Source: Pseudomonadota bacterium
GTDB lineage: Bacteria; Bdellovibrionota; Bacteriovoracia; Bacteriovoracales; Bacteriovoracaceae
DNA: 64,000 nucleotides
Direction: 5' to 3'
NCBI GenBank assembly: GCA_027488375.1
Contig: JAIYBW010000004.1
Coordinates: 434,001-498,000 of the forward strand
The translations under genes and the position numbers were made by a program. This document shows, one piece after another, positions 1 through 64,000 of this stretch. The notes under the pieces were generated by a model. The model was given only the letters and a program-made list of their open reading frames with translations, had not been told where the DNA came from and did not search any database. Position 1 is the stretch's first letter; every line of letters begins with the position of its first letter.

Positions 1-1
1 A

Positions 2-49
2 AGATCTGGCAAAAGACGTTACCGTCGCTTGAGAAACAGAAGAAGATAG
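2..49 (+). other. Possible 3' end of an upstream gene
   Basis: One frame gives a very basic tail (RSGKRRYRRLRNRRR) before a TAG stop, which could be the C-terminus of a gene starting before the window. Other frames are also open for a few codons, so this cannot be decided here. From about 50 to 276 I see no gene, only the inverted repeat at 215-249. Confidence 0.2.
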
Positions 50-214
50 AGAGCTCGTATTTCTTGGCCTCCTACCTTGAGATTTATTGTTGAGATAGTC
101 TGAGAATTTAAATTGAACTTTATTGGAGAGCCATGATTTGATTATATTTTTGATTGAACCTGATTTTTTGGATTTGAATTGCTCCCCATGTAATCAGTGT
201 TCACTAGATTCAAA

Positions 215-249
215 TCCTTGAATTAAACGAAAATGAGTCAATTCAAGGA
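215..249. repeat. 10-bp inverted repeat upstream of srkA
   Basis: TCCTTGAATT at 215-224 is repeated in inverse at 240-249, with a 15-base spacer. There is no T-run after either arm, so it is not a classical terminator. Its position 28 bases before the kinase start suits an operator or a leader hairpin. Confidence 0.45.
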
Positions 250-276
250 CTTATTATGATAACTATTTGAGGCAAA

Positions 277-1314
277 ATGAACCAAGTATTAGGCCTATGG
301 GGCCAGGAAACAAAACATTTTCACCAACTCTCTCCTGACACAGTCTTTGAGGCCGTTGAGGGTATTGGCCATCGTTTAACCGGAAGAATTCAGGCCCTTA
401 ATAGCTTGGAAAATAGAGTTTATGATATCGAGCTAGCGAAACCAAATGACTTTGGGAAAGGTTTCTCTGGAACGAATTTGGTGGTTAAATTTTATCGTCC
501 AGGACGCTGGAGTCATGATCAAATCAACGAGGAACACCAGTTTTTAAATAGTCTTCTTGAATTTGAAGTTCCGATTGTGGCCCCTCTTGAATTCGCTGGC
601 AAAACACTTCATCAACATCAAGAAACCCAACTTTATTTTGCGCTTTTTCCAAAAGTTCAAGGCAGATTAAAAGATGAGCTTATAAAAGATGAAATCGATC
701 AAGCTGGAAGGCTTATTGGACGTATCCACAATATTGGAACGATGGGTATTTTCAAGCATCGCTATTCATTAAATCCCCAAACTTTTGTCTCTGCTTCAAA
801 ATCAGAACTTAAGAAGCTTGCCCCAGTAGATCACCTCAGTTTTCATCACTACATCAATCTTTTAGAGCAACTTGAACAAGTTCTAACTCCCCTTTTTTCC
901 GGACTTGAGTTTCAACGTCTCCACGGTGATTTTCATCGCGGTAATATAGTTTGGACAAGTGCCGGGCCGATGGCCGTTGACTTTGATGACTGCCTCACTG
1001 GGCCTGTTGAACAAGACCTTTGGTTACTCTTTCCAGGACTTGACGAAGACAGCCTCAAGGAAAGGGAGCGTTTTCTAGATGCCTATAAAGAGATGACAAG
1101 AAAAAGTCATTTAAAAATGAATCTCACTGAACCACTCAGAACGATGAGGATGGTTCACTTCAATTCATGGATTGCAAAAAGATGGGAAGATCATTCTTTT
1201 CAAAGAATGTTCCCTCAATTTACTTCCGCAAGCTATTGGGATCAGCAACTGATCGACCTAAGAATCCAACTTGGCATGATACAAGACAGACTTGGCATGG
1301 GTTTTGGATATTAA
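277..1314 (+). CDS. srkA: SrkA/YihE-type stress response kinase
   Basis: The 345-residue protein matches the SrkA (YihE, RdoA) family, cytoplasmic protein kinases of the aminoglycoside-phosphotransferase fold (E. coli SrkA is 328 residues). Visible signatures are SLENRVYDIEL, the family block VVKFYRPGRWS...QINEEHQFL at about 70-88, the catalytic loop LHGDFHRGNIVW and the metal-binding DFDDC that follows it. Family knowledge links SrkA to resistance to death caused by envelope and oxidative stress; the target here is unknown. The ATG follows a GAGG about 6 bases upstream. The gene stands alone, with an inverted repeat just upstream. Confidence 0.93.
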   Translation: MNQVLGLWGQETKHFHQLSPDTVFEAVEGIGHRLTGRIQALNSLENRVYDIELAKPNDFGKGFSGTNLVVKFYRPGRWSHDQINEEHQFLNSLLEFEVPIVAPLEFAGKTLHQHQETQLYFALFPKVQGRLKDELIKDEIDQAGRLIGRIHNIGTMGIFKHRYSLNPQTFVSASKSELKKLAPVDHLSFHHYINLLEQLEQVLTPLFSGLEFQRLHGDFHRGNIVWTSAGPMAVDFDDCLTGPVEQDLWLLFPGLDEDSLKERERFLDAYKEMTRKSHLKMNLTEPLRTMRMVHFNSWIAKRWEDHSFQRMFPQFTSASYWDQQLIDLRIQLGMIQDRLGMGFGY

Positions 1315-1399
1315 TCTCTCAATATTATAAAACTGACAGGCATTTAAGTATTTAAGTTGTCTAAATATTTGTCGGCCGTCATTTTAATGGGAGATCTAT

Positions 1400-1867
1400 A
1401 TGAAATTTAATCTTTTTCTAGTGACTCTACTTTTCAGTCAACTGACATTGGCCCAGACCCTAAAAGAACAAAGAGTAAAAAAAGAGATGCTTGATCGAGT
1501 TGAAACTCTCATTGAAAAAGTAGAACAAAGCCGTGAAGAACTAGAAAATGAAAATGTTCCTAATGCCTGCAAACTCATTAAAGAAATGTTTCAGATTTAC
1601 CCTGACCATCTAAAAGGTATTGGTGGTCATCTCAATTTTGATAAAAGAAAAACAATTAAGGCGAAAGATCTGGCACTTTCGGAGCTCATTTTTATGCACA
1701 AACACTCCCTAATTTGTGATCAAGGTAAAGATCATGAATATGTTGACCCTTGCGAATTAGATAAAGATTTGAAGAAGATCAGAAGAGAACTAAAAAAACA
1801 ACGTCGGATTATTAAGAGATCAGATACAGGTTTTGAAAATACTTTCCATTACAGATATGAATTTTAG
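1400..1867 (+). CDS. Secreted protein of unknown function, 155 aa
   Basis: Not recognised. Residues 1-18 form a signal peptide ending LTLAQ, so the product should reach the periplasm or beyond. The mature part is highly charged, with a Lys/Glu-rich, probably coiled-coil stretch at about 20-50, four cysteines (in NACKL, LICDQ and DPCEL among others) and a strongly basic segment near 125-143 (KKIRRELKKQRRIIKR). A GGGAGA sequence sits about 7 bases before the ATG. It ends convergently with the PilZ gene, overlapping its stop by 4 bases. The signal peptide is clear; no function can be assigned. Confidence 0.75.
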   Translation: MKFNLFLVTLLFSQLTLAQTLKEQRVKKEMLDRVETLIEKVEQSREELENENVPNACKLIKEMFQIYPDHLKGIGGHLNFDKRKTIKAKDLALSELIFMHKHSLICDQGKDHEYVDPCELDKDLKKIRRELKKQRRIIKRSDTGFENTFHYRYEF

Positions 1868-2682
1868 TCCTGCCCCTCTGAAAACTTGACTCCAATTTTA
1901 AACTCAACTTGATGTTCATCCATAGGACGGATGGACATCACTTTTCCAATGAGGGGATCATCTAATTGAAATTCATTAAAACCCATAATTTGGATATCTG
2001 TGCCTTTTGAAAACTCAGTCTCACTTAAAGAGACAAATCCAAGACCACCTCGAGATAAATCAAAGAGTCGATAAATCATTGGCCCATTACCATTAGGACT
2101 TAAAATTTTAACAAACTTATCATCCTTTGGTCTCGCCCTGGGACTTTCCCGCTTATCAGCAAAAAGCTTATCTTCTTGATCTAATGAGAGCCCAAACTCC
2201 TGATTGAGAAACTCCTGATCATGGGCCGTACGCTGAGAAAGAGATTTGACTCTCATGTAATCAGGACCTTGATTTTCAAAAGAAGTATCCATTGTTTTTA
2301 ATCTATAAATTTCTGAAGCAGATTTTTGAGATGTTGGATCAGCCTTGAAGTTGTCCGACTCTTCGAGCAAGCTTAGCTGATCAGGCAGTGTCATGCAGAT
2401 AGTTGAATCTTTAATACTTTCAATGATGGATTTAAAAATAAAGGCACCAGCTTCAACATAGCCATAGAGCGGGAGGTCAGTTTTAAATAAAGAAAATCCA
2501 TTAAGAGAAAAGTAGACCTTTTTAGTCTCCATATTAAAAGTGTTTAAATACATCTCTGATATTTGTCGTCCACCAGTTTCTGGAGAAACCTGCCAAAGAA
2601 TGACCTTGTGCTGATTAGCAGCTAATTGTTTGAAAATCTTTATATAAAGTAAAAAACCATTTTCAACTTTAACGACTCTCAT
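1864..2682 (-). CDS. PilZ-domain protein, probable c-di-GMP receptor
   Basis: The C-terminal third (about 180-270) is a PilZ domain. It has the arginine motif RESPR (RxxxR), then DLSRGGLGF matching D/NxSxxG, and an ending with IGVKF. Both c-di-GMP contact motifs are intact, so binding is expected. The N-terminal 180 residues are not recognised and may act as a regulatory or YcgR-like N-domain. There is no signal peptide, so the protein is cytosolic. It is monocistronic and convergent with the preceding secreted protein. It may link c-di-GMP to motility, or to the neighbouring polysaccharide genes; the latter is inference from position only. Confidence 0.85.
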   Translation of the reverse strand: MRVVKVENGFLLYIKIFKQLAANQHKVILWQVSPETGGRQISEMYLNTFNMETKKVYFSLNGFSLFKTDLPLYGYVEAGAFIFKSIIESIKDSTICMTLPDQLSLLEESDNFKADPTSQKSASEIYRLKTMDTSFENQGPDYMRVKSLSQRTAHDQEFLNQEFGLSLDQEDKLFADKRESPRARPKDDKFVKILSPNGNGPMIYRLFDLSRGGLGFVSLSETEFSKGTDIQIMGFNEFQLDDPLIGKVMSIRPMDEHQVEFKIGVKFSEGQD

Positions 2683-2770
2683 GACTTCTTTTGGAAAATA
2701 CTTTGCCTAATTGGTTCAATAAATTCTAACATAGGAATACAGATTAACAACTACTGACCCAAGGATGGAA

Positions 2771-3535
2771 ATGAGCCGGTTGATCTTTATATTCCTAGCT
2801 TTTCTGTCTGGTAATGTCTTTTCATCAGATTTAAATCTAGTCCACCAATATCTACACATTAATAAGAATGGGAAATCTGGCCGACTAACCCAGCTTGGGC
2901 TTAAAACCAATGCAACAGAAAATATTAAACTCGGTATTTCTTCAAACTACTTGGAAAGATTTGACCTGTATGAGTTCAATTTAGGACCTCAATTTATTTT
3001 TAAAATAAATGAACGCACTTCGATTGAAGCAAAATATCTCAAATCAAAAGCTGAGTCAGAAATTTTGCCAAGCGATCAATATTACCTATCAATCTATCTG
3101 GCCCATATGCCAGGATACTCTTCCTCTTTTTCATATCAAAACTCAAATTTCTCCCAGACTCACCTCCAGTGGATCAGATGGGGACTTGAAATTGAAAAGT
3201 TTAAACATTTTATTGTTATCCCGTACGCTTTGTTAGGTCAGGCACATTTTCATCGTCCCTTAAATACCAAAGAAGTGAATAGTTTGGGATTTAAGGTCAT
3301 CTCTCAACATGTAGATAATTATCGTCTCATATTTTTTGCCTCAAAAGGTATTGAAGCCTCTCAAGCACTTATTGGGAGGTCATCTCAGACAATTGAAACA
3401 AAAACAATTGGTGCAGGACTAGGCCATAATTTTTCAAATGATTTAAAAGTTGACGCTCTTTTTGATTACTCAGATCTTGGAAAATTAAATAACCAATTTT
3501 TAACAACCACTTTAAACTTTAACTGGATATTCTGA
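2771..3535 (+). CDS. Outer-membrane beta-barrel, YaiO-like
   Basis: A signal peptide (MSRLIFIFLAFLSGNVFSS) is followed by alternating hydrophobic/polar strands through to a terminal NFNWIF, the aromatic C-terminal signature of outer-membrane barrels. Size and strand pattern resemble the YaiO barrel family, which often accompanies exopolysaccharide glycosyltransferases. I chose the ATG at 2771 because AAGGATGG lies directly before it; an ATG at 2765 would leave no spacing. The next gene starts inside its stop codon (TGATG), so the two are translationally coupled, and a role in exporting or binding the polymer is plausible. YaiO membership is a judgement from pattern, not a search. Confidence 0.65.
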   Translation: MSRLIFIFLAFLSGNVFSSDLNLVHQYLHINKNGKSGRLTQLGLKTNATENIKLGISSNYLERFDLYEFNLGPQFIFKINERTSIEAKYLKSKAESEILPSDQYYLSIYLAHMPGYSSSFSYQNSNFSQTHLQWIRWGLEIEKFKHFIVIPYALLGQAHFHRPLNTKEVNSLGFKVISQHVDNYRLIFFASKGIEASQALIGRSSQTIETKTIGAGLGHNFSNDLKVDALFDYSDLGKLNNQFLTTTLNFNWIF

Positions 3536-4881
3536 TGCTACAAGAAATCATTATGACATTTTTGCAATATGCCGCTTACTATTTTTTGGGCATTAATCTT
3601 GTTTATGGAGTGCTTGCTCTACTCTCATGGTTTAAGATCAAGAAGTTTAAAAAGGATCAAGAGCTGCATACAAATGATAAACTCCCTGGGGTTTCTTTTG
3701 TGATTCCAGCTTTCAATGAAGAATCAATCATTGTTGAAACTTTACAAACTTATCTCTCACTCCCACAAATGAATAAAGAGATCATTGTTATTAATGATGG
3801 TTCACACGATCAGACATTTAAAATCCTACAAGTTATGTTTCAACTCAAAAGAACTTCTGAGGGTTCTGAGATTTTTAAGTCATTGAGCTATCCTGAACTC
3901 ATAGTGATAGAATCAAAACATCAAGGGAAAGCAGAATCTCTTAACACTGGAATCAGATTATCTAAATATGAACTTATCTGTACTATGGATGCAGACACCA
4001 TTCCAACAGCTGATGGTGTAGAGGCTGCTTTAAGAAATTTTGCCTATGATCCAGAACTTCTCGCTGCCGGTGGAATCATTCAAGTCCTTAACTCACCTGT
4101 TCTTAAAAAGAATGTCCCGGCCCACAACAAATCAAAGAACTGGCTTATTAGTTTTCAAAGTATCGAATACCTTAGAACATTTTTATGTGTTCGACTCGGT
4201 TGGAGCTACATCGGATCAACCTCTTTAATTTCTGGTGCTTTTTGTATGCTAAGAAAAGAGGCATGGAAAAAAGTTGGCGGCTTTCGCTACAACTCTGTCA
4301 CAGAAGATTTGGATCTTATCATTAGACTAAGAAAGGCTTATCCAGGCTTTCATAATAAGTTCAGAATTCTTCCGGTCACAACTTGTTATACACAAGTTCC
4401 TCAGGATAAGAAGCATCTCATGGTACAAAGGATGAGATGGCAAATGGGACTTATTGAAACTCTTTCTCGTCACCTCGATTTAATTTTTAATCCAGGTCAT
4501 GGTTTTCTAGGTCTTTTTGCTATTCCCTATTCATGGTTAGTTGAAATCATTTCTCCACTTTTTGAGATTATTGCACTTGTGGCCGTCCCTTTTGCTCTCA
4601 TTCAAGGATGGATTAATTATGAGACAGTTGGCCTTTACCTTGGACTAGGACTTATTTTCAATATTTCTATTACGCTCTTTGGAAACCACTTAGATAATAA
4701 ACATGTCTCACTCTTTAAAAAATGGTCATATTCAAAAACAATACTCGTCTGCCTACTCTTTAATTTTGGATACAAGCAATTAACTTCATGGTGGAGATTA
4801 CTGGCCGTCATAAAAAGCTTTAAAAAGGGATATCACTGGGGTGATAAACCGAGACAAGAGATTATTCACTCTCCGGTTTAA
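3535..4881 (+). CDS. Family 2 processive glycosyltransferase (BcsA/PgaC-like)
   Basis: Inner-membrane glycosyltransferase of 448 residues. The GT2 fold shows VIPAFNEES at 57-64, NDGS at 87-90, the DAD nucleotide/metal motif at 152-154, TED at 256-258 as catalytic base, and QRMRW at 298-302, the Q(Q/R)xRW motif of processive synthases. A membrane segment lies at about 8-32 and three or four more between 322 and 425. This is the PgaC/IcaA/BcsA layout, so it should polymerise an exopolysaccharide from a nucleotide sugar; the sugar is unknown. No c-di-GMP-binding PilZ tail is present. Translation is coupled to the preceding barrel gene through TGATG. Confidence 0.9.
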   Translation: MLQEIIMTFLQYAAYYFLGINLVYGVLALLSWFKIKKFKKDQELHTNDKLPGVSFVIPAFNEESIIVETLQTYLSLPQMNKEIIVINDGSHDQTFKILQVMFQLKRTSEGSEIFKSLSYPELIVIESKHQGKAESLNTGIRLSKYELICTMDADTIPTADGVEAALRNFAYDPELLAAGGIIQVLNSPVLKKNVPAHNKSKNWLISFQSIEYLRTFLCVRLGWSYIGSTSLISGAFCMLRKEAWKKVGGFRYNSVTEDLDLIIRLRKAYPGFHNKFRILPVTTCYTQVPQDKKHLMVQRMRWQMGLIETLSRHLDLIFNPGHGFLGLFAIPYSWLVEIISPLFEIIALVAVPFALIQGWINYETVGLYLGLGLIFNISITLFGNHLDNKHVSLFKKWSYSKTILVCLLFNFGYKQLTSWWRLLAVIKSFKKGYHWGDKPRQEIIHSPV

Positions 4882-5593
4882 AATAAAGACTTCGTCCTGA
4901 CCATTTTTTAGAAATCTTTCTCTGCTCAGGTGTAGAGAAAGGTTTTTTACGATACCCCTGTCTACTAGGATCACTTGCGAGACTAAGTTGCTGATCAACT
5001 GTTGAAAGAAAAACATCCATCAAATTTTGTTCATGACCTTGAGTCTTCTCTAAACCTATTTCATTCAACTCTATGATCACCTGATGAAGTGATTCAACTG
5101 TTGATAAACAACCTTCGATCGGTTGGTGCTTAATTTGAAACTTCGATACACGATTTGATTTAAAACTAATTCGTGGCAAATGGTGTAAGGAGGGAGTGAG
5201 CTTCACCATCTTCTTAGCGCAGGGCCATGTTCCATCAATGACAAATATCTGCAAAGGTCTTTTATCAGAAGAGAGCTCTGATCTCATTTCACGGATGTCT
5301 AAACTATTATCCCCTGGATAAAGTAGAAAGGATTGATATTTGGGATCATTTAAAGCATGGGTAAACTGCTTATTTGTATCAAAAGCAAGATCAACAATGA
5401 TTTCTGAGTTCGTCAGAATTAAGTGAGAAAAACGACCAGTCCCCACCTTCTCTTTTTTAAACTCCATGGGGTGCATTAAAATGACAAATTTCGTGTGGGT
5501 CGTAAAGGGTCTCAAAAGCTTGCAAACGCAAGTCAAAAGACGCCGTCGACAATTAAGGCATAAATTTAATTTAAGATCATTTTCACCTTTCAT
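4862..5593 (-). CDS. DTW-domain protein (TapT-like tRNA modification)
   Basis: DTW-domain proteins of the TapT/DTWD family transfer the 3-amino-3-carboxypropyl group to uridine in tRNA. The N-terminus has a probable zinc knuckle, CLNCRRRLLTCVC, then HPMEFKKEKVGTGRF and the signature DGTWPCAKKM. I chose the ATG at 5593 because the longer frame adds 37 residues unrelated to the family and runs across the divergent gene's start. The C-terminal end beyond the domain is basic. It overlaps the glycosyltransferase stop by 20 bases and its start is only 24 bases from the divergent NTPase. A second DTW paralogue lies at 32165-32797. Confidence 0.88.
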   Translation of the reverse strand: MKGENDLKLNLCLNCRRRLLTCVCKLLRPFTTHTKFVILMHPMEFKKEKVGTGRFSHLILTNSEIIVDLAFDTNKQFTHALNDPKYQSFLLYPGDNSLDIREMRSELSSDKRPLQIFVIDGTWPCAKKMVKLTPSLHHLPRISFKSNRVSKFQIKHQPIEGCLSTVESLHQVIIELNEIGLEKTQGHEQNLMDVFLSTVDQQLSLASDPSRQGYRKKPFSTPEQRKISKKWSGRSLYFKPESE

Positions 5594-5617
5594 AAGTTTC
5601 ACTATACTTTGGTTTAT

Positions 5618-6238
5618 ATGGAAAAATCTAAAACAAATGCCACAACCATTAAAAAAATAGCCCTTACCGGTGGCCCTGGTGGAGGAAAGTCTACAGCGGC
5701 CCAACTGTTTAAGCTTGAATACAAAGATATCATCTCAGTTGTGCCAGAAGCGGCGACCCTGCTTTTTCGTGGTGGTTTCCCTCGTGTTGATTCAGATTTT
5801 GTTGTCGAAGCGATCCAACAATCAATTTATCACGTACAGATAAATCTTGAAAATGCTTATGCCAATATTTCACCCAATCACACTTTACTTTGTGATCGTG
5901 GAACGATTGATGGTGCTGGCTACTGGCCTCATGGGGCAGATGATTTTTTTAAGACGATGGGCACAAGTTTAGAGCAAGAATTAAGTCGCTATGATGCTGT
6001 CATATTTTTTGAAACGGCTGCTGCCGGAGGAATAGCCATTGATATTGGTAATCCTGTAAGAAACGAGAGTCAAAAGAAGGCTATCGAGATAGATCTCAAA
6101 TTAAAGTCACTTTGGTCACAACACCCCAACTTCATCTATGTGAAAAATGAGTCCTCATTTTTACAAAAAATTCTAAGTGGAATTAAAGTCATGGACGAAT
6201 TAGTTAAAGGTAATGGTCGAACTTTTTATTCACCGTGA
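5618..6238 (+). CDS. Small AAA-type NTPase, AAA_28 family
   Basis: A 206-residue P-loop protein. The Walker A motif is GGPGGGKST at about 19-27; VVPEAAT and the lid-side LLCDRGTIDG also match AAA_28 proteins (Ttd14/NadR-kinase-like). These are often annotated as ATP/GTP-binding proteins of unknown cellular role. No signal peptide is present. The ATG lacks a good Shine-Dalgarno; a TTG 9 bases upstream is the only nearby alternative. The gene is divergent from the DTW gene and converges with the next gene, overlapping it by 13 bases. The domain call is firm, the substrate is not. Confidence 0.8.
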   Translation: MEKSKTNATTIKKIALTGGPGGGKSTAAQLFKLEYKDIISVVPEAATLLFRGGFPRVDSDFVVEAIQQSIYHVQINLENAYANISPNHTLLCDRGTIDGAGYWPHGADDFFKTMGTSLEQELSRYDAVIFFETAAAGGIAIDIGNPVRNESQKKAIEIDLKLKSLWSQHPNFIYVKNESSFLQKILSGIKVMDELVKGNGRTFYSP

Positions 6239-6693
6239 ACAAATCTCGTCAGATTAAAATCTAAGAAATCTTCATCTTGAAGATAAATTTGAAACTTCAC
6301 TTGTCCGAAAGGGACTTCACCAATCATGTAACTCAATTGAGAGTCTTCATTATAAAACTCACAAACTTTTATGACTTTGTCTTCAATTCGAATTTGACCT
6401 AAAGCCCCTTCTCGACTGACACATGTTTTGAAAACATTTTCAACTTTTTCACGGGTGTAGAGAAAATTTCGGGGTAAATCATGGGATTGATCTTGAGAAA
6501 TTTCATTATTAACGAGAGAAAGTGTTCTCACCTTAAAAAGATCTTTCTCTTTATCATAAGCTAAGACTTTCTTCTCGATTTTGTAATGATCACCCTGAAA
6601 GTGAGCTTCAAAACGAACAAAATCCCCAACTTTAGGAAAAGACCAAACCAAAGAACTAAAAACTAATAGTAAGAAAATTATAAGTATTTTCAT
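6226..6693 (-). CDS. Secreted protein of unknown function, 155 aa
   Basis: Not recognised. It has a clean signal peptide (MKILIIFLLLVFSSLVWS). The mature part of about 137 residues is rich in beta-type alternation, with two cysteines (KTCVS and KVCEF) that could form a disulfide. It begins only 9 bases after the stop of the SUI1 gene on the same strand, so the two probably share a transcript. Its 3' end overlaps the divergent NTPase gene by 13 bases. Confidence 0.7.
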   Translation of the reverse strand: MKILIIFLLLVFSSLVWSFPKVGDFVRFEAHFQGDHYKIEKKVLAYDKEKDLFKVRTLSLVNNEISQDQSHDLPRNFLYTREKVENVFKTCVSREGALGQIRIEDKVIKVCEFYNEDSQLSYMIGEVPFGQVKFQIYLQDEDFLDFNLTRFVHGE

Positions 6694-6702
6694 AAGCTTA
6701 AT

Positions 6703-7053
6703 TTAACCACCCGCAAGTTTTGTTTTAAAACCAATCTTTTCAAGGAATGATTTTATTTTTTCTCGGTGATCACCTTGAATTTCAATTGTGTTATTTTTGT
6801 AAGAACCACCAGTTCCACAAACACCCTTTAGTTTTTTTTCTAAATCTTTAAAATAAGCCTCATTCGGTGGCAGCTCAAATATAACAGTGACACTCTTTCC
6901 ACCACGACCATTTTTTTCAAGACGAATTTTAAGCATATGTGAAGCTGGGACTAAGTCTTCTTTTTTTGCACATGCGCAAGGGAACTTGCTACATTTTTGG
7001 CAACGCTTTTTAAAATTAGGATCATCACTATAAACTAATTCATAATCGGACAT
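6703..7053 (-). CDS. SUI1/eIF1-family translation factor (YciH-like)
   Basis: A 116-residue protein with a C-terminal SUI1 fold: LEKNGRGGKSVTVI, then KLKGVCGTGGSYKNNTIEIQGDH, the classic YciH/eIF1 signature. The N-terminal 35 residues hold CQKCSKFPCAC, a four-cysteine element that may bind zinc and is seen in some bacterial YciH proteins. Bacterial SUI1 proteins are thought to act on start-codon fidelity or on stress translation; the role here is inferred. It is the first gene of a probable two-gene unit with the secreted protein downstream. Confidence 0.9.
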   Translation of the reverse strand: MSDYELVYSDDPNFKKRCQKCSKFPCACAKKEDLVPASHMLKIRLEKNGRGGKSVTVIFELPPNEAYFKDLEKKLKGVCGTGGSYKNNTIEIQGDHREKIKSFLEKIGFKTKLAGG

Positions 7054-7169
7054 AAATTTATTAAAGGACTAACTCCCATGAGAGTCAATAGCTGGAAGTT
7101 TTAGTCGAGCAGTAGTAAACTTAAAGAAATATTTTTAATACTATAGTTTTTTGGTAAAGTTGAACGCCT

Positions 7170-7727
7170 ATGCCTAAGTACATCATCTTTCACAAACCAT
7201 TTAATGTACTCTCCCAATTCACCTCTGAAGATGGAGCAAGAAGTCTATCTGAGTTTAATTTACCGCCACATATTTATGCTGCAGGAAGACTCGATAAGGA
7301 CTCAGAAGGGCTACTCCTTTTGACCGATGATGGCCCTTTAATAGAAAAATTACTTAACCCCAAGAATCAGAAAGTTAAAACTTACTGGGCCCTTGTCGAA
7401 AGATTGCCGACTGAAGAAAGTCTCCAAAAAATGAGGCAGGGACTGAAAATTGAAGACTATATGACCCTACCCTGTGAAGTTAAAATTCTTGATCCTCAAC
7501 CCCAAGTGCCACCTCGAGATCCACCGGTTAGAATTCGGAAATCAATTCAAGACTTTTGGCTTGAAATAAAAATCGTTGAAGGTAAGAATCGCCAGGTGAG
7601 AAAAATGACAGCGGCGATTGGTCATCCGACTCTAAGACTTATGAGAAAAAAAATGCTTAACCTACACCTCGATGGTCTTGAACCGGGTGAATGGAAAGAA
7701 ATTTCACGGGATGAAATTAAAATTTAA
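7170..7727 (+). CDS. rluE: RluE-like 23S rRNA pseudouridine synthase
   Basis: A short RsuA/RluE-type pseudouridine synthase lacking an S4 domain, as in RluE, which makes pseudouridine 2457 of 23S rRNA in E. coli. The catalytic aspartate is D42 in AAGRLDKDSEGLLLLT. Other family marks are the N-terminal FHKPFNVLSQF, the RDPPVRIR block and the C-terminal GKNRQVRKMTAAIGHPTLRL. At 185 residues it is close to the family minimum. It converges with the following hydrolase gene with a 4-base overlap. Specificity for position 2457 is inferred from the RDPPVRIR block. Confidence 0.88.
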   Translation: MPKYIIFHKPFNVLSQFTSEDGARSLSEFNLPPHIYAAGRLDKDSEGLLLLTDDGPLIEKLLNPKNQKVKTYWALVERLPTEESLQKMRQGLKIEDYMTLPCEVKILDPQPQVPPRDPPVRIRKSIQDFWLEIKIVEGKNRQVRKMTAAIGHPTLRLMRKKMLNLHLDGLEPGEWKEISRDEIKI

Positions 7728-8893
7728 AGTGTGATGTCAATGAAGTCATCGAATAAAAAACCAGGGTCATGAGAGTCAGTTATTTTCGGACTCAAATCTC
7801 GAGGTATTCTTCTCTCTTTCATAAAACCATTAACATACACTTCTACTGGCAAAGACAAGTCTATCATTTTAGAAGAAAGATAAACACGTAAGACCTTACT
7901 TTGATTGGGAATGCTTTTAAGATCAATAAGTACATTTTGCTGATCAATTTTGGCATGGAAATCAATTCTTTCAGATATCGTAAGATCAGTTTCTCTTGCC
8001 TCTATCCAGAAATAGCGATTTTCCGAATCATAATCATAGACAATTCCATTCTCTGTATTTGTTGATTGAACAGTATGAAGACTCCCCCAGAGTTCCTTCT
8101 GATAGAGATCCCTTGGAAAAGAGCCCATGAGTCTATTCACTTTTGACTTAAAGAGTTCATAGTCGTAGTTGTGACTTCCCTCATAAAAAACCATATCGAA
8201 CATAGAGAATTGATTATATTTTAGTTCTAATTCTTTGGTCCGTCGGAGTTGCTCCTCACATCGCGTGATGAAAATCTCAAAATGATCACGTCGTCCTTGA
8301 AGATGAATATAGGGAACATTAAAAACTTTGTTTAGATGTTCCTCAGACTGATGATTAACATCCATTCCAGCCGCCATGGGGAGAAAGAAGGCCAACTCAT
8401 CCGCCACCCAAAGATAGCTTCTTGTAATCCCCATTCCTCCCATTGAGTGGCCAGATAGTCCAATTCGATTGGCGTCTACATCGAGATCTTTTCTTATAAG
8501 TCGAGCAAGATCTCTGACAAGACCTCTCGTATGCCCCCCCCAATTAAGACCATTGGCAGAAGGCAGGACAACGACAATCTTTAATTCATCGGCGAGACGC
8601 TTTAAATCATTAATATAAAGATTAACGGCCCTAATTGAACCTTCACGGTTCATGGTTGAAGAGCCTCCTCCATGATTAAAAATCAGGGCGGGAACATTTT
8701 GTTCATCTTTTAAGCTTTCAGGAATGTAATAAAAAACATCATAGCGAAAATCACTTTGATAACGAGAAGGGGCCCAAGAAAAACTCTTAATTGAACCGAC
8801 TGTATCAAAGAAAGTAGAATCTTTAATAATACCTGCGAATGTATGGGGAAGTGTTGCGAATGAGAGAAAAAGAATGAGGCACATCTTAAGCAT
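7724..8893 (-). CDS. Exported alpha/beta hydrolase (esterase-like)
   Basis: A signal peptide (about 1-20, ending HTFA) precedes an alpha/beta-hydrolase domain. HGGG at 74-77 gives the oxyanion hole and GHSMGG at 148-153 the nucleophile S150; a later GSHNYDYELF probably supplies the histidine. The architecture recalls secreted esterase/polyhydroxybutyrate depolymerase-like enzymes, with about 120 extra C-terminal residues of beta character that may bind substrate. I chose the ATG at 8893 because AAAGGTGG is 5 bases upstream; the longer frame would start at a GTG inside that site. The substrate is unknown. It fits the set of exported hydrolases in this window. Confidence 0.82.
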   Translation of the reverse strand: MLKMCLILFLSFATLPHTFAGIIKDSTFFDTVGSIKSFSWAPSRYQSDFRYDVFYYIPESLKDEQNVPALIFNHGGGSSTMNREGSIRAVNLYINDLKRLADELKIVVVLPSANGLNWGGHTRGLVRDLARLIRKDLDVDANRIGLSGHSMGGMGITRSYLWVADELAFFLPMAAGMDVNHQSEEHLNKVFNVPYIHLQGRRDHFEIFITRCEEQLRRTKELELKYNQFSMFDMVFYEGSHNYDYELFKSKVNRLMGSFPRDLYQKELWGSLHTVQSTNTENGIVYDYDSENRYFWIEARETDLTISERIDFHAKIDQQNVLIDLKSIPNQSKVLRVYLSSKMIDLSLPVEVYVNGFMKERRIPRDLSPKITDSHDPGFLFDDFIDITL

Positions 8894-8979
8894 ACTTGCC
8901 ACCTTTAAGAGGGGGGATAATATGTCTTAAAAATTCGTTTGGAATAATAGACTGAGAATTTTGTAAATCTTATAGAGTT

Positions 8980-11436
8980 TTAAACTCTAGTTTGCTTTTT
9001 TCGGTCTTTATAACTGTCTGATTTCTGGATTTGACCTTCACTTAATCCATAAGCTTCTTTAAGCTCTAAGAGACTGACGGCCTTCTCAGATGAAATCTCA
9101 TTTTTTAAAAGTTTAAGATAAATCAGAATCTTTTGATTAAAATCTTTCGCCTTCTCATTTAAGGCTTCAAGTCTAAGAGCCTTGATACCCTTATTTTTTA
9201 ATTCTTCCACAAGGAAGGAGGCAGATTGAGGAGTTGCTTTAAAAAAAGTATTTCGACACTCTTGATCGGCTTTCAAGTGATGCCAATTGCCGTAAGGATC
9301 TTTAAGTTTCACTTCATGTTTCTCACAGGGCTTTCCACAATCCCTAAATGAATGGCCTTTGGATAAGAAAGCTGCAAACACACAGTGTTCCATGTGAAAC
9401 TCTGGCATGTATTGATGAAGAGTGACTTCCAATTTGCCTGCATCCGTATGTTCAATCAAGTCTATAAGCTGGCCCTGATTTAAATCATAAGAGGTACAAA
9501 CACTCTCAAGACCTTTACTCACGAGGTATTGGGCCGATAATGAATTAGTCATATTCAATGAAAAATCGCCCATAAGAGGAATAGTTGTTTCTCTTTTAAG
9601 AAATTGAATCGCACCGAGATTCCGTACAAGAATCAGATCTGGGTTACAGCGTATAATCGTTTTTAAATGATGATATTCACGAGGCTTTAAAATACGAGTC
9701 GTTGCTATGGCACTTAGTATTTTCCTCTGTTTAAGAGCGTCCACTGAACTTAAGTAATCCTTACCAAATTCGAAATCTAAAATCACACAACCCAGGTATT
9801 GAAAATATTCTTGAAATACATTTTTATCCCAATCATCTAAAAAACCATCCACTTGTTCTTTAGTCCTGAGAATAATATTAAGTTTTGTTTGAGCTATACC
9901 TGAGTTTGACTTTAAAGGAAGAGAAATAGAATTAATCTTCTTCGAAACGACACTTGTACGAGCTTTGTTCAACTTCTCAATCAACTCTCTTCTGAGATCT
10001 TTAAGCTCGCGATGATTCATAAAAAGATTCTCATCTAGGTAGCACTCGAAGCTTTCTAATTTATAAGCACTCGCACCTAGGGCACCGAGCTCTTCCTGCA
10101 AATCTTCTTTTGTTAATTTACGGTTTTGGGCAGAAGATAAGTTTGAAATAGTTTGGGCATAAACTTCTCTTCCCTCTGGATCTATCGCCTTAACATGTAA
10201 AGGTTCACCTAAAAGTCCATGGATCATTAATTTAAGAGGAATCTTCTTTTGAAACTCTCTTGACTGCCAGCCACGCTGAAGTTCCCTATCCAGACCTTCA
10301 TAAGAATTAAGATAGACTTTCATCCCAGTTTTCAAGGCCAGAGTCTTTCCTAAAAGTTCAACTTCATAGGATGCCCCACGTTTCTCAACAGCAAAGATTT
10401 TTGATCCGACCTCTGCGTCTCCAACAAACAGTAAACCCATCCCGGCCTTGAGGGATTCGGTTGAAGAAATCATCAATTTATTTTTCTTCAATTCAATTAT
10501 TTTTCCAATTTCTAGACCACGGTGAGAGCTAAAAGTTCCATCAACTAAGTTTTGATGATCAACACCATTAAGCCAGCCACTAAAAAAACCCCTCGAATAG
10601 GTACTTGAAAGCTCTAGAGAGCGATCTTTTAAATTTAATTCTTGGCCATCAATGACTTCTCGATAATTTCTAGCAGCACTGGCCACATACTCTGGCGTCT
10701 TCAGTCGCCCTTCCACTTTAAAAGAGTTAACACCGGCGTCTTTCAAGTCTCCAATTTGAGCAATCCCCATGAGGTCTTTAGGAGAAACAAGATACTTTTT
10801 TTCGCCCATTTCTTTTTTTACATCATCAACATAGAGCTCATATTCCAAGCGACAACTTTGTGCGCACTGACCACGATTGGCACTTCTTCCACCAAGAGAT
10901 TCTGAAGTAAAACATTGTCCCGAATAGGCCACACACAAGGCCCCATGAACAAAAACTTCTAATTCTTTATCTGTATGAGAGCGAATGTCTTTAATTTCTG
11001 AAATAGAGTTTTCACGTCCTAAGACAAAACGATCAATTTTTAAATCCTCTAAAAGCCCAATGGCATCAGCATTAGTCACTGTCATTTGAGTCGAGGCATG
11101 AATCCGTTGGTGAGGGGCCATTTCTCTGATGAGCGAAGCAAGGCCCAAGTCTTGAACAATTAGCGCATCAGGACCAAGAGGAAGGATTTGTTCAAGTAGT
11201 TCAATGACCTTAGGTATTTCGTGCTGAAAAATAACAACATTAAAAGCAAGATTAGTACGCACCCCGTAGAGATGACATAAATCGATCATCTCCTTAAGCT
11301 CATCTAAATTTAAATCTGCACTTCTGCCGCGAGCATTGAAGAAAGGGACTCCAAAATAAACCGCATCAGCTCCATGATGTATCGCGGCAAGGCACATGGC
11401 CATATTGCCAACAGGTAGTAATAATTCAGATTTCAT
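8980..11436 (-). CDS. Peptidase U32 family protein, RlhA type (long form)
   Basis: The 818-residue protein starts with a U32 domain (MKSELLLPVGNMAM...GADAVYFG). It carries the cysteine cluster in EVFVHGALCVAYSGQC and GGRSANRGQCAQSCR, which in this family ligates an iron-sulfur cluster. The GGRSANRGQC block is typical of RlhA, which hydroxylates C2501 of 23S rRNA; related proteins modify tRNA. The middle part matches the collagenase-like DUF3656 region. An extended C-terminal half with a further Cys/His set (MEHCVFA, FRDCGKPCEKHE, DQECRN) makes it longer than E. coli RlhA (653 residues). It is cytosolic and monocistronic. RNA hydroxylation is more likely than proteolysis. Confidence 0.82.
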   Translation of the reverse strand: MKSELLLPVGNMAMCLAAIHHGADAVYFGVPFFNARGRSADLNLDELKEMIDLCHLYGVRTNLAFNVVIFQHEIPKVIELLEQILPLGPDALIVQDLGLASLIREMAPHQRIHASTQMTVTNADAIGLLEDLKIDRFVLGRENSISEIKDIRSHTDKELEVFVHGALCVAYSGQCFTSESLGGRSANRGQCAQSCRLEYELYVDDVKKEMGEKKYLVSPKDLMGIAQIGDLKDAGVNSFKVEGRLKTPEYVASAARNYREVIDGQELNLKDRSLELSSTYSRGFFSGWLNGVDHQNLVDGTFSSHRGLEIGKIIELKKNKLMISSTESLKAGMGLLFVGDAEVGSKIFAVEKRGASYEVELLGKTLALKTGMKVYLNSYEGLDRELQRGWQSREFQKKIPLKLMIHGLLGEPLHVKAIDPEGREVYAQTISNLSSAQNRKLTKEDLQEELGALGASAYKLESFECYLDENLFMNHRELKDLRRELIEKLNKARTSVVSKKINSISLPLKSNSGIAQTKLNIILRTKEQVDGFLDDWDKNVFQEYFQYLGCVILDFEFGKDYLSSVDALKQRKILSAIATTRILKPREYHHLKTIIRCNPDLILVRNLGAIQFLKRETTIPLMGDFSLNMTNSLSAQYLVSKGLESVCTSYDLNQGQLIDLIEHTDAGKLEVTLHQYMPEFHMEHCVFAAFLSKGHSFRDCGKPCEKHEVKLKDPYGNWHHLKADQECRNTFFKATPQSASFLVEELKNKGIKALRLEALNEKAKDFNQKILIYLKLLKNEISSEKAVSLLELKEAYGLSEGQIQKSDSYKDRKKQTRV

Positions 11437-11598
11437 AGGGCACTTTTACCGAATCTTCCCCCCTATGGTCAATGACTGATCAATTTAATTCTTTGCCCCC
11501 TTTTTCAGAGGGAAAAATTTACATTATATCCAAACAAAAGAATGTGATTTTAAATGGTAAAAAGACCGATTCTGGTCCATTTCTTGGAAACCTATCAC

Positions 11599-13146
11599 AT
11601 GAAGTTTTTTAAACTCACAACCCTCCTGCTTTCTTTTGCGTTAACTTCAATCTCTGAAGCTAAACTCCTGCAAATTATTCATAGTAATGATCTTCACTCA
11701 TTTTTTGAAGGATCAAGGAGCGGTAAAGGCGGTTATGCCAGAATAAAAACACTCGTCGATCAACTTAAAGAGGATGCCGCTTCAAAAGGGATTGAAACTT
11801 ACTTCCTTGATGCTGGGGACTTTGGTGAAGGATCAAGTTATTACTTTTCTAATAATGGTGTTGATTCTCTGAAAGCACTCGATCTTTTAGGGATCGATGC
11901 TACGGTGGTAGGGAATCATGATTTTATTTTAGGCGGCAAGGAACTTGCCCATCAAATCCATAAGGCACGTCTTAAAGCAGACATTCTATCAGCTAATATG
12001 AAGGGCAAAGCTCTCATGGGTCTTCATGGCATAGTGAAGAACCATGTCGACTATGATCTAGATGGAATGAAAATTAGAATTTTTGGTCTCACCACACCAG
12101 AAATTCATTATCAATACTCTCTACTCCCCCATGGATTTATCGCTCCTACCATTAAGAAAGGTTTAAAAATCGAACGTAAGGCCAAGAAAGATAAAGTTGA
12201 TTTATTGATTGGACTGACTCATATCGGTCTTAATGACGATATGTCTCTTATTGCACAATCAAGTGACATCGATTTGATTGTAGGAGGGCACTCTCATACA
12301 AGACTTGATCAACCTAAAATGACTCAAAATCAGAAAGGGGAAATTATCCCTATTCTCCAAACAGGTGCTCATGGACTGGCCATTGGTTCACTTATCCTCG
12401 ACGTGCATGGTAAAGGTGAATATAAACTGATTGATTATCGACTTTATGATGTGACTCAAGAACTTGCTGAGGATAAAAAACTTCGTCATTTTGTTGATCA
12501 GGCCTATGTTAACAGAGAAAAATATTTTAATCGTCCTTGGGATGAAGTCATTGGATTCTCAGAAATTAAACTTACAGGCCTAAAAGAAGGTTTAGTGAAT
12601 GAACCTCAGTCCTGCTGGTCTCGTCATATTGCGAGACTAACTAGAGAAACCGCCGATGCAGACCTAGGTCTTCAGCTTGATATTTTTCAAGGTGAAGAAA
12701 TTGCAGCAGGGGCCATTAGGTTTGGTGATCTGATTGATAATTTTCCTCATTTCAGAGCATGGGGAGACCAGGGCTGGAATATTTCAAAGGCCAAAGTATC
12801 AGGACTTCTTCTCAATCAAGTTTTAAAATTCTTAGGTTCTGGTGATCACCCTCTTGATGCCACTATTGACGGTGCTCAAGTTATGACCAAAGACAATAAG
12901 AGCAGAGGGTTTAAATTAAAAAAAGATCAACTCAACGAGCTTCTTATAAACGGCAAGAAGATCAGCAACTGGAAATTTTATACCGTTGGAATGCCCAGCG
13001 AGATTCCTCACGCGATAGGGACAATCTCACCTCTCATCAGAGATTTACTTCTCAGAAATTCTGAAGACGTAGAAGGCTCACACTTCTGGCCTCTCTTTGA
13101 GAATTACATCGCTGCCAATTCCCCTCTGAGATGTTTAGACAATTAG
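11599..13146 (+). CDS. Exported 5'-nucleotidase / UDP-sugar hydrolase
   Basis: A calcineurin-like metallophosphatase of the UshA/5'-nucleotidase family. Metal ligands are visible in HSNDLHS (about 28-34), DAGDF (71-75), GNHDF (105-109), THIGL and GGHSH. The C-terminal 5'-nucleotidase domain includes GAIRFGDLIDNFP. The signal peptide is MKFFKLTTLLLSF...SEA when translation starts at the ATG at 11599, which has GGAAA 8 bases upstream; an in-frame ATG at 11554 would bury it. It should dephosphorylate nucleotides in the periplasm, useful for salvage of released or prey nucleotides. It converges with the next gene, overlapping by 4 bases. Confidence 0.9.
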   Translation: MKFFKLTTLLLSFALTSISEAKLLQIIHSNDLHSFFEGSRSGKGGYARIKTLVDQLKEDAASKGIETYFLDAGDFGEGSSYYFSNNGVDSLKALDLLGIDATVVGNHDFILGGKELAHQIHKARLKADILSANMKGKALMGLHGIVKNHVDYDLDGMKIRIFGLTTPEIHYQYSLLPHGFIAPTIKKGLKIERKAKKDKVDLLIGLTHIGLNDDMSLIAQSSDIDLIVGGHSHTRLDQPKMTQNQKGEIIPILQTGAHGLAIGSLILDVHGKGEYKLIDYRLYDVTQELAEDKKLRHFVDQAYVNREKYFNRPWDEVIGFSEIKLTGLKEGLVNEPQSCWSRHIARLTRETADADLGLQLDIFQGEEIAAGAIRFGDLIDNFPHFRAWGDQGWNISKAKVSGLLLNQVLKFLGSGDHPLDATIDGAQVMTKDNKSRGFKLKKDQLNELLINGKKISNWKFYTVGMPSEIPHAIGTISPLIRDLLLRNSEDVEGSHFWPLFENYIAANSPLRCLDN

Positions 13147-13514
13147 TATTGCCCAGTTCTCAATAAGACTAAAGTGCAAGCCTCTTCAACCTTAATTCCA
13201 TGAGAGGCTAGCTCTTTTTGAAGGGGCGGGTTTTCTGTACCGGGGTTAAAAATAACTCGTTTCGGTTTTAATTCTAAAATATCTGCCGTTAACGGAGTAG
13301 AAAGGGCCGGATTCACATACATAGTTAAAGTATCTACAGACTCTTTTTGATTAATCAGATCTCTCAGACTCGACACGACGTTTAAATCAAGTATGATTTT
13401 TTCACGGGGATGAATGGGGAGAGGTCTATGACCATACTGCTTCAATAACTCTAAAGCTTTAAATGAATACCTATTAGGATCACTAGACGCACCTAAGACA
13501 GCTACAACTTCCAT
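13143..13514 (-). CDS. CoA-binding domain protein (YccU-like)
   Basis: A 123-residue Rossmann-type protein of the CoA_binding_2 family. The opening VVAVLGASSDPNRYSFKALE is the typical nucleotide-loop start, followed by a late FNPGTENPPLQKE and GIKVEEACTLVLL, where the family usually has a conserved cysteine. Family members bind CoA, but their cell role is unclear. The Shine-Dalgarno GGAGAGG is directly upstream of the ATG. It has no operon partner and overlaps the nucleotidase stop by 4 bases. Confidence 0.85.
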   Translation of the reverse strand: MEVVAVLGASSDPNRYSFKALELLKQYGHRPLPIHPREKIILDLNVVSSLRDLINQKESVDTLTMYVNPALSTPLTADILELKPKRVIFNPGTENPPLQKELASHGIKVEEACTLVLLRTGQY

Positions 13515-13568
13515 GGCCTCTCCTTAAAAAACAAGCTAAGATCATTTCATTTAATTGTGAGAAATTTT

Positions 13569-14900
13569 ATGCCGTTTATAACAAAGACATTCTACTCTAT
13601 CGAAGACCTTATAGGCCATATCCAGGGCCATAAACCGAGTTTTTATTTTTCCTCAAAAACTTCAACCGTTATCCCTTATGATAAAATCGAAGCTCTACTC
13701 CCTTGGAAAGAAGGGGAGTATTTTTTATGCGATTTGAGTAAGCTCCCCTCCTCTATGGAACTAAAAGAAAATGGAAACTTAGTTTTAAGAGGGGCCGTTT
13801 CTTGGGAAGATGCGAAGAAATTTCTTCGCTCAAATGGAAGGAACCTCAAGACTTCGCCAACAGAGCAATTAGCTCTCATCACAGCCGGTATTGCAACTTC
13901 ATGTACTGGTGAAAGATGCTTTGGATTCGGTAATATGCGCTCTCAAGTTGTGAGTCTTAAGTATCTTAATTATGAGGGTAAAGAAAAAACACTCCACCGT
14001 GATTCTAATTTCAATACAGCATCATCTCATCTCAAAACTTATCAACAAGAATTTAATGCTTACCAAAACTTTAAGAATGCACCTTACCCTCGCTTTGAGA
14101 AGGAAACAGATCTCATGATTGGGACTGAGGGACAACTTGGTATTGTGACTGAGGTTGAAATTGAAACCACTGAAAATTTTGATCTGACTTACGTATTTAT
14201 GCTCCTCCCTCGATGGGAAACTGATTACACTCCTCATCTTGAAATTTTTAAGGCCGTGCAAGACAAGAGAGACGCTATTCTTTCTTGTGAACTTTTAGAC
14301 TCAAACTGCATGAACTATCTCAAGGCCGATGAAAAACTTGGAACGAATCAAGATGTTATCTTTCTCGAAGTAAGAACTGATCGTTTTGAAGAAATTTACT
14401 CTGAGGTTTTGTGTGGGCTCAATTTAACGAGTGCTGAAAACGTTTTTGAAATTGCTGAAAATAAGTTCCATCACGTGAGGGCCGGAGTCCCAAGGGCCAT
14501 TTTTGAGGAAAATTCAAAAATGGGAGTCGTAAAAGTTGGAACTGATTGCCAAGTCTCTGGAGAAAAATTTAAAGACCTTCTGAATTTTTACCGCGAAGCA
14601 GCTCAAATTGGCGTTCGCTATTGCCTCTTTGGTCATTTTGGTGATGCCCACCTTCATTACAACTATATGCCAACTAAAGAACAAACCCCTCAATGCTTGG
14701 ACAAATTTCAGGCCCTCTATAATAAAGTCCACGAATGGCATGGCTCTCCTTTTGCGGAACATGGAATTGGTCTGATCAAACAAAAATATATTAAAAAATT
14801 CCATGGCCCCCACCAAGCAGGACTCTTTATGGACCTTAAAAAAGAACACGACCCTCATGGCCAGTTCTTTCCCCAAGGTTTTATGAATCCTGAACTGTAA
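13569..14900 (+). CDS. FAD-binding oxidase (GlcD / D-lactate dehydrogenase-like)
   Basis: An FAD-linked oxidase of the FAD_binding_4 family, 443 residues. The FAD domain has the block ALITAGIATSCTGERCFGFG and later MIGTEGQLGIVTEVEIET, the pyrophosphate-binding end of the domain. The FAD-oxidase C-terminal domain shows FGHFGDAHLHYNYMP and PFAEHGIGLIKQKY, which in glycolate/D-lactate oxidases bind substrate and metal. It probably oxidises a 2-hydroxy acid; the exact substrate is unknown. No Fe-S partner gene lies nearby. I preferred the ATG at 13569 with GAGA about 6 bases upstream over a GTG 12 bases earlier. Confidence 0.83.
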   Translation: MPFITKTFYSIEDLIGHIQGHKPSFYFSSKTSTVIPYDKIEALLPWKEGEYFLCDLSKLPSSMELKENGNLVLRGAVSWEDAKKFLRSNGRNLKTSPTEQLALITAGIATSCTGERCFGFGNMRSQVVSLKYLNYEGKEKTLHRDSNFNTASSHLKTYQQEFNAYQNFKNAPYPRFEKETDLMIGTEGQLGIVTEVEIETTENFDLTYVFMLLPRWETDYTPHLEIFKAVQDKRDAILSCELLDSNCMNYLKADEKLGTNQDVIFLEVRTDRFEEIYSEVLCGLNLTSAENVFEIAENKFHHVRAGVPRAIFEENSKMGVVKVGTDCQVSGEKFKDLLNFYREAAQIGVRYCLFGHFGDAHLHYNYMPTKEQTPQCLDKFQALYNKVHEWHGSPFAEHGIGLIKQKYIKKFHGPHQAGLFMDLKKEHDPHGQFFPQGFMNPEL

Positions 14901-14957
14901 ATGTCAGACTCTTTTAGAGATTTTATTTGGCCGTTTCCTTTTGCTCTGAGACAAAAT

Positions 14958-14983
14958 AAGCTCCTGATTTAACTTGGGAGCTT
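14958..14983 (+). promoter_or_regulatory. Hairpin that hides the ribosome-binding site of the next gene
   Basis: AAGCTCC (14958-14964) pairs with GGAGCTT (14977-14983), a 7-bp stem with a 12-base loop. The 3' arm contains the Shine-Dalgarno GGGAG of the gene starting at 14987, so the folded leader would block ribosome access. Confidence 0.5.
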
Positions 14984-14986
14984 CTA

Positions 14987-15697
14987 ATGAAATATCTATC
15001 AATCATTTTAGGACTATTTTGTGCGACGTCTGTCGTTCTTGCTCATAGTAATGTTGATGCCTTTGATCCCTACTTTCAAATCTCAGATGTTTCAATTGAA
15101 GTCCTGGAAAGCACGGATTCTCAAGAAGACATTGAAATAAAACATGTAGATCAGAACTACGTCCAAGATCCCCGCACTGAAATTGGGGATGTGATTTCGA
15201 TTGCAAAAGATCTCATCGCCTTTGGTAAGGAAATCTACAAAATTATTGAAGCCGGAAAACCAGTCATCAATACAAATTATGCTCCAATTTCTGTCCTCCC
15301 TCTTGAAACGAAGTATGGCCAGGAAATTTCTCCCATGCACCTCAGCCGATGGAAGACTCCAAAATTCGTAAAATTTAAAGTCAGCTATAAGAATGGTTAC
15401 GGAACAGAGGTCGTTTCATTTGTTTATAATGTAAATATGAGTTACGGCGGACAATTTGGCGGCAAGGGTGCTTACATCACGAACGCTCAAGTTGTTCCAG
15501 AAAAAGTAAATGTTCTTTGGGGCTATACATTTAATGCCAAAATGAGTGTCGTTGGTTTGAGTAATATTGGAACGGATGAAGATCCTATTGCAGCGGCCAC
15601 ACTTTCACTTTACTACAGCGTTTCAACAGTTGTGAGAGAAGATAAAAATAATATGACTCTCTTTATTGCTGGTGATGGCACAATCCAACAGATGTAA
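14987..15697 (+). CDS. Secreted protein of unknown function, 236 aa
   Basis: Not recognised. A signal peptide (MKYLSIILGLFCATSVVLA) precedes an acidic N-terminal segment (about 30-60). Then comes a beta-rich region from about 95 on with repeated aromatic/Gly patterns (NMSYGGQFGGKGAY, LSLYYSVSTVV). It could be a surface or periplasmic beta-sandwich. The start is set by GGGAG 6 bases upstream, which lies in a hairpin. The exported deformylase starts 3 bases after its stop without its own ribosome-binding site, so the two are almost certainly co-translated and may share a role outside the cytoplasm. Confidence 0.75.
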   Translation: MKYLSIILGLFCATSVVLAHSNVDAFDPYFQISDVSIEVLESTDSQEDIEIKHVDQNYVQDPRTEIGDVISIAKDLIAFGKEIYKIIEAGKPVINTNYAPISVLPLETKYGQEISPMHLSRWKTPKFVKFKVSYKNGYGTEVVSFVYNVNMSYGGQFGGKGAYITNAQVVPEKVNVLWGYTFNAKMSVVGLSNIGTDEDPIAAATLSLYYSVSTVVREDKNNMTLFIAGDGTIQQM

Positions 15698-15700
15698 TTC

Positions 15701-16258
15701 ATGAATCGCTTAATTATCTTAGCTATTTTTGCCACTTTCTCTGTTTGGGCCAAACCACTTGAAATCATCAAATTGGGTCACCCAACATTAAGATTGGAAG
15801 CCCAAGAGCTTTCCTATGCGGACATCCAGTCCCCAGAGATTCAAAGCCTCATTAGTGATATGGCCGAAACAATGGCAAAATCAAATGGGGTTGGACTTGC
15901 GGCTCCTCAAGTGAATAAATCCCTCCGTATGTTTGTCATGAAAAGCTGGCCCAGCGTTCCTTTCACGGTTGTGATTAATCCAAAAATTGAATACCTTGAA
16001 GAGTTTGGGCAAAAAAGCTCCACTGAAGGCTGCCTTTCAATTCCAGGAAAAACTTTAACTGTGAAAAGGTTTAAGAAAGTCCATCTCAGTTATTTTGATC
16101 AGCATGGGTCCCATGTAAGCCAAGAATTATCAGGCATGGGGGCCATTATAGCTCAGCACGAGTATGATCATCTTAATGGTGTGATGATTGTTGATCTCAT
16201 TGAAAGCCTCTTTCAGGGCATGGTCGGGAATGAACTCTCCACAGCTCCTTTGATGTAA
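15701..16258 (+). CDS. Peptide deformylase with a signal peptide (exported)
   Basis: All three peptide deformylase motifs are present: GVGLAAPQ (63-70), EGCLS (109-113, metal ligand C111) and QHEYDHLNG (metal ligands H153 and H157, catalytic E154). The enzyme should therefore be active and remove formyl groups from N-formyl-methionyl peptides. Residues 1-18 (MNRLIILAIFATFSVWA then K) form a signal peptide with a VWA cleavage site, and the conserved domain starts right after it. Canonical deformylases act on nascent chains in the cytosol and have no leader. It follows a secreted protein by 3 bases. An alternative is an anchored, uncleaved N-terminus. Enzyme identity is firm; location is inferred. 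Confidence 0.9.
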   Translation: MNRLIILAIFATFSVWAKPLEIIKLGHPTLRLEAQELSYADIQSPEIQSLISDMAETMAKSNGVGLAAPQVNKSLRMFVMKSWPSVPFTVVINPKIEYLEEFGQKSSTEGCLSIPGKTLTVKRFKKVHLSYFDQHGSHVSQELSGMGAIIAQHEYDHLNGVMIVDLIESLFQGMVGNELSTAPLM

Positions 16259-16321
16259 ATTCAATCTATAAAAATTACTACCTCTCAATCATTTTTTTAA
16301 ATTTCGGTTTAGTATGCCGGC

Positions 16322-16714
16322 ATGAATAATGAACAGCGTCCTTTCTTTATCTCTAAAGATCTACTCGACAGCACCAATTCGGTTTCGTGGTTTCTTATGG
16401 ATGCCTCTTGGATGCTAGAAGTTCAGGAGCTTTCAATTTTTATGATTATCCCGACAATCCTATCCGGATTATTTCTCTGCTATATTGAAAAAAGAAGAAC
16501 TCATACGCTCATTAATGTCGCTATTCTTTGCTGGATTTGCATGAACATCAGCTGGATGTTTTCAGAAGTCTTGGAACTCAATAGCTACCTTAGTCTGGCC
16601 AAAATCTTTTTTATCTTAGGCTCACTTTTTGTGATCCTGGCCCTTATAACATCTGAAAATATCTCGGAAACCTTCTCCCACTTTAAAAGATTCAGGATCA
16701 AGAACTGGAAATAA
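16322..16714 (+). CDS. Small integral membrane protein, unknown function
   Basis: Not recognised. The 130-residue product has three predicted membrane helices, at about 37-55, 62-84 and 92-111, with a short basic tail (HFKRFRIKNWK) that suggests a cytosolic C-terminus. Several aromatic and methionine residues line the second helix. No clear Shine-Dalgarno precedes the ATG; instead the start codon sits in the 10-base palindrome ATGCCGGCAT (16314-16323). The neighbouring genes give no hint of function. Confidence 0.6.
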   Translation: MNNEQRPFFISKDLLDSTNSVSWFLMDASWMLEVQELSIFMIIPTILSGLFLCYIEKRRTHTLINVAILCWICMNISWMFSEVLELNSYLSLAKIFFILGSLFVILALITSENISETFSHFKRFRIKNWK

Positions 16715-16807
16715 AATAGACAGTATTGTTAAAAATTCATGTCTAAGCCCTTTCGCTAACTCCTCACATCAAAATCTTATTAAAATACCCCCATACAGGA
16801 GTTAAAA

Positions 16808-17560
16808 ATGATTTCTAAAAATATAATCATGGTGAGCTTATCTGGTCTTATCACCCTTGGAGCAGCCTATGCTAAACCTCATGAGAATTTGGCGGATGCA
16901 GAGCTTATTACGGATAGCTACACTTTCGAAGAACTCTCTTCACTGGACCAAGAGTTCTTTCATATTAACCGTCTTGAATCAGACTCCTCTTCAAGTTGTA
17001 GTCTTTCGGGTAAGACGGACACAGAAAAAAAATCCATCTTTGATCGTGCGGTCTCTCGTCTTTTAAATATTAATAACTTTGAAAATGAAATCACTCTTCC
17101 CGGTCAAGATTTTATCCTTCACGATTCGGCAGGCAATATCATTTCAAGGTCAGCCAAGCATGGTGACCTCATTGAAATTAAACTACCTATGGACCCAACC
17201 CTCAGGACCTACTGGGTGAGAATTGAGCAAGTGACCACATCAAAAAATGAATTAAAAATCATCGTCCGCCCAACTCTAAACCCACTCCTGAGATATAAAC
17301 ACGGAGTGACGGACCACTTTTTTACAAGTGCAGCGACCAATACATTCAGTGTAAGTTACTCATCCAATAAACTCACGGCCAGAGTCCATGGGCAAAATGA
17401 AGAGGCCAATACGAAAGAGGCCAGATCTTGGGCAGATGCTGCGGCCAATGCCACCATTGCAACGATGGCCTGGGGAGTCTACTCCAATGGTAAATCAAAA
17501 ATGGGGCTTCAATCTTATACTTGGAAATCTCTGACGACGAGTTTAGCGGATTGCAATTAA
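16808..17560 (+). CDS. Secreted protein of unknown function, 250 aa
   Basis: Not recognised. The signal peptide is about 1-22, ending GAAYA. The mature protein has an acidic, serine-rich start (LESDSSSSCSLSG), then a beta-rich core from about 90 to 200. Three cysteines are few enough for one disulfide, with one in the last two residues (DCN). A strong Shine-Dalgarno (CAGGAG) lies 7 bases before the ATG. It converges on the RlmM-like gene with an 18-base overlap. Confidence 0.72.
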   Translation: MISKNIIMVSLSGLITLGAAYAKPHENLADAELITDSYTFEELSSLDQEFFHINRLESDSSSSCSLSGKTDTEKKSIFDRAVSRLLNINNFENEITLPGQDFILHDSAGNIISRSAKHGDLIEIKLPMDPTLRTYWVRIEQVTTSKNELKIIVRPTLNPLLRYKHGVTDHFFTSAATNTFSVSYSSNKLTARVHGQNEEANTKEARSWADAAANATIATMAWGVYSNGKSKMGLQSYTWKSLTTSLADCN

Positions 17561-18451
17561 AGCAATTTCCTGACGGTGAGACGGAAGATACTTAATTTCA
17601 ACTTGCAAAAATCCTTTCTTCCTGAAGGACTCAGCAATAGGTTTAAGCATGCGAAGGTATCTATCTTGATTTAACTTCAGAGTAAGAACGAGTCCTTTCG
17701 GTTCTAAAAACTCAAGTAAACGATCCACCTCTTTTATAACTACACTTGGAGGAAGATTGACATCACTTACAATCCAATCAATGTCTTCTTGAAAATTGCT
17801 GGACGTTATGGTTTCAAATGGTTTTTTTAAATGTTTAAAATTTCGGTGTTTAAGAATAGTGGGATCCATATCAGCTGGATCAACACCAATCACTTTCATT
17901 TCTTGCTCCAGAAGAAAAAGACTGGCTCCACCAGGAGCTGAGCCAAGTTCTAGAACTTTTTCTTCATAATCCATAGGGAGGTCGAAAGCTTCAAAAGCTT
18001 CGGCCAATTTATAGTAAGCACGAGAGGGAGCCTTTTTTTCTAGTATTGAACTTAACTCTCCAGGAGTTTGAAAATGAGTCCTCTTAAGAACGTACTCACC
18101 AAGCCAGAATTCATTCTCTCCCACCATCATGATGAGACTCACCTTCTCACCAATTTTAAAAAGAGACTTTTGATTTAACTCAGATAAAGACTCCGGAGGA
18201 TTAAAATCTTCCTGCCTTTTCCATAGCCAAGCCTTAGGTAGCTTAATTAAATCTTCTACACTTTTTTTTCCAAGACAAATTCCAGAGAGTCGGGCCATCC
18301 AAGGATTAAAATTTATTGCGGTCTCTGCTTTCAAAGTCAGAAAACCAGGCCTAGAATAACTCGGCTTAAGCTGGGGATAAAACCAATTCAACTCTTGCTT
18401 AAGCAGAGCTTCAACTTCAGAATTAGTAAGGGCAAAGTAAAAGTGAGACAT
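17543..18451 (-). CDS. RlmM-like FtsJ-fold 2'-O-methyltransferase
   Basis: A 302-residue RNA methyltransferase of the RlmM/FtsJ type. The C-terminal half holds the SAM pocket VLELGSAPGGASLFLLEQ and the K-D-K-E catalytic tetrad typical of 2'-O-methyltransferases: K in SRAYYKLAEA, D in WIVSDVNLPP, K in LVLTLKLN and E in RQEIALIAIR. The N-terminal half resembles the RlmM substrate domain rather than a generic one. RlmM methylates C2498 in 23S rRNA, so a 23S target is likely. Its start codon is only 5 bases from that of the divergent YkgJ-type gene, so each promoter must lie inside the other coding region. Confidence 0.8.
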   Translation of the reverse strand: MSHFYFALTNSEVEALLKQELNWFYPQLKPSYSRPGFLTLKAETAINFNPWMARLSGICLGKKSVEDLIKLPKAWLWKRQEDFNPPESLSELNQKSLFKIGEKVSLIMMVGENEFWLGEYVLKRTHFQTPGELSSILEKKAPSRAYYKLAEAFEAFDLPMDYEEKVLELGSAPGGASLFLLEQEMKVIGVDPADMDPTILKHRNFKHLKKPFETITSSNFQEDIDWIVSDVNLPPSVVIKEVDRLLEFLEPKGLVLTLKLNQDRYLRMLKPIAESFRKKGFLQVEIKYLPSHRQEIALIAIR

Positions 18452-18456
18452 TACTC

Positions 18457-19038
18457 ATGAATATAAGGGAATTTTGCGAAAATCTGCAAAATATTTACGA
18501 TGAAATGTGGAGAACATTTTCTGAGTACCAAAAAGGCACTGGACTTCACTGCCTGGAGGGCTGTGGAAAATGCTGCAACAATCCAGAAGTAGAAGCCTCA
18601 GTTATAGAGATGCTCCCTCTCGCCCTTAGAATGTATGATGAGGGAAAATTAGAGTTTTGGTTTGAACAACTTGAATCAACAACTCAAGATCATTGTTTAA
18701 TGTATCAACCTCATTCTCCAGATGGCTCTCTAGGTCAATGTGGTGTCTATAAGGAGCGCCCTTCTTTATGCCGAATGTTTGGAGTTTCAGGCTTTTACAA
18801 TAAACATAGAGAGATCACTCTCTCTGTTTGTAAGCTTATTCGTGAAAAATACCCAGAGCTTACCCAAGAAAATGAAAAACTAGTCACTGAAGAAAAAACC
18901 CCTATGCTTGTCACTTGGTCATACCGTTTAGCTCAACTAGATCCGGCCCTCATTCAAGATCGAATGCCCATAAATGAAGCCTTTAAAAAAGCTTTAGAGA
19001 AAGTTGCTCTTTATGCTCAGTATCAAGAGAATCCTTAG
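18457..19038 (+). CDS. YkgJ-family putative zinc/iron-chelating protein
   Basis: A 193-residue protein with the YkgJ cysteine set. CLEGCGKCCNNP (CxxxCxxCC) sits near 32-43, then CGVYKERPSLCRMFG (CxxYxxRPxxCRxF), with further Cys in DHCLMY and SVCKLI. The family is believed to bind zinc or an iron-sulfur cluster; its function is unknown. There is no signal peptide. The ATG lies 5 bases from the divergent methyltransferase start. The next barrel gene begins 15 bases after the stop. Confidence 0.82.
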   Translation: MNIREFCENLQNIYDEMWRTFSEYQKGTGLHCLEGCGKCCNNPEVEASVIEMLPLALRMYDEGKLEFWFEQLESTTQDHCLMYQPHSPDGSLGQCGVYKERPSLCRMFGVSGFYNKHREITLSVCKLIREKYPELTQENEKLVTEEKTPMLVTWSYRLAQLDPALIQDRMPINEAFKKALEKVALYAQYQENP

Positions 19039-19053
19039 TTTAAGATCTTGCTC

Positions 19054-19812
19054 ATGAAATATATTCTCTTTTTTTTATGTTCTCTTTCCTTTTGGGCAAG
19101 AGCGGGCCAATTTGATCTTAACTATGGTGTCCAAGGTCGAAGTCTTCCCTCCTTTGGAGCTGAACTTTACGCCGATGGTGGCTATGGCCAGCTTCTCTGG
19201 GGAAAAAAAGAGAACAATAAAGATTTTCTCTTTGGACTCGTCCGCCCGGCTTTAGGTGCCAGCACATCTGCAGTCATTAATAGTGCAAAAGCTGAATTAG
19301 AAATTTATCCTATTTCAATTTTAGGTTTTGTGGCCGGTCGCCAAATCATCCACTCTAATTTTGATTTTCCTTTTTTTGACTGTGAAGAAGTCACCTGCCG
19401 TGGAACATACGAGCGAAACTATATCGAATCAAAGATGGTCCTTGGCTTTAAGGGCTGGGTCGCCCTAGGTAACTATAAAATTGATACTTTAAAATCACCC
19501 AGCGAAGATACTCCTATGGCCGACTGGAGAAACGTCATCATTGGTGAACCAGGGACTGAAGTCCAATTAGAAAAGAAACTTCTCGTGGGGAAATTCTTTG
19601 GGGATCATATGGCCGGAGTCTTTATTGAAAATGTCCAATTCATGGGAAGTCGAGAAAGAAAAGAAAGCTTTGCCGGAATCTATCAAATAAAAAAGGATCA
19701 AACTTTTTACATGTTTGGGGCCGGAGCTTTTCATACCGACAGGCAACCCCTTGGATTTCAATTCTATTTCCGCATTCACCACGTCGCGTTACCAAGTTTA
19801 AAACTCTTTTAA
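19054..19812 (+). CDS. Predicted outer-membrane beta-barrel protein
   Basis: The signal peptide MKYILFFLCSLSFWARA is followed by strands of barrel character, rich in Gly, Tyr and Phe (FDLNYGVQGRSLPSFGAELYADGGYG). It ends in a pattern close to the C-terminal aromatic rule (HHVALPSLKLF). Two cysteines (FFDCEEVTC) sit close together in what may be an extracellular loop. I used the ATG at 19054; a TTG 6 bases earlier is less likely. It follows the YkgJ-type gene closely and may share its transcript. The family was not identified. Confidence 0.65.
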   Translation: MKYILFFLCSLSFWARAGQFDLNYGVQGRSLPSFGAELYADGGYGQLLWGKKENNKDFLFGLVRPALGASTSAVINSAKAELEIYPISILGFVAGRQIIHSNFDFPFFDCEEVTCRGTYERNYIESKMVLGFKGWVALGNYKIDTLKSPSEDTPMADWRNVIIGEPGTEVQLEKKLLVGKFFGDHMAGVFIENVQFMGSRERKESFAGIYQIKKDQTFYMFGAGAFHTDRQPLGFQFYFRIHHVALPSLKLF

Positions 19813-19888
19813 GCTATAAGATAAAATAATGTGACAAATAAGTTTCGCTATCATAACTTCCCTGTGTCAATTTTACCAAAGGGATCGA

Positions 19889-20713
19889 ATGCGTAGCTCA
19901 GTAGTTCTGTGTCTAGTCCTCTTCTCCTTCGGCCTGTTTGCTCAAACAAATCGCAAACTTGCCAATAATCATCTCGCTTACTATGGCGCTGATTTTTATA
20001 CTAAGAAGGTAACAAAAGACTCACTTTATAAGATCCTTGATGAGCATCACTTTATCTCAAGCAACAACTACGATGTTATTTCAAACAACTGCTCTGGTGC
20101 ATGTTTCAGACACAGTTCTGTCGGTTATGAGCAAGCTCGGAAGATTATGTTTGGAGAACTTTTTGTCAAAAAAGATAACGAAGGAACTTTCGTAGAAGAC
20201 GTTTATTGTGGAAAGAAGTTTCACTACAGACAAGTTTCTGATGTTTCAAATATGGGGAACGAAGTCAACATAGAGCATACATGGCCTCAAAGCCGCTTCA
20301 ACGGTAACTTTGATAAAAATATGCAAAAGTCCGATCTTCACCACCTTTACCCAACAGACTCAAGCGCCAACAACAGAAGGGCCAATCATGAATTTGGTGA
20401 AGTCGGGGAAAGTCATGATGAATTGAATGTTCAAAACTGCTCTAGCAGCAAACTTTCTGATATCAGTGGTCACTTCAAGTTTTCACCACCAACTAACCAT
20501 CGTGGAAATGTTGCTCGTTCACTTTTTTACTTTGCTACAAGATATAAACTTTTTATCGGCCCGGCCGAGGAAATGATTTTAAAAGAGTGGCATAAAAATG
20601 ATCCGATTGATGAAGCTGAAAAGGCTCGTCATGAAACTATCGCAAAATACCAGAAAGTAAGAAACCCATTCATAGATTTTCCTGAACTTGTAGAAAAGAT
20701 TGCAGACTTTTAA
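19889..20713 (+). CDS. Exported endonuclease I (EndA/NucM family)
   Basis: The signal peptide (1-18, ending GLFAQ) precedes an endonuclease I domain. The family hallmark NIEHTWPQSRF is near 129, followed by KSDLHHLYPTDSSANNRRANHEFGEV, which carries the beta-beta-alpha-metal active-site histidine/asparagine residues. Several cysteines (NNCSGACF, YCGKK, NCSSS) imply disulfides and a periplasmic or secreted location. Such enzymes make random cuts in DNA and supply nucleotides. A clear AAAGGGA precedes the ATG. The ceramidase-like gene overlaps its stop (TAATG). Confidence 0.93.
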   Translation: MRSSVVLCLVLFSFGLFAQTNRKLANNHLAYYGADFYTKKVTKDSLYKILDEHHFISSNNYDVISNNCSGACFRHSSVGYEQARKIMFGELFVKKDNEGTFVEDVYCGKKFHYRQVSDVSNMGNEVNIEHTWPQSRFNGNFDKNMQKSDLHHLYPTDSSANNRRANHEFGEVGESHDELNVQNCSSSKLSDISGHFKFSPPTNHRGNVARSLFYFATRYKLFIGPAEEMILKEWHKNDPIDEAEKARHETIAKYQKVRNPFIDFPELVEKIADF

Positions 20714-21441
20714 TGAGCTATCCAAATCCTCACGGGCCTAGTTGCCCGTGGTACAACATTACTGAAAAAACTGGTGCACCTAATGTAAAATGGTGTGAGG
20801 AGACGTTGTGCCAATGGATTTCGGAACCGGCCAATACATGGTCCAACCTCAGTTACTTAATAGCTGGTCTCTTTCTTCTGTGGTTTGCTCGTAAGCATAA
20901 GCATAATATTGAAATGCTGCAGTTTGGGCCTATTATCTTTTTTATGGGCTCCATGTCGTTTGTCTATCACCTTTCAAATTTCTATCTCTCCCAAATTTTA
21001 GATTTTATAGGAATGTTCTTTTTTGTCGGTTGGACGATTGGGATGAATCTTATCCGATTAGGAAAACTAAAAACCAAGCATTTAATTGCTTTTAATCTCA
21101 TTTACAGCGTCATCAATACTTTGATCATGCATGTGATGTATCTGAATGGTATCAAGTACCAGGTTCTTATCATCATCAGTGCACTCATCATTTGTCTTAC
21201 GGAATATCTTGCTCGACATATAGTAAAGGTCCATTACAAATGGTTCTTTTCAACTCTTGCTTCCCTCATTTTAGCATTTGCCTTTTCCATTGCTGACGGA
21301 AAAAGAATCTGGTGCAACCCTACTGATCATGGTTGGTTTTCACAAGGTCATGCTGTTTGGCACTGGCTCGCAGGCCTTGGTATGGTTCTTATCTTTTTCC
21401 ACTTTCAACAATCAGCTCTAGAACCACAGAAAAAACGCTGA
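20713..21441 (+). CDS. Ceramidase-like membrane hydrolase (CREST superfamily)
   Basis: A 242-residue membrane protein with about seven helices and the alkaline-ceramidase/CREST pattern. This runs CEETLCQWISEPANTWSNLSYL at the start, a SFVYHLSN block (S..H), D in ILDFIGMFF, and HAVWHWLAG near the end, which together supply the Ser/His/Asp zinc-site residues. In eukaryotes this fold hydrolyses ceramide amide bonds; many bacterial members have unknown lipids as substrates. Its ATG overlaps the endonuclease stop, so it is translated with that exported nuclease. The last 24 bases overlap the transporter gene on the other strand. Confidence 0.78.
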   Translation: MSYPNPHGPSCPWYNITEKTGAPNVKWCEETLCQWISEPANTWSNLSYLIAGLFLLWFARKHKHNIEMLQFGPIIFFMGSMSFVYHLSNFYLSQILDFIGMFFFVGWTIGMNLIRLGKLKTKHLIAFNLIYSVINTLIMHVMYLNGIKYQVLIIISALIICLTEYLARHIVKVHYKWFFSTLASLILAFAFSIADGKRIWCNPTDHGWFSQGHAVWHWLAGLGMVLIFFHFQQSALEPQKKR

Positions 21442-22719
21442 AATAATTAGTCCAGAAACGAAAGTATAAACAAGACAATAGCCCATAATATCTTTGAGCT
21501 GAAGCTTCGCGAGAGCGAGTAAAGGTAGCGCCCAAAACGGCTGGATGAGGTTGGTCCATGCATCTCCCCAGGCCAAGGCCATTGAAACTTTTCCTGGATC
21601 CACAGAAAGAGCATGAGCAGCTTTAAGCATGATGGGGCCCTGAACAACCCATTGTCCCCCACCAGAGGGAATAAAGAAATTAACGAGGCCCCCTGACAGA
21701 AAAGTCCACATCGGTAAGGTTGATGGCGTCGCTATATTTAAAAATGCTAAGGAAATTTGATCCGCTAATCCTGAATACTGCATCAGACCCATAAGTCCTG
21801 CATAGAAAGGAAATTGAATAATAATACCACTGGCGTACCCAATGGAATCTTGCAGGGCCTTTAAAAAATGTCGAGGAGTTCTATGAAGCAAAAGAGCTAG
21901 AAAAAGAAAAATCCCATTTATTTTTGAGATATCCAACGACTCTCCTCTTCTCAAAGCGGCCACGATCACAAGGGCAAAGAAGAAAAAAAAGACGAGATTA
22001 AATCCCTTAAAATTTTCAAGCAGAAATCGAAAGGAGCTTTCGTCAATCGCTGAGGCCTGTGGGGCTTCTGGTACTTGCACTTCAATCTTCTCATCAGTTC
22101 TCAAACTTAAGGCGATAAAAGGAAAAATTAAAAAGATGGTGGCCACCAAAGCGAGATTCCAAGTTGAAAATATGGTTGAGGAAAGAGGAACTGACATGTC
22201 GGGGAAGACCTTGGTCAAAATTTCATCTTTCCCAGAAATTTTGAGTGGGATTGAACCAGAAAGTCCCCCATGCCAAACCAGAAACCCTGAATAAGCAGTC
22301 GCTACAAAAAGACCAAAGTTCACTTTTTTTAATTTTTTGGCCAGCTCGACGGCAAAAAGACCAGAGACAATTAATCCAAATCCCCAGTTTAAAAAACAAG
22401 CAAGAGTTGAAAATAGTGAAATAAGCACCAAGGCACTTTTCTCTGTTTCAACTCGTTTAACAATAAAATGAAGAAAAGATTGAACCAGAGGTGTTGAGGC
22501 CAGCATGTGACCTGAAATTAAAATGAACACCATTTGCATAGCAAAAGCGTTGAGACTCCAAAAATCTTTTCCCCAAAAATCAACCAACTCTAAGGGGCCA
22601 AAAGGAGTCACAACGGAAGCGGCCCCAAAGACGACAAGTGTCAAAATTAAACAAAAAACAAAAGCGTCAGGTAAGTAAGCCTCACAAATTTTGGTGAATA
22701 AAATTACGACTCTCTTCAT
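21418..22719 (-). CDS. atoE: Short-chain fatty acid transporter (AtoE family)
   Basis: A polytopic inner-membrane protein of 433 residues with more than ten hydrophobic helices, matching the AtoE short-chain fatty acid transporter family. Signature stretches are CEAYLPDAFVFCLILTL, LNWGFGLIVSGLFA, the late FFIPSGGGQWVVQGP and ALAWGDAWTNLIQPFWALP. It should import acetoacetate, butyrate or similar acids. The ATG at 22719 has GTGAGGTG 5 bases upstream; a GTG two codons earlier lies inside that site. It is divergent, by 59 bases, from scoAB, which would activate the imported acids, so the two units probably share regulation. Confidence 0.93.
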   Translation of the reverse strand: MKRVVILFTKICEAYLPDAFVFCLILTLVVFGAASVVTPFGPLELVDFWGKDFWSLNAFAMQMVFILISGHMLASTPLVQSFLHFIVKRVETEKSALVLISLFSTLACFLNWGFGLIVSGLFAVELAKKLKKVNFGLFVATAYSGFLVWHGGLSGSIPLKISGKDEILTKVFPDMSVPLSSTIFSTWNLALVATIFLIFPFIALSLRTDEKIEVQVPEAPQASAIDESSFRFLLENFKGFNLVFFFFFALVIVAALRRGESLDISKINGIFLFLALLLHRTPRHFLKALQDSIGYASGIIIQFPFYAGLMGLMQYSGLADQISLAFLNIATPSTLPMWTFLSGGLVNFFIPSGGGQWVVQGPIMLKAAHALSVDPGKVSMALAWGDAWTNLIQPFWALPLLALAKLQLKDIMGYCLVYTFVSGLIISAFFLWF

Positions 22720-22778
22720 GGACACCTCACTATGAGTCTATGTTAAACTGAGCAGGTTTTATTTTAAAGGAGTTATGC

Positions 22779-23480
22779 ATGGCCGGTTTTAATAAAGTCG
22801 TAAAAAGCTACGATGAGGCTCTTGAAGGTTTATCAGACAATATGCTTTTGATGGTTGGTGGATTTGGTCTTTGCGGAATACCAGAAAATCTCATTCGTAA
22901 AATCTACGACAAAGGGACAAAAGGCCTTACTTGTATTTCAAATAATGCCGGCGTAGATGGATTCGGCCTGGGTCTTTTGCTTGAAAAAAAACAAGTTAAA
23001 AAAATGATTTCAAGTTATGTGGGAGAAAATGCCCTTTTTGAAAAACAAGTTCTCTCGGGTGAGCTTGAACTCGAATTAACTCCTCAAGGAACTCTAGCAG
23101 AAAAAATTCGTGCAACGGGAGCTGGTATCCCAGGTTTTTTTACGGCCACTGGTTATGGAACAATCATAGCTGAAGGAAAAGATGTGAAAATGTTTAATGG
23201 CCGCCCTTACATTCTTGAGCCAGCATTTCCAAAAGCTGATTTTGCTCTAATTAAGGCCTGGAAAGCAGACACCTACGGTAATTTAATCTTTAGAAAAACT
23301 GCGGCCAACTTTAATCCGATGATGGCTTCAGCTGGGAAAATCACAGTGGTCGAAGTTGAGGAGATTGTCCAACCAGGTGAACTAGATCCAAATTTTATCC
23401 ATGTCCCTGGCATCTATGTTGATCGCCTCATTCAGGGAAATTTTGAAAAACGTATTGAACAAAGAACTGTTAAAAAATAA
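22779..23480 (+). CDS. scoA: 3-oxoacid CoA-transferase subunit A
   Basis: Alpha subunit of succinyl-CoA:3-ketoacid CoA-transferase, 233 residues. It matches the family along its length: [15 protein letters not shown] near the start, [36 protein letters not shown] and the C-terminal [17 protein letters not shown]. With ScoB it moves CoA from succinyl-CoA (or another donor) to acetoacetate, giving acetoacetyl-CoA for thiolysis. A strong AAAGGAG sits before the ATG. The subunit B gene follows after 11 bases. Confidence 0.95.
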
Positions 23481-23491
23481 GAGGACCACCT

Positions 23492-24148
23492 ATGGCACTT
23501 AGTCGTGAACAAATAGCTCAAAGAATCGCCAAAGAACTTAAAGATGGATACTACGTCAATTTAGGAATTGGTATCCCTACTCTTGTAGCAAACTACATCC
23601 CTCATGGTATTGAGGTTATGCTTCAGAGTGAAAATGGAATCCTTGGTATGGGAGAATTTCCAACTGATGAAAATGTAGATGCTGATCTTATTAATGCTGG
23701 AAAACAAACTGTCACCGTCATTAAGGGAGCCGCCTTTTTCCCATCTTCTGACTCATTTGCCATGATCCGTGGAGGACACGTAGACCTTACAGTTCTAGGA
23801 GCTTTTGAAGTTGATTCCACAGGGGCACTCGCTTCTTGGATGATTCCTGGAAAACTTGTTAAAGGAATGGGTGGGGCCATGGATCTAGTGGCCGGAGCAG
23901 AAAATATTATCGTGGCGATGTCTCATGCCTCAAAAGATGGAGCTTCAAAAATATTAAAAAAATGTAGCCTTCCTTTAACGGGAGTCCATTGTGTGAAGCT
24001 TGTGGTGACGGATCTTGCCGTTTTAAAACTTGAGGATGGTAAATTTCATCTGCTTGAGCGCGCCCCTGGTGTCAGTGTAGAAGACATCAAAAAACTGACA
24101 GAAGCAGAACTAGTGATCCCGGCCCATGTGCCAGAAATGACCTTTTAA
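23492..24148 (+). CDS. scoB: 3-oxoacid CoA-transferase subunit B
   Basis: Beta subunit of the same CoA-transferase, 218 residues. The catalytic glutamate lies in [12 protein letters not shown] near 47; [29 protein letters not shown] and [16 protein letters not shown] are further family blocks. GAGGACC lies just before the ATG. Both subunits look complete. The step links to fadA (35767-36933) through acetoacetyl-CoA and to the transporter divergent from scoA. A long perfect hairpin follows at 24162-24195. Confidence 0.95.
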
Positions 24149-24161
24149 TTTAAATCTCTTC

Positions 24162-24195
24162 ATGATGAGTGAAGTTAATAGCCTTCACTCATCAT
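24162..24195. repeat. 13-bp perfect inverted repeat after scoB
   Basis: ATGATGAGTGAAG (24162-24174) is repeated in inverse at 24183-24195, with an 8-base loop. There is no T-run on either side, so intrinsic termination is doubtful. It may stabilise the scoAB 3' end or be a binding site for the proB promoter. Confidence 0.55.
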
Positions 24196-24220
24196 AACAC
24201 AAAGCAGTAAACTCATTTTT

Positions 24221-24236
24221 AACTCTTCAAAGAGTT
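24221..24236. promoter_or_regulatory. Palindrome upstream of proB, possible operator
   Basis: AACTCTT and AAGAGTT flank a 2-base centre, a 7-bp dyad 39 bases before the proB start. Its location and symmetry fit an operator; no family can be named. Confidence 0.35.
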
Positions 24237-24275
24237 CATTTCATTGATAAAATTCCCATCACAAGGATTTTTCAA

Positions 24276-25382
24276 ATGAAACATAGGATTGTTGTTAAAG
24301 TCGGCTCTCTGGCCGTGACGGATGAACTCGGTGGTGTGAGTGCTCAAAAAATTAAGGCGCTCATATCTGACCTGCATGAATTAAAAATTCATGGGTATCT
24401 TCCTATTCTTATTTCATCTGGTGCTATCAACACAGGCAGAAAACTTATCACGAAGCCTGATGAAAAACGCATGATGATTTCTTATCAACAATCTTGCGCG
24501 GCCGTTGGACAACCCCTTTTGATGAAAAGTTATATTGATGCACTTTCAGAATATAACTGGCCCTGTGCTCAGATTCTTGTGACCCATGAAGACTTTAAAG
24601 AAAGAAAAAGATTTCTCAATATTCGAAATACCATCAATCGACTTCTAGATGATGGTATTCTTCCCATCGTCAATGAAAACGATACTGTCTCTTTTGAGGA
24701 GATCACCGTTGGGGATAATGATCAGCTGGCCGTCATGATGACAGAAGCCTCTGATGCAGAAAAACTCATTCTTCTGTCTGAGGCTGATGGGCTCTTTGAT
24801 AAAAACCCTAAAGAAGCAGATGCTAAAAGATTTGAAGAAGTGGAATTTAACGATAACTTCTCTGGTGTGAAAATTGCGACCAAAACAAGTGTAGGTCGCG
24901 GTGGCATGGACACAAAACTAAAGGCCGTAAGAAAACTCACTCCCCTAGGAGTTGATGTGATTCTAGGAACATTTTTAAAAGAAAAAGCAGTCTCTCGCCT
25001 TCTCATCCATAAAGGGGGAACAACTTTTAAAGGGAACCCCACAAAACAAAAATCGAGAAGAAAATCTTGGCTTTCGACTGTGGTTAAAAATGATTCTTAT
25101 GTTGTTGTCGATGAAGGAGCCGCTAAGGCCCTTCTTGAAAAAGATACCTCACTTCTTCCTGTCGGGATTAAAAAATTAAGTGGTAAATTTAAAAGAGGTG
25201 ACGTGATCCAAATTCGTCATAAGAGTAAAATCATTGCCGTGGGGATGATTGAATACGACACAAAAGAAATGGAGCTTATCAAAGGTCGCAAATCCGATGA
25301 ACTCAATTCGATTCTAGATTTCGCTCACTCCAAAGTCGCCATTCATAAAGATAACCTCCTTTTAAAGAAGGATGAACTATGA
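24276..25382 (+). CDS. proB: Glutamate 5-kinase
   Basis: The first enzyme of proline synthesis; it phosphorylates glutamate. The amino-acid kinase domain begins IVVKVGSLAVTDE and contains LISSGAINTGR, NENDTVSF and VGDNDQLAVMM, with VGRGGMDTKLKAV near 210. A C-terminal PUA domain (about 275-350) follows, as in E. coli ProB (367 residues). The ATG lies about 9 bases after AAGGA. Its stop overlaps proA by four bases (ATGA), so the two enzymes, which pass on an unstable acyl phosphate, are co-translated. Confidence 0.96.
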   Translation: MKHRIVVKVGSLAVTDELGGVSAQKIKALISDLHELKIHGYLPILISSGAINTGRKLITKPDEKRMMISYQQSCAAVGQPLLMKSYIDALSEYNWPCAQILVTHEDFKERKRFLNIRNTINRLLDDGILPIVNENDTVSFEEITVGDNDQLAVMMTEASDAEKLILLSEADGLFDKNPKEADAKRFEEVEFNDNFSGVKIATKTSVGRGGMDTKLKAVRKLTPLGVDVILGTFLKEKAVSRLLIHKGGTTFKGNPTKQKSRRKSWLSTVVKNDSYVVVDEGAAKALLEKDTSLLPVGIKKLSGKFKRGDVIQIRHKSKIIAVGMIEYDTKEMELIKGRKSDELNSILDFAHSKVAIHKDNLLLKKDEL

Positions 25383-26569
25383 GTATTCTAGAAATTGCTA
25401 AGAAAGCGAAAGAAGCCAGCCTCAAGCTACAAGGTCTTCCAGAGGAGATGAGGCTCACCGCTCTAGATGCCATCTCAAAAGCGCTTTTAACTCATAAAGA
25501 TGAAATAATTTTCGAAAATAAAAAAGATCTTGAGGAGGCCAGAAAAAATAATCTCTCCCCTGCTCTGATCGACAGATTAACTCTAAGTGAGAAAAGTGTT
25601 ATCGCTCTTTCACTCATGTGCACTGATGTGGCCAATCAAAAGCAGGTCGTCGGAATGATAGTTGAAACTCAACAAAGAGCTGATGGTCTTTTAATTCAAA
25701 AGCAACGCATCCCTATTGGTGTCATCGGAATGATTTTTGAATCACGCCCCAATGTGGTTGTGGATGGTGCAGCCCTCGCTATTAAATCTGGAAATGCGAT
25801 TATTCTTAAAGGTGGAAAAGAAGCTCAATTCTCGAATAGAAAACTCTTTGAAATTATCCAGATAGCCATTCATGCTGTTCTTCCGGAGGGATCGGTTCAG
25901 TTAGTTGAGACTCGTGAAGATGTCGCTGAATTGTTAAAATGTGATCAGTACATAGATCTTATGGTACCCCGAGGGGGAAGTTCTCTTATTCAATATGTGA
26001 AAGCCCATGCTCAAATGCCTGTGGTGGCCCATGATAAGGGTCTTTGTCACCTTTATGTTCATTCTGATTGCGTCGTCGATGCCGTGAACGTTGTCCTTAA
26101 TGCTAAGGTTCAGCGCCCTGGAGTTTGTAATGCTTTAGAAACTCTTATCCTTCATCATAGCTATCCTAAAAATCAAGAAATTATCACGGCGCTCAAGGCT
26201 GCTGGAGTTGAAGTTAAAGATCCTGCAACTGATTCTGATTACTCCACAGAATGGCTGGATAAAAAAATATCGTTAAAATATGTGAACAATCATCTTGAGG
26301 CGATTGAGCATATAAAAAAATATTCCTCCCATCACACAGAAGCGATCCTCGCTCAGGATCCTAAAGTGATTGAAGATTTTATGAACTCTCTAGATGCCTC
26401 ATGTATCGCCATCAATGCTTCAACTCGTTTTAATGATGGAGGAGAACTCGGTCTTGGGGCCGAACTTGGAATTTCAACATCTAAACTTCATGCCTATGGG
26501 CCCATGGGGGCCCAAGAAATGACCACGACTCGATTTATTGTGACGGGGAATGGTCACATAAGGAAATAA
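25379..26569 (+). CDS. proA: Glutamate-5-semialdehyde dehydrogenase
   Basis: The second enzyme of proline synthesis; it reduces glutamyl phosphate with NADPH. The catalytic cysteine lies in RPGVCNALETLILH. Other family blocks are PIGVIGMIFESRPNVVVDGAALAIKSGNAIILKGG and INASTRFNDGGELGLGAELGIST. The product of 396 residues is slightly shorter than the usual 415 or so, without any missing motif. It is translated in overlap with proB. No proC is visible in the window. Confidence 0.96.
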   Translation: MSILEIAKKAKEASLKLQGLPEEMRLTALDAISKALLTHKDEIIFENKKDLEEARKNNLSPALIDRLTLSEKSVIALSLMCTDVANQKQVVGMIVETQQRADGLLIQKQRIPIGVIGMIFESRPNVVVDGAALAIKSGNAIILKGGKEAQFSNRKLFEIIQIAIHAVLPEGSVQLVETREDVAELLKCDQYIDLMVPRGGSSLIQYVKAHAQMPVVAHDKGLCHLYVHSDCVVDAVNVVLNAKVQRPGVCNALETLILHHSYPKNQEIITALKAAGVEVKDPATDSDYSTEWLDKKISLKYVNNHLEAIEHIKKYSSHHTEAILAQDPKVIEDFMNSLDASCIAINASTRFNDGGELGLGAELGISTSKLHAYGPMGAQEMTTTRFIVTGNGHIRK

Positions 26570-26578
26570 GGACGAACT

Positions 26579-27073
26579 ATGCCATCATTTGATTTAGTAT
26601 CTAAGATTAATGAAATGGAACTCGCGAATGCTCTTCAGAATACTGAGAAACAAATTCAAGGTCGATTTGATTTCAAAGGATCTGACGCCAAAGCCGACTA
26701 TAAAGAGAAAGAAAAGGTTATTGAGATTGTCGCTGAAGGTGAAATGAAAGTTAAGGCCATATTGGATATACTACGTACCAATATGGGGAAACGTGGAATC
26801 TCGACTAAAGGAATGAAGGAATCTGAAATTACATCTTCAGGCCTTAAGAATAAAAAATTAACTCTTACTTTAGTCACTGGTTTTGATAAGGATGCTCAAA
26901 AGCTCATGAACCGACTCATAAAGGAAAGTGGCTTTAAAGGTAAGAGTCAGTATATGGATGAAAAATATCGAATTGAATCAAAAAGTATTGATGAACTTCA
27001 GGCCCTCTTTCAATTCTTAAGAACCCACAAAGAAATGAATCTAGAACTTAATATGGAAAATATGAAACGATAA
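26579..27073 (+). CDS. yajQ: YajQ-family nucleotide-binding protein
   Basis: Full-length (164 residues) YajQ-family protein with the conserved start MPSFDLVSKIN...ELANAL, the TEKQIQGRFDFKGS block, a KGISTKGMKE-like segment and the C-terminal QALFQFLRTHK. Members bind nucleotides, and some bind cyclic di-GMP and control virulence genes. Two PilZ proteins elsewhere in the window make c-di-GMP signalling plausible here. GGACGAACT precedes the ATG, 9 bases after proA, so it is probably part of the same transcript. Confidence 0.93.
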   Translation: MPSFDLVSKINEMELANALQNTEKQIQGRFDFKGSDAKADYKEKEKVIEIVAEGEMKVKAILDILRTNMGKRGISTKGMKESEITSSGLKNKKLTLTLVTGFDKDAQKLMNRLIKESGFKGKSQYMDEKYRIESKSIDELQALFQFLRTHKEMNLELNMENMKR

Positions 27074-27087
27074 TAAAGGAGTCTCCC

Positions 27088-27507
27088 ATGTCAGCAACAC
27101 CGATGATGGATAAAGTGAATAGCGATATTAAAGAAGCGATGAAGGCCAAGCAACAAGAAAGACTTGATGCCCTCCGAATGCTTAAAGCAGAATTCATTAA
27201 AAATAATACGGCTTCAAAACCAACTGATGAACTCACAATCACTGTGGCCCACGCTAAACGTCTTCAGGACTCTCTCGAAATGTATCAGGCCGGAACAGAG
27301 GCCCATGATAAAATCATTAAAGAACTTGCCGTGATTAAGGAATATTTACCTTCAGAAATGGGTGAAGCTGAAGTCGTAAAACTGATTCAGGATATCAAAG
27401 CAAAAGGTGCTAAAGATATGGGATCAATCATGAAAGAACTTCAGCCTCAGATCAAAGGTCGCTTTGATGGCAAGAAAGCCTCAGATCTTGTGAAGGCCAA
27501 TTTATAA
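27088..27507 (+). CDS. yqeY: GatB/YqeY-domain protein
   Basis: A small helical YqeY protein of 139 residues, related to the tail domain of amidotransferase subunit GatB. Recognisable blocks are ALRMLKAEF, the central helix ending IKEYLPSEM and the C-terminal GSIMKELQPQIKGRFDGKKASDLVKANL. It is thought to assist tRNA-linked reactions, but its exact role is unknown. AAAGGAG precedes the ATG with good spacing. The next gene starts within its stop (TAATG). Confidence 0.92.
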   Translation: MSATPMMDKVNSDIKEAMKAKQQERLDALRMLKAEFIKNNTASKPTDELTITVAHAKRLQDSLEMYQAGTEAHDKIIKELAVIKEYLPSEMGEAEVVKLIQDIKAKGAKDMGSIMKELQPQIKGRFDGKKASDLVKANL

Positions 27508-28154
27508 TGGCGATTCAGGATTTTGGAGAGCATTTTCAGTTAGGAAAACTTTACAAGGCCCAGGAATGGGCCAAAGAAATCACCTATCAAATCTCATCCC
27601 AAATTGAGGCGGGGATGACCGAAGATCAGGGTCAAGAGATTTATAAAAAGATTTGTCTTGAATCGGGTATTGAGAAAAATTGGCATCCTCCAAAAATTCG
27701 CTTTGGGCCCAATACTCAAAAATCTTTTAAAGAAAATTCTGATCCTTATTTACTGAAAGAAGAGGATATTTTTTTTATTGATATCGGACCTGTCATCGAT
27801 GGGCATGAAGCCGACTATGGTGAGACTTTTTGGCTCGGTCAAAATTATGAAATAAGAAAAATTGCGGAGTCTTCAAAAATAATTTTTGGCCAGGCCCGAC
27901 AGTTCTGGTATGAGACCAATTGTACGGGGCCAGAGCTGTATGAACACGCTAAAGAATTGGCCTCTCGCATGGGTTACAAACTCAATATGGGTAGCGATGG
28001 GCACCGTATAGGTGATTTTCCTCACCACCCTATTTTTCGTGGACCCATTATTGAATGCCTAGAAAAAATTCAACCCGATGCCTGGATTTTAGAAATACAG
28101 CTCGATCACCCACACCTCAAAATCACCTCATTCTATGAAGATATTTTAAAATAA
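27507..28154 (+). CDS. M24-family metallopeptidase-like protein
   Basis: A compact pita-bread (M24) protein of 215 residues. The metal ligands appear as D92 and D103 (FIDIGPVIDGHEADYGET, the usual 11-residue spacing), H166 in SDGHRIGDFPHH, E196 in LEIQLDHP and possibly E211. This suggests a two-metal aminopeptidase or a creatinase-like hydrolase. It is shorter than methionine aminopeptidase (about 250), so the substrate is uncertain. No signal peptide is present. Its ATG overlaps the yqeY stop, and the aminotransferase follows after 10 bases, making a likely amino-acid metabolism unit. Confidence 0.78.
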   Translation: MAIQDFGEHFQLGKLYKAQEWAKEITYQISSQIEAGMTEDQGQEIYKKICLESGIEKNWHPPKIRFGPNTQKSFKENSDPYLLKEEDIFFIDIGPVIDGHEADYGETFWLGQNYEIRKIAESSKIIFGQARQFWYETNCTGPELYEHAKELASRMGYKLNMGSDGHRIGDFPHHPIFRGPIIECLEKIQPDAWILEIQLDHPHLKITSFYEDILK

Positions 28155-28164
28155 AAGGACCCGT

Positions 28165-29280
28165 ATGAAGTACGTTAGAATGCCCATAGAAATTGAATCT
28201 CCTGAACAAATGGGATATTCCACGATCAAGAACAATCTTTCAGAAAGTTCTTATACCGATACCATATTTAAAAATCTTAATCTTAATATGAATGAGCTCG
28301 TGATCTGTTATGGGGATCATGTGGGTCATCCAGGACTAAGAGCTGAAATTCTCAAGGGAGAAAGTGGCAATCTTGGGCTAGATGATGTTCTTGTGACTGC
28401 CGGTGCAGCATCAGCACTTTTTATCGTCTCCACCTCTCTCCTCGAAGCCGGTGATGAGTTAGTCGTCGCCAAACCTAATTATGCCACCAATATCGAGACT
28501 CCTAAGGCAATTGGTGCCAGTATTAAATATCTTCCGATGACGTTTGAAAATAATTTCCAGGTTGATTTAAATGAGCTTAAAAAACTAATCACCCCTAAAA
28601 CCAAGCTTGTTTCACTCACCTGCCCTCATAACCCTACGGGAACTATGATTTCGGAGGCAGATTTAAAAGAAATTATCAAAATAGTAGAAGCCTCAAATGC
28701 ATTTCTTCTCTTTGATGAAACCTATCGAGACATGTCTTTTAAATTTAAACTCCCAATAGCTGCGAGCTTATCTGATCGAGTTATTTCGGTCTCCTCGCTT
28801 TCTAAAACCTATGGTCTTCCGGGTATTCGTATTGGTTGGCTCATTACTCAAAATAAAAAGCTTCAAGATCTTTTCCTCGCTGCTAAAGAGCAAATCTTTA
28901 TTTGTGGCTCAGTTGTTGATGAGGAGATTGCCTACCGGTATCTTGCGAGACGAAATGATTATTTCCCAGCAATTAAAAAAGATATGCTAGAAAAATTTGA
29001 GATCACTAAGAAATGGATGAATCAGCAAAATATATTTGAATGGATTGAACCATCAGGTGGTGTTGTCTGTTTCCCGCGCTTCAAAAAAGACTTTCATTTT
29101 GATAGCGAGAAGTTTTACCGCATTCTTCTAGAAGACTACAAAACTTACGTTGGCCCAGGACACTGGTTTGAAGAGTCTGACCGTCATTTTCGACTGGGAT
29201 TTGGGTGGCCGACTCAGAATGAACTCCTCAACGGCCTCAAGGCGCTAGAGCAAGCAGCCCAAGCCTCGCTCAAATCGTGA
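28165..29280 (+). CDS. Class I/II PLP-dependent aminotransferase
   Basis: An aspartate-aminotransferase-fold enzyme of 371 residues. The PLP lysine is in SVSSLSKTYGLPGIRIGW; TCPHNPTGTMI and LLFDETYRDM provide the phosphate- and ring-binding Asn/Asp. The carboxylate-binding arginine is probably in RHFRLGFGWP. It may act on an amino acid in the proline/glutamate neighbourhood, but specificity cannot be read from sequence. Related proteins include aminotransferases of unusual arginine-derived residues. AGGACCCGT precedes the ATG. It is probably the last gene of the proB-led run. Confidence 0.85.
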   Translation: MKYVRMPIEIESPEQMGYSTIKNNLSESSYTDTIFKNLNLNMNELVICYGDHVGHPGLRAEILKGESGNLGLDDVLVTAGAASALFIVSTSLLEAGDELVVAKPNYATNIETPKAIGASIKYLPMTFENNFQVDLNELKKLITPKTKLVSLTCPHNPTGTMISEADLKEIIKIVEASNAFLLFDETYRDMSFKFKLPIAASLSDRVISVSSLSKTYGLPGIRIGWLITQNKKLQDLFLAAKEQIFICGSVVDEEIAYRYLARRNDYFPAIKKDMLEKFEITKKWMNQQNIFEWIEPSGGVVCFPRFKKDFHFDSEKFYRILLEDYKTYVGPGHWFEESDRHFRLGFGWPTQNELLNGLKALEQAAQASLKS

Positions 29281-29332
29281 CTTTTTTTCATGGTTTATTG
29301 AGCCAAAGGCAAATCTGAAGTATGTTTTGAGT

Positions 29333-29587
29333 ATGAAAAATCATAAAAAAATATTTTTAGTGCTCACTTCAGCTTTTATCCTCAATCTCGCTCAGGCTTC
29401 TGACAACTGCCTCGAACAGAGAAATTTGATAAATGAGGTGAGTGAAAAAACAAATGCCTCTATCATCCTAGAGGCAACTTCTATCCTGACCAGCGCAGGT
29501 AGCAACATTGAATTATCTTCTGAAAATACTGATAATCTAAGTGTTCCAAAGAGTGTTAATAACTCATCAAGACTTTCCGAAATCTAG
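29333..29587 (+). CDS. Small secreted protein, 84 aa, unknown
   Basis: Not recognised. MKNHKKIFLVLTSAFILNLAQAS is a good signal peptide. The mature 60-residue part has one cysteine and is rich in Ser, Asn and Glu with no aromatic core, so it may be disordered. No convincing ribosome-binding site is visible before the ATG (the bases before it are TATGTTTTGAGT), which lowers certainty. It ends 10 bases before the hairpin that terminates the opposite-strand peptide gene. Confidence 0.5.
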   Translation: MKNHKKIFLVLTSAFILNLAQASDNCLEQRNLINEVSEKTNASIILEATSILTSAGSNIELSSENTDNLSVPKSVNNSSRLSEI

Positions 29588-29590
29588 TAT

Positions 29591-29615
29591 AAAAAAAGCC
29601 CCCAATTCTGGGGGC
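29591..29615 (-). terminator. Intrinsic terminator of the 34-aa peptide gene
   Basis: GCCCCC (29598-29603) pairs with GGGGGC (29610-29615) around a 6-base loop. On the minus strand the stem is followed by seven T. It starts 4 bases after the stop of the 34-residue reading frame, marking that frame as the end of a transcript. It may also serve the plus-strand gene weakly. Confidence 0.85.
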
Positions 29616-29619
29616 CTTA

Positions 29620-29724
29620 TTACCTTTTAATCTGACTTGTTACTCTTCGATATGAAAAATGCTGAAAAGTTAGCGTTGTAAGTGTCATTGAGATGAGTCC
29701 TGTTAGTACCACTATCATTTCCAT
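29620..29724 (-). CDS. 34-aa single-pass membrane peptide under a sigma-54 promoter
   Basis: Too short for standard gene calling. A perfect Shine-Dalgarno (AAAAGGAG) lies 8 bases before an ATG that opens 34 codons: MEMIVVLTGLISMTLTTLTF, then QHFSYRRVTSQIKR. Residues 3-20 form one hydrophobic helix, followed by a basic cytosolic tail with an Arg pair. A sigma-54 promoter (29804-29821) and a short leader lie upstream and an intrinsic terminator immediately downstream, so the unit stands alone. The 36-residue peptide at 30555-30665 has the same plan and similar sequence (ME-M start, helix, RR). I know no named family. Function is unknown; a membrane-stress or complex-modulating peptide is a guess. 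Confidence 0.75.
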   Translation of the reverse strand: MEMIVVLTGLISMTLTTLTFQHFSYRRVTSQIKR

Positions 29725-29770
29725 TTGATTGACTCCTTTTGATAATCAATTGGCTTCTTGCCTGTTCCAA

Positions 29771-29791
29771 AGTTTACCATCCTAGTAAACT
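29771..29791 (-). promoter_or_regulatory. Leader hairpin with GGA in the loop
   Basis: On the minus strand AGTTTAC pairs with GTAAACT (7 bp) around the loop TAGGATG. It would sit within a few bases of the predicted transcript start. AGGATG in a hairpin loop resembles the CsrA/RsmA recognition element; this is an inference. AGGATGGTA also occurs in the other leader (30784-30792). Confidence 0.45.
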
Positions 29792-29803
29792 CTCTTCTTA
29801 ACT

Positions 29804-29821
29804 AAGCATAAATCATGCCAA
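29804..29821 (-). promoter_or_regulatory. Sigma-54 (-24/-12) promoter of the 34-aa peptide gene
   Basis: Read on the minus strand the site is TTGGCATGATTTATGCTT. The GG and GC dinucleotides are exactly 12 bases apart, as sigma-54 requires (consensus TGGCAC-N5-TTGC). A start about 12 bases downstream, near 29794, gives a leader of about 70 bases. The second unit has a near-identical site at 30823-30840. Confidence 0.75.
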
Positions 29822-29870
29822 GAAAAAGACTGAAAATTGATTATTTTAAGTAACAAAATGGCACTAGGAC

Positions 29871-29897
29871 AAAAAAAAAGGGCCACCAAAGTGGCCC
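29871..29897 (-). terminator. Strong intrinsic terminator after the 182-aa secreted protein
   Basis: On the minus strand GGGCCAC and GTGGCCC form a 7-bp GC-rich stem with a 4-base loop, followed by nine T. It lies 20 bases after the stop of the 182-residue gene and about 50 bases before the next sigma-54 promoter, so it separates the two tandem units. Confidence 0.92.
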
Positions 29898-29917
29898 TAG
29901 CTTTAAGAAAACGCTGA

Positions 29918-30466
29918 TTAATTCTTCCAAACTTCCTTATCACAATAATTGAGTTCCCCGTCGAAAGTAAAAGACATCAACTGGTAGCTCTTTTTGCCAG
30001 ATTTGGCCTTCTCATTAAAAATGAGGTAACTGCCATTGCCCCCACCAACTCCAACGTTAAATCGAATAAGCTTTAAATTATCTCTTCCAGATAAAGAGAG
30101 CTGCTCTACAGTCATATCATCAATGAATTCTTGAAAAATAGACACACGACTGGCCCCACGATCGGCCATATCATAAATATCTAAGTTATTTAAAACTTCA
30201 GAAATAAGGAGGCTATCAAATTTAGAAAGGATAGTTGCGAGCTCTTTTTTTGATGTTTCCGCTGGAGAAATGGTCTCGAGAACTGTTTTTGTGACCTTGA
30301 ATTTAACTTTCTCGTAATCCTCATGAGTGAGGCACTTCCCTATATAACGACTAGAACCATCAGGCATATTTCTGTAAGCAGTTCCCATATCTTCAGTGCT
30401 GGACATATCTTGAGCAAAAGCGCCTCCCCAAACAAATAGGCCCATCACAAAAAGTGACTTCATCAT
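29918..30466 (-). CDS. Secreted protein of unknown function, 182 aa
   Basis: Not recognised. A signal peptide (MMKSLFVMGLFVWGGAFAQ) is followed by an acidic start and a helical middle (about 45-115). The C-terminal part has a glycine-rich turn, FNVGVGGGNGSYLIFNEKAKSG, then ends with ELNYCDKEVWKN. Two cysteines (KCLTHE and NYCDK) could pair. AAAGGAG lies 5 bases before the ATG. It starts 88 bases after the 36-residue membrane peptide gene on the same strand with no terminator between, so both are probably read from the sigma-54 promoter at 30823-30840. A role with that peptide in the envelope is inference. Confidence 0.72.
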   Translation of the reverse strand: MMKSLFVMGLFVWGGAFAQDMSSTEDMGTAYRNMPDGSSRYIGKCLTHEDYEKVKFKVTKTVLETISPAETSKKELATILSKFDSLLISEVLNNLDIYDMADRGASRVSIFQEFIDDMTVEQLSLSGRDNLKLIRFNVGVGGGNGSYLIFNEKAKSGKKSYQLMSFTFDGELNYCDKEVWKN

Positions 30467-30554
30467 AGAATCTCCTTTAAAATTGGGGAGAATCTATACT
30501 CTGGTGATTAAAACTGAAAGGGGGATGGAAAATTCTACAATTTGGGCCAGAGAA

Positions 30555-30665
30555 TTAGGAATTTCGATAAAGTTTATTTCGTCGGGACAGAAATCGATTA
30601 AAGACGAGACCGATAAATGTGGTAGAACCAATAATAACCCCAAGACATAATAGCATGTTTTCCAT
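30555..30665 (-). CDS. 36-aa single-pass membrane peptide under a sigma-54 promoter
   Basis: TTAAGGAGTGAT immediately precedes an ATG opening 36 codons: MENMLLCLGVIIGSTTFIGL, then VFNRFLSRRNKLYRNS. There is one membrane helix (about 4-22) and a basic tail with an Arg pair, the same design as the 34-residue peptide at 29620-29724. Aligned end to end they share the ME(x)M start, a Gly-Ile/Leu core and the RR position. A sigma-54 promoter lies about 160 bases upstream. The 182-residue secreted protein follows in the same direction. No known small-protein family is recognised (it is not KdpF- or CydX-like). Being a repeated, well-signalled frame raises confidence that it is translated. Confidence 0.73.
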   Translation of the reverse strand: MENMLLCLGVIIGSTTFIGLVFNRFLSRRNKLYRNS

Positions 30666-30684
30666 ATCACTCCTTAATAAAAAT

Positions 30685-30700
30685 GGTTCTTCCATGAACC
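30685..30700 (-). promoter_or_regulatory. Leader hairpin with GGA in the loop, second unit
   Basis: On the minus strand GGTTC pairs with GAACC (5 bp) around the loop ATGGAA. It lies 20 bases before the start codon of the 36-residue peptide, close to its ribosome-binding site, itself a GGA motif. The arrangement fits CsrA-type translational control; this is inference. Confidence 0.4.
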
Positions 30701-30822
30701 GGATGGGGCCCTAACCTTGGACTCTCCACCGCTCTTTTTCCTTGAGGCTGTCTTAAAATTTTTTAATAAGTTCAAATTTGATCTACCATCCTGGCGGACC
30801 TCACTTGTTCTTATAAATCAAT

Positions 30823-30840
30823 AAGCAGTTTTCATGCCAA
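30823..30840 (-). promoter_or_regulatory. Sigma-54 (-24/-12) promoter of the 36-aa peptide unit
   Basis: On the minus strand TTGGCATGAAAACTGCTT has GG and GC exactly 12 bases apart. The first nine bases are identical to those of the promoter at 29804-29821. A start near 30813 gives a leader of about 150 bases, which holds the conserved AGGATGGTA box at 30784-30792 and several other GGA triplets. Confidence 0.78.
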
Positions 30841-30853
30841 TACTAGAGTGAAA

Positions 30854-30937
30854 GGATTCATCATTTTTGGTGTCAATTAGACCGCCTCAAGAGTATTTGG
30901 GGCCAGTCTGGGGTGCTAAAAAGAATCCGATGATGAA
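30854..30937. repeat. Dyad upstream of the sigma-54 promoter, possible enhancer site
   Basis: GGATTC (30854-30859) and GAATCC (30923-30928) are inverse copies. So are TTCATCAT (30857-30864) and ATGATGAA (30930-30937), and T5/A5 runs add to the match. The dyad spans about 15 to 100 bases upstream of the -24 element, where a sigma-54 activator would bind. The rest of 30841-31033 shows no gene. Confidence 0.4.
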
Positions 30938-31033
30938 ACTCAATTAGAAAAAATATAAAGGCTGTTAGGAAGTTTCAGAAAAAAAAACAATTGGCCTCTT
31001 GTAGAGTTCACTCAAGCATGAAACCATATTAAA

Positions 31034-31052
31034 AGAACACAGAACGTGTTCT
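31034..31052. promoter_or_regulatory. AGAACAC/GTGTTCT palindrome, possible operator
   Basis: AGAACAC at 31034-31040 and GTGTTCT at 31046-31052 flank the spacer AGAAC, giving a 7-bp dyad 27 bases before the 86-residue gene. The nested GAACGTGTTC resembles GAAC/GTTC-type repressor sites such as some LexA boxes, but no family is assigned. Confidence 0.45.
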
Positions 31053-31079
31053 GATATTTCGACTAGGAGGGTGAGAAAA

Positions 31080-31340
31080 ATGAGTCCGCACTACTACTTG
31101 ATGAAAAACAAAAAAATCTTAAGACTTGAATCAGACATGTCTTTTACTTCCCTCTCATCAAATATCCAAGAACGATGTTTTGACTTCAGCCGAGAATCCT
31201 CTATGAATCAGGAACAGGCCAACTGGCGCGTGGTCCTTTTTAGAGATGAAATTATGGAGATTGAAGAATACCAAGAGTGGCTTCAATCCCCGGAAGCTCT
31301 TATTGAAGAAGATTTTGAATATGATCTTATTGCCAATTAA
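31080..31340 (+). CDS. 86-aa protein of unknown function upstream of a sigma factor
   Basis: Not recognised. The frame starts at the ATG 9 bases after a perfect AGGAGG; a GTG directly on that site is excluded by spacing. The product is cytosolic and acidic at its C-terminus (EEYQEWLQSPEALIEEDFEYDL), with a basic N-terminal stretch (MKNKKILRL). It lies just upstream of the FliA-type sigma factor (126 bases apart) and downstream of the 31034-31052 palindrome. A regulatory partner of the sigma factor is possible; there is no motif to support it. Confidence 0.65.
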   Translation: MSPHYYLMKNKKILRLESDMSFTSLSSNIQERCFDFSRESSMNQEQANWRVVLFRDEIMEIEEYQEWLQSPEALIEEDFEYDLIAN

Positions 31341-31466
31341 TGATGGCATAAAATCAATAAAATCCTTATTCTAGGAATCTGAAATGACTAAAATCCAATA
31401 GCTTAGAGGTATCGTCCGCTTCTCTCTCAAAATCATGCGACAATCAGAGCTCATCTGGAGGTCCAT

Positions 31467-32168
31467 GTGAGCGAGAAAATTAATCCCCAAGACTCTTCTC
31501 GGCAGGAAATCATAAAAAATTTTATGCCGACCATTCGCTACTGGGCCAAGCATTTTCACTATCAGTATCATCAGGTCTTAGATTTTGAAGACTTAGTCAT
31601 GGTTGGGGTCATTGGACTTATCGATGCCATGAATAAGTACAAGAAAGATAAGAAAAATCAGTTTAAAACTTACGCAGAATTCAGAATTAGAGGTGAAATT
31701 ATTGACGAGCTTAGAAAACAAGATTGGATGACTCGTTCTGAGAGGACAAAACAAAAGAAATATAAAAGGGCCAAGAAAAATTTAACTGAAGAGCTGGGAA
31801 GGTCTCCAACATCTGAAGAAGTTTCTAATGTTTTACATTTTAAATCGAAGGACATGATACGTCTCGAGCAATATGAAACAGGAGATACAATTAAACCCTA
31901 TGTTGAAGGTGAAACTTTAACTCAATATCCAGCCTCTAACGAGATAGAAAACTACACTTTAAAGAAGACACTTTCTGTTGTGATGGATGAGCTACCTAAA
32001 ACAATGCGACTCATCCTGGTCTTAAAATATTTTGAAGATTTAAATTTTCATGAAATTTCCAGTGTTGTGAATTTATCTGAAGGAAGAATTTGTCAGCTCC
32101 ACGCAGAAGCTCTAGAACTTTTAAAGGATAATCTGGAGAATCAGAAAGTCGACATCCTTGCTGCTTAA
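31467..32168 (+). CDS. Sigma-28 (FliA/WhiG-type) RNA polymerase sigma factor
   Basis: A 233-residue sigma-70 family protein of the FliA group. Region 2 is visible in HQVLDFEDLVMVGVIGLIDAMNKY and KTYAEFRIRGEIIDELRKQDW. Region 3 includes RSERTKQKKYKRAKKNLTEELGRSPTSEEV, and region 4 ends in FEDLNFHEISSVVNLSEGRICQLHAEAL, a helix-turn-helix for the -35 box. FliA factors drive flagellar and chemotaxis genes; no flagellar genes are nearby, so the regulon is unknown. It starts at a GTG with GGAGGT 6 bases upstream; the overlapping ATG would hit a stop at once. No anti-sigma FlgM is recognised nearby. Confidence 0.9.
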   Translation: MSEKINPQDSSRQEIIKNFMPTIRYWAKHFHYQYHQVLDFEDLVMVGVIGLIDAMNKYKKDKKNQFKTYAEFRIRGEIIDELRKQDWMTRSERTKQKKYKRAKKNLTEELGRSPTSEEVSNVLHFKSKDMIRLEQYETGDTIKPYVEGETLTQYPASNEIENYTLKKTLSVVMDELPKTMRLILVLKYFEDLNFHEISSVVNLSEGRICQLHAEALELLKDNLENQKVDILAA

Positions 32169-32797
32169 AGATTTTCTTTCTTTATCACGGAGCTAAAATC
32201 ACCACTTCGAGCTGAAAGAGTGGAAGAAACCCATTTACGAAAAAAAGCCAACATATGATCTTCAACATTTTTGGCTTCAAGAATCCCTAGGGCATAGGCA
32301 GTGGCTTCAAATGTTGAAACCCAATCGGGACGAGGAGCTTTTCTCAGTTTATATTCAGCGATGAGATTTGGTGGAAGCTTAACACTCTGAATGGTGTCAA
32401 ATTTAGCTTCACGCTTTTTAACTTGCTTCGCCTGATTCCAGTTTCCATCAGGGACAATTAAATGATAAGGCCCAGGAAAATTTGTTTTAAATGAATCATT
32501 TAATTCAATTGAATTTTCATCTGGAAATAAAAATAAAGGACGACCACTTCTTTCAATGATCGGATCAGGACTAAAATGATCATTAACTCTGCCTCTAATA
32601 AAGATCCTGGCCTCAGAAGGAATTAGTTTTTCCACAAACTGAGCTGTGTTGGATGTGAGCTTAAGCTCACTCACGTGGACAATTAAAGAAACATTTGTAC
32701 TCACTTTGATTGATTTTAGATCATCGCAGACACAAAAATAATGATTGATCCGACAATTAGGACATCGATTGTGGTGAGAGGCCCGTCTTTGGCTCAC
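32165..32797 (-). CDS. DTW-domain protein, second paralogue
   Basis: A 210-residue DTW-domain protein of the TapT tRNA aminocarboxypropyl-transferase family. A zinc-knuckle-like CPNCRINHYFCVC opens it, and the signature appears as PDGNWNQAKQV (DxNW rather than DxTW). KLRKAPRPDWVSTFEATAYAL follows near the end, as in E. coli YfiP/TapT. It starts at a GTG inside the stop of the alcohol dehydrogenase remnant (GTGA overlap) with GAGGAG about 7 bases upstream. The other copy at 4862-5593 has DGTW and a longer basic tail, so the two may modify different tRNA positions. Confidence 0.87.
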   Translation of the reverse strand: MSQRRASHHNRCPNCRINHYFCVCDDLKSIKVSTNVSLIVHVSELKLTSNTAQFVEKLIPSEARIFIRGRVNDHFSPDPIIERSGRPLFLFPDENSIELNDSFKTNFPGPYHLIVPDGNWNQAKQVKKREAKFDTIQSVKLPPNLIAEYKLRKAPRPDWVSTFEATAYALGILEAKNVEDHMLAFFRKWVSSTLSARSGDFSSVIKKENL

Positions 32798-32958
32798 GAT
32801 ATCGCTCCTCTTAAAATTTCTTTCAAATGATCTAACGTCATACTATCACATTCACCTAAGGTTGCTACCCCCGCGATCTTGAAATCGTTTGATATCTTCT
32901 CAATTCTTCCCTGCCCAAAAAGAATTTTGGTTGCGTTATAAAATTCAAAATTTTCCAT
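32794..32958 (-). pseudogene. Iron-containing alcohol dehydrogenase remnant, internally deleted
   Basis: The 54-residue frame opens with MENFEFYNATKILFGQGRIE, the start of iron-containing alcohol dehydrogenases (BdhA/YqhD type). After about 32 residues it jumps to TLGECDSMTLDHLKEILRGA, which looks like the extreme C-terminus of such enzymes (L-T-x-D-x-x-x-I-L-x-x-A). Some 320 internal residues, with NAD and iron sites, are missing, so it cannot be an active enzyme. The start codon, a GAGG site and the reading frame survive, and the stop overlaps the DTW start. The remnant may persist to feed ribosomes into that gene. The N-terminal match is strong; the C-terminal one is suggestive. Confidence 0.6.
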
Positions 32959-33029
32959 AAACAAAACCTCAACTTTAGTTTTCATTTACCTAGCAATGAC
33001 CTATGCTTTAGACATTAAGGAGTTTACTC

Positions 33030-33509
33030 ATGAACAAAAGCATTTACGATTTTACAGTTAAAGATATCAATAATCAGGATATATCTTTATCCCAATTTAA
33101 GGGTAAGGTCATGTTAATCGTAAATGTTGCCTCCCAATGTGGCTTCACTCCCCAGTACAAAGGTCTAGAAGAAATTTATGAAAGCTTTAAAGGTGAAGTG
33201 GTTGTTTTAGGCTTTCCCTGCAATCAATTTGGTAAACAAGAGCCTGGTGATGCTGAAGAAATTAAAAATTTCTGCTCACTTAAATACGATGTGAAATTTC
33301 CTCTATTTGCAAAAATCGAGGTCAATGGTTCTAATGCCTCACCACTCTATCAATTTCTAAAAAATGAAAAACCTGGGCTTTTAGGAACAGAAGCCATTAA
33401 ATGGAATTTTACTAAGTTTTTAGTCGATAAGAATGGTGAAATTGTGAAGCGCTATGCACCAAATGACACTCCTGAATCTATTAAAAAAGAATTACCTCAG
33501 TACTTATAG
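33030..33509 (+). CDS. Glutathione peroxidase family (BtuE-like)
   Basis: A 159-residue glutathione-peroxidase-fold protein. The peroxidatic cysteine is C37 in NVASQCGFTPQY; LGFPCNQFGKQEPG holds the resolving-type cysteine and the active-site Gln, and KWNFTKFLVD the Trp/Asn. The Cys in place of selenocysteine and this length fit the thioredoxin-using bacterial type. No signal peptide is present. AAGGAG precedes the ATG. It should reduce hydrogen peroxide or lipid peroxides. Confidence 0.95.
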   Translation: MNKSIYDFTVKDINNQDISLSQFKGKVMLIVNVASQCGFTPQYKGLEEIYESFKGEVVVLGFPCNQFGKQEPGDAEEIKNFCSLKYDVKFPLFAKIEVNGSNASPLYQFLKNEKPGLLGTEAIKWNFTKFLVDKNGEIVKRYAPNDTPESIKKELPQYL

Positions 33510-33606
33510 TTCAAGTCCATAAAAGGAATCTAGTCAACTTTATTGCTGCTTATTTTTTTGCTCCTTCAGAGTACAATTAATTAATTTTTCACTCTAAGGA
33601 GCCCTT

Positions 33607-35754
33607 ATGCTTTATCAAGGTTCAGCCTTTCGCGCTGAAATGCTACCACAAGGAATTATAAAACTTATTTTTGATCTTAAAGATCAATCCGCGAATGTTT
33701 TTAATGCTCTCTCTCTCACAGAACTTGGAGAAGTTCTTGAGGTGATTAAGAGTCAAACTGCTCGAGGCCTTATTTTTATGTCAGGCAAACCAAGTGGATT
33801 TGTTTTTGGCGCTGATGTGACAGAATTTTTAGGTCATTTTAAAAAATCAGAAGGTGAACTCATCACATGGATCTCTTCAATTAATTCAATCTTTTCAGGA
33901 TTTGAAGATCTCCCCTTCCCAAAAGTTGCACTCATTAATGGTTTCGCACTCGGTGGTGGATGTGAAATTGCTCTTACGATGGATTATCGTCTTGCTACAC
34001 CGAAAGCTGCTATTGGACTTCCTGAGACAAAATTAGGCATCATACCAGGATGGGGCGGTACAGTTCGTCTACCGCGATTGATTGGTGCTGACCATGCAAT
34101 TGAATGGATTACAGGAGCAAAACAATATAAGGCCGATGAAGCGCTCAAATTTGGTGCGATAGATGGAATTATTGAAGACGCTAAATTAGAAGAAGCTGGA
34201 CTCAAGTTAATTGAAAAATGCATAAATGGTGAGCTTAATTGGAAAAATCGCTCTCAAGAAAAAAAATCAGGTCTTAAATTAGATAAAATTGAATCTATGA
34301 TGAGTTTTGATGGCTCAAAAGGTTTTGTAGCTGCTATGGCCGGTCCTCATTATCCAGCTCCAGTTAAGGCAGTTGAGGCCATGCAAAAAGCCTCTCGAAT
34401 GGACCGCGAAGGTGCCCTTAAAGTTGAAGCAGAAACTTTTGCTTTCTGTGCAAAAACGAAAACGGCAGAGTGCTTAGTACAAGTCTTTTTAGGAGATCAG
34501 TACCTTAAAAAAGTTTCTAAAAAAGTGACTAAGGATGCCGCGCCAACGAAGATAGGGGCCGTCCTTGGTGCAGGGATTATGGGAGGAGGTATTGCTTACC
34601 AGTCATCCTCAATGGGTGTGCCAGTCTTAATGAAAGATATTAAGCAAGAGCAACTTGAACTTGGAATGAGTGAAGCCACAAAGATCCTTAACAAGGAAAT
34701 TGAAAGAAAAAAAATGACTCCAGATAAAATGGGTAAAATTATTTCTCAAATTACTCCTACACTTTCCTACTCAGACTTTAAAGAAGTCCAATTTGTTGTA
34801 GAGGCAGTGGTTGAGAATGAGAAAGTAAAAAAGATGGTGCTCGCTGATGTTGAGAATATGACAAATGATCAAACTATTCTTGCCTCAAACACATCTACCA
34901 TTTCTATTACTAAACTGGCAGAAGGCTTAAAGAGACCAGAAAAATTTTGTGGCATGCACTTTTTTAATCCAGTTCATCGCATGCCTCTAGTTGAAATTAT
35001 TCGTGGAGCAAAAACATCTGAAGCGACTATTGCTCAGGCCGTAAATTATGCTAACCAGATGGGTAAAACACCAATCGTCGTTAATGATTGCGCCGGCTTC
35101 CTCGTTAATCGCATTCTATTTCCCTACTTCAAAGGCTTCATCCACTTAGTAGAAGACGGTGTTGATTTCCAAAGAATTGATAAAGTCATGGAAAAATTTG
35201 GCTGGCCTATGGGTCCAGCCTACCTTTTAGACGTTGTCGGAATTGATACTGGAGTTCACGCTACCAACATCATGGCCGCAGCTTTTCCAGATCGCATGGG
35301 TTACAGCTCTAAAACGGCACTCGATGTGATGTTTGAAAATAAACGTTTTGGCCAAAAGAATGGTCTTGGCTTTTATGAATACGAAATTGATAAGAAAGGT
35401 AAACCTGTAAAAAAGGTTAATCCTGCTGTTTATGAACTTATTAAACCAGTCCAGGTCAAACAAATTGAAATCACCGACGAGGACATCATTATGAGGATGA
35501 TGCTTCCGATGATTATTGAAGCCTCTCGATGCCTAGAAGATCGTATCGTTGAAACTCCAGTTGAAGTTGATATGGGTCTTCTTCTCGGTCTTGGATTTCC
35601 TCCCTTCAGAGCTGGAGCCTTAAAATATGCCGACTCTGTAAGTTTGAAGAAATTAGAGGACGAGTCAAAAAAATATCACCATATCGGTGGCAAGACATAC
35701 GTCTTCACTTCCTATATGAGTGGTATGGCAGCAGAAAACAAAACATATTATTAA
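33607..35754 (+). CDS. fadB: Fatty acid oxidation complex alpha subunit (FadB/FadJ)
   Basis: A multifunctional beta-oxidation protein of 715 residues. The N-terminal enoyl-CoA hydratase/isomerase domain has the oxyanion block INGFALGGGCEIAL and the catalytic glutamates near GLPETKLGIIPGWGGT. A linker leads to the 3-hydroxyacyl-CoA dehydrogenase domain, with NAD loop IGAVLGAGIMGGGIAYQSS, then ASNTSTISI and the catalytic CGMHFFNPVHRMPLVEI. AAGGAG precedes the ATG. The thiolase gene follows after 12 bases, so together they form the two-subunit complex that shortens acyl-CoA. With scoAB and the fatty acid transporter the window covers fatty acid use well. Confidence 0.94.
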   Translation: MLYQGSAFRAEMLPQGIIKLIFDLKDQSANVFNALSLTELGEVLEVIKSQTARGLIFMSGKPSGFVFGADVTEFLGHFKKSEGELITWISSINSIFSGFEDLPFPKVALINGFALGGGCEIALTMDYRLATPKAAIGLPETKLGIIPGWGGTVRLPRLIGADHAIEWITGAKQYKADEALKFGAIDGIIEDAKLEEAGLKLIEKCINGELNWKNRSQEKKSGLKLDKIESMMSFDGSKGFVAAMAGPHYPAPVKAVEAMQKASRMDREGALKVEAETFAFCAKTKTAECLVQVFLGDQYLKKVSKKVTKDAAPTKIGAVLGAGIMGGGIAYQSSSMGVPVLMKDIKQEQLELGMSEATKILNKEIERKKMTPDKMGKIISQITPTLSYSDFKEVQFVVEAVVENEKVKKMVLADVENMTNDQTILASNTSTISITKLAEGLKRPEKFCGMHFFNPVHRMPLVEIIRGAKTSEATIAQAVNYANQMGKTPIVVNDCAGFLVNRILFPYFKGFIHLVEDGVDFQRIDKVMEKFGWPMGPAYLLDVVGIDTGVHATNIMAAAFPDRMGYSSKTALDVMFENKRFGQKNGLGFYEYEIDKKGKPVKKVNPAVYELIKPVQVKQIEITDEDIIMRMMLPMIIEASRCLEDRIVETPVEVDMGLLLGLGFPPFRAGALKYADSVSLKKLEDESKKYHHIGGKTYVFTSYMSGMAAENKTYY

Positions 35755-35766
35755 GAGGATCATTAT

Positions 35767-36933
35767 ATGAAAAATGTAGTCATCGTTGATGCAGTAAGAA
35801 CTCCAATGGCAAAATCTAAGGCAGGTGCCTACAGAAATATTCGTGCGGAAGAACTTTCTGCTCACCTCATGCGCGAAATTTTAAAACGCAACTCCCAGGT
35901 CAATGCCGCTGAAATTGAAGATATCATCTGGGGTTGTGTTCAACAAACTTTAGAACAATGTTATAATATCGGCCGTAATGCTGCTCTACTCACTGAAATA
36001 CCTAAAACAGTTTCTGCCCAAACCGTAAATCGTCTTTGTGGTTCTTCCATGACAGCGATCCATATGGCCACTCAAGGGATATGGTCAGGCCAGGGTGACT
36101 TTTATCTTTGCGGTGGAGTTGAACACATGGGTCACGTTCCTATGACATATGGAGTGGATTTTAATCCGGCCCTTGCAAAGACAACGTCTAAAGGTGCTGG
36201 TTCAATGGGTCTAACAGCAGAACTCTTGGCCAGAATTCATGGAATCACACGCACGCAACAAGATGAATTTGCGACACGATCACACCAGACTGCCTACGAC
36301 GCAACTTTAAAAGGTCGATTTAAGAATGAAATTATTCCAACTCCAGGCCATGATGAGTTAGGAATTCCTTCAATGATTTCAATCGATGAAGTGGTAAGAC
36401 CTGAAACAAGTGTGGAAACTCTTTCTAAACTCCCTTCTGTTTTTGATCCAAAAAATGGAACTGTGACCGCTGGAAATTCCTCTGCACTTTCTGACGGAGC
36501 TTCATGTGTGATGATTATGAGCGAAGATAAGGCCAAAGCTTTGGGACTTAAACCTCTCGCAAGAATTCTTTCAATGGCCGCAACTGGATGCGAGCCTTCA
36601 ATCATGGGATTTGGACCTGTTGCTTCTTCTCAAAAGGCCCTCCAGAAAGCTGGAATTAAGATGGATCAAATTGATATCGTAGAACTTAATGAAGCTTTTG
36701 CGGCCCAATCTTTGCCAGTTCTAAAAGAGCTTGGTCTTTTTGAGCAGATGAATAAAAAAGTTAATCTCAATGGTGGGGCGATTGCTCTCGGTCACCCACT
36801 TGGTTGTTCAGGGGCGCGAATTACAGGTTCACTGGCCCATCAGTTACGTGATAATAATAAAAAATATGGTCTTGCAACAATGTGTATTGGTCTAGGTCAG
36901 GGTGTTGCCACTGTTATAGAAAATCTAAATTAA
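35767..36933 (+). CDS. fadA: Acetyl-CoA C-acyltransferase (beta-ketothiolase)
   Basis: A thiolase of 388 residues. The acyl-accepting cysteine lies in [14 protein letters not shown] near 90. The active-site [16 protein letters not shown] and the last catalytic cysteine in [12 protein letters not shown] complete the set. The [16 protein letters not shown] segment is that of FadA rather than biosynthetic acetoacetyl-CoA thiolases. AGAGGATC precedes the ATG. It forms the beta subunit with the preceding FadB and ends at the hairpin 36941-36963. Confidence 0.94.
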
Positions 36934-36940
36934 CGACTTT

Positions 36941-36963
36941 AAGCAGGGCCCTAGGCCCTGCTT
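36941..36963 (+). terminator. Probable terminator hairpin after fadA
   Basis: AAGCAGGGCC (36941-36950) and GGCCCTGCTT (36954-36963) form a 10-bp stem with a 3-base loop, 8 bases after the fadA stop. Only three T follow, so termination strength is uncertain. It abuts the stop of the convergent lipoprotein gene. Confidence 0.6.
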
Positions 36964-37422
36964 TCATGCTTCACAATGTGTGCGCAATATTAAGCGTTCA
37001 TCACTTAAAATTGATAGTCTTGTTTTGATTCTCTGTTGACCAACTCTTCGCTCATTTCTCCAAGATCCAATGATCTCACCATCAGAACCACTAATCCTTT
37101 TAAAAATAAGATTTGTGCCATCGGGATAAATGATTTTTAAATCTAAACCCTGAAAAGAATGTCGAAAGGCCTCACCTTCATTAATTCTGATTTCACAGGT
37201 TGAGTGTTCACCGACATCAGTTACGGATGAACTTTTCATAAAAATTAATTTATCAGAGGAGGTTTTTATACTGGCATCAAAAACAACATCTAATAAATCT
37301 AATGATCGTATAACTGAAGTATACCCATCAATTTCGACGAGATTAGGATCTGATTTTGAATATTGAGGAGATTTTTCCTGACAACCAATCAAAACTAAAA
37401 AAGATAAAAGTAAGAGTCTCAT
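36964..37422 (-). CDS. Predicted lipoprotein, 152 aa
   Basis: The product begins MRLLLLSFLVLIGC, a signal peptide with a lipobox (LIGC), so it should be lipidated at that cysteine (residue 14) and sit in the outer or inner membrane. The rest is not recognised. It is of beta character (SVTDVGEHSTCEIRINEGEAF, LKIIYPDGTNLIF) with two further cysteines that could form a disulfide. I chose the ATG at 37422 because AGGGGG lies 6 bases upstream; the longer frame adds residues that would bury the signal peptide. Confidence 0.75.
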   Translation of the reverse strand: MRLLLLSFLVLIGCQEKSPQYSKSDPNLVEIDGYTSVIRSLDLLDVVFDASIKTSSDKLIFMKSSSVTDVGEHSTCEIRINEGEAFRHSFQGLDLKIIYPDGTNLIFKRISGSDGEIIGSWRNERRVGQQRIKTRLSILSDERLILRTHCEA

Positions 37423-37521
37423 GATTTTCCCCCTAGGCAAAAAGCCAGTGGAATAAACCAAAATTAATTCCCTAGAGCAAGAGCGTGAGCCTCTTCTTTA
37501 GGTAATCTTATGAAAAGGAAT

Positions 37522-38100
37522 TTAAAGATATTTTTTCCCTAATTCTTCAATCAAATAACCTAGGGCATAAGGGACTGAAGCCTCACGCATTTTTGAATAG
37601 CGATAGGAATGCTCAAATCCTAATTTATGAGTCCATTCATGAAAAATGTTACCAGCAACCTGTGCAGCATTGTAAGCATTAAAATACTTTGTATTCATCC
37701 AGACTTTTAATTCATCAGGATAGGTATAACCAACAGTAGAACGGCGAGAAAAATAAAGCTCTAGTTCAAGATCCATTTCATAATCAATCCCTGGAGAAAG
37801 CTCCTCACTTCCCTCGAGAAGAATTTGATAAATTTCATCATTGGAAAAACCATTATTATTAATAAATCGTCTCTGACCTTTATAAGTGAACTGAATGACT
37901 TTTTCTTTAAATTCGCTACTTCTGACTACCTTCTTGATGATTTCTATCGCCTTCAACACTTTTTCCTCTTGAGTGGCATTAAAATCAACAAATGAAATGT
38001 TGGCATTAAACAAATCAGCCTTTCCTGATGAGACCGTCGAGGAAGAAACTCCAGCGAGTGCACTACTGATAGACAAAATAAGGATTAAACTTTTCATCAT
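37522..38100 (-). CDS. Small secreted zinc protease with a metzincin-type motif
   Basis: The signal peptide is about 1-16 (ending ALAG). The mature protein carries NIFHEWTHKLGFEHSY, that is HExxHxxGxxH with H154, E155, H158, G161 and H164, the three-histidine zinc site of metzincins. A methionine seven residues later (SKMREASVPYALG) could be the Met-turn. At 192 residues it is unusually small and lacks a recognisable propeptide, so it may be a minimal protease domain. AAGGTACGAA precedes the ATG at 38100. An 8-bp palindrome lies 27 bases upstream. The substrate is unknown; it fits the exported peptidases in this window. Confidence 0.72.
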   Translation of the reverse strand: MMKSLILILSISSALAGVSSSTVSSGKADLFNANISFVDFNATQEEKVLKAIEIIKKVVRSSEFKEKVIQFTYKGQRRFINNNGFSNDEIYQILLEGSEELSPGIDYEMDLELELYFSRRSTVGYTYPDELKVWMNTKYFNAYNAAQVAGNIFHEWTHKLGFEHSYRYSKMREASVPYALGYLIEELGKKYL

Positions 38101-38126
38101 TTCGTACCTTCCTTGATACCGGGGTG

Positions 38127-38143
38127 TCATTCATCATGAATGA
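38127..38143. promoter_or_regulatory. TCATTCAT-C-ATGAATGA palindrome, possible operator
   Basis: A perfect 8-bp dyad with a single central base lies 27 bases before the start codon of the secreted protease on the minus strand. That is a typical repressor position, but no repressor family is assigned. Confidence 0.4.
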
Positions 38144-38313
38144 TTTATTCCCTTACATAATGAATGCAAGTCTTAAGACCAGTATCTCCCCTTGCTGTGA
38201 GGCGCATCAAGTCGGCAAAAATGTGTTTGGAAATGAAATTCAATGGGTGCGAAATGCCCAAAGATAAAATTCAATGACACCAATTGAATGTCAAAAAGAA
38301 ACCAATACCAGAG

Positions 38314-39534
38314 CTAAAGACTTCTTCTTGGTTTGATTAAAATATTACCAAGAAAAATTCCAACAACAAGCGCCATCGCGAGAGTAATCATCCCAAACGC
38401 TGTACCTAAACCACCTATAATATCTTTATCGAAGAGGAAGCTAAAAGATCTATAGCCCATAGACCCCGGAACTAACAAGATGATTCCAGGGAATTGAAAA
38501 AGACTTGATGGTCGGTCTTTAAGTCTGGCAAAGATATTACTCATGGCGCCAACAAAAAATCCTCCTAAAAGAATCCCCATTTCAGGGCCAAAAAAATGCG
38601 TCGAAACTTTAGCAGAGGCATAGCCGTAAATACCAGCGGTCATCACCCAAATCCAGTCTGATTTATTAGCTTTGAAAATAACTGTCGACATAAGTGCCGT
38701 CACAGGGAGTGTTAAAAAAATCAACCAATCAGGTATAACTGAAAATGAAAAAGTTAGTGAAGGGAGATGAAAGTAAGATGAAATTTTAGCTCCAATAAAA
38801 ACACCAAAAGTTAGTTTTAAAAGGATCATTATCCCACCCATTAAACGGGAGGTTCCAGAAGTCAAATTCTGAGTCGCAATTTCTGCGATGGCTATAGTAA
38901 TAAATAGACCGGGCATAAAAATAATAAGGCTCGATAAAATAACAACACCAGCATTTAACTGGGGAAAAACTTTTGCCAAAAGATACGCCATGAATGCTGC
39001 CACAATCGCCACAATCGCCTCAAACATTTGAGCAATAAGTCCGATTCCATGTGCTGGTTGCAAAAGAGAGATAAGACCTATAATACTCCCTACAATGATG
39101 GATGCGATGAAATCAATCCAACTTCCTCCAAAAAGCACCATGAAACCAGCTGCCGATAAAATAAAACATAAGACTCGCATAAAAGCGCCATAAGGATCAG
39201 AAGACTTAAGAATATCATCGAGCGCCTGACTCCCCTCTTCGTAAGTTTGCTTACCATGGATAACTGATCTTGCTACGGAATCAACGAGTGAAAGTTTTCC
39301 TAAATTAACTCCCATTGGTACAACTCTTTCAACCTTTGTCACTTCAGATTCTTCATCGCTAAAAGTTGTAAAGATCGCAGTTGGCAATGAGACGATATGC
39401 CCTTTGATTCCCACCAGCTGGCACATGTCCTGCAAAGTTCCCTCAAGGGTATGGGCCGGAGATCCAACAGTATGAAGGGCCCTACCAAATTTAAGGATAA
39501 AGTTAACTCTTCGCTGAAACTGTGATTTTTCCAT
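38314..39534 (-). CDS. Threonine/serine exporter family (ThrE-like)
   Basis: A 406-residue membrane protein. The N-terminal cytosolic segment has the ThrE motif FGRALHTVGSPAHTLEGTLQDMC near 16-38, then VVPMGVNLGKLSLVDSVARSVI. About ten hydrophobic helices follow, in two blocks matching the ThrE (DUF1212) and ThrE_2 (DUF3815) halves fused into one chain. ThrE exports threonine and serine in corynebacteria. Amino-acid export or peptide-breakdown overflow is a reasonable role here. The ribosome-binding site is weak. It is monocistronic or the last gene after the methyltransferase on the same strand. Confidence 0.85.
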   Translation of the reverse strand: MEKSQFQRRVNFILKFGRALHTVGSPAHTLEGTLQDMCQLVGIKGHIVSLPTAIFTTFSDEESEVTKVERVVPMGVNLGKLSLVDSVARSVIHGKQTYEEGSQALDDILKSSDPYGAFMRVLCFILSAAGFMVLFGGSWIDFIASIIVGSIIGLISLLQPAHGIGLIAQMFEAIVAIVAAFMAYLLAKVFPQLNAGVVILSSLIIFMPGLFITIAIAEIATQNLTSGTSRLMGGIMILLKLTFGVFIGAKISSYFHLPSLTFSFSVIPDWLIFLTLPVTALMSTVIFKANKSDWIWVMTAGIYGYASAKVSTHFFGPEMGILLGGFFVGAMSNIFARLKDRPSSLFQFPGIILLVPGSMGYRSFSFLFDKDIIGGLGTAFGMITLAMALVVGIFLGNILIKPRRSL

Positions 39535-39585
39535 TTCGACCCAAAAGTAAAAAGTTAGCTGTGAGTCTTATTATACACTTTAAAT

Positions 39586-40524
39586 TTAAATTAGATCAAT
39601 TTTAGAAAGATCCTCGTATTTAATTCTTTGCCCACTGGATAATTCGATGATGAGATGAGGGTCAATGTAGATTTTTCTAATGAATCCTTGAAAATGCTTT
39701 TGCTGAGACTCTATTTTAACTTCCCCAACCGTCCTCAGCTTAATTAAGTGCTGAATGGAGGAATTTAAGGATGAAAATTCAACCAAAGCTTGGATTTGAT
39801 TTTCATGAATCGTATATGGTGGATTTAAAAGAGTCAGTGAATCTTTCGAATGCCACTCGAGACCAAGACTATCTCCTATCCAAATCGAATGATCGGAATC
39901 TCTAATCATGAAATATTTCTCTTTAAAACTAAAATCAAAATAACTTGATAATTTCAAACCTCCTGAAGCATACACTTTTGCCTTTGAATAATGACGTGGT
40001 GAAACCAGTGGGATCTCAAAGGCTTCAGTCAACCAAGTCTCCTTTTCAAGTCGAGGAATCAAATCGCTATGAGACTCAACGACAACAAGGTTAAACTTAT
40101 GAATCATTTGTGACAGCTCAAAAAGAATTCGGTCTAGGATAGGACCAGTTGGAAAATATAGAAAATACAAGTCTGCAGCAGGGATCTTGGTAATCGCCAA
40201 ATCGTCAAGGATAAATTCACAATTCGGAATTTTGAAATTATTTTTTAACGTAGTGGCCGTCTTAAAACGTACTTCTTCAAATTCAATACCGATCGACTGA
40301 GCAGAGGGATAAAGGCGGGAAAAGATCAGAGGTCCATGACCGTAGGCTGAGCCGAATTCAACATAAGATGTGATATGATTAAAATGACTAAAAATGTTAA
40401 AGTAGTCAGAAACATCCGTGAGCAAGGCCTCTTGCTCGAGACCAAAGTAACTTCCAGGTCGAGAACTTACACTCTTTTCGAGGTGATCAAAATTAATTTT
40501 TAATTCCTCAAGGAAGTCCTTCAA
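39586..40524 (-). CDS. SAM-dependent methyltransferase, target unknown
   Basis: A 312-residue protein whose N-terminal half looks like a class I methyltransferase: SYVEFGSAYGHGPLIFSRLYP (motif I with acidic E then GSxxGHG), SIGIEFEEVRFK (motif II) and FILDDLAIT...DLYFLYFP. Position and pattern recall proteins that modify cell components rather than small molecules. The C-terminal 120 residues are unfamiliar and beta-rich. The start codon is TTG, overlapping the stop of the 941-residue gene (TTGA), with GGTGG upstream, so the two are translated together. Confidence 0.65.
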   Translation of the reverse strand: MKDFLEELKINFDHLEKSVSSRPGSYFGLEQEALLTDVSDYFNIFSHFNHITSYVEFGSAYGHGPLIFSRLYPSAQSIGIEFEEVRFKTATTLKNNFKIPNCEFILDDLAITKIPAADLYFLYFPTGPILDRILFELSQMIHKFNLVVVESHSDLIPRLEKETWLTEAFEIPLVSPRHYSKAKVYASGGLKLSSYFDFSFKEKYFMIRDSDHSIWIGDSLGLEWHSKDSLTLLNPPYTIHENQIQALVEFSSLNSSIQHLIKLRTVGEVKIESQQKHFQGFIRKIYIDPHLIIELSSGQRIKYEDLSKIDLI

Positions 40525-43346
40525 AAGCTGCCACCCATGGTGGTGACAAAGACTTCATAATGGTCTTGCTTATCACCAGTTAATAAATAACTTCCTCTCA
40601 CACCAACTGTGAAAGGGATAAAAATTCTGAAAAAATGTGAATCAAAAAGGAGTTCCCAGCCAGTTGAGGCCCTATAATTTTCAGATGTCTGGTATCTTCC
40701 GAAGGCTTCATCAAAGAAAAAATTAAGAGATAATCGTTTCAAGTAAGCATATCTTGAAAGTTGCCACTCAGGATAAAAGAGGGGCATGAGATAATTTGCT
40801 GAATATTTTCTAAATTCATCGAGAAAAATGGTATCTGTCCCTCTTGGATTCAGGATAAGACTTTTATATTGATAGTCGCGGCTGTTTTGATGTTCATAAG
40901 CAACCTGATGATAGAATGAATGATGCTTAAAGAAGCCGGGAATATAATACTTCGTCTCAAGGCTTAAAAGTGAACCAGAGGTCTGATCCCCAGATATATC
41001 ACGTCCTTCCTCTGAATGAGCTAAAAAATTAAATCCCCATTCAGGATTCAGATCTCGCTGGGCCATACGAGATTGAGAGGAAAACTGAATTTCAAGACCA
41101 GGTGAAAAGATCTCCCCATGAGTGAGTTCATTCGTCGAAGTTTCATTTTTTCCAGTAACCTGAATTATTTTAGCAAATGATCGTAATTGTAATTGATTAA
41201 GAAATCTTCCACTAATTTTCTTCCAAGGAAGTTGAAGACCTGACTCCAAGGTTGATTCTTGCCAGTAATCATCAAATTCTTGATTATTAAGTTCTAGGAC
41301 TTGATGACGAGAGCCAAGGGCTGCTCGCAAATCAATCACGGGATAATAATGAGACCAGGCCGCACTCACAAAAGCATCGGCCACTTTCTCATTAAGGTTA
41401 TAATTAGCTCCAAAAGCAAGAGTGAACTTATTTAAAATATCTCGTGACATACCCATAAGTGTAACCTCTGTTGAAAGAGGCGGAGCTAAAAGAAACCAGC
41501 TATGAAGATTAATCGAATTTTTAAGTTGTGAATATTTCTCTACAGGATATGAAACGTTCCCTTTTAATTCATTTTCAAATTTTTCTCTTTCTTCAAAATT
41601 AGAGAATTTTTCGTAGAAGGGAATAAAACTATCATTCGACGGAGCCGGATGACTCCATTCCTCATTTCTTGAGGCAATTTCCATTCCGCTAACAGTGTAA
41701 TTATTATAAATGAGCTCAGTTTTAGAAAAGGTTGGAGCATATGCACCAAACTTTGAGGACGTGATTTGTTTTAATCCTTCAGCTGTCACCTCGTAAACAT
41801 TATCAATACCAGATTCCGGTGATTCCACAAGAATCTTATCAGCTTCAAATGCAATCGCTCCATAGTTTGTGAAAGAGGCCGGAAGAAGTATGTCTTCTGA
41901 CTTATGTTGCAAATGGAATCGAACAATCGACTTTTGATCATGATTATCTTTAACCACCATGACGATCTCTTGATCATTTTGCCAATCGAGTGATGTGATC
42001 ACCCTCTCGGTGGGATAATCTATTTCAAAAACAGTAGTGCCATCAATTTTTTTAACAATGATTCTCTGGTTTTGTTGTGTAGACCAATCAATATAAGCAA
42101 GCAATTCTCCGGTTTGGTTCAAGACGGCAAGACGAGCCTTGGTCTGGGAGAATTCAGAAATGACTTTATTTTTTTTCAGATCAAAGACTTTTATTTTAGA
42201 AAAATCTTTGACTCCCCATCTGGGATCAAGCTCCCACTCAACAAATGCAAAACGATCATTTCTCAATTTATAAGGGTATTCTTGATTGAGCATCCCTGGA
42301 TAAAAGAGGGTTTTCTCTTTACCATCTTTTAATAAAACAAATTGTGGGATGTAGGAGAGACCTTTTTTGAAAGCAAGAATTTCCCCCTTGGTCGAAACTT
42401 GTGGATACAGATAATTGACCCAGTCTTCACTTAAGTTAAGACTTTTAACTTCAAAGGGCGACAAAGGAAGTTTTTCCAGTTTTTCTTGCCACAATTTTAT
42501 AAGCTCTCTTGTGGTCTCTGCATAAAAATCATCAAAATTCTGACCTGTATGAAAGCGATAAGAATTATAAAAAGATAAAGGGTTAAAAGATCTTTTCGTG
42601 GCACGATCTATCAATTTAGAAAGGAATAAATCACCGTAATTATTTCTCAAGAATGTCGTATAAAAGTAGCCATAAAGATAATGGTTAGGAACATAGTCTT
42701 TAAATGATCCTAAATGGGCTTTATCATAATTGAATTTCTTACCCGATAAGAGCAAAGTTCTTAAATCTCTTTCAAAGAGAGGTAATCGTCCTCGACCTCC
42801 AGGAGTGAGTGCCGTCTCAATTCCAACAGCATCCCCTTCCAAAAGCCAAGGTGGCATTGTAAGACCAATTCCAAGGGCCTGACCTATTTCACCAAGAAAG
42901 ACTTCAAAAACCTTATTCACACTCTGGCGTGATTTTTCGAACTGAACAATATGCCTAAACTCATGAATCGCCAAAGTCTTGAGCCACTCTGTATTGGTGA
43001 GTTCAGGATCAACTGAGGGGGTGAGAAATAATTCTGATCTTCTAGGAGCAAGAGTGACAAATCCATTTGATATGGTTGATTGATTTTGCAGAACAATTGA
43101 AATTTTTGGAGGTAAGACCTCTAAAGATCGGGAAACAAATGGATAGGCCGTTTCTAAAAGCTGAGCTACTTTTTGGGCTTTTTCCTCAACAACTGATGGA
43201 AAGATAATCTCAAAGTGTGCTGTGTCTATTTTACTCCAAGAAATTTCAGTCGGGTTTTGCTGATAATCAATTAAGACAGTTGGCGCTTCGAGGGCGAGAC
43301 TATGAGAAATGAAACAGAAAATTAAAATGAAATAATGGATGATCAT
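40521..43346 (-). CDS. Exported peptidase / beta-propeller / outer-membrane barrel protein
   Basis: A 941-residue multi-domain protein. After a signal peptide (1-19) comes a zinc-peptidase-like domain with HEFRH at 128-132 and WLLEGDA around E170 as third ligand, the gluzincin 'peptidase MA' layout. The middle (about 310-570) has repeating blades rich in D-x-K-I-x-V-F/D-L patterns (KIKVFDLKKNKVISEF), like TolB/WD40 propellers. The last 300 residues alternate as membrane beta-strands and end in VFVTTMGGSF, an outer-membrane barrel end. It should be anchored in the outer membrane with the peptidase facing the periplasm or outside. Translation continues into the methyltransferase gene. Confidence 0.78.
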   Translation of the reverse strand: MIIHYFILIFCFISHSLALEAPTVLIDYQQNPTEISWSKIDTAHFEIIFPSVVEEKAQKVAQLLETAYPFVSRSLEVLPPKISIVLQNQSTISNGFVTLAPRRSELFLTPSVDPELTNTEWLKTLAIHEFRHIVQFEKSRQSVNKVFEVFLGEIGQALGIGLTMPPWLLEGDAVGIETALTPGGRGRLPLFERDLRTLLLSGKKFNYDKAHLGSFKDYVPNHYLYGYFYTTFLRNNYGDLFLSKLIDRATKRSFNPLSFYNSYRFHTGQNFDDFYAETTRELIKLWQEKLEKLPLSPFEVKSLNLSEDWVNYLYPQVSTKGEILAFKKGLSYIPQFVLLKDGKEKTLFYPGMLNQEYPYKLRNDRFAFVEWELDPRWGVKDFSKIKVFDLKKNKVISEFSQTKARLAVLNQTGELLAYIDWSTQQNQRIIVKKIDGTTVFEIDYPTERVITSLDWQNDQEIVMVVKDNHDQKSIVRFHLQHKSEDILLPASFTNYGAIAFEADKILVESPESGIDNVYEVTAEGLKQITSSKFGAYAPTFSKTELIYNNYTVSGMEIASRNEEWSHPAPSNDSFIPFYEKFSNFEEREKFENELKGNVSYPVEKYSQLKNSINLHSWFLLAPPLSTEVTLMGMSRDILNKFTLAFGANYNLNEKVADAFVSAAWSHYYPVIDLRAALGSRHQVLELNNQEFDDYWQESTLESGLQLPWKKISGRFLNQLQLRSFAKIIQVTGKNETSTNELTHGEIFSPGLEIQFSSQSRMAQRDLNPEWGFNFLAHSEEGRDISGDQTSGSLLSLETKYYIPGFFKHHSFYHQVAYEHQNSRDYQYKSLILNPRGTDTIFLDEFRKYSANYLMPLFYPEWQLSRYAYLKRLSLNFFFDEAFGRYQTSENYRASTGWELLFDSHFFRIFIPFTVGVRGSYLLTGDKQDHYEVFVTTMGGSF

Positions 43347-43365
43347 AAATTATTCTAACAAGACA

Positions 43366-44241
43366 CTAGTCTGCATGAAAAGTAATAAGCTCTTGCCAAA
43401 GATTTTTTGCAACAGGCCCAAAACGATGTTTTTTCAATCTAATAAGATAAATGGATAATTCTCTTGGGTGAATATCTGTAAAATTGAGACTCACAAGAGT
43501 TTTTTCTTTTAATTCACGCTCAACAGATTTTTGAGGTAGATGCCCCCAACCTAATCCGGCCAAAATAAGTTCTTTTTTAAAAAAACTATCAAGGATCCGC
43601 CATTTTTTTCCCTCATGAAGCAGCCCAAAGTTTGCCCCTCCAGATGGGTTTTTATCGCCAATCACAATTTGATCAATCAATTTCAAATCATCCTGCGATC
43701 TGACCTTTCTCTCTCGGTAGAGGTCCCGATTCATGACCGGAATCATTTTTATTGTTGAATAAGGAACAACATCTAAGAGATTTGGTTCTTGTACAAAATG
43801 TGTAATGCCCATTTCAACTTCACCTAGCAATACTTTGCGCTCGGCCTCAGAAAGAATATCAAAACTCATGGAGAGCTTTGTCATGGGATGCCCATCAGAA
43901 AAACGCTTAAACAGTTTTAATAAGTTGGTATCAAGTCCAATTCCATCAATAGAAACTCTGATCTCAGGTTCTTCTTTTTTCTTAAAGCTATCAGCTAGTT
44001 GCTCCAGAGACCGCATGGACTCTAGCAGGCCGAAAGATTTTTCTAAAAATAATTCACCATGACTTGTCAGAGTTGGGCGGTACAAAGTCCGATTAAACAG
44101 CTCCACACCTAATTCTTCCTCAAGTTTTTTAACTGCAAAACTAATGGCCGGCTGCGTTCGATGAAGTTCCTCGGCAGCAGCTTTAAAACTACCACACTCA
44201 ACAATTTTATGAAAAACAGAGACTTGGTCGATAGTTATCAT
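43366..44241 (-). CDS. LysR-family transcriptional regulator
   Basis: A 291-residue LysR regulator. The N-terminal winged helix-turn-helix is FHKIVECGSFKAAAEELHRTQPAISFAVKKLEEELGVELFNR; the ligand-binding domain spans about 90-290. The effector is unknown. The gene is divergent from the YceI gene (109 bases apart, with the CACAA/TTGTG dyad at 44314-44326), so YceI is the likely target. It also reads towards the 941-residue peptidase gene, 19 bases downstream, which may be in the same transcript. Confidence 0.93.
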   Translation of the reverse strand: MITIDQVSVFHKIVECGSFKAAAEELHRTQPAISFAVKKLEEELGVELFNRTLYRPTLTSHGELFLEKSFGLLESMRSLEQLADSFKKKEEPEIRVSIDGIGLDTNLLKLFKRFSDGHPMTKLSMSFDILSEAERKVLLGEVEMGITHFVQEPNLLDVVPYSTIKMIPVMNRDLYRERKVRSQDDLKLIDQIVIGDKNPSGGANFGLLHEGKKWRILDSFFKKELILAGLGWGHLPQKSVERELKEKTLVSLNFTDIHPRELSIYLIRLKKHRFGPVAKNLWQELITFHAD

Positions 44242-44313
44242 GATAAGTTTTTTTTATATTGTTAATGAAAAAATCTGTCTTTTCTTTTATCAAAAACTCA
44301 TCCATGATTGAAC

Positions 44314-44326
44314 CACAAAAATTGTG
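44314..44326. promoter_or_regulatory. CACAA-AAA-TTGTG dyad between lysR and yceI
   Basis: A 5-bp dyad in the divergent intergenic region, 24 bases before the YceI start. It could be part of a LysR-type binding site; the evidence is position and symmetry only. Confidence 0.3.
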
Positions 44327-44350
44327 TTTTATTAATTAAAGGAGTTTTTA

Positions 44351-44953
44351 ATGAAAAAGATGATGAGTGCCCTTGTTGGTCTTACACTATCAATTGGTGC
44401 AATGGCTGCTGATAAACCAATGACAGCTCAATACAAGATTGATGGCGCAGCGACTAAAGTAAAATGGATTGCTGAAAAGAAAGTAGGCGCAGGTCATGAT
44501 GGTTTTGTGGCCGTAAAAGATGGTTTCTTAACTTTTCAAGGTGATGTGATCACTGGTGGAGAGATTAATGTTGATATGAATACGATTTCAGTAGCAGATA
44601 TCCCTGCCACTGATGAGTATAATGCAAAACTTGTTGGTCACTTGAAAGCTCCAGATTTTTTTGATGTTGCAAAATACCCAAGTGCAAAACTTATCATCAA
44701 AGGCTCTGAGAAAACGAAAGATGGTCTCAAAGTCAAAGGTGATTTAACTTTTATCGGTCAAACAAACGCTGTTGAATTTGTAGCTGCTATTAGCAAAAAA
44801 GATCAAATGATTAACGCTAAATCAGATGTTCTTATTGACCGTACAAAATGGGGTCTTAAATACAATTCTGAAAACTGGATCAAGCAACTTGCTGGTGACA
44901 AAATTATTAAAGATAATTTCACACTTAAAGTTGATATCACTGCTAAGAAGTAA
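44351..44953 (+). CDS. YceI-family periplasmic lipid-binding protein
   Basis: The signal peptide MKKMMSALVGLTLSIGAMAA precedes a YceI domain: YKIDGAATKVKWIAEKK at the start, DMNTISVADIP...LVGHLKAPDFFDVAKYPSAKLI in the middle, LTFIGQTNAVEFVA and the C-terminal RTKWGLKYNSENW. YceI proteins are lipocalin-like barrels that bind isoprenoids such as long quinone precursors. AAAGGAG precedes the ATG. A strong terminator follows. Divergence from lysR suggests inducible control. Confidence 0.93.
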   Translation: MKKMMSALVGLTLSIGAMAADKPMTAQYKIDGAATKVKWIAEKKVGAGHDGFVAVKDGFLTFQGDVITGGEINVDMNTISVADIPATDEYNAKLVGHLKAPDFFDVAKYPSAKLIIKGSEKTKDGLKVKGDLTFIGQTNAVEFVAAISKKDQMINAKSDVLIDRTKWGLKYNSENWIKQLAGDKIIKDNFTLKVDITAKK

Positions 44954-44959
44954 TTTCTA

Positions 44960-44986
44960 AGAGGGGGCCTGGCCCCCTCTTTTTTT
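44960..44986 (+). terminator. Intrinsic terminator after yceI
   Basis: AGAGGGGGCC and GGCCCCCTCT form a 10-bp stem at 44960-44980, followed by seven T. It starts 7 bases after the YceI stop. Confidence 0.95.
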
Positions 44987-45024
44987 GTCGAAACTATGCT
45001 TGAATAACGCTACAATTATTCAAC

Positions 45025-46494
45025 ATGATACCATTCACAATTTTCATCCTATTCAGTCTATTGAACAGCTTTGCTGCAACAATTGGTATAATTGATACGG
45101 GTTTTGATCTAGATCATGATTTTTTACGCCCTAAAATTCTTAAACAAGAAACTGATGAAGAAGCGATAAATCCAAATCTCAAGACAGTTCGAGATTGGCG
45201 CTTTCATGATAATTCACACCTTAAAGAACCTGTCATAAAAGATAAATCTCTCTTACAAGAAATCCTTCTTTACCGAAATCTTAGGGCCAAAGGCCATAGA
45301 GAAGGCTTATCTCTCTCAGAATTCGAATGGTTTAAAAATAAAAGCTCTGATCAAGAGTTTATGAACCAAGTTAAAATTTTCAAAAAACATGCACATGGAA
45401 CATTCGTTGCAGGCATCGCCTTAAGAGAGGGAGATAACATTAATCTCTTCCCTATCAGAGGCCTTAATCTTCCCTCACCTATCATTGCAGTCAATGCTAA
45501 TTCTAAACCTGAAGCAGAGACTTTAAAGTCAACGAATCCTGAAGATAAGTTTAATGAATCTCTAAAGCAATCTGAAGATCGAGTCGTGAAAAAGTTTGCT
45601 AAAATCTGTAAGTATCTTTCCCTCAATGGCATTGATATTGTGAATGCTTCCTACGGTATTACTTATAAAAACATAACCTCTCGTTTTAGAGATAAGTACA
45701 AAGAACTTACAGGTTCATTCATTGAAGAGTCTAAGCTCGAATCATTAGTGAGAGGTTATTTTGATCGGATTCAGCTCAGAACAGAAAAAGTCATCAAAAA
45801 ATACCCAAGAATCATTTTTGTCTTCTCGGCCGGAAATTCTGGTCTCGATAATGATCAGTACCCTCACTACCCCTCTAAAATAAAATTACCCAACACTCTC
45901 ACCGTTGGGGCCATGAATGGTGACTTCCTTGCAAGTTTTTCTAATTTTGGAAAAAATAATGTCGATATTGGTGCCCCAGGAGTGGCCATTCTCTCTCTTG
46001 TCCCCTCAGCTTATACAGTAGATGGTAAAAATATCTACTCACCCTCGTCAGGGACATCCATGGCAGCTCCCTATATTTCAAATCTAGCTGCCCAAATCTT
46101 AAATATTAATCTCAAATTACTTCCAGATCAGATAAAAAAAATAATTCTTGAGACTGGAGATGAAAAAGATCATTTAAAAGAAAAGATGATTTCCTCATCC
46201 ATTGTGAACAATGGGAGAGCTATTAAGGCAGCTCTTCTTTCAAAAGATCTACCTCTCGAGCAGGCGATTACGTTGGCAAAAACGGGACTAGTCCCCATTG
46301 AGGATTCAGTCTCCTTTGGTCAGCCACCGGCGATAGAGCCAGCAAAAATCCAACAAAAGGTCATGGATTCGATTCCACAAACAATATCACCACAAGAGAT
46401 AGAAGAGATTCAAACCACAGGTGATGAGCTATCTTCAGACATTGGGCCTGAGAAAAAGATTGAATCAACTTCTCCTCAAGCCCCTGTAGAATAA
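45025..46494 (+). CDS. Subtilisin-like (S8) serine protease
   Basis: An exported S8 protease of 489 residues. The triad is D24 (IIDTGFD), H124 (HAHGTFVAG) and S345 (SGTSMAAPY), with oxyanion N271 (FSAGNSG). The signal peptide ends near residue 17 and the catalytic domain begins almost at once, so the usual inhibitory propeptide is absent. The stretch between Asp and His is about 80 residues, longer than usual. The C-terminal tail (from about 440) is acidic, Pro/Gln/Glu-rich and probably disordered. No Shine-Dalgarno is evident before the ATG. It is one of several exported proteases in the window. Confidence 0.92.
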   Translation: MIPFTIFILFSLLNSFAATIGIIDTGFDLDHDFLRPKILKQETDEEAINPNLKTVRDWRFHDNSHLKEPVIKDKSLLQEILLYRNLRAKGHREGLSLSEFEWFKNKSSDQEFMNQVKIFKKHAHGTFVAGIALREGDNINLFPIRGLNLPSPIIAVNANSKPEAETLKSTNPEDKFNESLKQSEDRVVKKFAKICKYLSLNGIDIVNASYGITYKNITSRFRDKYKELTGSFIEESKLESLVRGYFDRIQLRTEKVIKKYPRIIFVFSAGNSGLDNDQYPHYPSKIKLPNTLTVGAMNGDFLASFSNFGKNNVDIGAPGVAILSLVPSAYTVDGKNIYSPSSGTSMAAPYISNLAAQILNINLKLLPDQIKKIILETGDEKDHLKEKMISSSIVNNGRAIKAALLSKDLPLEQAITLAKTGLVPIEDSVSFGQPPAIEPAKIQQKVMDSIPQTISPQEIEEIQTTGDELSSDIGPEKKIESTSPQAPVE

Positions 46495-46508
46495 TTAAAG
46501 GCTTCTTC

Positions 46509-46967
46509 TTAATTTTTTAACTCAGTTTCTTTCAGATCGGTAATTGAAATTTTTCTTGGAAGAGTTTTCTCTTCTTTGGGGATCATAATTTCAAGCACAC
46601 CATTTTCAAATCGAGCTTCAATATTTTCAACTTTTACATTTTTTGGTAGCGTGAAAACTCGCGCACACTTCCCATAGACTTTTTCTGTTTTAAGAACAGT
46701 CTCTGTTTCAGTTAACGTACTTTTTTTCCTTTCACCTGATACATATAGTTGGTTATCTTTGAGCTCAATATTAACGTCTTCTTTTTTGATGCCAGGCATA
46801 TCAAGACTCACAGTGAACATCTTCTCGAACTCAGAAAGTTCACAAACGGGCGTGTAGTAATCTTCATTCTTCGTAAAAGCCTCAAAAAATTTCTCAATTT
46901 CTTGATCAACTCCTGACTGAGATCCCCAATAAGGCTGACGATTTGTCTTAATTTCAAAATTATACAT
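46509..46967 (-). CDS. Hsp20 small heat-shock protein
   Basis: A 152-residue alpha-crystallin-domain chaperone. The domain (about 45-140) has MFTVSLDMPGIKKEDVNIELKDNQLYVSGERK and the C-terminal strand KVENIEARFENGVLEIMIPKEE, the A-x-x-x-n-G-v-L signature. It should hold unfolding proteins as oligomers. GGAGG sits 5 bases before the ATG. The leader contains a 6-bp hairpin (46994-47009) and upstream TTGACA on the minus strand at 47040-47045, consistent with stress control. It converges with the subtilisin gene 14 bases away. Confidence 0.95.
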   Translation of the reverse strand: MYNFEIKTNRQPYWGSQSGVDQEIEKFFEAFTKNEDYYTPVCELSEFEKMFTVSLDMPGIKKEDVNIELKDNQLYVSGERKKSTLTETETVLKTEKVYGKCARVFTLPKNVKVENIEARFENGVLEIMIPKEEKTLPRKISITDLKETELKN

Positions 46968-46993
46968 AAGTCCTCCAGTTTTATTTAAGTCTC

Positions 46994-47009
46994 AGAGGTT
47001 CCCACCTCT
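46994..47009 (-). promoter_or_regulatory. Hairpin in the hsp20 leader
   Basis: On the minus strand AGAGGT pairs with ACCTCT around a 4-base GGGA loop, 27 bases before the hsp20 start codon. The CCTC of its 3' arm could alternatively pair with the GAGG of the ribosome-binding site, so it may switch translation; this is inference. Confidence 0.35.
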
Positions 47010-47132
47010 ACCTTCTTAAATTGGTTTGAATTCAAAGCATGTCAAGATTAAGACCAATAAAATTTTTCGATTGAGCTTCAAAAAAGCCAAGGAAATGACT
47101 AAAATAATCCTATAAAAAAAGGGGACATTATC

Positions 47133-48095
47133 ATGGCCAAAAAAATAATCAAAAAGAAAGCTGCGCTCCCAAAGAAGACATCTAAAGTAAAAAAGACTGT
47201 CAAAAAATTAAGTCTCAAAGACCAAACAATTGAATCTTTAGTAGAACTCATTCGAGTGACCTCTACGGTAGTCCCTGATGACGTTTTTAAAACTATTGCA
47301 GCTGCAGCAAAAAATGAAGTGAAGGACACCACTGCAGATTATGCGATGGGGATTATCAAAAATAATATCGATCTTGCTAAATTTAAATCTCAACCACTTT
47401 GCCAAGATACTGGGACAGTGATTTTTTATATCTATCATCCTCCTGGATTTCATCAAACACCATTCAAAGAGATGATTAAGAAAGCTGTAACTCTTGCAAC
47501 CAAGAAAGGCTATCTTCGTCAAAACTCTGTGAACTCTTTGACAGGTGAAAATGCTGGGACAAACTTGGGTGAAGGTCATCCTTCCATTCATTTCTATGAA
47601 CAAAAGGGCCAGGAAGTATCAGTTAAGCTGATGCTGAAAGGTGGAGGCTGTGAAAACGTTTCTGCTCAGTACTCTCTTCCAGATACAGGTCTCTCTGCAG
47701 GCAGAGATTTAGAAGGTGTCCGTAAAGTCATCATTGATGCTGTTTATAAAGCTCAAGGTAAAGGTTGCGGTCCAGGTGCTCTTGGAGTTTGTGTCGGTGG
47801 TGACCGCGCTGATTCGGCTTACTTCGCGAAAAAACAACTCCTAAGAAAACTTGACGATAAAAACTCTAATAAAGACCTAGATAAATTAGAAAAAGAAATA
47901 GTTGAGACATGTAACAAGCTTGGAATTGGCCCAATGGGTTTTGGAGGCAAGACGACTCTCCTCTCTTGTAAGATTACTCATGCTAACCGAGTCCCGGCCT
48001 CATTTTTTGTCTCCATTTCCTATATGTGCTGGGCCTTTCGTCGCCAGGGTGTTGTTTTAAATAAAAATTCTGCCATTAAAAAATGGCTCTACTAG
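47133..48095 (+). CDS. Class I fumarate hydratase alpha subunit with lysine-rich tail
   Basis: Iron-sulfur hydro-lyase, alpha part of the FumA/TtdA type. Cluster cysteines are in QPLCQDTGT (C90), KGCGPGALGV and LLSCKITHA. The GGCENVSAQYSLPDT-type block and NAGTNLGEGHPS bind substrate. With the beta gene 11 bases downstream it makes a split class I fumarase (tartrate dehydratase is the alternative). The first 25 residues, MAKKIIKKKAALPKKTSKVK plus KTVKK, form a histone H1-like Lys/Ala/Pro tail not found in these enzymes. AGGGGA before the first ATG and the lack of a later Met support translation of the tail. Confidence 0.87.
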   Translation: MAKKIIKKKAALPKKTSKVKKTVKKLSLKDQTIESLVELIRVTSTVVPDDVFKTIAAAAKNEVKDTTADYAMGIIKNNIDLAKFKSQPLCQDTGTVIFYIYHPPGFHQTPFKEMIKKAVTLATKKGYLRQNSVNSLTGENAGTNLGEGHPSIHFYEQKGQEVSVKLMLKGGGCENVSAQYSLPDTGLSAGRDLEGVRKVIIDAVYKAQGKGCGPGALGVCVGGDRADSAYFAKKQLLRKLDDKNSNKDLDKLEKEIVETCNKLGIGPMGFGGKTTLLSCKITHANRVPASFFVSISYMCWAFRRQGVVLNKNSAIKKWLY

Positions 48096-48106
48096 GAAAT
48101 GATCAA

Positions 48107-48673
48107 ATGAAAAAATTAAATTATCCATTCAGTCCAGAAGCTGTTCGAGAATTGAAGGTTGGAGATATGGTTCTTATTACGGGAAAACTTTTCACAGGAA
48201 GAGATGCCGTTCATAAATACCTGCATGATGGAAATAAGCCACCAGTCAATTTAAAGAATCAAATCATTTATCACTGTGGTCCAGTCACACTTAAAGATAA
48301 GAAAGGTAAATGGACTGTAACAGCCGCAGGCCCAACAACTTCAATCCGAGAAGAGCCATATCAATGGGAAGTTATTAAAGACTATGGAATCGTAGGAGTT
48401 ATTGGTAAAGGTGGTATGGGGCAAAAGACTCTAGATGCCTGTAAGGAATATGGCTGTGTTTATTTTCATGCCGTAGGTGGAGCCGCACAAGTTCTTGCTG
48501 AAAAAATTAAGTCGGTAGATGGACTTTATCTTGAAGAGTTTGGATTACCTGAAGCCATTTGGGAACTTTCTGTAGAAGACTTTCCTGTCGTGGTCACAAT
48601 GGATGCTCACGGAAATTCTCTTCATAAGGATGTCGAAGCATCTTCTAAGGAAATTTTAAAAACTGTTCTTTAA
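48107..48673 (+). CDS. Class I fumarate hydratase beta subunit
   Basis: Beta part of the class I fumarase/tartrate dehydratase, 188 residues from the ATG at 48107 (AGGA 8 bases upstream; the longer frame overlaps the alpha gene). Family blocks are LKVGDMVLITGKLFTGRDAVHKYL, IYHCGPV, the swivelling-domain GVIGKGGMGQKT and VYFHAVGGAAQVLAEKI. The C-terminal FPVVVTMDAHGNSLHKDV closes the active site. It completes the enzyme that interconverts fumarate and malate in the citric acid cycle. A terminator follows at 48682-48710. Confidence 0.88.
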   Translation: MKKLNYPFSPEAVRELKVGDMVLITGKLFTGRDAVHKYLHDGNKPPVNLKNQIIYHCGPVTLKDKKGKWTVTAAGPTTSIREEPYQWEVIKDYGIVGVIGKGGMGQKTLDACKEYGCVYFHAVGGAAQVLAEKIKSVDGLYLEEFGLPEAIWELSVEDFPVVVTMDAHGNSLHKDVEASSKEILKTVL

Positions 48674-48681
48674 TAAGATAC

Positions 48682-48710
48682 AGGGCCCAAATTTAATTGG
48701 GCCCTTTTTT
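48682..48710 (+). terminator. Intrinsic terminator after the fumarase genes
   Basis: AGGGCCCAA (48682-48690) pairs with TTGGGCCCT (48697-48705) around a 6-base loop, followed by a run of six T. It sits between the fumarase beta stop and the convergent fabH stop. Confidence 0.92.
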
Positions 48711-48711
48711 A

Positions 48712-49725
48712 TTACCATCGATATATAGTTGATGCCCAAGTGAATCCAGAACCAAAAGCAGCAGATGCCACAAGTGATCCTTTTTTAAGTTTTCCCGCCT
48801 TCACTGCTTCACTCATCCCAATTGGAATGGTTGCCGCTGTTGTGTTGCCATACTTCATGATCGTATTAAAAACTTTCTCTTCAGGGATTTTTAATTCCTG
48901 AGCAAGCATTTGATTAATTCTTAAGTTGGCCTGATGAAAAAGAAAAAGATCAATATCTTCAAGTTTTAAATTATTCTTCTCTAAAGCAAGCATGAGGCAC
49001 TCACACATTCTTCGGACAGCATTAGCAAAAACTTTTTTCCCATTCATTTGAGGAAAGAAAAGTCCGGCCTCAACATGTTCGTGATTCATGCGAAGCTCAC
49101 TTCCAAGCCCGGACCCTGGAGCAGCGGCCCAGAGTTCTTTGGCATGCACACCTTCAGCAAAAAGATGAGTCGAGAATATTTTAGAATCTTTGGCACCATT
49201 TTGTGCTTCAGCTCTTCTAATAACAACGGCACCTGCTCCATCACCAAAAAGCACGGCGACATCACGACCACGGGTCGTCTTATCTAAGCCTTTTGAATGA
49301 ATTTCAGCACCCACTAAGAGGATTGTCTTGTACTGACCTGTTTTAATAAACGCATCGGCCATGCTGAGTCCATAAATAAAACCAGAACACTGTTGGCGGA
49401 CATCAATGGCCGGGATTTCTGTTAAGCCAAGTTTAGGTTGAAGAAAACATGCACTTCCAGGGAAATCATGATCAGGAGAAATTGTAGCAAAAAGAATACA
49501 ATCAATTTCTTTCTTATCGATGCCAGCATTTTTAATCGCTTCTTCACAGGCCTTTAAAGCGAGATCAGACGTACTGACTTCAGGAGTCACCCATCTTCTT
49601 TCCTCGATTCCAGATCTTTGAATAATCCATTCATGAGAAGTCTCCATGACTTGAGCTAAGTCATTATTTGTTACAATCTTCTCAGGAACATACATCCCAC
49701 AACCGATAATTTCTGATTGATACAT
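48712..49725 (-). CDS. fabH: 3-oxoacyl-ACP synthase III
   Basis: The initiating condensing enzyme of fatty acid synthesis, 337 residues. The catalytic Cys is in VRQQCSGFIYGLSMADAFI, His in LFLFHQANLRI and Asn in KYGNTTAATIP, the complete Cys-His-Asn set. The N-terminal SEIIGCGMYVPEKIVTN and GIEERRW are typical. It condenses a short acyl-CoA with malonyl-ACP. No other fab gene lies nearby, so it may be an additional FabH used for special starters. It follows the YebC-family gene on the same strand after 14 bases. Confidence 0.94.
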   Translation of the reverse strand: MYQSEIIGCGMYVPEKIVTNNDLAQVMETSHEWIIQRSGIEERRWVTPEVSTSDLALKACEEAIKNAGIDKKEIDCILFATISPDHDFPGSACFLQPKLGLTEIPAIDVRQQCSGFIYGLSMADAFIKTGQYKTILLVGAEIHSKGLDKTTRGRDVAVLFGDGAGAVVIRRAEAQNGAKDSKIFSTHLFAEGVHAKELWAAAPGSGLGSELRMNHEHVEAGLFFPQMNGKKVFANAVRRMCECLMLALEKNNLKLEDIDLFLFHQANLRINQMLAQELKIPEEKVFNTIMKYGNTTAATIPIGMSEAVKAGKLKKGSLVASAAFGSGFTWASTIYRW

Positions 49726-49739
49726 TTTTATTCCTTCAT

Positions 49740-50480
49740 TTATTCAGCAAATGCTTCGTTCCACTCTAGGTTATGATAAACCTTTGTTACATCATCATCA
49801 CTTTCAAGAACATCAATAAGCTTTTGAATTTTTTCATAGCTCTCTTTTGTGACTTCTTTTGTATTAAGAGGCAATCTTTCAAGCCCTGAATCTTCTGATT
49901 TAATTTTAAGCTCTTCTAATTTTTTATAAATATCATGGTAAGAATCAGTTGGACCTTTCACTGTCACATAGCCATCTTCCAACTCAACATCGTCGATATT
50001 AAAATCGATGAGCTCCATCATGAGATCATCAGTCGACATTTTATTCATATCTTCTTCTTTGATGGTGAATGTTGCTTTTCTTTCGAACACAAATTGTAAG
50101 CAACCAGGAGTTCCTAAACTTCCCCCGTACTTATTAAAGTAAGAACGAATATTACTCACAGTTCGAGTCGGATTATCAGTTGCTGATTCAATAAAAACCG
50201 CCACACCATCTAGGCCGTAACCTTCATAATTGATTTCTTCAACGATGGCCCCATCTTGTCCAAGACCTTTTTTAATGGCCTTGTCCACGTTGTCGCGAGG
50301 AACGTTGTTGTCTTTGGCTTTTTGTAGAGCAATTTTAAGTGCAAAATTAGACTCAACCTCAGCATGGCCAGAATTTTTAACGGCCATGAGAATTTCTCTT
50401 AAAACCTTTGTGTAACTTTGAGAGCGGGCCTTATCTTGTGCCGCTTTTTTCATTTTAATGTTGTTCCATTTACGTCCCAC
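49740..50480 (-). CDS. YebC/PmpR-family protein
   Basis: A YebC/TACO1-family protein of 246 residues. The start is a GTG giving MGRKWNNIKMKKAAQDKARS, the usual family N-terminus, with GAGGAG 7 bases upstream; ATG or TTG codons further upstream would add residues unlike the family. Further blocks are RDNVDKAIKKGLG, INYEGYGLDGVAVFIESATDNPTRT and VLESDDDVTKVYHNLEW. Family members act either as transcription regulators or in translation of proline stretches. It appears to be co-transcribed with fabH. Confidence 0.92.
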   Translation of the reverse strand: MGRKWNNIKMKKAAQDKARSQSYTKVLREILMAVKNSGHAEVESNFALKIALQKAKDNNVPRDNVDKAIKKGLGQDGAIVEEINYEGYGLDGVAVFIESATDNPTRTVSNIRSYFNKYGGSLGTPGCLQFVFERKATFTIKEEDMNKMSTDDLMMELIDFNIDDVELEDGYVTVKGPTDSYHDIYKKLEELKIKSEDSGLERLPLNTKEVTKESYEKIQKLIDVLESDDDVTKVYHNLEWNEAFAE

Positions 50481-50679
50481 GGTCGTACTCCTCATCAAGA
50501 ATCAAATTTTAATCCCATAAATATAACAAAATCTCATGAAAACATCTCCAAAAACTCAGTGAGAAAATCAGACTCCTTAAAATGGTCAAGTTTTTAAACG
50601 CATTGCCCAATAAAGACAAAACTTGTCGAGTCTTTGGGTGAGAAGTAGTCTTAAAACTTATTTAATTCCTGGTAGGAAA

Positions 50680-51024
50680 ATGCTCTTCATTTACGCCCTC
50701 ATTCTAGGTCCACTTTTCAGTTTGGCCAAATCTCTGGATCAAGACCTGAGTTTTTATATTGAACAAATGAATCATAAAGCTTTACCTTCACCTACTCCAA
50801 AGCGCGAGGCCCTCGTGCTTGATAGAAGACCAGAAACTATGGACGAGCGATCAAAAAACCTTGCCCAAAACTTGCCTCGAAATTTAGGACTAGAAATTGA
50901 AGAAAAAAAAGACCTTTACTGTTTTTTAATGGTCGCCCTGACAGATATAAAAAATCAAAAAGATCTCTTGAAAAAAGGAGTTTTAGATGAAATTCAAGAT
51001 TGCTCTCCTCGCCCTTATTTATAA
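50680..51024 (+). CDS. Small secreted protein, 114 aa, unknown
   Basis: Not recognised. From the ATG at 50680 (AGG four bases upstream) the product starts MLFIYALILGPLFSLAKS, a signal peptide. A longer in-frame start would bury it. The mature part is charged and Pro-rich (LPSPTPKREALVLDRRPETM), with two cysteines (LYCFLM and QDCSPRP). Its last 38 bases overlap the exported redoxin gene, so translation of the two is tied. A partner of the redoxin in the envelope is a guess. Upstream, 50499-50679 shows no other gene. Confidence 0.6.
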   Translation: MLFIYALILGPLFSLAKSLDQDLSFYIEQMNHKALPSPTPKREALVLDRRPETMDERSKNLAQNLPRNLGLEIEEKKDLYCFLMVALTDIKNQKDLLKKGVLDEIQDCSPRPYL

Positions 51025-51589
51025 TTTATCAGCATCTGCGATTGAAGTTGGACAAGTCGCCCCAGATTTTACTGCAGAATCAGCGGGCTTTGAAAAAGTG
51101 GCCCCTCCCTTTAAACTTTCTGATTTTAAAGGCCAGATAGTTGTCCTTGAGTGGTTAAACCATGGATGTCCCTTTGTGAAAAAACACTATGGTGCTGGCA
51201 ATATGCAGGCCCTTCAAAAAAAATACAAAGATAAAGGCATTAAATGGTTCTCAGTCATTTCTTCAGCACCTGGAAAACAAGGTCATGTCAATGCTTTGGA
51301 AGCTCAAAAGGATATGAAAGACCATCAATCCCATGCCCATAGAGTTTTACTTGATCCAAGTGGAAAAATTGGACAACTTTATGGCGCTCAAACGACTCCC
51401 CATTTTTTTATCATCAGTGCTCAAGGAACACTTGCCTACCAAGGGGCCATAGATGATCAAGCCGATACCGATCCAAGTTCAATTCAATCCGCAAAAAATT
51501 TCGTTTCGGAAGCCTTAGATGAACTTATCGCTCATAAAAAAGTTTCAAGGCCAAAAACTAAAGCCTACGGTTGCAGTATTAAATATTGA
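50987..51589 (+). CDS. Exported thioredoxin-fold peroxiredoxin-like protein
   Basis: The signal peptide (1-18, ending SASA) precedes an AhpC/TSA-type thioredoxin fold: VGQVAPDFTAESAG, FKGQIVVLEWLNHGCPFVKKHY with the reactive cysteine C61, then SAPGKQGHVNALEAQ and TTPHFFIIS with the cis-proline. It belongs to the PRX-like-1 kind of redoxin. One further cysteine is near the very end (YGCSIKY), where a resolving partner could be. It should reduce peroxides or disulfides in the periplasm. AAGGAG lies upstream within the preceding gene. A strong terminator follows. Confidence 0.85.
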   Translation: MKFKIALLALIYNLSASAIEVGQVAPDFTAESAGFEKVAPPFKLSDFKGQIVVLEWLNHGCPFVKKHYGAGNMQALQKKYKDKGIKWFSVISSAPGKQGHVNALEAQKDMKDHQSHAHRVLLDPSGKIGQLYGAQTTPHFFIISAQGTLAYQGAIDDQADTDPSSIQSAKNFVSEALDELIAHKKVSRPKTKAYGCSIKY

Positions 51590-51598
51590 TGAGAGCTT

Positions 51599-51629
51599 AA
51601 GACCCGACTTCTTTTGTCGGGTCTTTTTT
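51599..51629 (+). terminator. Intrinsic terminator after the redoxin gene
   Basis: AAGACCCGAC (51599-51608) pairs with GTCGGGTCTT (51616-51625) around a 7-base loop, followed by further T to 51629. It starts 9 bases after the redoxin stop. Confidence 0.95.
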
Positions 51630-51631
51630 GC

Positions 51632-51660
51632 TTGGTTTCATTTTTAGAATTGGTTATGAT
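51632..51660 (+). promoter_or_regulatory. Sigma-70-type promoter of the 22-aa peptide gene
   Basis: TTGGTT at 51632-51637 and TATGAT at 51655-51660 are 17 bases apart. They lie between the redoxin terminator and the 22-codon frame, so this promoter can serve only that frame. The leader is about 40 bases and includes a short GACC/GGTC hairpin (51669-51681). Confidence 0.6.
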
Positions 51661-51705
51661 TTAACTTAGACCATGAAGGTCAAATTTTCTTTCAGGAGGA
51701 GAGAT

Positions 51706-51774
51706 ATGATTTTTAAATTTACAATAATGGCAGCTGCAGCTTCTCTTTATTTTTTTACTCAATTCATTCAGTAA
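51706..51774 (+). CDS. 22-aa hydrophobic peptide gene
   Basis: A tiny frame with unusually good signals: its own promoter (51632-51660), AGGAGGAG 5 bases before the ATG and a preceding terminator that isolates it. The product is MIFKFTIMAAAASLYFFTQF then IQ, a single hydrophobic helix long enough to span or lie in the membrane. It overlaps the 3' end of the convergent methyltransferase gene by 11 bases. It is unlike the two sigma-54 peptides in sequence. No known family; translation needs proof. Confidence 0.5.
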   Translation: MIFKFTIMAAAASLYFFTQFIQ

Positions 51775-52450
51775 TTTTAGAAAACACAAAAATAAAAATT
51801 TCTTTGTCTTTTACTGGGACAAGATGCATTTCTTCGCTAAACCCCTCTTCTTGCATGGCCTTCAGAAAAGTTTGAAGATAGTTTCTACCTGGATCGCTTA
51901 GTATTATTTTGCCTGAAGGCTTGATAAAACGAATTAAGCCTTGAGCAACTTCACGAGGATGTTTTCCCTCATAAAGAATGTCTGATCCCATCACAACATC
52001 AAATCTTTCATGAATTAAATCTTCATCTCTCCAATTCAGTCTCGTATACTCACATTGAACATTTGAGTGACGAGAGTTTCTTAAAAAATACTCCTCAACG
52101 TCAGGATGGAAATCTGTGGCGAGAACCCTATTCGCAAATTGTGAAGCCACAAGCGAAGGTAAACCTAGACCACAGCCAATTTCTAAAACGTGTTTTTGAG
52201 AAACATGCCCAGGATTTTTAGAGATAAAGTCCCCAAGGGCTTCAGCTGCAGGCCAGAGGATGCCAAAATAAGGACACAAATCCTCAGCAAAAGGATCTTT
52301 TCTTTCTTCATCTGTCATGGCCTCACAGATTGTATCGATAGCTTCATCTAAATCTCGGATGACTTCTAAGACAAAGAGCTTCTCGCCCATTTTCCTCTGT
52401 TCAATTTTTCTCTTATATTCAACTTTTATTGATTTCATGTCTAAGGCCAT
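51764..52450 (-). CDS. METTL-type protein methyltransferase
   Basis: A class I methyltransferase of 228 residues in the METTL (Methyltransf_16) group, which methylates lysine or histidine side chains of proteins such as the ETF beta subunit. Marks are FGILWPAAEALGDFI before motif I (VLEIGCGLGLPSLVAS), VLATDFHPDVEEYFLRNSRH as motif II, and FDVVMGSDILYEGKHP, the DxxY-type motif of the group. The target cannot be read from sequence. It is cytosolic, with its start 30 bases from the divergent deacetylase-family gene. No clear ribosome-binding site is seen. Confidence 0.75.
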   Translation of the reverse strand: MALDMKSIKVEYKRKIEQRKMGEKLFVLEVIRDLDEAIDTICEAMTDEERKDPFAEDLCPYFGILWPAAEALGDFISKNPGHVSQKHVLEIGCGLGLPSLVASQFANRVLATDFHPDVEEYFLRNSRHSNVQCEYTRLNWRDEDLIHERFDVVMGSDILYEGKHPREVAQGLIRFIKPSGKIILSDPGRNYLQTFLKAMQEEGFSEEMHLVPVKDKEIFIFVFSKITE

Positions 52451-52480
52451 TTTGTTTTATTTCATTATACAATACCAATT

Positions 52481-53389
52481 ATGACTTGGGAAAACTTGAA
52501 CTTTTTTTACACCGACTACATAGAAGTGCCTTTGCCAGAGGGCCATCGTTTTCCCATGGAGAAATACCGTCTATTAAGAGAGACTCTCCTTAAAAATAAT
52601 ATTTTAGTTAACCAACAATTGGAAAAAGCACCATTGGCAGATTTTTCTGATCTCGTTCTTGCCCACAATGAAAACTACATCAAGCATTTCATAAATGGCT
52701 CATTACCAGAGAAAGAGCTGCGACCGATTGGATTAACTTGGTCTCATGAACTTGTAAAAAGATCTCTCGCTGCCGTTGGAGGCTTTATTGAAACCTCTGA
52801 AGCAGCACTGGCCAAAGGATTTAGTGCTCTCCTGGCCGGTGGTACCCATCATGCCCATGCTGATCGTGGGGAGGGGTTCTGTGTCTTTAATGATTTTGCC
52901 GTGGCCTCCCTCAGACTTATAAAACATAAAAAAGTAAAAAAGATTTTAATCATTGATCTTGATGTCCACCAAGGGAATGGTAATAGCTCCATTCTAGGTC
53001 ATAGAGATGATGTCTTTATTTTAAGTCTTCATGGAGAAAAAAATTATCCCTTTCGGAAAGTAAAATCACATCTTGATGTCGCTCTCCCTGCAGGGACAAC
53101 AGATGCCGAATATCTAGAAGCCCTCAAATCAGCACTTAAATTAGTACCAAATGACTTTGACATCATCTTTTACCAAGCAGGTGTAGATAATCTTAAAGAG
53201 GATACCCTTGGAACTTTTGATTTAAGCTTTAATGGCCTAATCGAAAGGGATAAAATGATTTTTGAGTTTGCTCAAAAGAGACCACTGGCCATGGCCATTG
53301 GGGGTGGTTATGCTAAACCCATAGACCTTACGATAAAGGCGCATGTGAACACTTTTGAAGTGGCAAAAAGCATTTTAAAAAGTTATTAA
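52481..53389 (+). CDS. Histone-deacetylase-superfamily amidohydrolase
   Basis: A 302-residue member of the arginase/deacetylase fold (AcuC/HDAC-like). Zinc and catalytic residues are in GGTHHAHADRGEGFCVFND (His pair), LIIDLDVHQGNGNSSI (D and H ligands), FYQAGVDNLKEDTLGTFDLS (D ligand) and the final GGGYAKPI. Bacterial members deacetylate acetyl-lysine on enzymes, acetylpolyamines or small molecules. It is likely in a transcript with the two following hotdog genes (gaps of 11 and -4 bases). Confidence 0.9.
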   Translation: MTWENLNFFYTDYIEVPLPEGHRFPMEKYRLLRETLLKNNILVNQQLEKAPLADFSDLVLAHNENYIKHFINGSLPEKELRPIGLTWSHELVKRSLAAVGGFIETSEAALAKGFSALLAGGTHHAHADRGEGFCVFNDFAVASLRLIKHKKVKKILIIDLDVHQGNGNSSILGHRDDVFILSLHGEKNYPFRKVKSHLDVALPAGTTDAEYLEALKSALKLVPNDFDIIFYQAGVDNLKEDTLGTFDLSFNGLIERDKMIFEFAQKRPLAMAIGGGYAKPIDLTIKAHVNTFEVAKSILKSY

Positions 53390-53400
53390 TCAAGGAATAT

Positions 53401-53877
53401 ATGACAGTTCATCAAGAGTGGCTCGAAAAAGTAAAAATTTTTAGACAAGAACTTCAAAAACAAAATCTTAATACTCTTCTTCCTCCTCCGTCGCTTGAGG
53501 AACTCGCTATTGAATATCTTGAAATTAATCCTGGGAAATCCATTAAGGGTAAAGTCCCTTTTCAAGCAAAATTCAAAAATCCGATGGGTACTTATCAAGG
53601 TGGTTTTCTTGCTGCAGCTGTTGACGATCACTTTGGCCCCTTATCTTACATGAGTGCAGAACGACCATGCACAACGCTTTCACTTAATATCACTTTTCTC
53701 AAGCCCTTTGTTGAAAAAATGGGCCACTGCTTTATCGAAGCAGAAGTCCTACAAAAAACGAAATCATTTATTTTTATGAGAGCAGTTATTTTCAATGATC
53801 AGGGTGATAAGTTGGCCCATGCTGAATCACATGTTGCCATTCTTACTGATGAACAACTACAGAGAATTAAACTATGA
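53401..53877 (+). CDS. PaaI-type hotdog thioesterase
   Basis: A single hotdog domain of 158 residues preceded by about 25 helical residues. The PaaI signature is NPMGTYQGGFLAAAVDDHFGPLSYM (G-x-x-x-G-G and the D of the catalytic helix), followed by LSLNITFLKPF. It should hydrolyse acyl-CoA thioesters. Together with the overlapping DUF4442 protein it may form a mixed pair. AAGGAATAT precedes the ATG. Confidence 0.82.
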   Translation: MTVHQEWLEKVKIFRQELQKQNLNTLLPPPSLEELAIEYLEINPGKSIKGKVPFQAKFKNPMGTYQGGFLAAAVDDHFGPLSYMSAERPCTTLSLNITFLKPFVEKMGHCFIEAEVLQKTKSFIFMRAVIFNDQGDKLAHAESHVAILTDEQLQRIKL

Positions 53878-54344
53878 GTGGATTATTATTTGAACTAAGA
53901 CAACGTTTTTTAGAGAAGGCCATAAATCTTTACGGACCTTTTTTAGGAGCGGGCGTAAAACTCGAAGAAATGTCTAAAGACTATCGTTACGCCAAAGTCT
54001 CCATGCCGCTAACTTTTTATAATAAAAATTATATGGGAACTCAGTTTGGTGGCTCTCTCTACTCTATGGTAGATCCCTGGTACATGCTAATGCTCATTAA
54101 AAATCTTGGAAAAGATTATATTGTTTGGGATAAAGCTGCGAACATTCAATTCAAAAAGCCTGGTAAAGGTCGAGTTCATGCAGAATTTCAATTAACAGAT
54201 GAAATTTTAGACTCAATTAAAACGACAGTCGAAGAGCAAACTAAAATGGATTATTTTTTTAAAGTCTTAATTCATGACGACGAGGGCAAGCTCATTTGCG
54301 AAGTGGATAAAGTACTTTATATAAGAAAAAATACAAAGGCGTGA
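53874..54344 (+). CDS. DUF4442 hotdog-fold protein
   Basis: A second hotdog protein, 156 residues, of the DUF4442 group: YAKVSMPLTFYNKNYMGTQFGGSLYSMVDPWYMLML is the family's central helix and NIQFKKPGKGRVHAEFQLTD the following strand. Catalysis on acyl-CoA is probable but not shown for the group. It starts within the preceding stop (ATGA), so the two thioesterase-like proteins are made in equal amounts. A hairpin covers its stop codon (54336-54359). Confidence 0.8.
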   Translation: MSGLLFELRQRFLEKAINLYGPFLGAGVKLEEMSKDYRYAKVSMPLTFYNKNYMGTQFGGSLYSMVDPWYMLMLIKNLGKDYIVWDKAANIQFKKPGKGRVHAEFQLTDEILDSIKTTVEEQTKMDYFFKVLIHDDEGKLICEVDKVLYIRKNTKA

Positions 54345-54359
54345 ATTAAATCACGCCTT
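54336..54359. terminator. Possible bidirectional hairpin over the hotdog gene stop
   Basis: AAGGCGTGA (54336-54344) pairs with TCACGCCTT (54351-54359) around a 6-base loop and includes the TGA stop of the plus-strand gene. T-runs are poor on both sides. It separates convergent genes, so weak termination is plausible. Confidence 0.45.
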
Positions 54360-54364
54360 GAAAT

Positions 54365-54601
54365 TTAAATGGCTCTTGCACCTTGCTCATCACCAGCTTG
54401 ATAGACTGACCATCCTCTTGATCTTTTAGAAAAAGACATCTTTTCGCCAGTATTCAGCTGTCCAACAAATCTTTTACCATCAGAGCTTTCACCCATAATT
54501 GTGAAATACTTTATGGCATGCGACCAGTCATTAAAGCGAACTTTAATTTCGTTTCTTCTTCCAGATTGAACCCATACTTTTTCCAAACTGTGCCAATGCA
54601 T
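54365..54601 (-). CDS. 78-aa basic protein of unknown function
   Basis: Not recognised. AAAGGAG lies 9 bases before the ATG, a strong sign of translation. The product is basic, with several aromatic residues (HWHSLEKVWVQSGRRNEIKV) and no signal peptide or membrane helix. Regular beta-type alternation suggests a small barrel (SH3- or OB-like), possibly nucleic-acid binding, but there is no motif to prove it. It lies between a convergent hotdog pair and a divergent gene. Confidence 0.65.
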   Translation of the reverse strand: MHWHSLEKVWVQSGRRNEIKVRFNDWSHAIKYFTIMGESSDGKRFVGQLNTGEKMSFSKRSRGWSVYQAGDEQGARAI

Positions 54602-54665
54602 AAAAGACTCCTTTAATGAGCTGACTTGTCACTTCTATTCTGCCCTGTTAAAAATATCTTACAAG

Positions 54666-55610
54666 ATGAGTATAAATTTACCTAATAAATCATCCTCAAG
54701 ATCAGGCCGATTTAAGAAAAAATTAGTTTCCCAGGAACAACTTCATAGTGAAGCTCCTCAGATTACAAGGCTGATGCGTCCTATTGTGGAGCTTTTTAAT
54801 CAGAAGTCCCTAACCGCTCCAGAATTCTGTGCACTTTATATTATTCATGTTTTAAATCATCGCTATCCTGGAACATGGGCCGGGGCCAAAAGATCTCTTC
54901 CCATAGTGACTGAACACAAACTCAAGAAACCAATCCAAGAGATAATTCATCTTTTTGAACCAAATATTAAACGAAGGTTAAAATCGTTTGAAACAATTGG
55001 TGATATTTTTAACTATTTCTCACTCCAGTCAACTCCCCTAACGGTTAATAGATCCATCTTAAAATGGTCTAATGAAGAATACGGCCTTGAGTTAATGTTT
55101 CGTATTCCACTGCCAGGTGAAGTCCTTAATCAACAAAAGAAGGGGCATAGATGTGTGACAATCATACTGGATGAAGAGAAATCTTCTCATTATATTTTAG
55201 GAGAAAGAGATTCTCTCGGTTTTACCATGCATGATCTTATACATGCTGATCATTTTTATCATGAAAATAAGTGCTATCAGGGTCAACTAGGATTTTATTG
55301 TTTACTGGATTTCACTTTTCATCGAGGTGATTTTAAGGTTTTTCAAACAAATAAAGATTTTATGAATGAGTTTGAGTACCTCATCTCAGATATGAACGCT
55401 TACCCAATTCATCTTTTAAAATGCCTCAAATCAGCTCTCGTCCATTATCATGAACAAGGTGTCGTATTTTTTAATCATTGGGTAGAAACTTTGGATATGG
55501 GCCAAGAAGAGCGAGAAGCCTTCAAAAAGCTCAATACGACAGAATATGAAGGCCATTTAGATCAAAAAATTTTGGGTTTCCTCGATCGCTTCAAACTGAG
55601 CTTAATCTAA
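54666..55610 (+). CDS. Protein of unknown function with HDLIHADHFYH motif
   Basis: Not recognised. A 314-residue cytosolic protein with a basic N-terminal 40 residues. A histidine-rich segment near 190-200, GFTMHDLIHADHFYHENKCY, contains HDxxH, reminiscent of the metal site of Coq4-like proteins and other helical oxidase folds. Later HYHEQGVVFFNHWVETL may supply further ligands. Most of the chain is predicted helical. A di-metal or haem-oxygenase-like fold is a guess. There is no clear ribosome-binding site before the ATG, so the start could be further in (next Met about 36 residues on). Confidence 0.6.
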   Translation: MSINLPNKSSSRSGRFKKKLVSQEQLHSEAPQITRLMRPIVELFNQKSLTAPEFCALYIIHVLNHRYPGTWAGAKRSLPIVTEHKLKKPIQEIIHLFEPNIKRRLKSFETIGDIFNYFSLQSTPLTVNRSILKWSNEEYGLELMFRIPLPGEVLNQQKKGHRCVTIILDEEKSSHYILGERDSLGFTMHDLIHADHFYHENKCYQGQLGFYCLLDFTFHRGDFKVFQTNKDFMNEFEYLISDMNAYPIHLLKCLKSALVHYHEQGVVFFNHWVETLDMGQEEREAFKKLNTTEYEGHLDQKILGFLDRFKLSLI

Positions 55611-55621
55611 CTAGCAATCAT

Positions 55622-56065
55622 TTAAGGCTCAAATATAGCTGAATTCTTTTCATTTTCTCGAACTTCTACTTTTATAATTCTCGCCCGCTTACCATAAAGA
55701 CTTTCCAAAATTTTTGTAGCTTCTTCGTAAACATACAGCGCCGTTCCTTCCATACCAGGATTTGGTAGAACTCTTAACATGATGACACCCTTCTGATCGA
55801 GTGAACGGAAATGTTCAAGCTCCGGATCATCTTGGGCCACAAGAAAAGTATGATCAAATGTGTAATCTAAAAACTCTTTAACCTTCTTTAGGCCACCAAA
55901 ATCAACGACCCATCCTTCATCTGTAAGAGAGTCGGCTTCAAATTCAAAATAAAATTCACGAGAATAACCATGAACAAATCGACAATGGGACTTAGCACGC
56001 CACTGACGATGAGTACAAGGGAAGCCTGTAAAACGTTTTGTCGATTTGAAATTTTTTGGGTTCAT
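55622..56065 (-). CDS. 6-carboxytetrahydropterin synthase-like (QueD family), divergent
   Basis: A T-fold protein of 147 residues related to QueD/PTPS, which makes the queuosine precursor 6-carboxytetrahydropterin. Visible are FPCTHRQWRAKSHCRFVHGYSR, with H19 and H32 as zinc ligands and C28 as catalytic cysteine, VVDFGGLKKVKEFLD, FDHTFL (H72) and a late catalytic glutamate region. In usual QueD the motif is HGH; here it is HGY (Y34), so one zinc ligand is replaced. A subgroup with HGYSR may exist. The ATG at 56065 has AAAGG upstream. It follows the exonuclease gene by 16 bases. Confidence 0.75.
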   Translation of the reverse strand: MNPKNFKSTKRFTGFPCTHRQWRAKSHCRFVHGYSREFYFEFEADSLTDEGWVVDFGGLKKVKEFLDYTFDHTFLVAQDDPELEHFRSLDQKGVIMLRVLPNPGMEGTALYVYEEATKILESLYGKRARIIKVEVRENEKNSAIFEP

Positions 56066-56081
56066 GATTAACCTTTTATTA

Positions 56082-57362
56082 TTAATTAATGACAGCAAGG
56101 CCTTGCCAGGAATCAGACTTTTGTCTCATATTTTTTAATTCCTTAATATACCTCTTCGCTACCTGATCTACACCTAAATGCTTATTAAATCTACGTTGTA
56201 TATAGGTTTCTGGAGAAGAAAGAATAAGTTCCCTATGAGCATGAGTAAAACCATAACCCTGAACATGCCCGGATCTGATAAGAATCAGAGATTTTTCTCC
56301 AAGGTTGCGCCCCTCCCCAATAATGATCAAGTCATCTAAAGGAAATTGAGCTGATTTGATTAAAGCTTCAATTTTCTGATTATGCTTAATAATTTCCTCT
56401 TTAGATTTTACTCCATCACGGTAAATATATTTCTCCGTTTCAACATCTCTTAAAAGAGATTTCATTTTTCTGCGCGCATCCCCAAGTTGCTCAAAATACC
56501 AAAAAGCTTTGACACCTTTTTTAAAAGGTTGAATTGTAAATCTTTTCTCGCCACGATCATCAAATTTGATACAGATACACCACTCAGGTCTATAAGGTGT
56601 AAAATTTAATCTTTTGAATTCAGCAATCAGTGGGCTCCCCGTGACTTCACCAGCAAAAGAGTCCGCCCTCATAAGAAAATCTTTATTCTCTCTTGTGACG
56701 AGTAGCAATTCCTTGAGGCGCTGATTCATATTTGCAGCGGCCTCTAGCTTAAAAACTTTACCACTTGTGTCTTTGAAATAGATGAGCCCTGAGCGGTTCG
56801 GTATTTTCGACATCCCCAATTCATGCTGAGGAAGATAAAGCTTTTTAGGATAAACTTTTTGACGGAGCTGATTCAGTATCTTGAATAATTCTAATGTCGC
56901 GAGTGCATCGCCGAGAGCACGATGCCTCTCTTTTATTTTAATATTAAAAAAGCTGCATAAAGAATCAAGACTATAGGATCTCAGACCTGGAATTTCAGTT
57001 TGTGAAACCTTAAGAGTGCAAAAAGTTTTAAGTTCTAAATTTTTACCTAAATCATTAAACTTTCTTTTAAGAAGATCATAATCAAAATCAGTCCTATGAG
57101 AGACGAAGATGGCATCTTGTAATCGTAACCATATGGAATCTGCTATATCATAAAATTTTGGAGCTTCAGAAATTTGTCGAGACGAAATTGAAGTGAGATC
57201 CTGAATATAGTCAGATATCTTCCCTAGTGGATTCACTAATGTGTCATAGACATCAACAACCTTGCCATCTTGTATCGTGACAAGGGCAATTTCAATGATC
57301 TCTTTATCTTCATGAAGACCTGTGGCTTCAATGTCACAGATCACATAACGTATCGGATTCAT
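56082..57362 (-). CDS. DnaQ-like exonuclease fused to UvrC/Cho-like region
   Basis: The first 170 residues are a DEDDh exonuclease: ICDIEATGLH (D10, E12), FVSHRTDFDYDLL (third acid) and RHRALGDALATLEL (H and D). Residues about 185-280 resemble a GIY-YIG domain of UvrC/Cho proteins (NRSGLIYFKDTSGKVFKL...NMNQRLKELL), but the usual Y-V-G-K motif is replaced by FKLEA, so nuclease activity there is doubtful. A helical region follows to 426. Such DnaQ-UvrC fusions are known in several phyla and are presumed to act in DNA repair. It neighbours ung, divergently. Confidence 0.82.
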   Translation of the reverse strand: MNPIRYVICDIEATGLHEDKEIIEIALVTIQDGKVVDVYDTLVNPLGKISDYIQDLTSISSRQISEAPKFYDIADSIWLRLQDAIFVSHRTDFDYDLLKRKFNDLGKNLELKTFCTLKVSQTEIPGLRSYSLDSLCSFFNIKIKERHRALGDALATLELFKILNQLRQKVYPKKLYLPQHELGMSKIPNRSGLIYFKDTSGKVFKLEAAANMNQRLKELLLVTRENKDFLMRADSFAGEVTGSPLIAEFKRLNFTPYRPEWCICIKFDDRGEKRFTIQPFKKGVKAFWYFEQLGDARRKMKSLLRDVETEKYIYRDGVKSKEEIIKHNQKIEALIKSAQFPLDDLIIIGEGRNLGEKSLILIRSGHVQGYGFTHAHRELILSSPETYIQRRFNKHLGVDQVAKRYIKELKNMRQKSDSWQGLAVIN

Positions 57363-57441
57363 CTTATTATTCTAATTTCTTTTAATGCGACATCACAAGT
57401 TTATGCATGACAGATGATTAGAAAAATGTTGAATTTTACAC

Positions 57442-58119
57442 ATGAACGACTTCTTAGAGGATAAAACCTGGAAAAAACTACTAGCGGATCAATGGGAACA
57501 GCCTTACATGAAAGAGCTTCAGAGTTTTTTAGTCCGAGAAAAGGCGCTTGGTAAGGTTCTCTACCCCAAAGAAAAAGACCTTTTTTCAGCTCTAAACTTG
57601 ACACCCTTTGATAGAGTCAAGGTCGTCATTATTGGACAGGATCCCTATCACGGCCCCAACCAGGCCCATGGACTCTCCTTCTCTGTTCAAGATGGAGTTA
57701 AGACTCCACCCTCACTAAAAAATATATTCAAGGAACTTGAGGATGATCTTAAAATACTCTCGCCTTCACATGGGTGTCTTAACTCATGGGCCTCACAAGG
57801 TGTTTTATTACTGAATAATGTCCTCACAGTGGAGGCAGGAATTGCGGCCGCTCACTCTGGGAAGGGCTGGGAGATCTTTACTGATCAGATTATTAAACTT
57901 CTAAATGAGCAAAAAGAGAATCTCGTTTTCATTCTCTGGGGTTCACCCGCCCAAAAAAAAGCTGCAAAGGTTGATACTCAAAAACACTTTATTATTCAGT
58001 CCCCTCATCCATCACCTCTTTCAAGCTACAGAGGTTTTTTTGGTTCCAAACCTTTTTCAAAAACAAATCACTACCTTGTTTCAAAAGGCTTGGCCCCTAT
58101 ATCATGGGAAATTAAATAA
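57442..58119 (+). CDS. ung: Uracil-DNA glycosylase
   Basis: Family 1 uracil-DNA glycosylase, 225 residues. It is complete, with the water-activating motif VVIIGQDPYHGPNQAHGLSFSV, then TPPSLKNIFKEL, GVLLLNNVLTVEAG with the uracil-recognising Asn, FILWGSPAQKK and the DNA-intercalating HPSPLSSYRGFFGSKPFSKTN. It removes uracil from DNA after cytosine deamination. No strong Shine-Dalgarno is evident. Divergent from the DnaQ/UvrC-like gene, which makes a small repair neighbourhood. Confidence 0.97.
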   Translation: MNDFLEDKTWKKLLADQWEQPYMKELQSFLVREKALGKVLYPKEKDLFSALNLTPFDRVKVVIIGQDPYHGPNQAHGLSFSVQDGVKTPPSLKNIFKELEDDLKILSPSHGCLNSWASQGVLLLNNVLTVEAGIAAAHSGKGWEIFTDQIIKLLNEQKENLVFILWGSPAQKKAAKVDTQKHFIIQSPHPSPLSSYRGFFGSKPFSKTNHYLVSKGLAPISWEIK

Positions 58120-58128
58120 TTTATTCTT

Positions 58129-59007
58129 TTAGCGCAAACGCTTGATTACTGCGAGATAGAATGGACCCCATCCTGTGGTGTCAGGCAAGACTTGCCAGCC
58201 AAACTCAGTCGGTTCTCCAAATGAAAATTCTTTCCTCAATAACTCAAAACGACCAGCACGCTTGGCATATAATTTTTTTATAATATCATCATTTTCAAGC
58301 TGCGAGAGTGCACAAGTTGAGTAAACGATGGTCCCACCAACTTTTACAATATCTAAAGCAGATGCCAGCATGGCGAATTGAGTAATCGCAATGGCCTTGG
58401 TTCGACCTGGGGCCCAAAGGGCAAGTTCTTTTGAATCCTCCAAGACATGTCTTTCCGAGGAACAAGGTGCATCCAAGAGAACTTTATCATACATATTCTT
58501 TTGATAAAGGCTCCATTTTGTCGCATCGTAAGAGGTCACAGTTAGATTTTTTTGCTCTGTTTTAGGTATATAGGTATCAAACACTTGATGTATTCGTGCA
58601 CGTCGAGCAGCTGATCGATCGTTTGAAATAAGTAATCCCTGCCCTTTAAGTTTTAAAGCGCATAAAAAACTTTTTCCACCTGGAGCAGCACACAGGTCGA
58701 CAACTTTCTCACCTGGTTGAATATCGAGAGCTTCTACAGGCAGGATGCTGGCAGCATCCATGAGGTAATAATTGAGATAGCCATGATGAGTAGGCTCAGG
58801 TCTTGGAAACAGTTCCTTCACATCATGCTCAAAACTTAATCCACTTACTGTGAGGGGAACTTCTAAGAACTTGAAATGTGACCATGGATTTAAAACAGCA
58901 ACATGCTTTTTTGGTGCAAGTAAGGCTTCTTTAAGAGCGGCCCAGCGCTCACCGTACATGCTTAGATAAAATTCATTAAAGCCATCAGGGCCTTTTAAAG
59001 GATTCAT
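58129..59007 (-). CDS. NSUN/RsmB-type m5C RNA methyltransferase
   Basis: A class I methyltransferase of the NOP2/NSUN/RsmB family, 292 residues, without the usual N-terminal NusB or PUA extension. Motif I is VVDLCAAPGGKSFLCALKL. The two catalytic cysteines are in LLDAPCSSERHVL (releasing) and IVYSTCALSQLEND (nucleophile). SSERHV after DAPC is typical of the NSUN3/NSUN4 branch. The product should be m5C in rRNA or tRNA. It converges with ung and is monocistronic. Confidence 0.85.
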   Translation of the reverse strand: MNPLKGPDGFNEFYLSMYGERWAALKEALLAPKKHVAVLNPWSHFKFLEVPLTVSGLSFEHDVKELFPRPEPTHHGYLNYYLMDAASILPVEALDIQPGEKVVDLCAAPGGKSFLCALKLKGQGLLISNDRSAARRARIHQVFDTYIPKTEQKNLTVTSYDATKWSLYQKNMYDKVLLDAPCSSERHVLEDSKELALWAPGRTKAIAITQFAMLASALDIVKVGGTIVYSTCALSQLENDDIIKKLYAKRAGRFELLRKEFSFGEPTEFGWQVLPDTTGWGPFYLAVIKRLR

Positions 59008-59139
59008 AAAATTATTCTACCAGACTTAAAAAATGAGTTCATGAATTTTTCTTAAATTATTTTTTAAAGCTACTTGCTCAACTTTTGTTCTAATAGACAA
59101 AGTGATAGTCTCGATTAGAATCAAGAAAAAGAGGCCTGA

Positions 59140-59688
59140 ATGAGATTATTCATATTAATTTTTTTTCTTTTAGCTACATTACAAATAGGGGCAAAAACAA
59201 TGACTAAAGAAGTTGCAACCTTAGCTGGAGGTTGTTTTTGGGGGATGGAAGAAATTATCCGTGCCATTCCAGGAGTTATTAATACAACTGTAGGCTACAC
59301 AGGGGGCAAAATTGATAACCCAACTTACAATATTGTAAAGATAGGAACTTCAAATCATGCTGAAGCTGTTGAGGTCGAATTTAACCCTCAAAAGCTTTCA
59401 TATAAACAGCTTCTACATTATTTTTTTCGTATGCATGATCCAACAACTCTTAACCGCCAAATGAATGATGTGGGGACACAGTACAGATCAGCCATTTTTT
59501 ATCAATCTGACGTACAACAAAAAGTCGCTCTGGAAGTTATTCAAGAGGAAAAACAAAATGGGCGATGGAAAAAACCCATTGTGACTGAAGTCATTAAAGC
59601 TACAAAATTTTATCCGGCGGAAGAATATCATCAGGACTATTTAAAGAAAAATCCTAATGGGTACACATGCCATTGGTTAAGAGATTAA
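59140..59688 (+). CDS. msrA: Exported methionine sulfoxide reductase A
   Basis: MsrA of 182 residues with a signal peptide (1-18, ending QIGA). The catalytic cysteine is C32 in LAGGCFWGMEEI; GVINTTVGYTGGKIDNPTY, FFRMHDPTTLNRQMNDVGTQYRSAIFY and FYPAEEYHQDYL follow the family throughout. Resolving cysteines are few: the only late one is in YTCHWLRD. It repairs S-methionine sulfoxide, here probably in periplasmic or secreted proteins. GAGG precedes the ATG. It overlaps the convergent peptidase stop by 4 bases. Confidence 0.93.
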   Translation: MRLFILIFFLLATLQIGAKTMTKEVATLAGGCFWGMEEIIRAIPGVINTTVGYTGGKIDNPTYNIVKIGTSNHAEAVEVEFNPQKLSYKQLLHYFFRMHDPTTLNRQMNDVGTQYRSAIFYQSDVQQKVALEVIQEEKQNGRWKKPIVTEVIKATKFYPAEEYHQDYLKKNPNGYTCHWLRD

Positions 59689-60536
59689 AGCCTTGTAAAA
59701 AACCAACACTGAGGTCTTAAGCCAAAAATGTCCCCATTCTTTTGGTGGCAGGCCCCAGTAGTTTCTTCATCGTCATCAAATTCAATCGTTTCAGAGACCG
59801 GACACAAAGCACCATTGAAATATGTATCTAGTCTGCACTGTGCATATGGATGCATATAATTCATGGCACGTACTCTAAGTGTGTCAGGAGTTTCAAACTT
59901 TGGCTCAATTGAGTCATGATCTAGGGCCTGAATCATCAGGGAAACAGACCGACCGGCAAGCCCCATCCTTTGACAAAGGATTTGCTGATCTTCAGTTTTA
60001 AAACTTTGCTCGCACTTCAATTTCAAAGTGTCAGAAATCACTTTTCCTTCCAGAGCTTTTTTATTATCGGCTTTCGCCCAATAACGTCGTAAGCATTTCA
60101 TTGTTGCATAGTAGTCTGCCTGTCCCTCAGCACTTGACCAACGATTCGTACTTTTTTTGGGGTACCCGCCAAAATGGTGTCCAAGCTCATGGCACAAGGT
60201 CGCGACAAGACCATCTTCAGTAATCGCCTGATGGCGTGCCAGTCCCCCATAAATAGTTATGTAAACCTTATCATCAATCTTCTCTGCAAATGCATTAACG
60301 GTGTTTGAAGCCCAGGAGCCGATAACAACTAATTCACGATTATTATCACTCTCCACCATTGGTAAAAAGAATTTTTCAAAATCTTTAAGGATCGATTTGA
60401 ATTGCTGCTCTTTCATATCATTAGCAAAAATGGAATTTTCACCAATAGAGACTTTTTCACCAAGGGGCATTCCACCATCACAAGCAATAGAATTGAGACC
60501 GTAAAGAAAAAAACAAAGAAGAATAATATAATTCAC
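59685..60536 (-). CDS. Secreted M48-like zinc metallopeptidase
   Basis: An exported protein of 283 residues. The start is a GTG at 60536 with GAGGG four bases upstream, giving the signal peptide MNYIILLCFFLYGLNSIA; a longer frame would add 13 polar residues before it. The zinc site is LCHELGHHFGG (H116, E117, H120) with E137 in SSAEGQADYYA as third ligand, the HExxH...ExxxD layout of M48 peptidases. Eight or more cysteines, including the C-terminal TGACHQ and PQCWF, suggest a disulfide-stabilised fold. Similar enzymes act on envelope proteins. It faces msrA convergently. Confidence 0.8.
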   Translation of the reverse strand: MNYIILLCFFLYGLNSIACDGGMPLGEKVSIGENSIFANDMKEQQFKSILKDFEKFFLPMVESDNNRELVVIGSWASNTVNAFAEKIDDKVYITIYGGLARHQAITEDGLVATLCHELGHHFGGYPKKSTNRWSSAEGQADYYATMKCLRRYWAKADNKKALEGKVISDTLKLKCEQSFKTEDQQILCQRMGLAGRSVSLMIQALDHDSIEPKFETPDTLRVRAMNYMHPYAQCRLDTYFNGALCPVSETIEFDDDEETTGACHQKNGDIFGLRPQCWFFTRL

Positions 60537-60598
60537 AGGGCCCTCATTAAAAAAATTATGAATCAATATTTTCAATTTTATTCAAAAATGTAAATGCA

Positions 60599-61339
60599 TC
60601 ATTTCAAATGAGGAATATAAGGGATCATTGTATGACGATTGATATATTCTTTGATGATCTTATGACTTTCTGAGTCTAACTTATGAAACTCTAGTCCTAT
60701 TTTAATAGAATTAGTCTTTGAATCATGTTCACTCCAACGGGCCCACCCCGAGCCCTTTAAAATAATGTTTTGAAATTGAATTGAGAAAACAAATTCATTT
60801 TGATTAAGAGGGATTTCAGTCTGATAAGGAATCAAAAAAGAACATCCTCCTCTGCCAATACTGAAGGCTTTTTTTTCAATAGCTTCAATCAAATTAAAAT
60901 TAAAATTTAACGCGATCTCAATTAACTTATCATCTTGAAATAAATCAACATTAAGGTCTTCCGTTTTAAGCAGTCGAGAGGTCGTAAGTATAAGTTCTTC
61001 AAGACGAAAGGGTTTTGCCAAAAAACCTTCTGCCCCTAAATTATATATTTCTTGAATAGAAGCGTCCGTATAACCCGACATAAGAATAACAGGCGGATGG
61101 ATAGGATTTTTATTCTTAATAAATTTTAAAAGATCAATCCCGGTTTTATGGGGCAATCGGACATCAGAAATAACGACATCAATTGAATGACTGTTAAGAA
61201 TTTGGATAGCTTTTTCAATCGAGTCGGCCTGAAAAACAATAGAATCTAACAAATCAAATTCAGAGGAAATAATCTCTAAGAGATCTGGCTCATCATCAAC
61301 AATTAAAATTTTTTTTCTTTTTAGATCTACATCATCCAT
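60599..61339 (-). CDS. Response regulator with receiver and degenerate PilZ-like domain
   Basis: Residues about 9-125 are a CheY-type receiver: ILIVDDEPD (acidic pocket), VVISDVRLP with the phospho-accepting Asp, LMSGYTD (Thr/Ser) and AKPF (Lys). Residues about 140-240 look PilZ-like, with SIGRGGCSFLIPY in the position of D/NxSxxG and IKIGLEFHKLD at the end. No RxxxR is seen, so c-di-GMP binding is doubtful. A phospho-controlled PilZ partner in motility or surface behaviour is plausible. No cognate kinase is in the window. Confidence 0.8.
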   Translation of the reverse strand: MDDVDLKRKKILIVDDEPDLLEIISSEFDLLDSIVFQADSIEKAIQILNSHSIDVVISDVRLPHKTGIDLLKFIKNKNPIHPPVILMSGYTDASIQEIYNLGAEGFLAKPFRLEELILTTSRLLKTEDLNVDLFQDDKLIEIALNFNFNLIEAIEKKAFSIGRGGCSFLIPYQTEIPLNQNEFVFSIQFQNIILKGSGWARWSEHDSKTNSIKIGLEFHKLDSESHKIIKEYINRHTMIPYIPHLK

Positions 61340-61421
61340 AAATGGATCTTAATCAGAATAAGTGGAAAAATCCTTTTAAAATGAGATGAAATGACGAAAT
61401 TATGACCATCTAAAGATTAAA

Positions 61422-61865
61422 CTATTGAAAGTAGTAACGCGCACCTATAACCAGATGAAGATCAACTCCAGATCGACCAATAAAATCAAGAACTGGGGCT
61501 GTCTCTACAAAAAAATCAGAGGTGTCTTTTTGCCTATAAACAACACCAACGGGAACCCGTGCACCAAAATTAATGGAGTCTCCAAACTTCAATCTTCCGC
61601 CGAAGCCTGAATAAATATCTAAGGGATGGGTCTCTTTAAAATAAAGTGAGTCAAACCAATGAAAGAGGTAATCAGAGTGCAAACTTAGACCAGAAGAATC
61701 GTCAAGATTGAAGGCTATGGCCATATCAATTGCCGTCTCAGAGTTATTCCATAATTTAGCATTCACACCAGTTGGATTACCAACCATGGGACCAACACCA
61801 ATTTTTTCAGCAGAAAAACAGTTTGTATTGAGTACAATTAAGACGATTAAAAGTAAGAAATTCAT
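61422..61865 (-). CDS. Small outer-membrane beta-barrel (DUF3996-like)
   Basis: The signal peptide is about 1-19, ending CFSAE. The mature 128 residues start IGVGPMVGNPTGVNAKLWNN, an opening found in the DUF3996/BAPKO_0422-type barrels, and continue as short amphipathic strands to a terminal LHLVIGARYYFQ. Size suits an eight-stranded barrel. GGAG precedes the ATG at good spacing. It is monocistronic, next to the REC-PilZ gene. No ligand is known. Confidence 0.72.
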   Translation of the reverse strand: MNFLLLIVLIVLNTNCFSAEKIGVGPMVGNPTGVNAKLWNNSETAIDMAIAFNLDDSSGLSLHSDYLFHWFDSLYFKETHPLDIYSGFGGRLKFGDSINFGARVPVGVVYRQKDTSDFFVETAPVLDFIGRSGVDLHLVIGARYYFQ

Positions 61866-61934
61866 TCATATCTCCAAGTGTCAAAATGTTAATCACCTTA
61901 TGGGCATATGTCAAAAACTATGCTTGAATGAATT

Positions 61935-62777
61935 ATGAACTTTCGAAGCCTATCGATTATTACCTCCTCTGTGATGCTTGTTTTTTGCTTAACTCTTTAT
62001 TTTCAAGCAGACTCGCCTATTCAGTCATTCAATTATGAGGAATATAAAAATCTTCAATACAATGAAACAAGATCCCACTCCCTTTCAGAACTTAATAAAA
62101 AAATTTCTCCTTTAAGACTTGAGGATCTCATTGCTGAGATCTATGAACGGAATAAATTTCTAGGTCAAAAAACAAGAGTTATGGAGCTAGGCTTTGGAAA
62201 TGGAAGAGTTCTAGTAGAACTTAGAAAATTGTTCCCCGACATTGAGCTTTATGGAATTAACAAAGAAAAAACTCTTACTTTTTATCGTCGAGAGAGCTTT
62301 ATTCTAACAGCATTAAAATTTAGTATAATGACCAAGGAAGAAGCCGAGTCCATGTTTCTTCCTTTTGTGATCTTTCAAGATTTAGATTTTGGAAATAAAA
62401 TTCCCTATGATGATAATAAGTTTGACCTTGTTTTTTCACAGGGCACGATCCCTCATATCCGTTACACGTTTGAACTCTTTAATGAAAATATGCGTATTTT
62501 AAAACCAGATGGAATTGGAATTCATACCGATATCACTGGGGTTAATATCTTCCTTGATGGCTTAGCCTTGAGCTTGAAAGATGCGACAAAAGAATTCAGA
62601 AAACTTGGTCATGAAATTTATGTCCTCGACAACCCCCAAAGCATAAGGTTCAAAAAGAGTGTTGGAGCAACTTCTTTACCAGTCACACCACAACAACCAA
62701 TACCTCGCCAAATCAATGACTTACCAGCTGAATTAAAACGCCCAGAGATGAACTACAATTTCACCGTTCCTAAATAA
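61935..62777 (+). CDS. Membrane-anchored or exported SAM methyltransferase-like protein
   Basis: A class I methyltransferase domain (about 75-205) with VMELGFGNGRVLVELRKLFP (motif I), IELYGINKEK (motif II), FDLVFSQGTIPHIRY (motif IV/V) and MRILKPDGIGIHTDI (late strand). It is preceded by MNFRSLSIITSSVMLVFCLT, a hydrophobic N-terminus that is either a signal peptide or an anchor. SAM is normally cytosolic, so the protein may be anchored and face inward, or be a non-catalytic exported fold. The C-terminus is Pro-rich (SLPVTPQQPIPRQ). No ribosome-binding site is evident. Confidence 0.65.
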   Translation: MNFRSLSIITSSVMLVFCLTLYFQADSPIQSFNYEEYKNLQYNETRSHSLSELNKKISPLRLEDLIAEIYERNKFLGQKTRVMELGFGNGRVLVELRKLFPDIELYGINKEKTLTFYRRESFILTALKFSIMTKEEAESMFLPFVIFQDLDFGNKIPYDDNKFDLVFSQGTIPHIRYTFELFNENMRILKPDGIGIHTDITGVNIFLDGLALSLKDATKEFRKLGHEIYVLDNPQSIRFKKSVGATSLPVTPQQPIPRQINDLPAELKRPEMNYNFTVPK

Positions 62778-62831
62778 GGTATTCTTTACAATCAATTCTT
62801 TTAAAAACAAGCTTTGAGCTATGATGAAGCC

Positions 62832-63737
62832 ATGATTTATCTTTTCATGTGCCTTTTTATAGGATCGAATTCATTTGCCGGGACCAACTCCATCAATCCT
62901 GAAAGAATGGTTCTACCACTCATCGATATCTTTTCTCCTCGGAATCAATTATTAGGTGATGGCAGAATCAAAGCCTCTGTAAGCATTTTTGATGAAAAGG
63001 GAGAAATTTATCGTCATCGATCATCCCACATCATGAGCGAGTTAGATTTTACGAAAGCAAAAAATCAATCACGAGCAGTTTATCCTATGATTCCAATTGA
63101 ATCTCAAGTTTATGATTCAAACTATGAGGGCACAGCATTTCATATTGGTAAAAACCTCGTTCTTACAAATCACCATGTTTTATCCCTCGACCGAGAAAGC
63201 ATTTCAGAATGCAGAAATTTTCAGCTCCAAGACCAAGAAAACGATTTTCGCTTTGATTGCAAAAAAGTTTTACATTGTGATTATAATTTAGATATTTGCC
63301 TGATTGAGATGTCACCTTTTAAAAGATGTCTGAATTTATTTTGTACAAAAAAAGAATTTATTTATCTTTCAGATGGAGCTTCTCTCAAGCTTAAAACGGG
63401 AAAAGAAGTTGATCCGTTTAGAACGAGTGAACAAATCATGACAGCTATCGGTAATACGATGGGGCTGGGAATTCATTATTCTCAGGGGCGCGGAGTTCAG
63501 AGAAGCGCAGATAGAACTATTTTCTATGCTCCTGTTCGGACTGGTAATTCCGGTGGGCCTCTGATTGGAGAAGATGGTCTCGTCTGGGGTGTGGTTAAAC
63601 AAGAAAGTTCTGAGAAAGTCAGCAACGATAGTTTTAATGTTGCAGCCTCTATCGATTATGTCATACAGAGTATTCAACTTGCTCTAGAGCAAAACCCCAA
63701 ATATCTACAAATTTTTGAACAAGCACTAAAAGAATAA
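62832..63737 (+). CDS. Secreted trypsin-like serine protease
   Basis: An S1-type protease of 301 residues starting at the ATG at 62832, which gives the signal peptide MIYLFMCLFIGSNSFAG. The triad is H115 (LVLTNHHVL), D154 (NLDICLIEM) and S240 (VRTGNSGGPLIG). A cysteine set in ECRNF, DCKKV, HCDYN, ICLIE, RCLNL and CTKKE suggests disulfides. It is closer to HtrA/V8-type bacterial proteases than to pancreatic trypsin, but no PDZ domain follows. It adds to the exported proteases of the window. The convergent nrdA terminator lies just after its stop. Confidence 0.85.
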   Translation: MIYLFMCLFIGSNSFAGTNSINPERMVLPLIDIFSPRNQLLGDGRIKASVSIFDEKGEIYRHRSSHIMSELDFTKAKNQSRAVYPMIPIESQVYDSNYEGTAFHIGKNLVLTNHHVLSLDRESISECRNFQLQDQENDFRFDCKKVLHCDYNLDICLIEMSPFKRCLNLFCTKKEFIYLSDGASLKLKTGKEVDPFRTSEQIMTAIGNTMGLGIHYSQGRGVQRSADRTIFYAPVRTGNSGGPLIGEDGLVWGVVKQESSEKVSNDSFNVAASIDYVIQSIQLALEQNPKYLQIFEQALKE

Positions 63738-63764
63738 AAAAAGGGGCCTTTTTCAAGGCCCCTA
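63736..63764 (-). terminator. Intrinsic terminator of nrdA (minus strand)
   Basis: AGGGGCCTT (63743-63751) pairs with AAGGCCCCT (63756-63764) around a 4-base loop. On the minus strand the stem is followed by seven T. It lies 26 bases after the nrdA stop and directly after the protease stop, so it may insulate both convergent genes. Confidence 0.9.
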
Positions 63765-63789
63765 GACAGATTCTCGTACTCTCGCTTTT

Positions 63790-64000
63790 CTAGCTACCGC
63801 ACGAAACACAAGCTTCAGGATTTTCTAATGAACAAACCATCGCCGCGGCCTGCTCAGCTGCAGTCGTTTGAGTTGGTTCTTTAATAGTAAACTTAATTGC
63901 ATCTACAGCTGGTCGAGTTCTTAAGTAGTACATTCCTGTCTTAAGACCAAGTTTCCATGCAGCGAAATGGAGCGAAGACAATTTACCAAAATTTGTATCT
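63790..64000 (-). CDS. nrdA: Class I ribonucleotide reductase alpha subunit, C-terminal part
   Basis: Only the last 70 or so codons lie in the window; the frame is open to its right edge. [30 protein letters not shown] is the end of the large subunit of class I ribonucleotide reductase. The tail [18 protein letters not shown] carries the C-terminal CxxC pair that re-reduces the active site. The KTGMYYLRT and AMVCSLEN wording resembles eukaryote-type class Ia enzymes more than E. coli NrdA. It makes deoxynucleotides for DNA synthesis. Confidence 0.93.

Follow-up and report, generated by a model that had tools for sequence, protein, structure and literature searches.

Two sigma-54-type units of a likely Bacteriovoracaceae bacterium with leader RNAs that are likely CsrA-binding decoys and mRNAs for predicted membrane peptides

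What is produced from two neighbouring units that each start at a sigma-54-type site and each end in a very short reading frame? They lie on the minus strand of a 64-kb stretch of DNA (the whole stretch analysed is called the window here) from a genome of 3.22 Mb that likely belongs to the Bacteriovoracaceae: the upstream unit, T2, spans 30840-30555 and the other, T1, spans 29821-29620 (Table 1). The initial annotation saw in them a small-protein system. The peptide frames are there, but the leaders had been missed: an RNA with GGA hairpins is the most constant element of the locus and the other half of the system. Judging from sequence, the T1 and T2 RNAs are likely decoys that bind CsrA, and likely also the mRNAs from which the predicted membrane peptides are translated.

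Table 1. Features of units T2 and T1 and of their neighbours (positions in the window; H, hairpin)
Feature	Sequence	Position	Strand	Remark
FliA/WhiG-type sigma factor gene		31467..32168	+	conserved T2 neighbour, 21/23 genomes
89-aa conserved gene, divergent from T2		31071..31340	+	adjoins T2 in 22/23 genomes (contig end in the other)
T2 sigma-54-type promoter	TTGGCATGAAAACTGCTT	30823..30840	-	transcription start expected near 30813
T2 H1	GGUCCGCC-AGGAU-GGUAGAUC	30780..30800, loop 30792-30788	-	stem varies and covaries across units
T2 H3	CUC-AAGGA..-GAG	30731..30748	-	stem invariant
T2 H4	GGUG..CAUC with inner GUCC-type stem	30702..30730	-	compensatory changes
T2 H5	GGUUC-AUGGAA-GAACC	30685..30700	-	invariant stem; T-rich tract next; also terminator-like
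T2 peptide ribosome-binding site	AAGGAG	30670..30675	-	contains a GGA too
36-aa T2 peptide frame	MENMLLCLGVIIGSTTFIGLVFNRFLSRRNKLYRNS	30555..30665 (stop included)	-	AAGGAGT before start
182-aa frame		29918..30466	-	secreted-looking start (by eye); variable cargo between T2 and T1
Terminator-like hairpin		29879..29898	-	after 182-aa gene
T1 sigma-54-type promoter	TTGGCATGATTTATGCTT	29804..29821	-	transcription start expected near 29794
T1 H1	GAGUUUACU-AGGAU-GGUAAACUU	29770..29792, loop 29783-29779	-	stem covaries across units
T1 H2	GGC-AAGAA-GCC	29752..29762	-	loop without GGA here; GGA in most relatives
T1 peptide ribosome-binding site	AAGGAG	29733..29738	-	from sequence
34-aa T1 peptide frame	MEMIVVLTGLISMTLTTLTFQHFSYRRVTSQIKR	29620..29724 (stop included)	-	AAAAGGAGT before start
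T1 terminator-like hairpin		29595..29618	-	after 34-aa frame

The sigma-54 consensus consists of TGGCAC-N5-TTGC-type elements. Both sites are found where they had been placed initially and have the GG/GC spacing of such promoters; also in line with the two proposed sigma-54-type units, the host genome has an rpoN gene, and the sigma-54 activator domain PF00158 is matched in it 15 times (the weakest matches may be other ATPases, and the domain has matches in all 14 control genomes as well). The form TGGCATG-N5-TGCTT (TGGCATGNNNNNTGCTT) has exactly two exact matches genome-wide, both at T1 and T2, and the promoter pattern TTGGCAYGNNNNNTGCTT is matched 117 times in 58 genomes, against three matches for the reversed-pattern control (table summed). 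The terminators proposed earlier correspond to terminator-like hairpins at the end of T1 and after the 182-aa frame. The Rfam family Phe_leader gave a match over the former (37.5 bits, cut-off 55), which was judged to be chance.

Both leaders open with a covarying hairpin (H1) with the loop AGGAU, a loop whose constancy is built into the definition of the set, and T2 has further ANGGA hairpins, which are close in sequence to the core of the CsrA SELEX consensus. Over 40 distinct rows, 83.4% of H1 is paired (64.6% when shuffled) and the covariation score is 0.569, as compared with 0.255 in the shuffles, which leave relatedness in, and at most 0.245 in slid controls, which remove it. The promoter-plus-H1 alignment kept 41 of 45 rows (L029, L047, L064 and L073 were dropped) and the T2-core alignment 16 of 19 (without L029, L047 and L064); L064 is a near-duplicate of L058, and L073 is a chance match that was excluded from every unit count. 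The pairing of H3 and H5 is without covariation support because their stems never vary. The inner stem of H4 is shifted by one base in several of the aligned T2 rows, with 79.7% of cells paired. For H2 of T1, the best hairpin has the GGA in its loop or directly beside it in 17 of 22 leaders, and there are 16 different arm pairs among the 22.

GGA triplets are concentrated in hairpin loops. In 19 type-2 RNAs, 54 of 94 GGAs are found in loops (8.45 +/- 2.7 in shuffles, maximum 15), and in 22 of 25 type-1 leaders (those with a peptide frame) 26 of 86 (10.1 +/- 3.1, maximum 21), both sets having been selected via GGA-bearing patterns. With selection by promoter only, 49 GGA-loop hairpins are found at 66 strong sigma-54 sites in the genus, compared with 8.8 in shuffles; another sigma-54 RNA class has none at 13 sites. 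Several hairpins with an A-N-GGA loop, a feature of the decoy class, are thus present, their number being modest in the copies that the window contains: T2 of the host has three GGA-loop hairpins (three of its five GGAs lie in loops) and T1 has one (one of three; its H2 loop reads AGAA), so that the decoy capacity of the host is modest.

A model of the T2 RNA (R2) has exactly one match in 23 of the 26 genus genomes, the other three being drafts of 76-89% completeness, and no match outside the family in a 191-genome sample of the phylum; the promoter-plus-H1 model has weak matches in 38 genomes beyond the family. The pattern count in the genus, 22 of 26, includes a chance match in one genome (G023) and is therefore 21 of 26. 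A collection-wide pattern scan gave at least 80 loci from 116 stretches, most of them in unrelated phyla and probably due to chance (eight of the 80 were examined; L119, L138 and L153 are contigs of G006, G020 and G008). Rfam gave nothing above family cut-offs in positions 27000-33000 of the window (E<=5) or in 13 related loci (E<=0.5), and the CsrB, CsrC, RsmX, RsmY and RsmZ models had no match in either. Below the cut-offs there were 13 weak matches in 27000-33000 (STnc430 among them) and three in the related loci, all judged to be chance.

The T2 peptide frame is present in 12 of the 23 genus genomes with the RNA, and none was detected in the other 11, which makes the RNA the constant part. 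Promoters kept while frames are broken, the outcome that the initial annotation had named as speaking against it, are therefore found at the upstream unit T2 and not at T1. It could be that both units are ordinary CsrA-repressed sigma-54 leaders that act only in cis, the frameless T2 being a decayed remnant. Leaders of the same promoter-plus-hairpin build do precede unrelated genes, for a DksA/TraR-type protein (in the host and relatives) and for proteins of 84, 89 and ~490 aa. But a remnant should decay, and R2 scores stay level, at a mean of 76.8 bits in the 11 genomes with no frame detected and 77.7 in the 12 with a frame (means computed from the table, 16 of the scored units being the training units of the model); in six of the 11 a terminator-like hairpin follows within ~140 bases of the RNA. 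We regard such a cis-only function as unlikely, and prefer to read T2 as a decoy as well.

CsrA is restrained either by the FliW protein or, as in many Gammaproteobacteria, by decoy RNAs, and its residues L4 and R44 are important for RNA binding. Both residues can be read in the CsrA of the host, where csrA is adjacent to fliW, as expected if the RNAs have a cognate CsrA. The published SELEX consensus is RUACARGGAUGU, and repression works via a hairpin plus the Shine-Dalgarno sequence (available text of PMC7652899). The hairpin loop and closing pairs resemble this consensus, and the T1 leader, with a GGA hairpin upstream and a GGA in the Shine-Dalgarno sequence, has the predicted pattern of a CsrA-repressed leader. 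The GGA hairpins might instead bind another partner (a small ligand, the ribosome or a different RNA-binding protein), T2 being a new cis element. In T2 a conserved core (GAGCGAUG..AAGG..CAUC) extends past the GGA loops, and the conservation of the core exceeds what a mere decoy needs, which is a point against the decoy reading, and the scanned stretches have no Rfam match above cut-off. The likeness to the CsrA consensus argues against another partner, as does the presence of csrA in 24 of the 26 genus genomes (the remaining two are drafts of 84 and 59% completeness), and we consider this explanation rather improbable.

Several known systems are close to these units, each with differences. 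Like CsrB/CsrC and RsmX/Y/Z, T2 has several GGA-loop hairpins and can be without a frame and soon followed by a terminator-like hairpin; unlike them, whose transcription is under a GacA/UvrY-type regulator, it has a sigma-54-type promoter and few GGA hairpins, does not match their Rfam families in the scanned stretches and in about half of the genomes precedes a peptide frame, in a lineage whose representative here has FliW. The flaA mRNA of Campylobacter jejuni, as presented in the available part of PMC4894983, is a CsrA target and titrator alongside FliW. Here too an mRNA is predicted to be both repressed by and titrating CsrA in a bacterium with FliW, RpoN and a FliA-type sigma factor, but the RNA is a dedicated one that encodes a peptide of 30-36 aa rather than flagellin, its promoter is of the sigma-54 type and its frame is undetected in 11 genomes. 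Dual-function small RNAs (PMC10339803) likewise combine a regulator, predicted here, and a peptide mRNA in a single small transcript, although those covered in the available text act by base pairing. The attack-phase RNAs of Bdellovibrio (merRNA, FliA regulon; PMC3627812) are also regulatory RNAs of a predator lineage with a FliA-type sigma factor involved; merRNA, unlike T1 and T2, bears a c-di-GMP riboswitch, and a word search of the available text of that paper finds no mention of CsrA, RpoN or sigma 54.

Both peptides have a single predicted hydrophobic helix and a basic tail, and their frames and ribosome-binding sites are present as first described. That the two are related is borne out by comparison of family profiles (probability 90.5); a frame similar to the T2 peptide is also found in L060/L278 (MENMLLGTGIFML...). 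The RR tail proposed initially holds in relatives as a basic tail and not strictly as RR (KK, RK and KR occur). The codons of the T1 peptide show purifying selection: dN/dS is ~0.09-0.29, beyond chance, in close pairs. It was computed for 150 type-1 pairs with an identity of 50% or more, from 27 distinct peptides, and is quoted for close pairs only because many pairs have an undefined or saturated dS. For type 2 there are four pairs, from 10 distinct peptides. The units might be thought to resemble type I toxins, short hydrophobic peptides whose translation is kept low by structured leaders: the length, helix and tail would fit, five genomes have two copies of the T1 peptide within the locus, and the predicted fold pairs part of the T1 ribosome-binding site in the window. 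Of the hallmarks of type I systems, which include an antisense RNA antitoxin and toxicity, the units show the hydrophobic peptide and the structured leader. The regulated sigma-54-type promoter and the fixed, rather than scattered, location next to the FliA-like gene make toxin-like units very unlikely.

The order FliA-like gene, T2, T1 is conserved; the FliA-like protein matches TIGR02479 at 183.4 bits, slightly below the cut-off of 189.6. The 182-aa protein has 52 homologues and no Pfam match (a weak match of one relative, P0005, to MrpR_N_CB was below cut-off and disregarded). Its gene lies between the units in only seven of 23 genus genomes, some of the examined stretches stopping at contig ends, and both units remain without it; the suggestion that the peptides act on this secreted protein is therefore rejected. 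GGA triplets and short frames are each common, but with 117 promoter matches against 3 in the control, covariation, codon selection and synteny across the genus, the probability of chance or an annotation artefact is negligible.

We propose that an enhancer-binding protein and RpoN would turn on both units. The T2 RNA, which in the host has three GGA-loop hairpins and a further GGA in its ribosome-binding site, could bind more than one CsrA dimer and, alongside FliW, may free CsrA-repressed mRNAs. On the T1 mRNA, CsrA would reach from the AGGAU hairpin to the GGA in the ribosome-binding site and so repress the peptide, which would be produced only after decoys and FliW have taken up CsrA. The peptides are presumably single-pass inner-membrane proteins with the basic tail in the cytoplasm; their target could conceivably be, at a guess, a complex in the membrane of the motile (attack) cell. 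An RNA that takes up CsrA and at the same time encodes a membrane peptide would be a new combination. More tentatively, at a little under an even chance in our estimate, the Bacteriovoracaceae may have a family of sigma-54-switched RNAs that serve as CsrA decoys and as membrane-peptide mRNAs, share one CsrA pool with FliW, and are connected to a FliA-type sigma factor as well as to a DksA-like regulator with the same kind of leader; FliW bacteria would then have a second layer of CsrA control, one based on RNA.

Joint action of FliW and small RNAs was still to be determined in any species according to a 2020 review (PMC7652899, available text), and a genome with csrA-fliW and RNAs with decoy features makes this question directly testable. 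A decoy that is also a small mRNA was named in 2023 among the dual-function kinds possibly still to be discovered (PMC10339803, available text); some of the decoy-like RNAs precede a conserved peptide frame and are candidates for this class, which makes this second question directly testable too. The locus also puts a name to a family of small proteins that may well escape annotation, and gives a handle on regulation in likely predators that are known mostly via metagenome assemblies.

The strict sigma-54-type pattern TGGCATGNNNNNTGCTT occurs only twice in the 3 218 503-base genome, at the two minus-strand units of the window (T2 upstream and T1 downstream; see the table), and one match to the RpoN DNA-binding domain is found in the same genome. 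Across 58 genomes, the pattern TTGGCAYGNNNNNTGCTT has 117 matches (summed from our table) versus 3 for the reversed pattern, with at least one match in 46 genomes. When AGGAYGG was additionally required 14–44 bases downstream of a slightly looser promoter, 21 out of the 26 genomes of the genus had a match (22 in the raw count, which includes a chance match in G023), compared with 0 for the control. The T1/T2-type promoter sequences are not a product of chance.

Features of the two units and related loci (window positions unless a locus is named; G000 is the window's own genome, L-numbers are loci)
Feature	Position	Strand	Remark
T2 promoter-like site TTGGCATGAAAACTGCTT	30823-30840	minus	sequence reading
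T2 leader, ~150 bases, then AAGGAG ribosome-binding site		minus	
T2 hairpin H5	30685-30700	minus	predicted
T2 peptide frame, 36 residues	30665-30555	minus	
182-residue frame 3' of T2 frame	30466-29918	minus	signal-peptide-like start by eye
Terminator-like hairpin after 182-residue frame		minus	
T1 promoter-like site TTGGCATGATTTATGCTT	29804-29821	minus	sequence reading
T1 leader, ~70 bases, then AAAAGGAG		minus	
T1 peptide frame, 34 residues	29724-29620	minus	
Terminator-like hairpin closing T1		minus	
Near-perfect inverted repeat AGAACACGTTCTGTGTTCT	31034-31052		between 89-aa gene and T2
Own DksA/TraR-type leader	G000:C5:15503-15567 (L259:2068)	minus in L259	sigma-54 promoter and GGA hairpin
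T3 RNA loci	L008:1501-1680, L018, L020, L023, L027, L039, L050, L009		alignment A6

We collected 45 units downstream of sigma-54-type sites, which after removal of one chance match left 44 (25 resembling T1, type 1, and 19 resembling T2, type 2). Both types have a predicted hairpin (H1) near the expected start, with AGGAU (or AGGAC, AGGAA) in the loop and a stem that varies from unit to unit. Over its eight pairs and 40 distinct rows, 83.4% of cells are paired (64.6% in shuffles) and the covariation score is 0.569 versus 0.255 in shuffles; when the partner is slid by 1–3 columns, the score stays at or below 0.245. Because an internal mismatch sits at different places in types 1 and 2, two of the eight pairs each fail to form in 15 of the 40 rows. 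It is the changes in the H1 stem that count as evidence, not the constancy of its loop, as the units were chosen by AGGA[TCA]GG. Type 1 has a second hairpin (H2), and the best hairpin at this place has a GGA inside or adjoining its loop in 17 out of 22 leaders, with varying arms (GGC/GCC, UUCGC/GCGAA, AUC/GAU, CUC/GAG and UUC/GAA); the window's own T1 has no GGA in H2 (GGC-AAGAA-GCC).

Type 2 leaders share a conserved core made up of H3 (CUCANGGA..GAG), H4 and H5 (GGUUC-ANGGAN-GAACC), with a T-rich tract after H5. H4 shows compensatory changes (at one pair, A-U in 9 and G-C in 5), and the stems of H3 and H5 show no variation in the T2-core alignment. A covariance model of this core (R2) has exactly one match in each of 23 out of 26 genus genomes and matches in 33 out of 129 family genomes (E ≤ 0.01); in a 191-genome phylum sample (E ≤ 0.001) no genome outside the family was matched. 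In 12 of the 23 genomes H5 is followed by a hydrophobic frame (24–60 codons) that has a ribosome-binding site, in the other 11 no such frame was detected, and the mean R2 scores, which we computed ourselves, are similar (77.7 bits with the frame, 76.8 without); judged by this model, the T2 RNA therefore does not depend on the frame. In six of the 11 genomes with no detected frame (G001, G005, G017, G018, G020 and G022) a terminator-like hairpin starts within ∼140 bases, the weakest being that of G017.

T2 has fixed neighbours: on one side, in divergent orientation, an 89-aa gene followed by a FliA-like gene, and on the other, downstream, T1. Of 23 genomes, 22 have the 89-aa gene beside T2 and 21 have the FliA-like gene there, all exceptions falling at contig ends. 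T2 shares its contig and strand with T1 in 20 of the 23 (G014 through its R2 match), and the two lie on different contigs in G001 and G011; in G002 T2 is all that remains, followed by a T1-like hairpin and peptide. The 182-aa gene was found in 7 of the 23 genomes. The inverted repeat AGAACACGTTCTGTGTTCT is a possible operator.

The peptides look like real genes in sequence comparisons. The 22 aligned type 1 peptides have the consensus MEMMxVLxGLMxMMxxSLxLQxxSYxKVxV, and for close pairs the dN and dS values are 0.114 and 1.25, 0.061 and 0.361, 0.040 and 0.387, and 0.175 and 0.610; the closest type 2 pair has 0.031 and 1.16. The window's own peptide has distant partners only (e.g. dN 0.39, dS 1.29), and dS is often saturated in more distant pairs. 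The profiles of the two types match with a probability of 90.5, and G079 has a type-1-like peptide behind a T2 RNA. Under the positive-inside rule, the acidic start, single hydrophobic helix and basic tail suggest an N-terminus outside and a C-terminus inside.

GGAs are concentrated in hairpin loops of minimum-energy folds: 54 out of 94 in type 2 RNAs (8.45 ± 2.7 in dinucleotide shuffles) and 26 out of 86 in type 1 (10.1 ± 3.1). Since both sets were chosen through GGA-bearing patterns, we also made a promoter-only test on the 166 bases downstream of each of 66 strong and distinct sigma-54 sites, the same number as the promoter scan gave for the 26 genus genomes, counting GGA loops that contain A and are closed by at least four pairs. 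There were 49 such loops versus 8.8 expected from shuffles, with at least one at 29 sites: 16 (1.8 expected) at eight type 2 sites, 19 (3.0) at 18 type 1 sites, 7 (0.5) at two DksA-type sites, 0 (0.8) at 13 sites of a third RNA class (T3) and 7 (2.8) at the remaining 25. In random stretches of these loci the count is 0.17 per stretch. We counted 26 ANGGAN loops with four closing pairs in 5.0 kb of leaders (a count inflated by H5, which belongs to the definition of type 2) versus 16 in 128 kb of the window (both strands); for eight other loop triplets, the leaders gave counts between 0 and 6.

Similar leaders are found beyond these units. A promoter-plus-H1 covariance model (R1) has matches in 118 out of 129 family genomes (E ≤ 0.01), with four matches in the window's genome, though weak ones may represent only a promoter. 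In the phylum sample it matches 81 out of 191 genomes (E ≤ 0.001); 43 of these belong to the family, and the other 38, outside it, have weak matches (8.0e-8 at best). Strong family matches precede a DksA/TraR-type gene, in the window's genome and in related genomes from both genus and family (where copies were recognised by eye), and others precede small or secreted-looking proteins. The own copy is over the Pfam zf-dskA_traR cut-off and below that of NCBIfam DksA (82.6 versus 115.5 bits); eight GGAs precede its start codon, and one of them sits in the loop of CACUCA-AGGA-UGAGUG. The same leader type is seen in Bacteriovorax sp. BSW11_IV (L134) before a gene that is DksA-like by eye, and ∼490-aa secreted-looking proteins lie behind an AGGAU hairpin leader and a sigma-54 site in genus g3 (L226 and L227). 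A recurrent small gene with a start like ..KTIHRYR.. (L021, L024, L298, L302, L304 and L309; 115 aa in the first two) has a strong sigma-54 site and a short leader without GGA hairpins. The T3 RNA (13 of the 66 strong sites by pattern; nine aligned) is ∼150 bases long; it has a GAACUCCA..AAGUUC hairpin, its two ends can pair (GCAGAGG/CCUCUGC), and in several loci it finishes in a terminator-like structure. No frame was seen in it, and no Rfam match over the cut-off in the five of its eight loci that were scanned; it slightly resembles a 6S-type closed RNA.

SELEX gave the CsrA consensus RUACARGGAUGU, whose GGA lies in a hairpin loop, usually of six bases; classically, a site in an upstream hairpin acts with a second one over the Shine-Dalgarno sequence (PMC7652899). 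H5 (C-ANGGAN-G) and the DksA-type hairpin (CACUC-AAGGAU-GAGUG) approach the SELEX core. The csrA gene of the window's genome (76 aa, HREE at 43–46) lies directly beside fliW and a gene whose product contains a flagellin N-terminal domain. csrA was found in 24 out of 26 genus genomes and fliW in 17 out of 18 searched; T2, csrA and fliW occur together in 15 of the same 18. The literature on CsrA, Bdellovibrio-type bacteria, FliW and dual-function RNAs, covered mainly by title and mostly outside subscription journals, gave no description of T1/T2-type RNAs. The nearest experimental parallel is the Campylobacter jejuni flaA mRNA, which is targeted by CsrA and also titrates it, alongside FliW (PMC4894983).

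The genus presumably shares the predatory life of its family. We consider it fairly probable that the T1/T2-type RNAs serve both as CsrA decoys and as small mRNAs of membrane peptides. H5, at the same place in relatives, is also terminator-like (a 5-pair stem and a T-rich tract), and CsrA on its loop might therefore determine whether a short decoy RNA is made or transcription reads through into the peptide. Sigma-54 would turn the T1/T2-type RNAs on and they would titrate CsrA, with repression of their own peptide mRNAs lifted only once CsrA had been absorbed.
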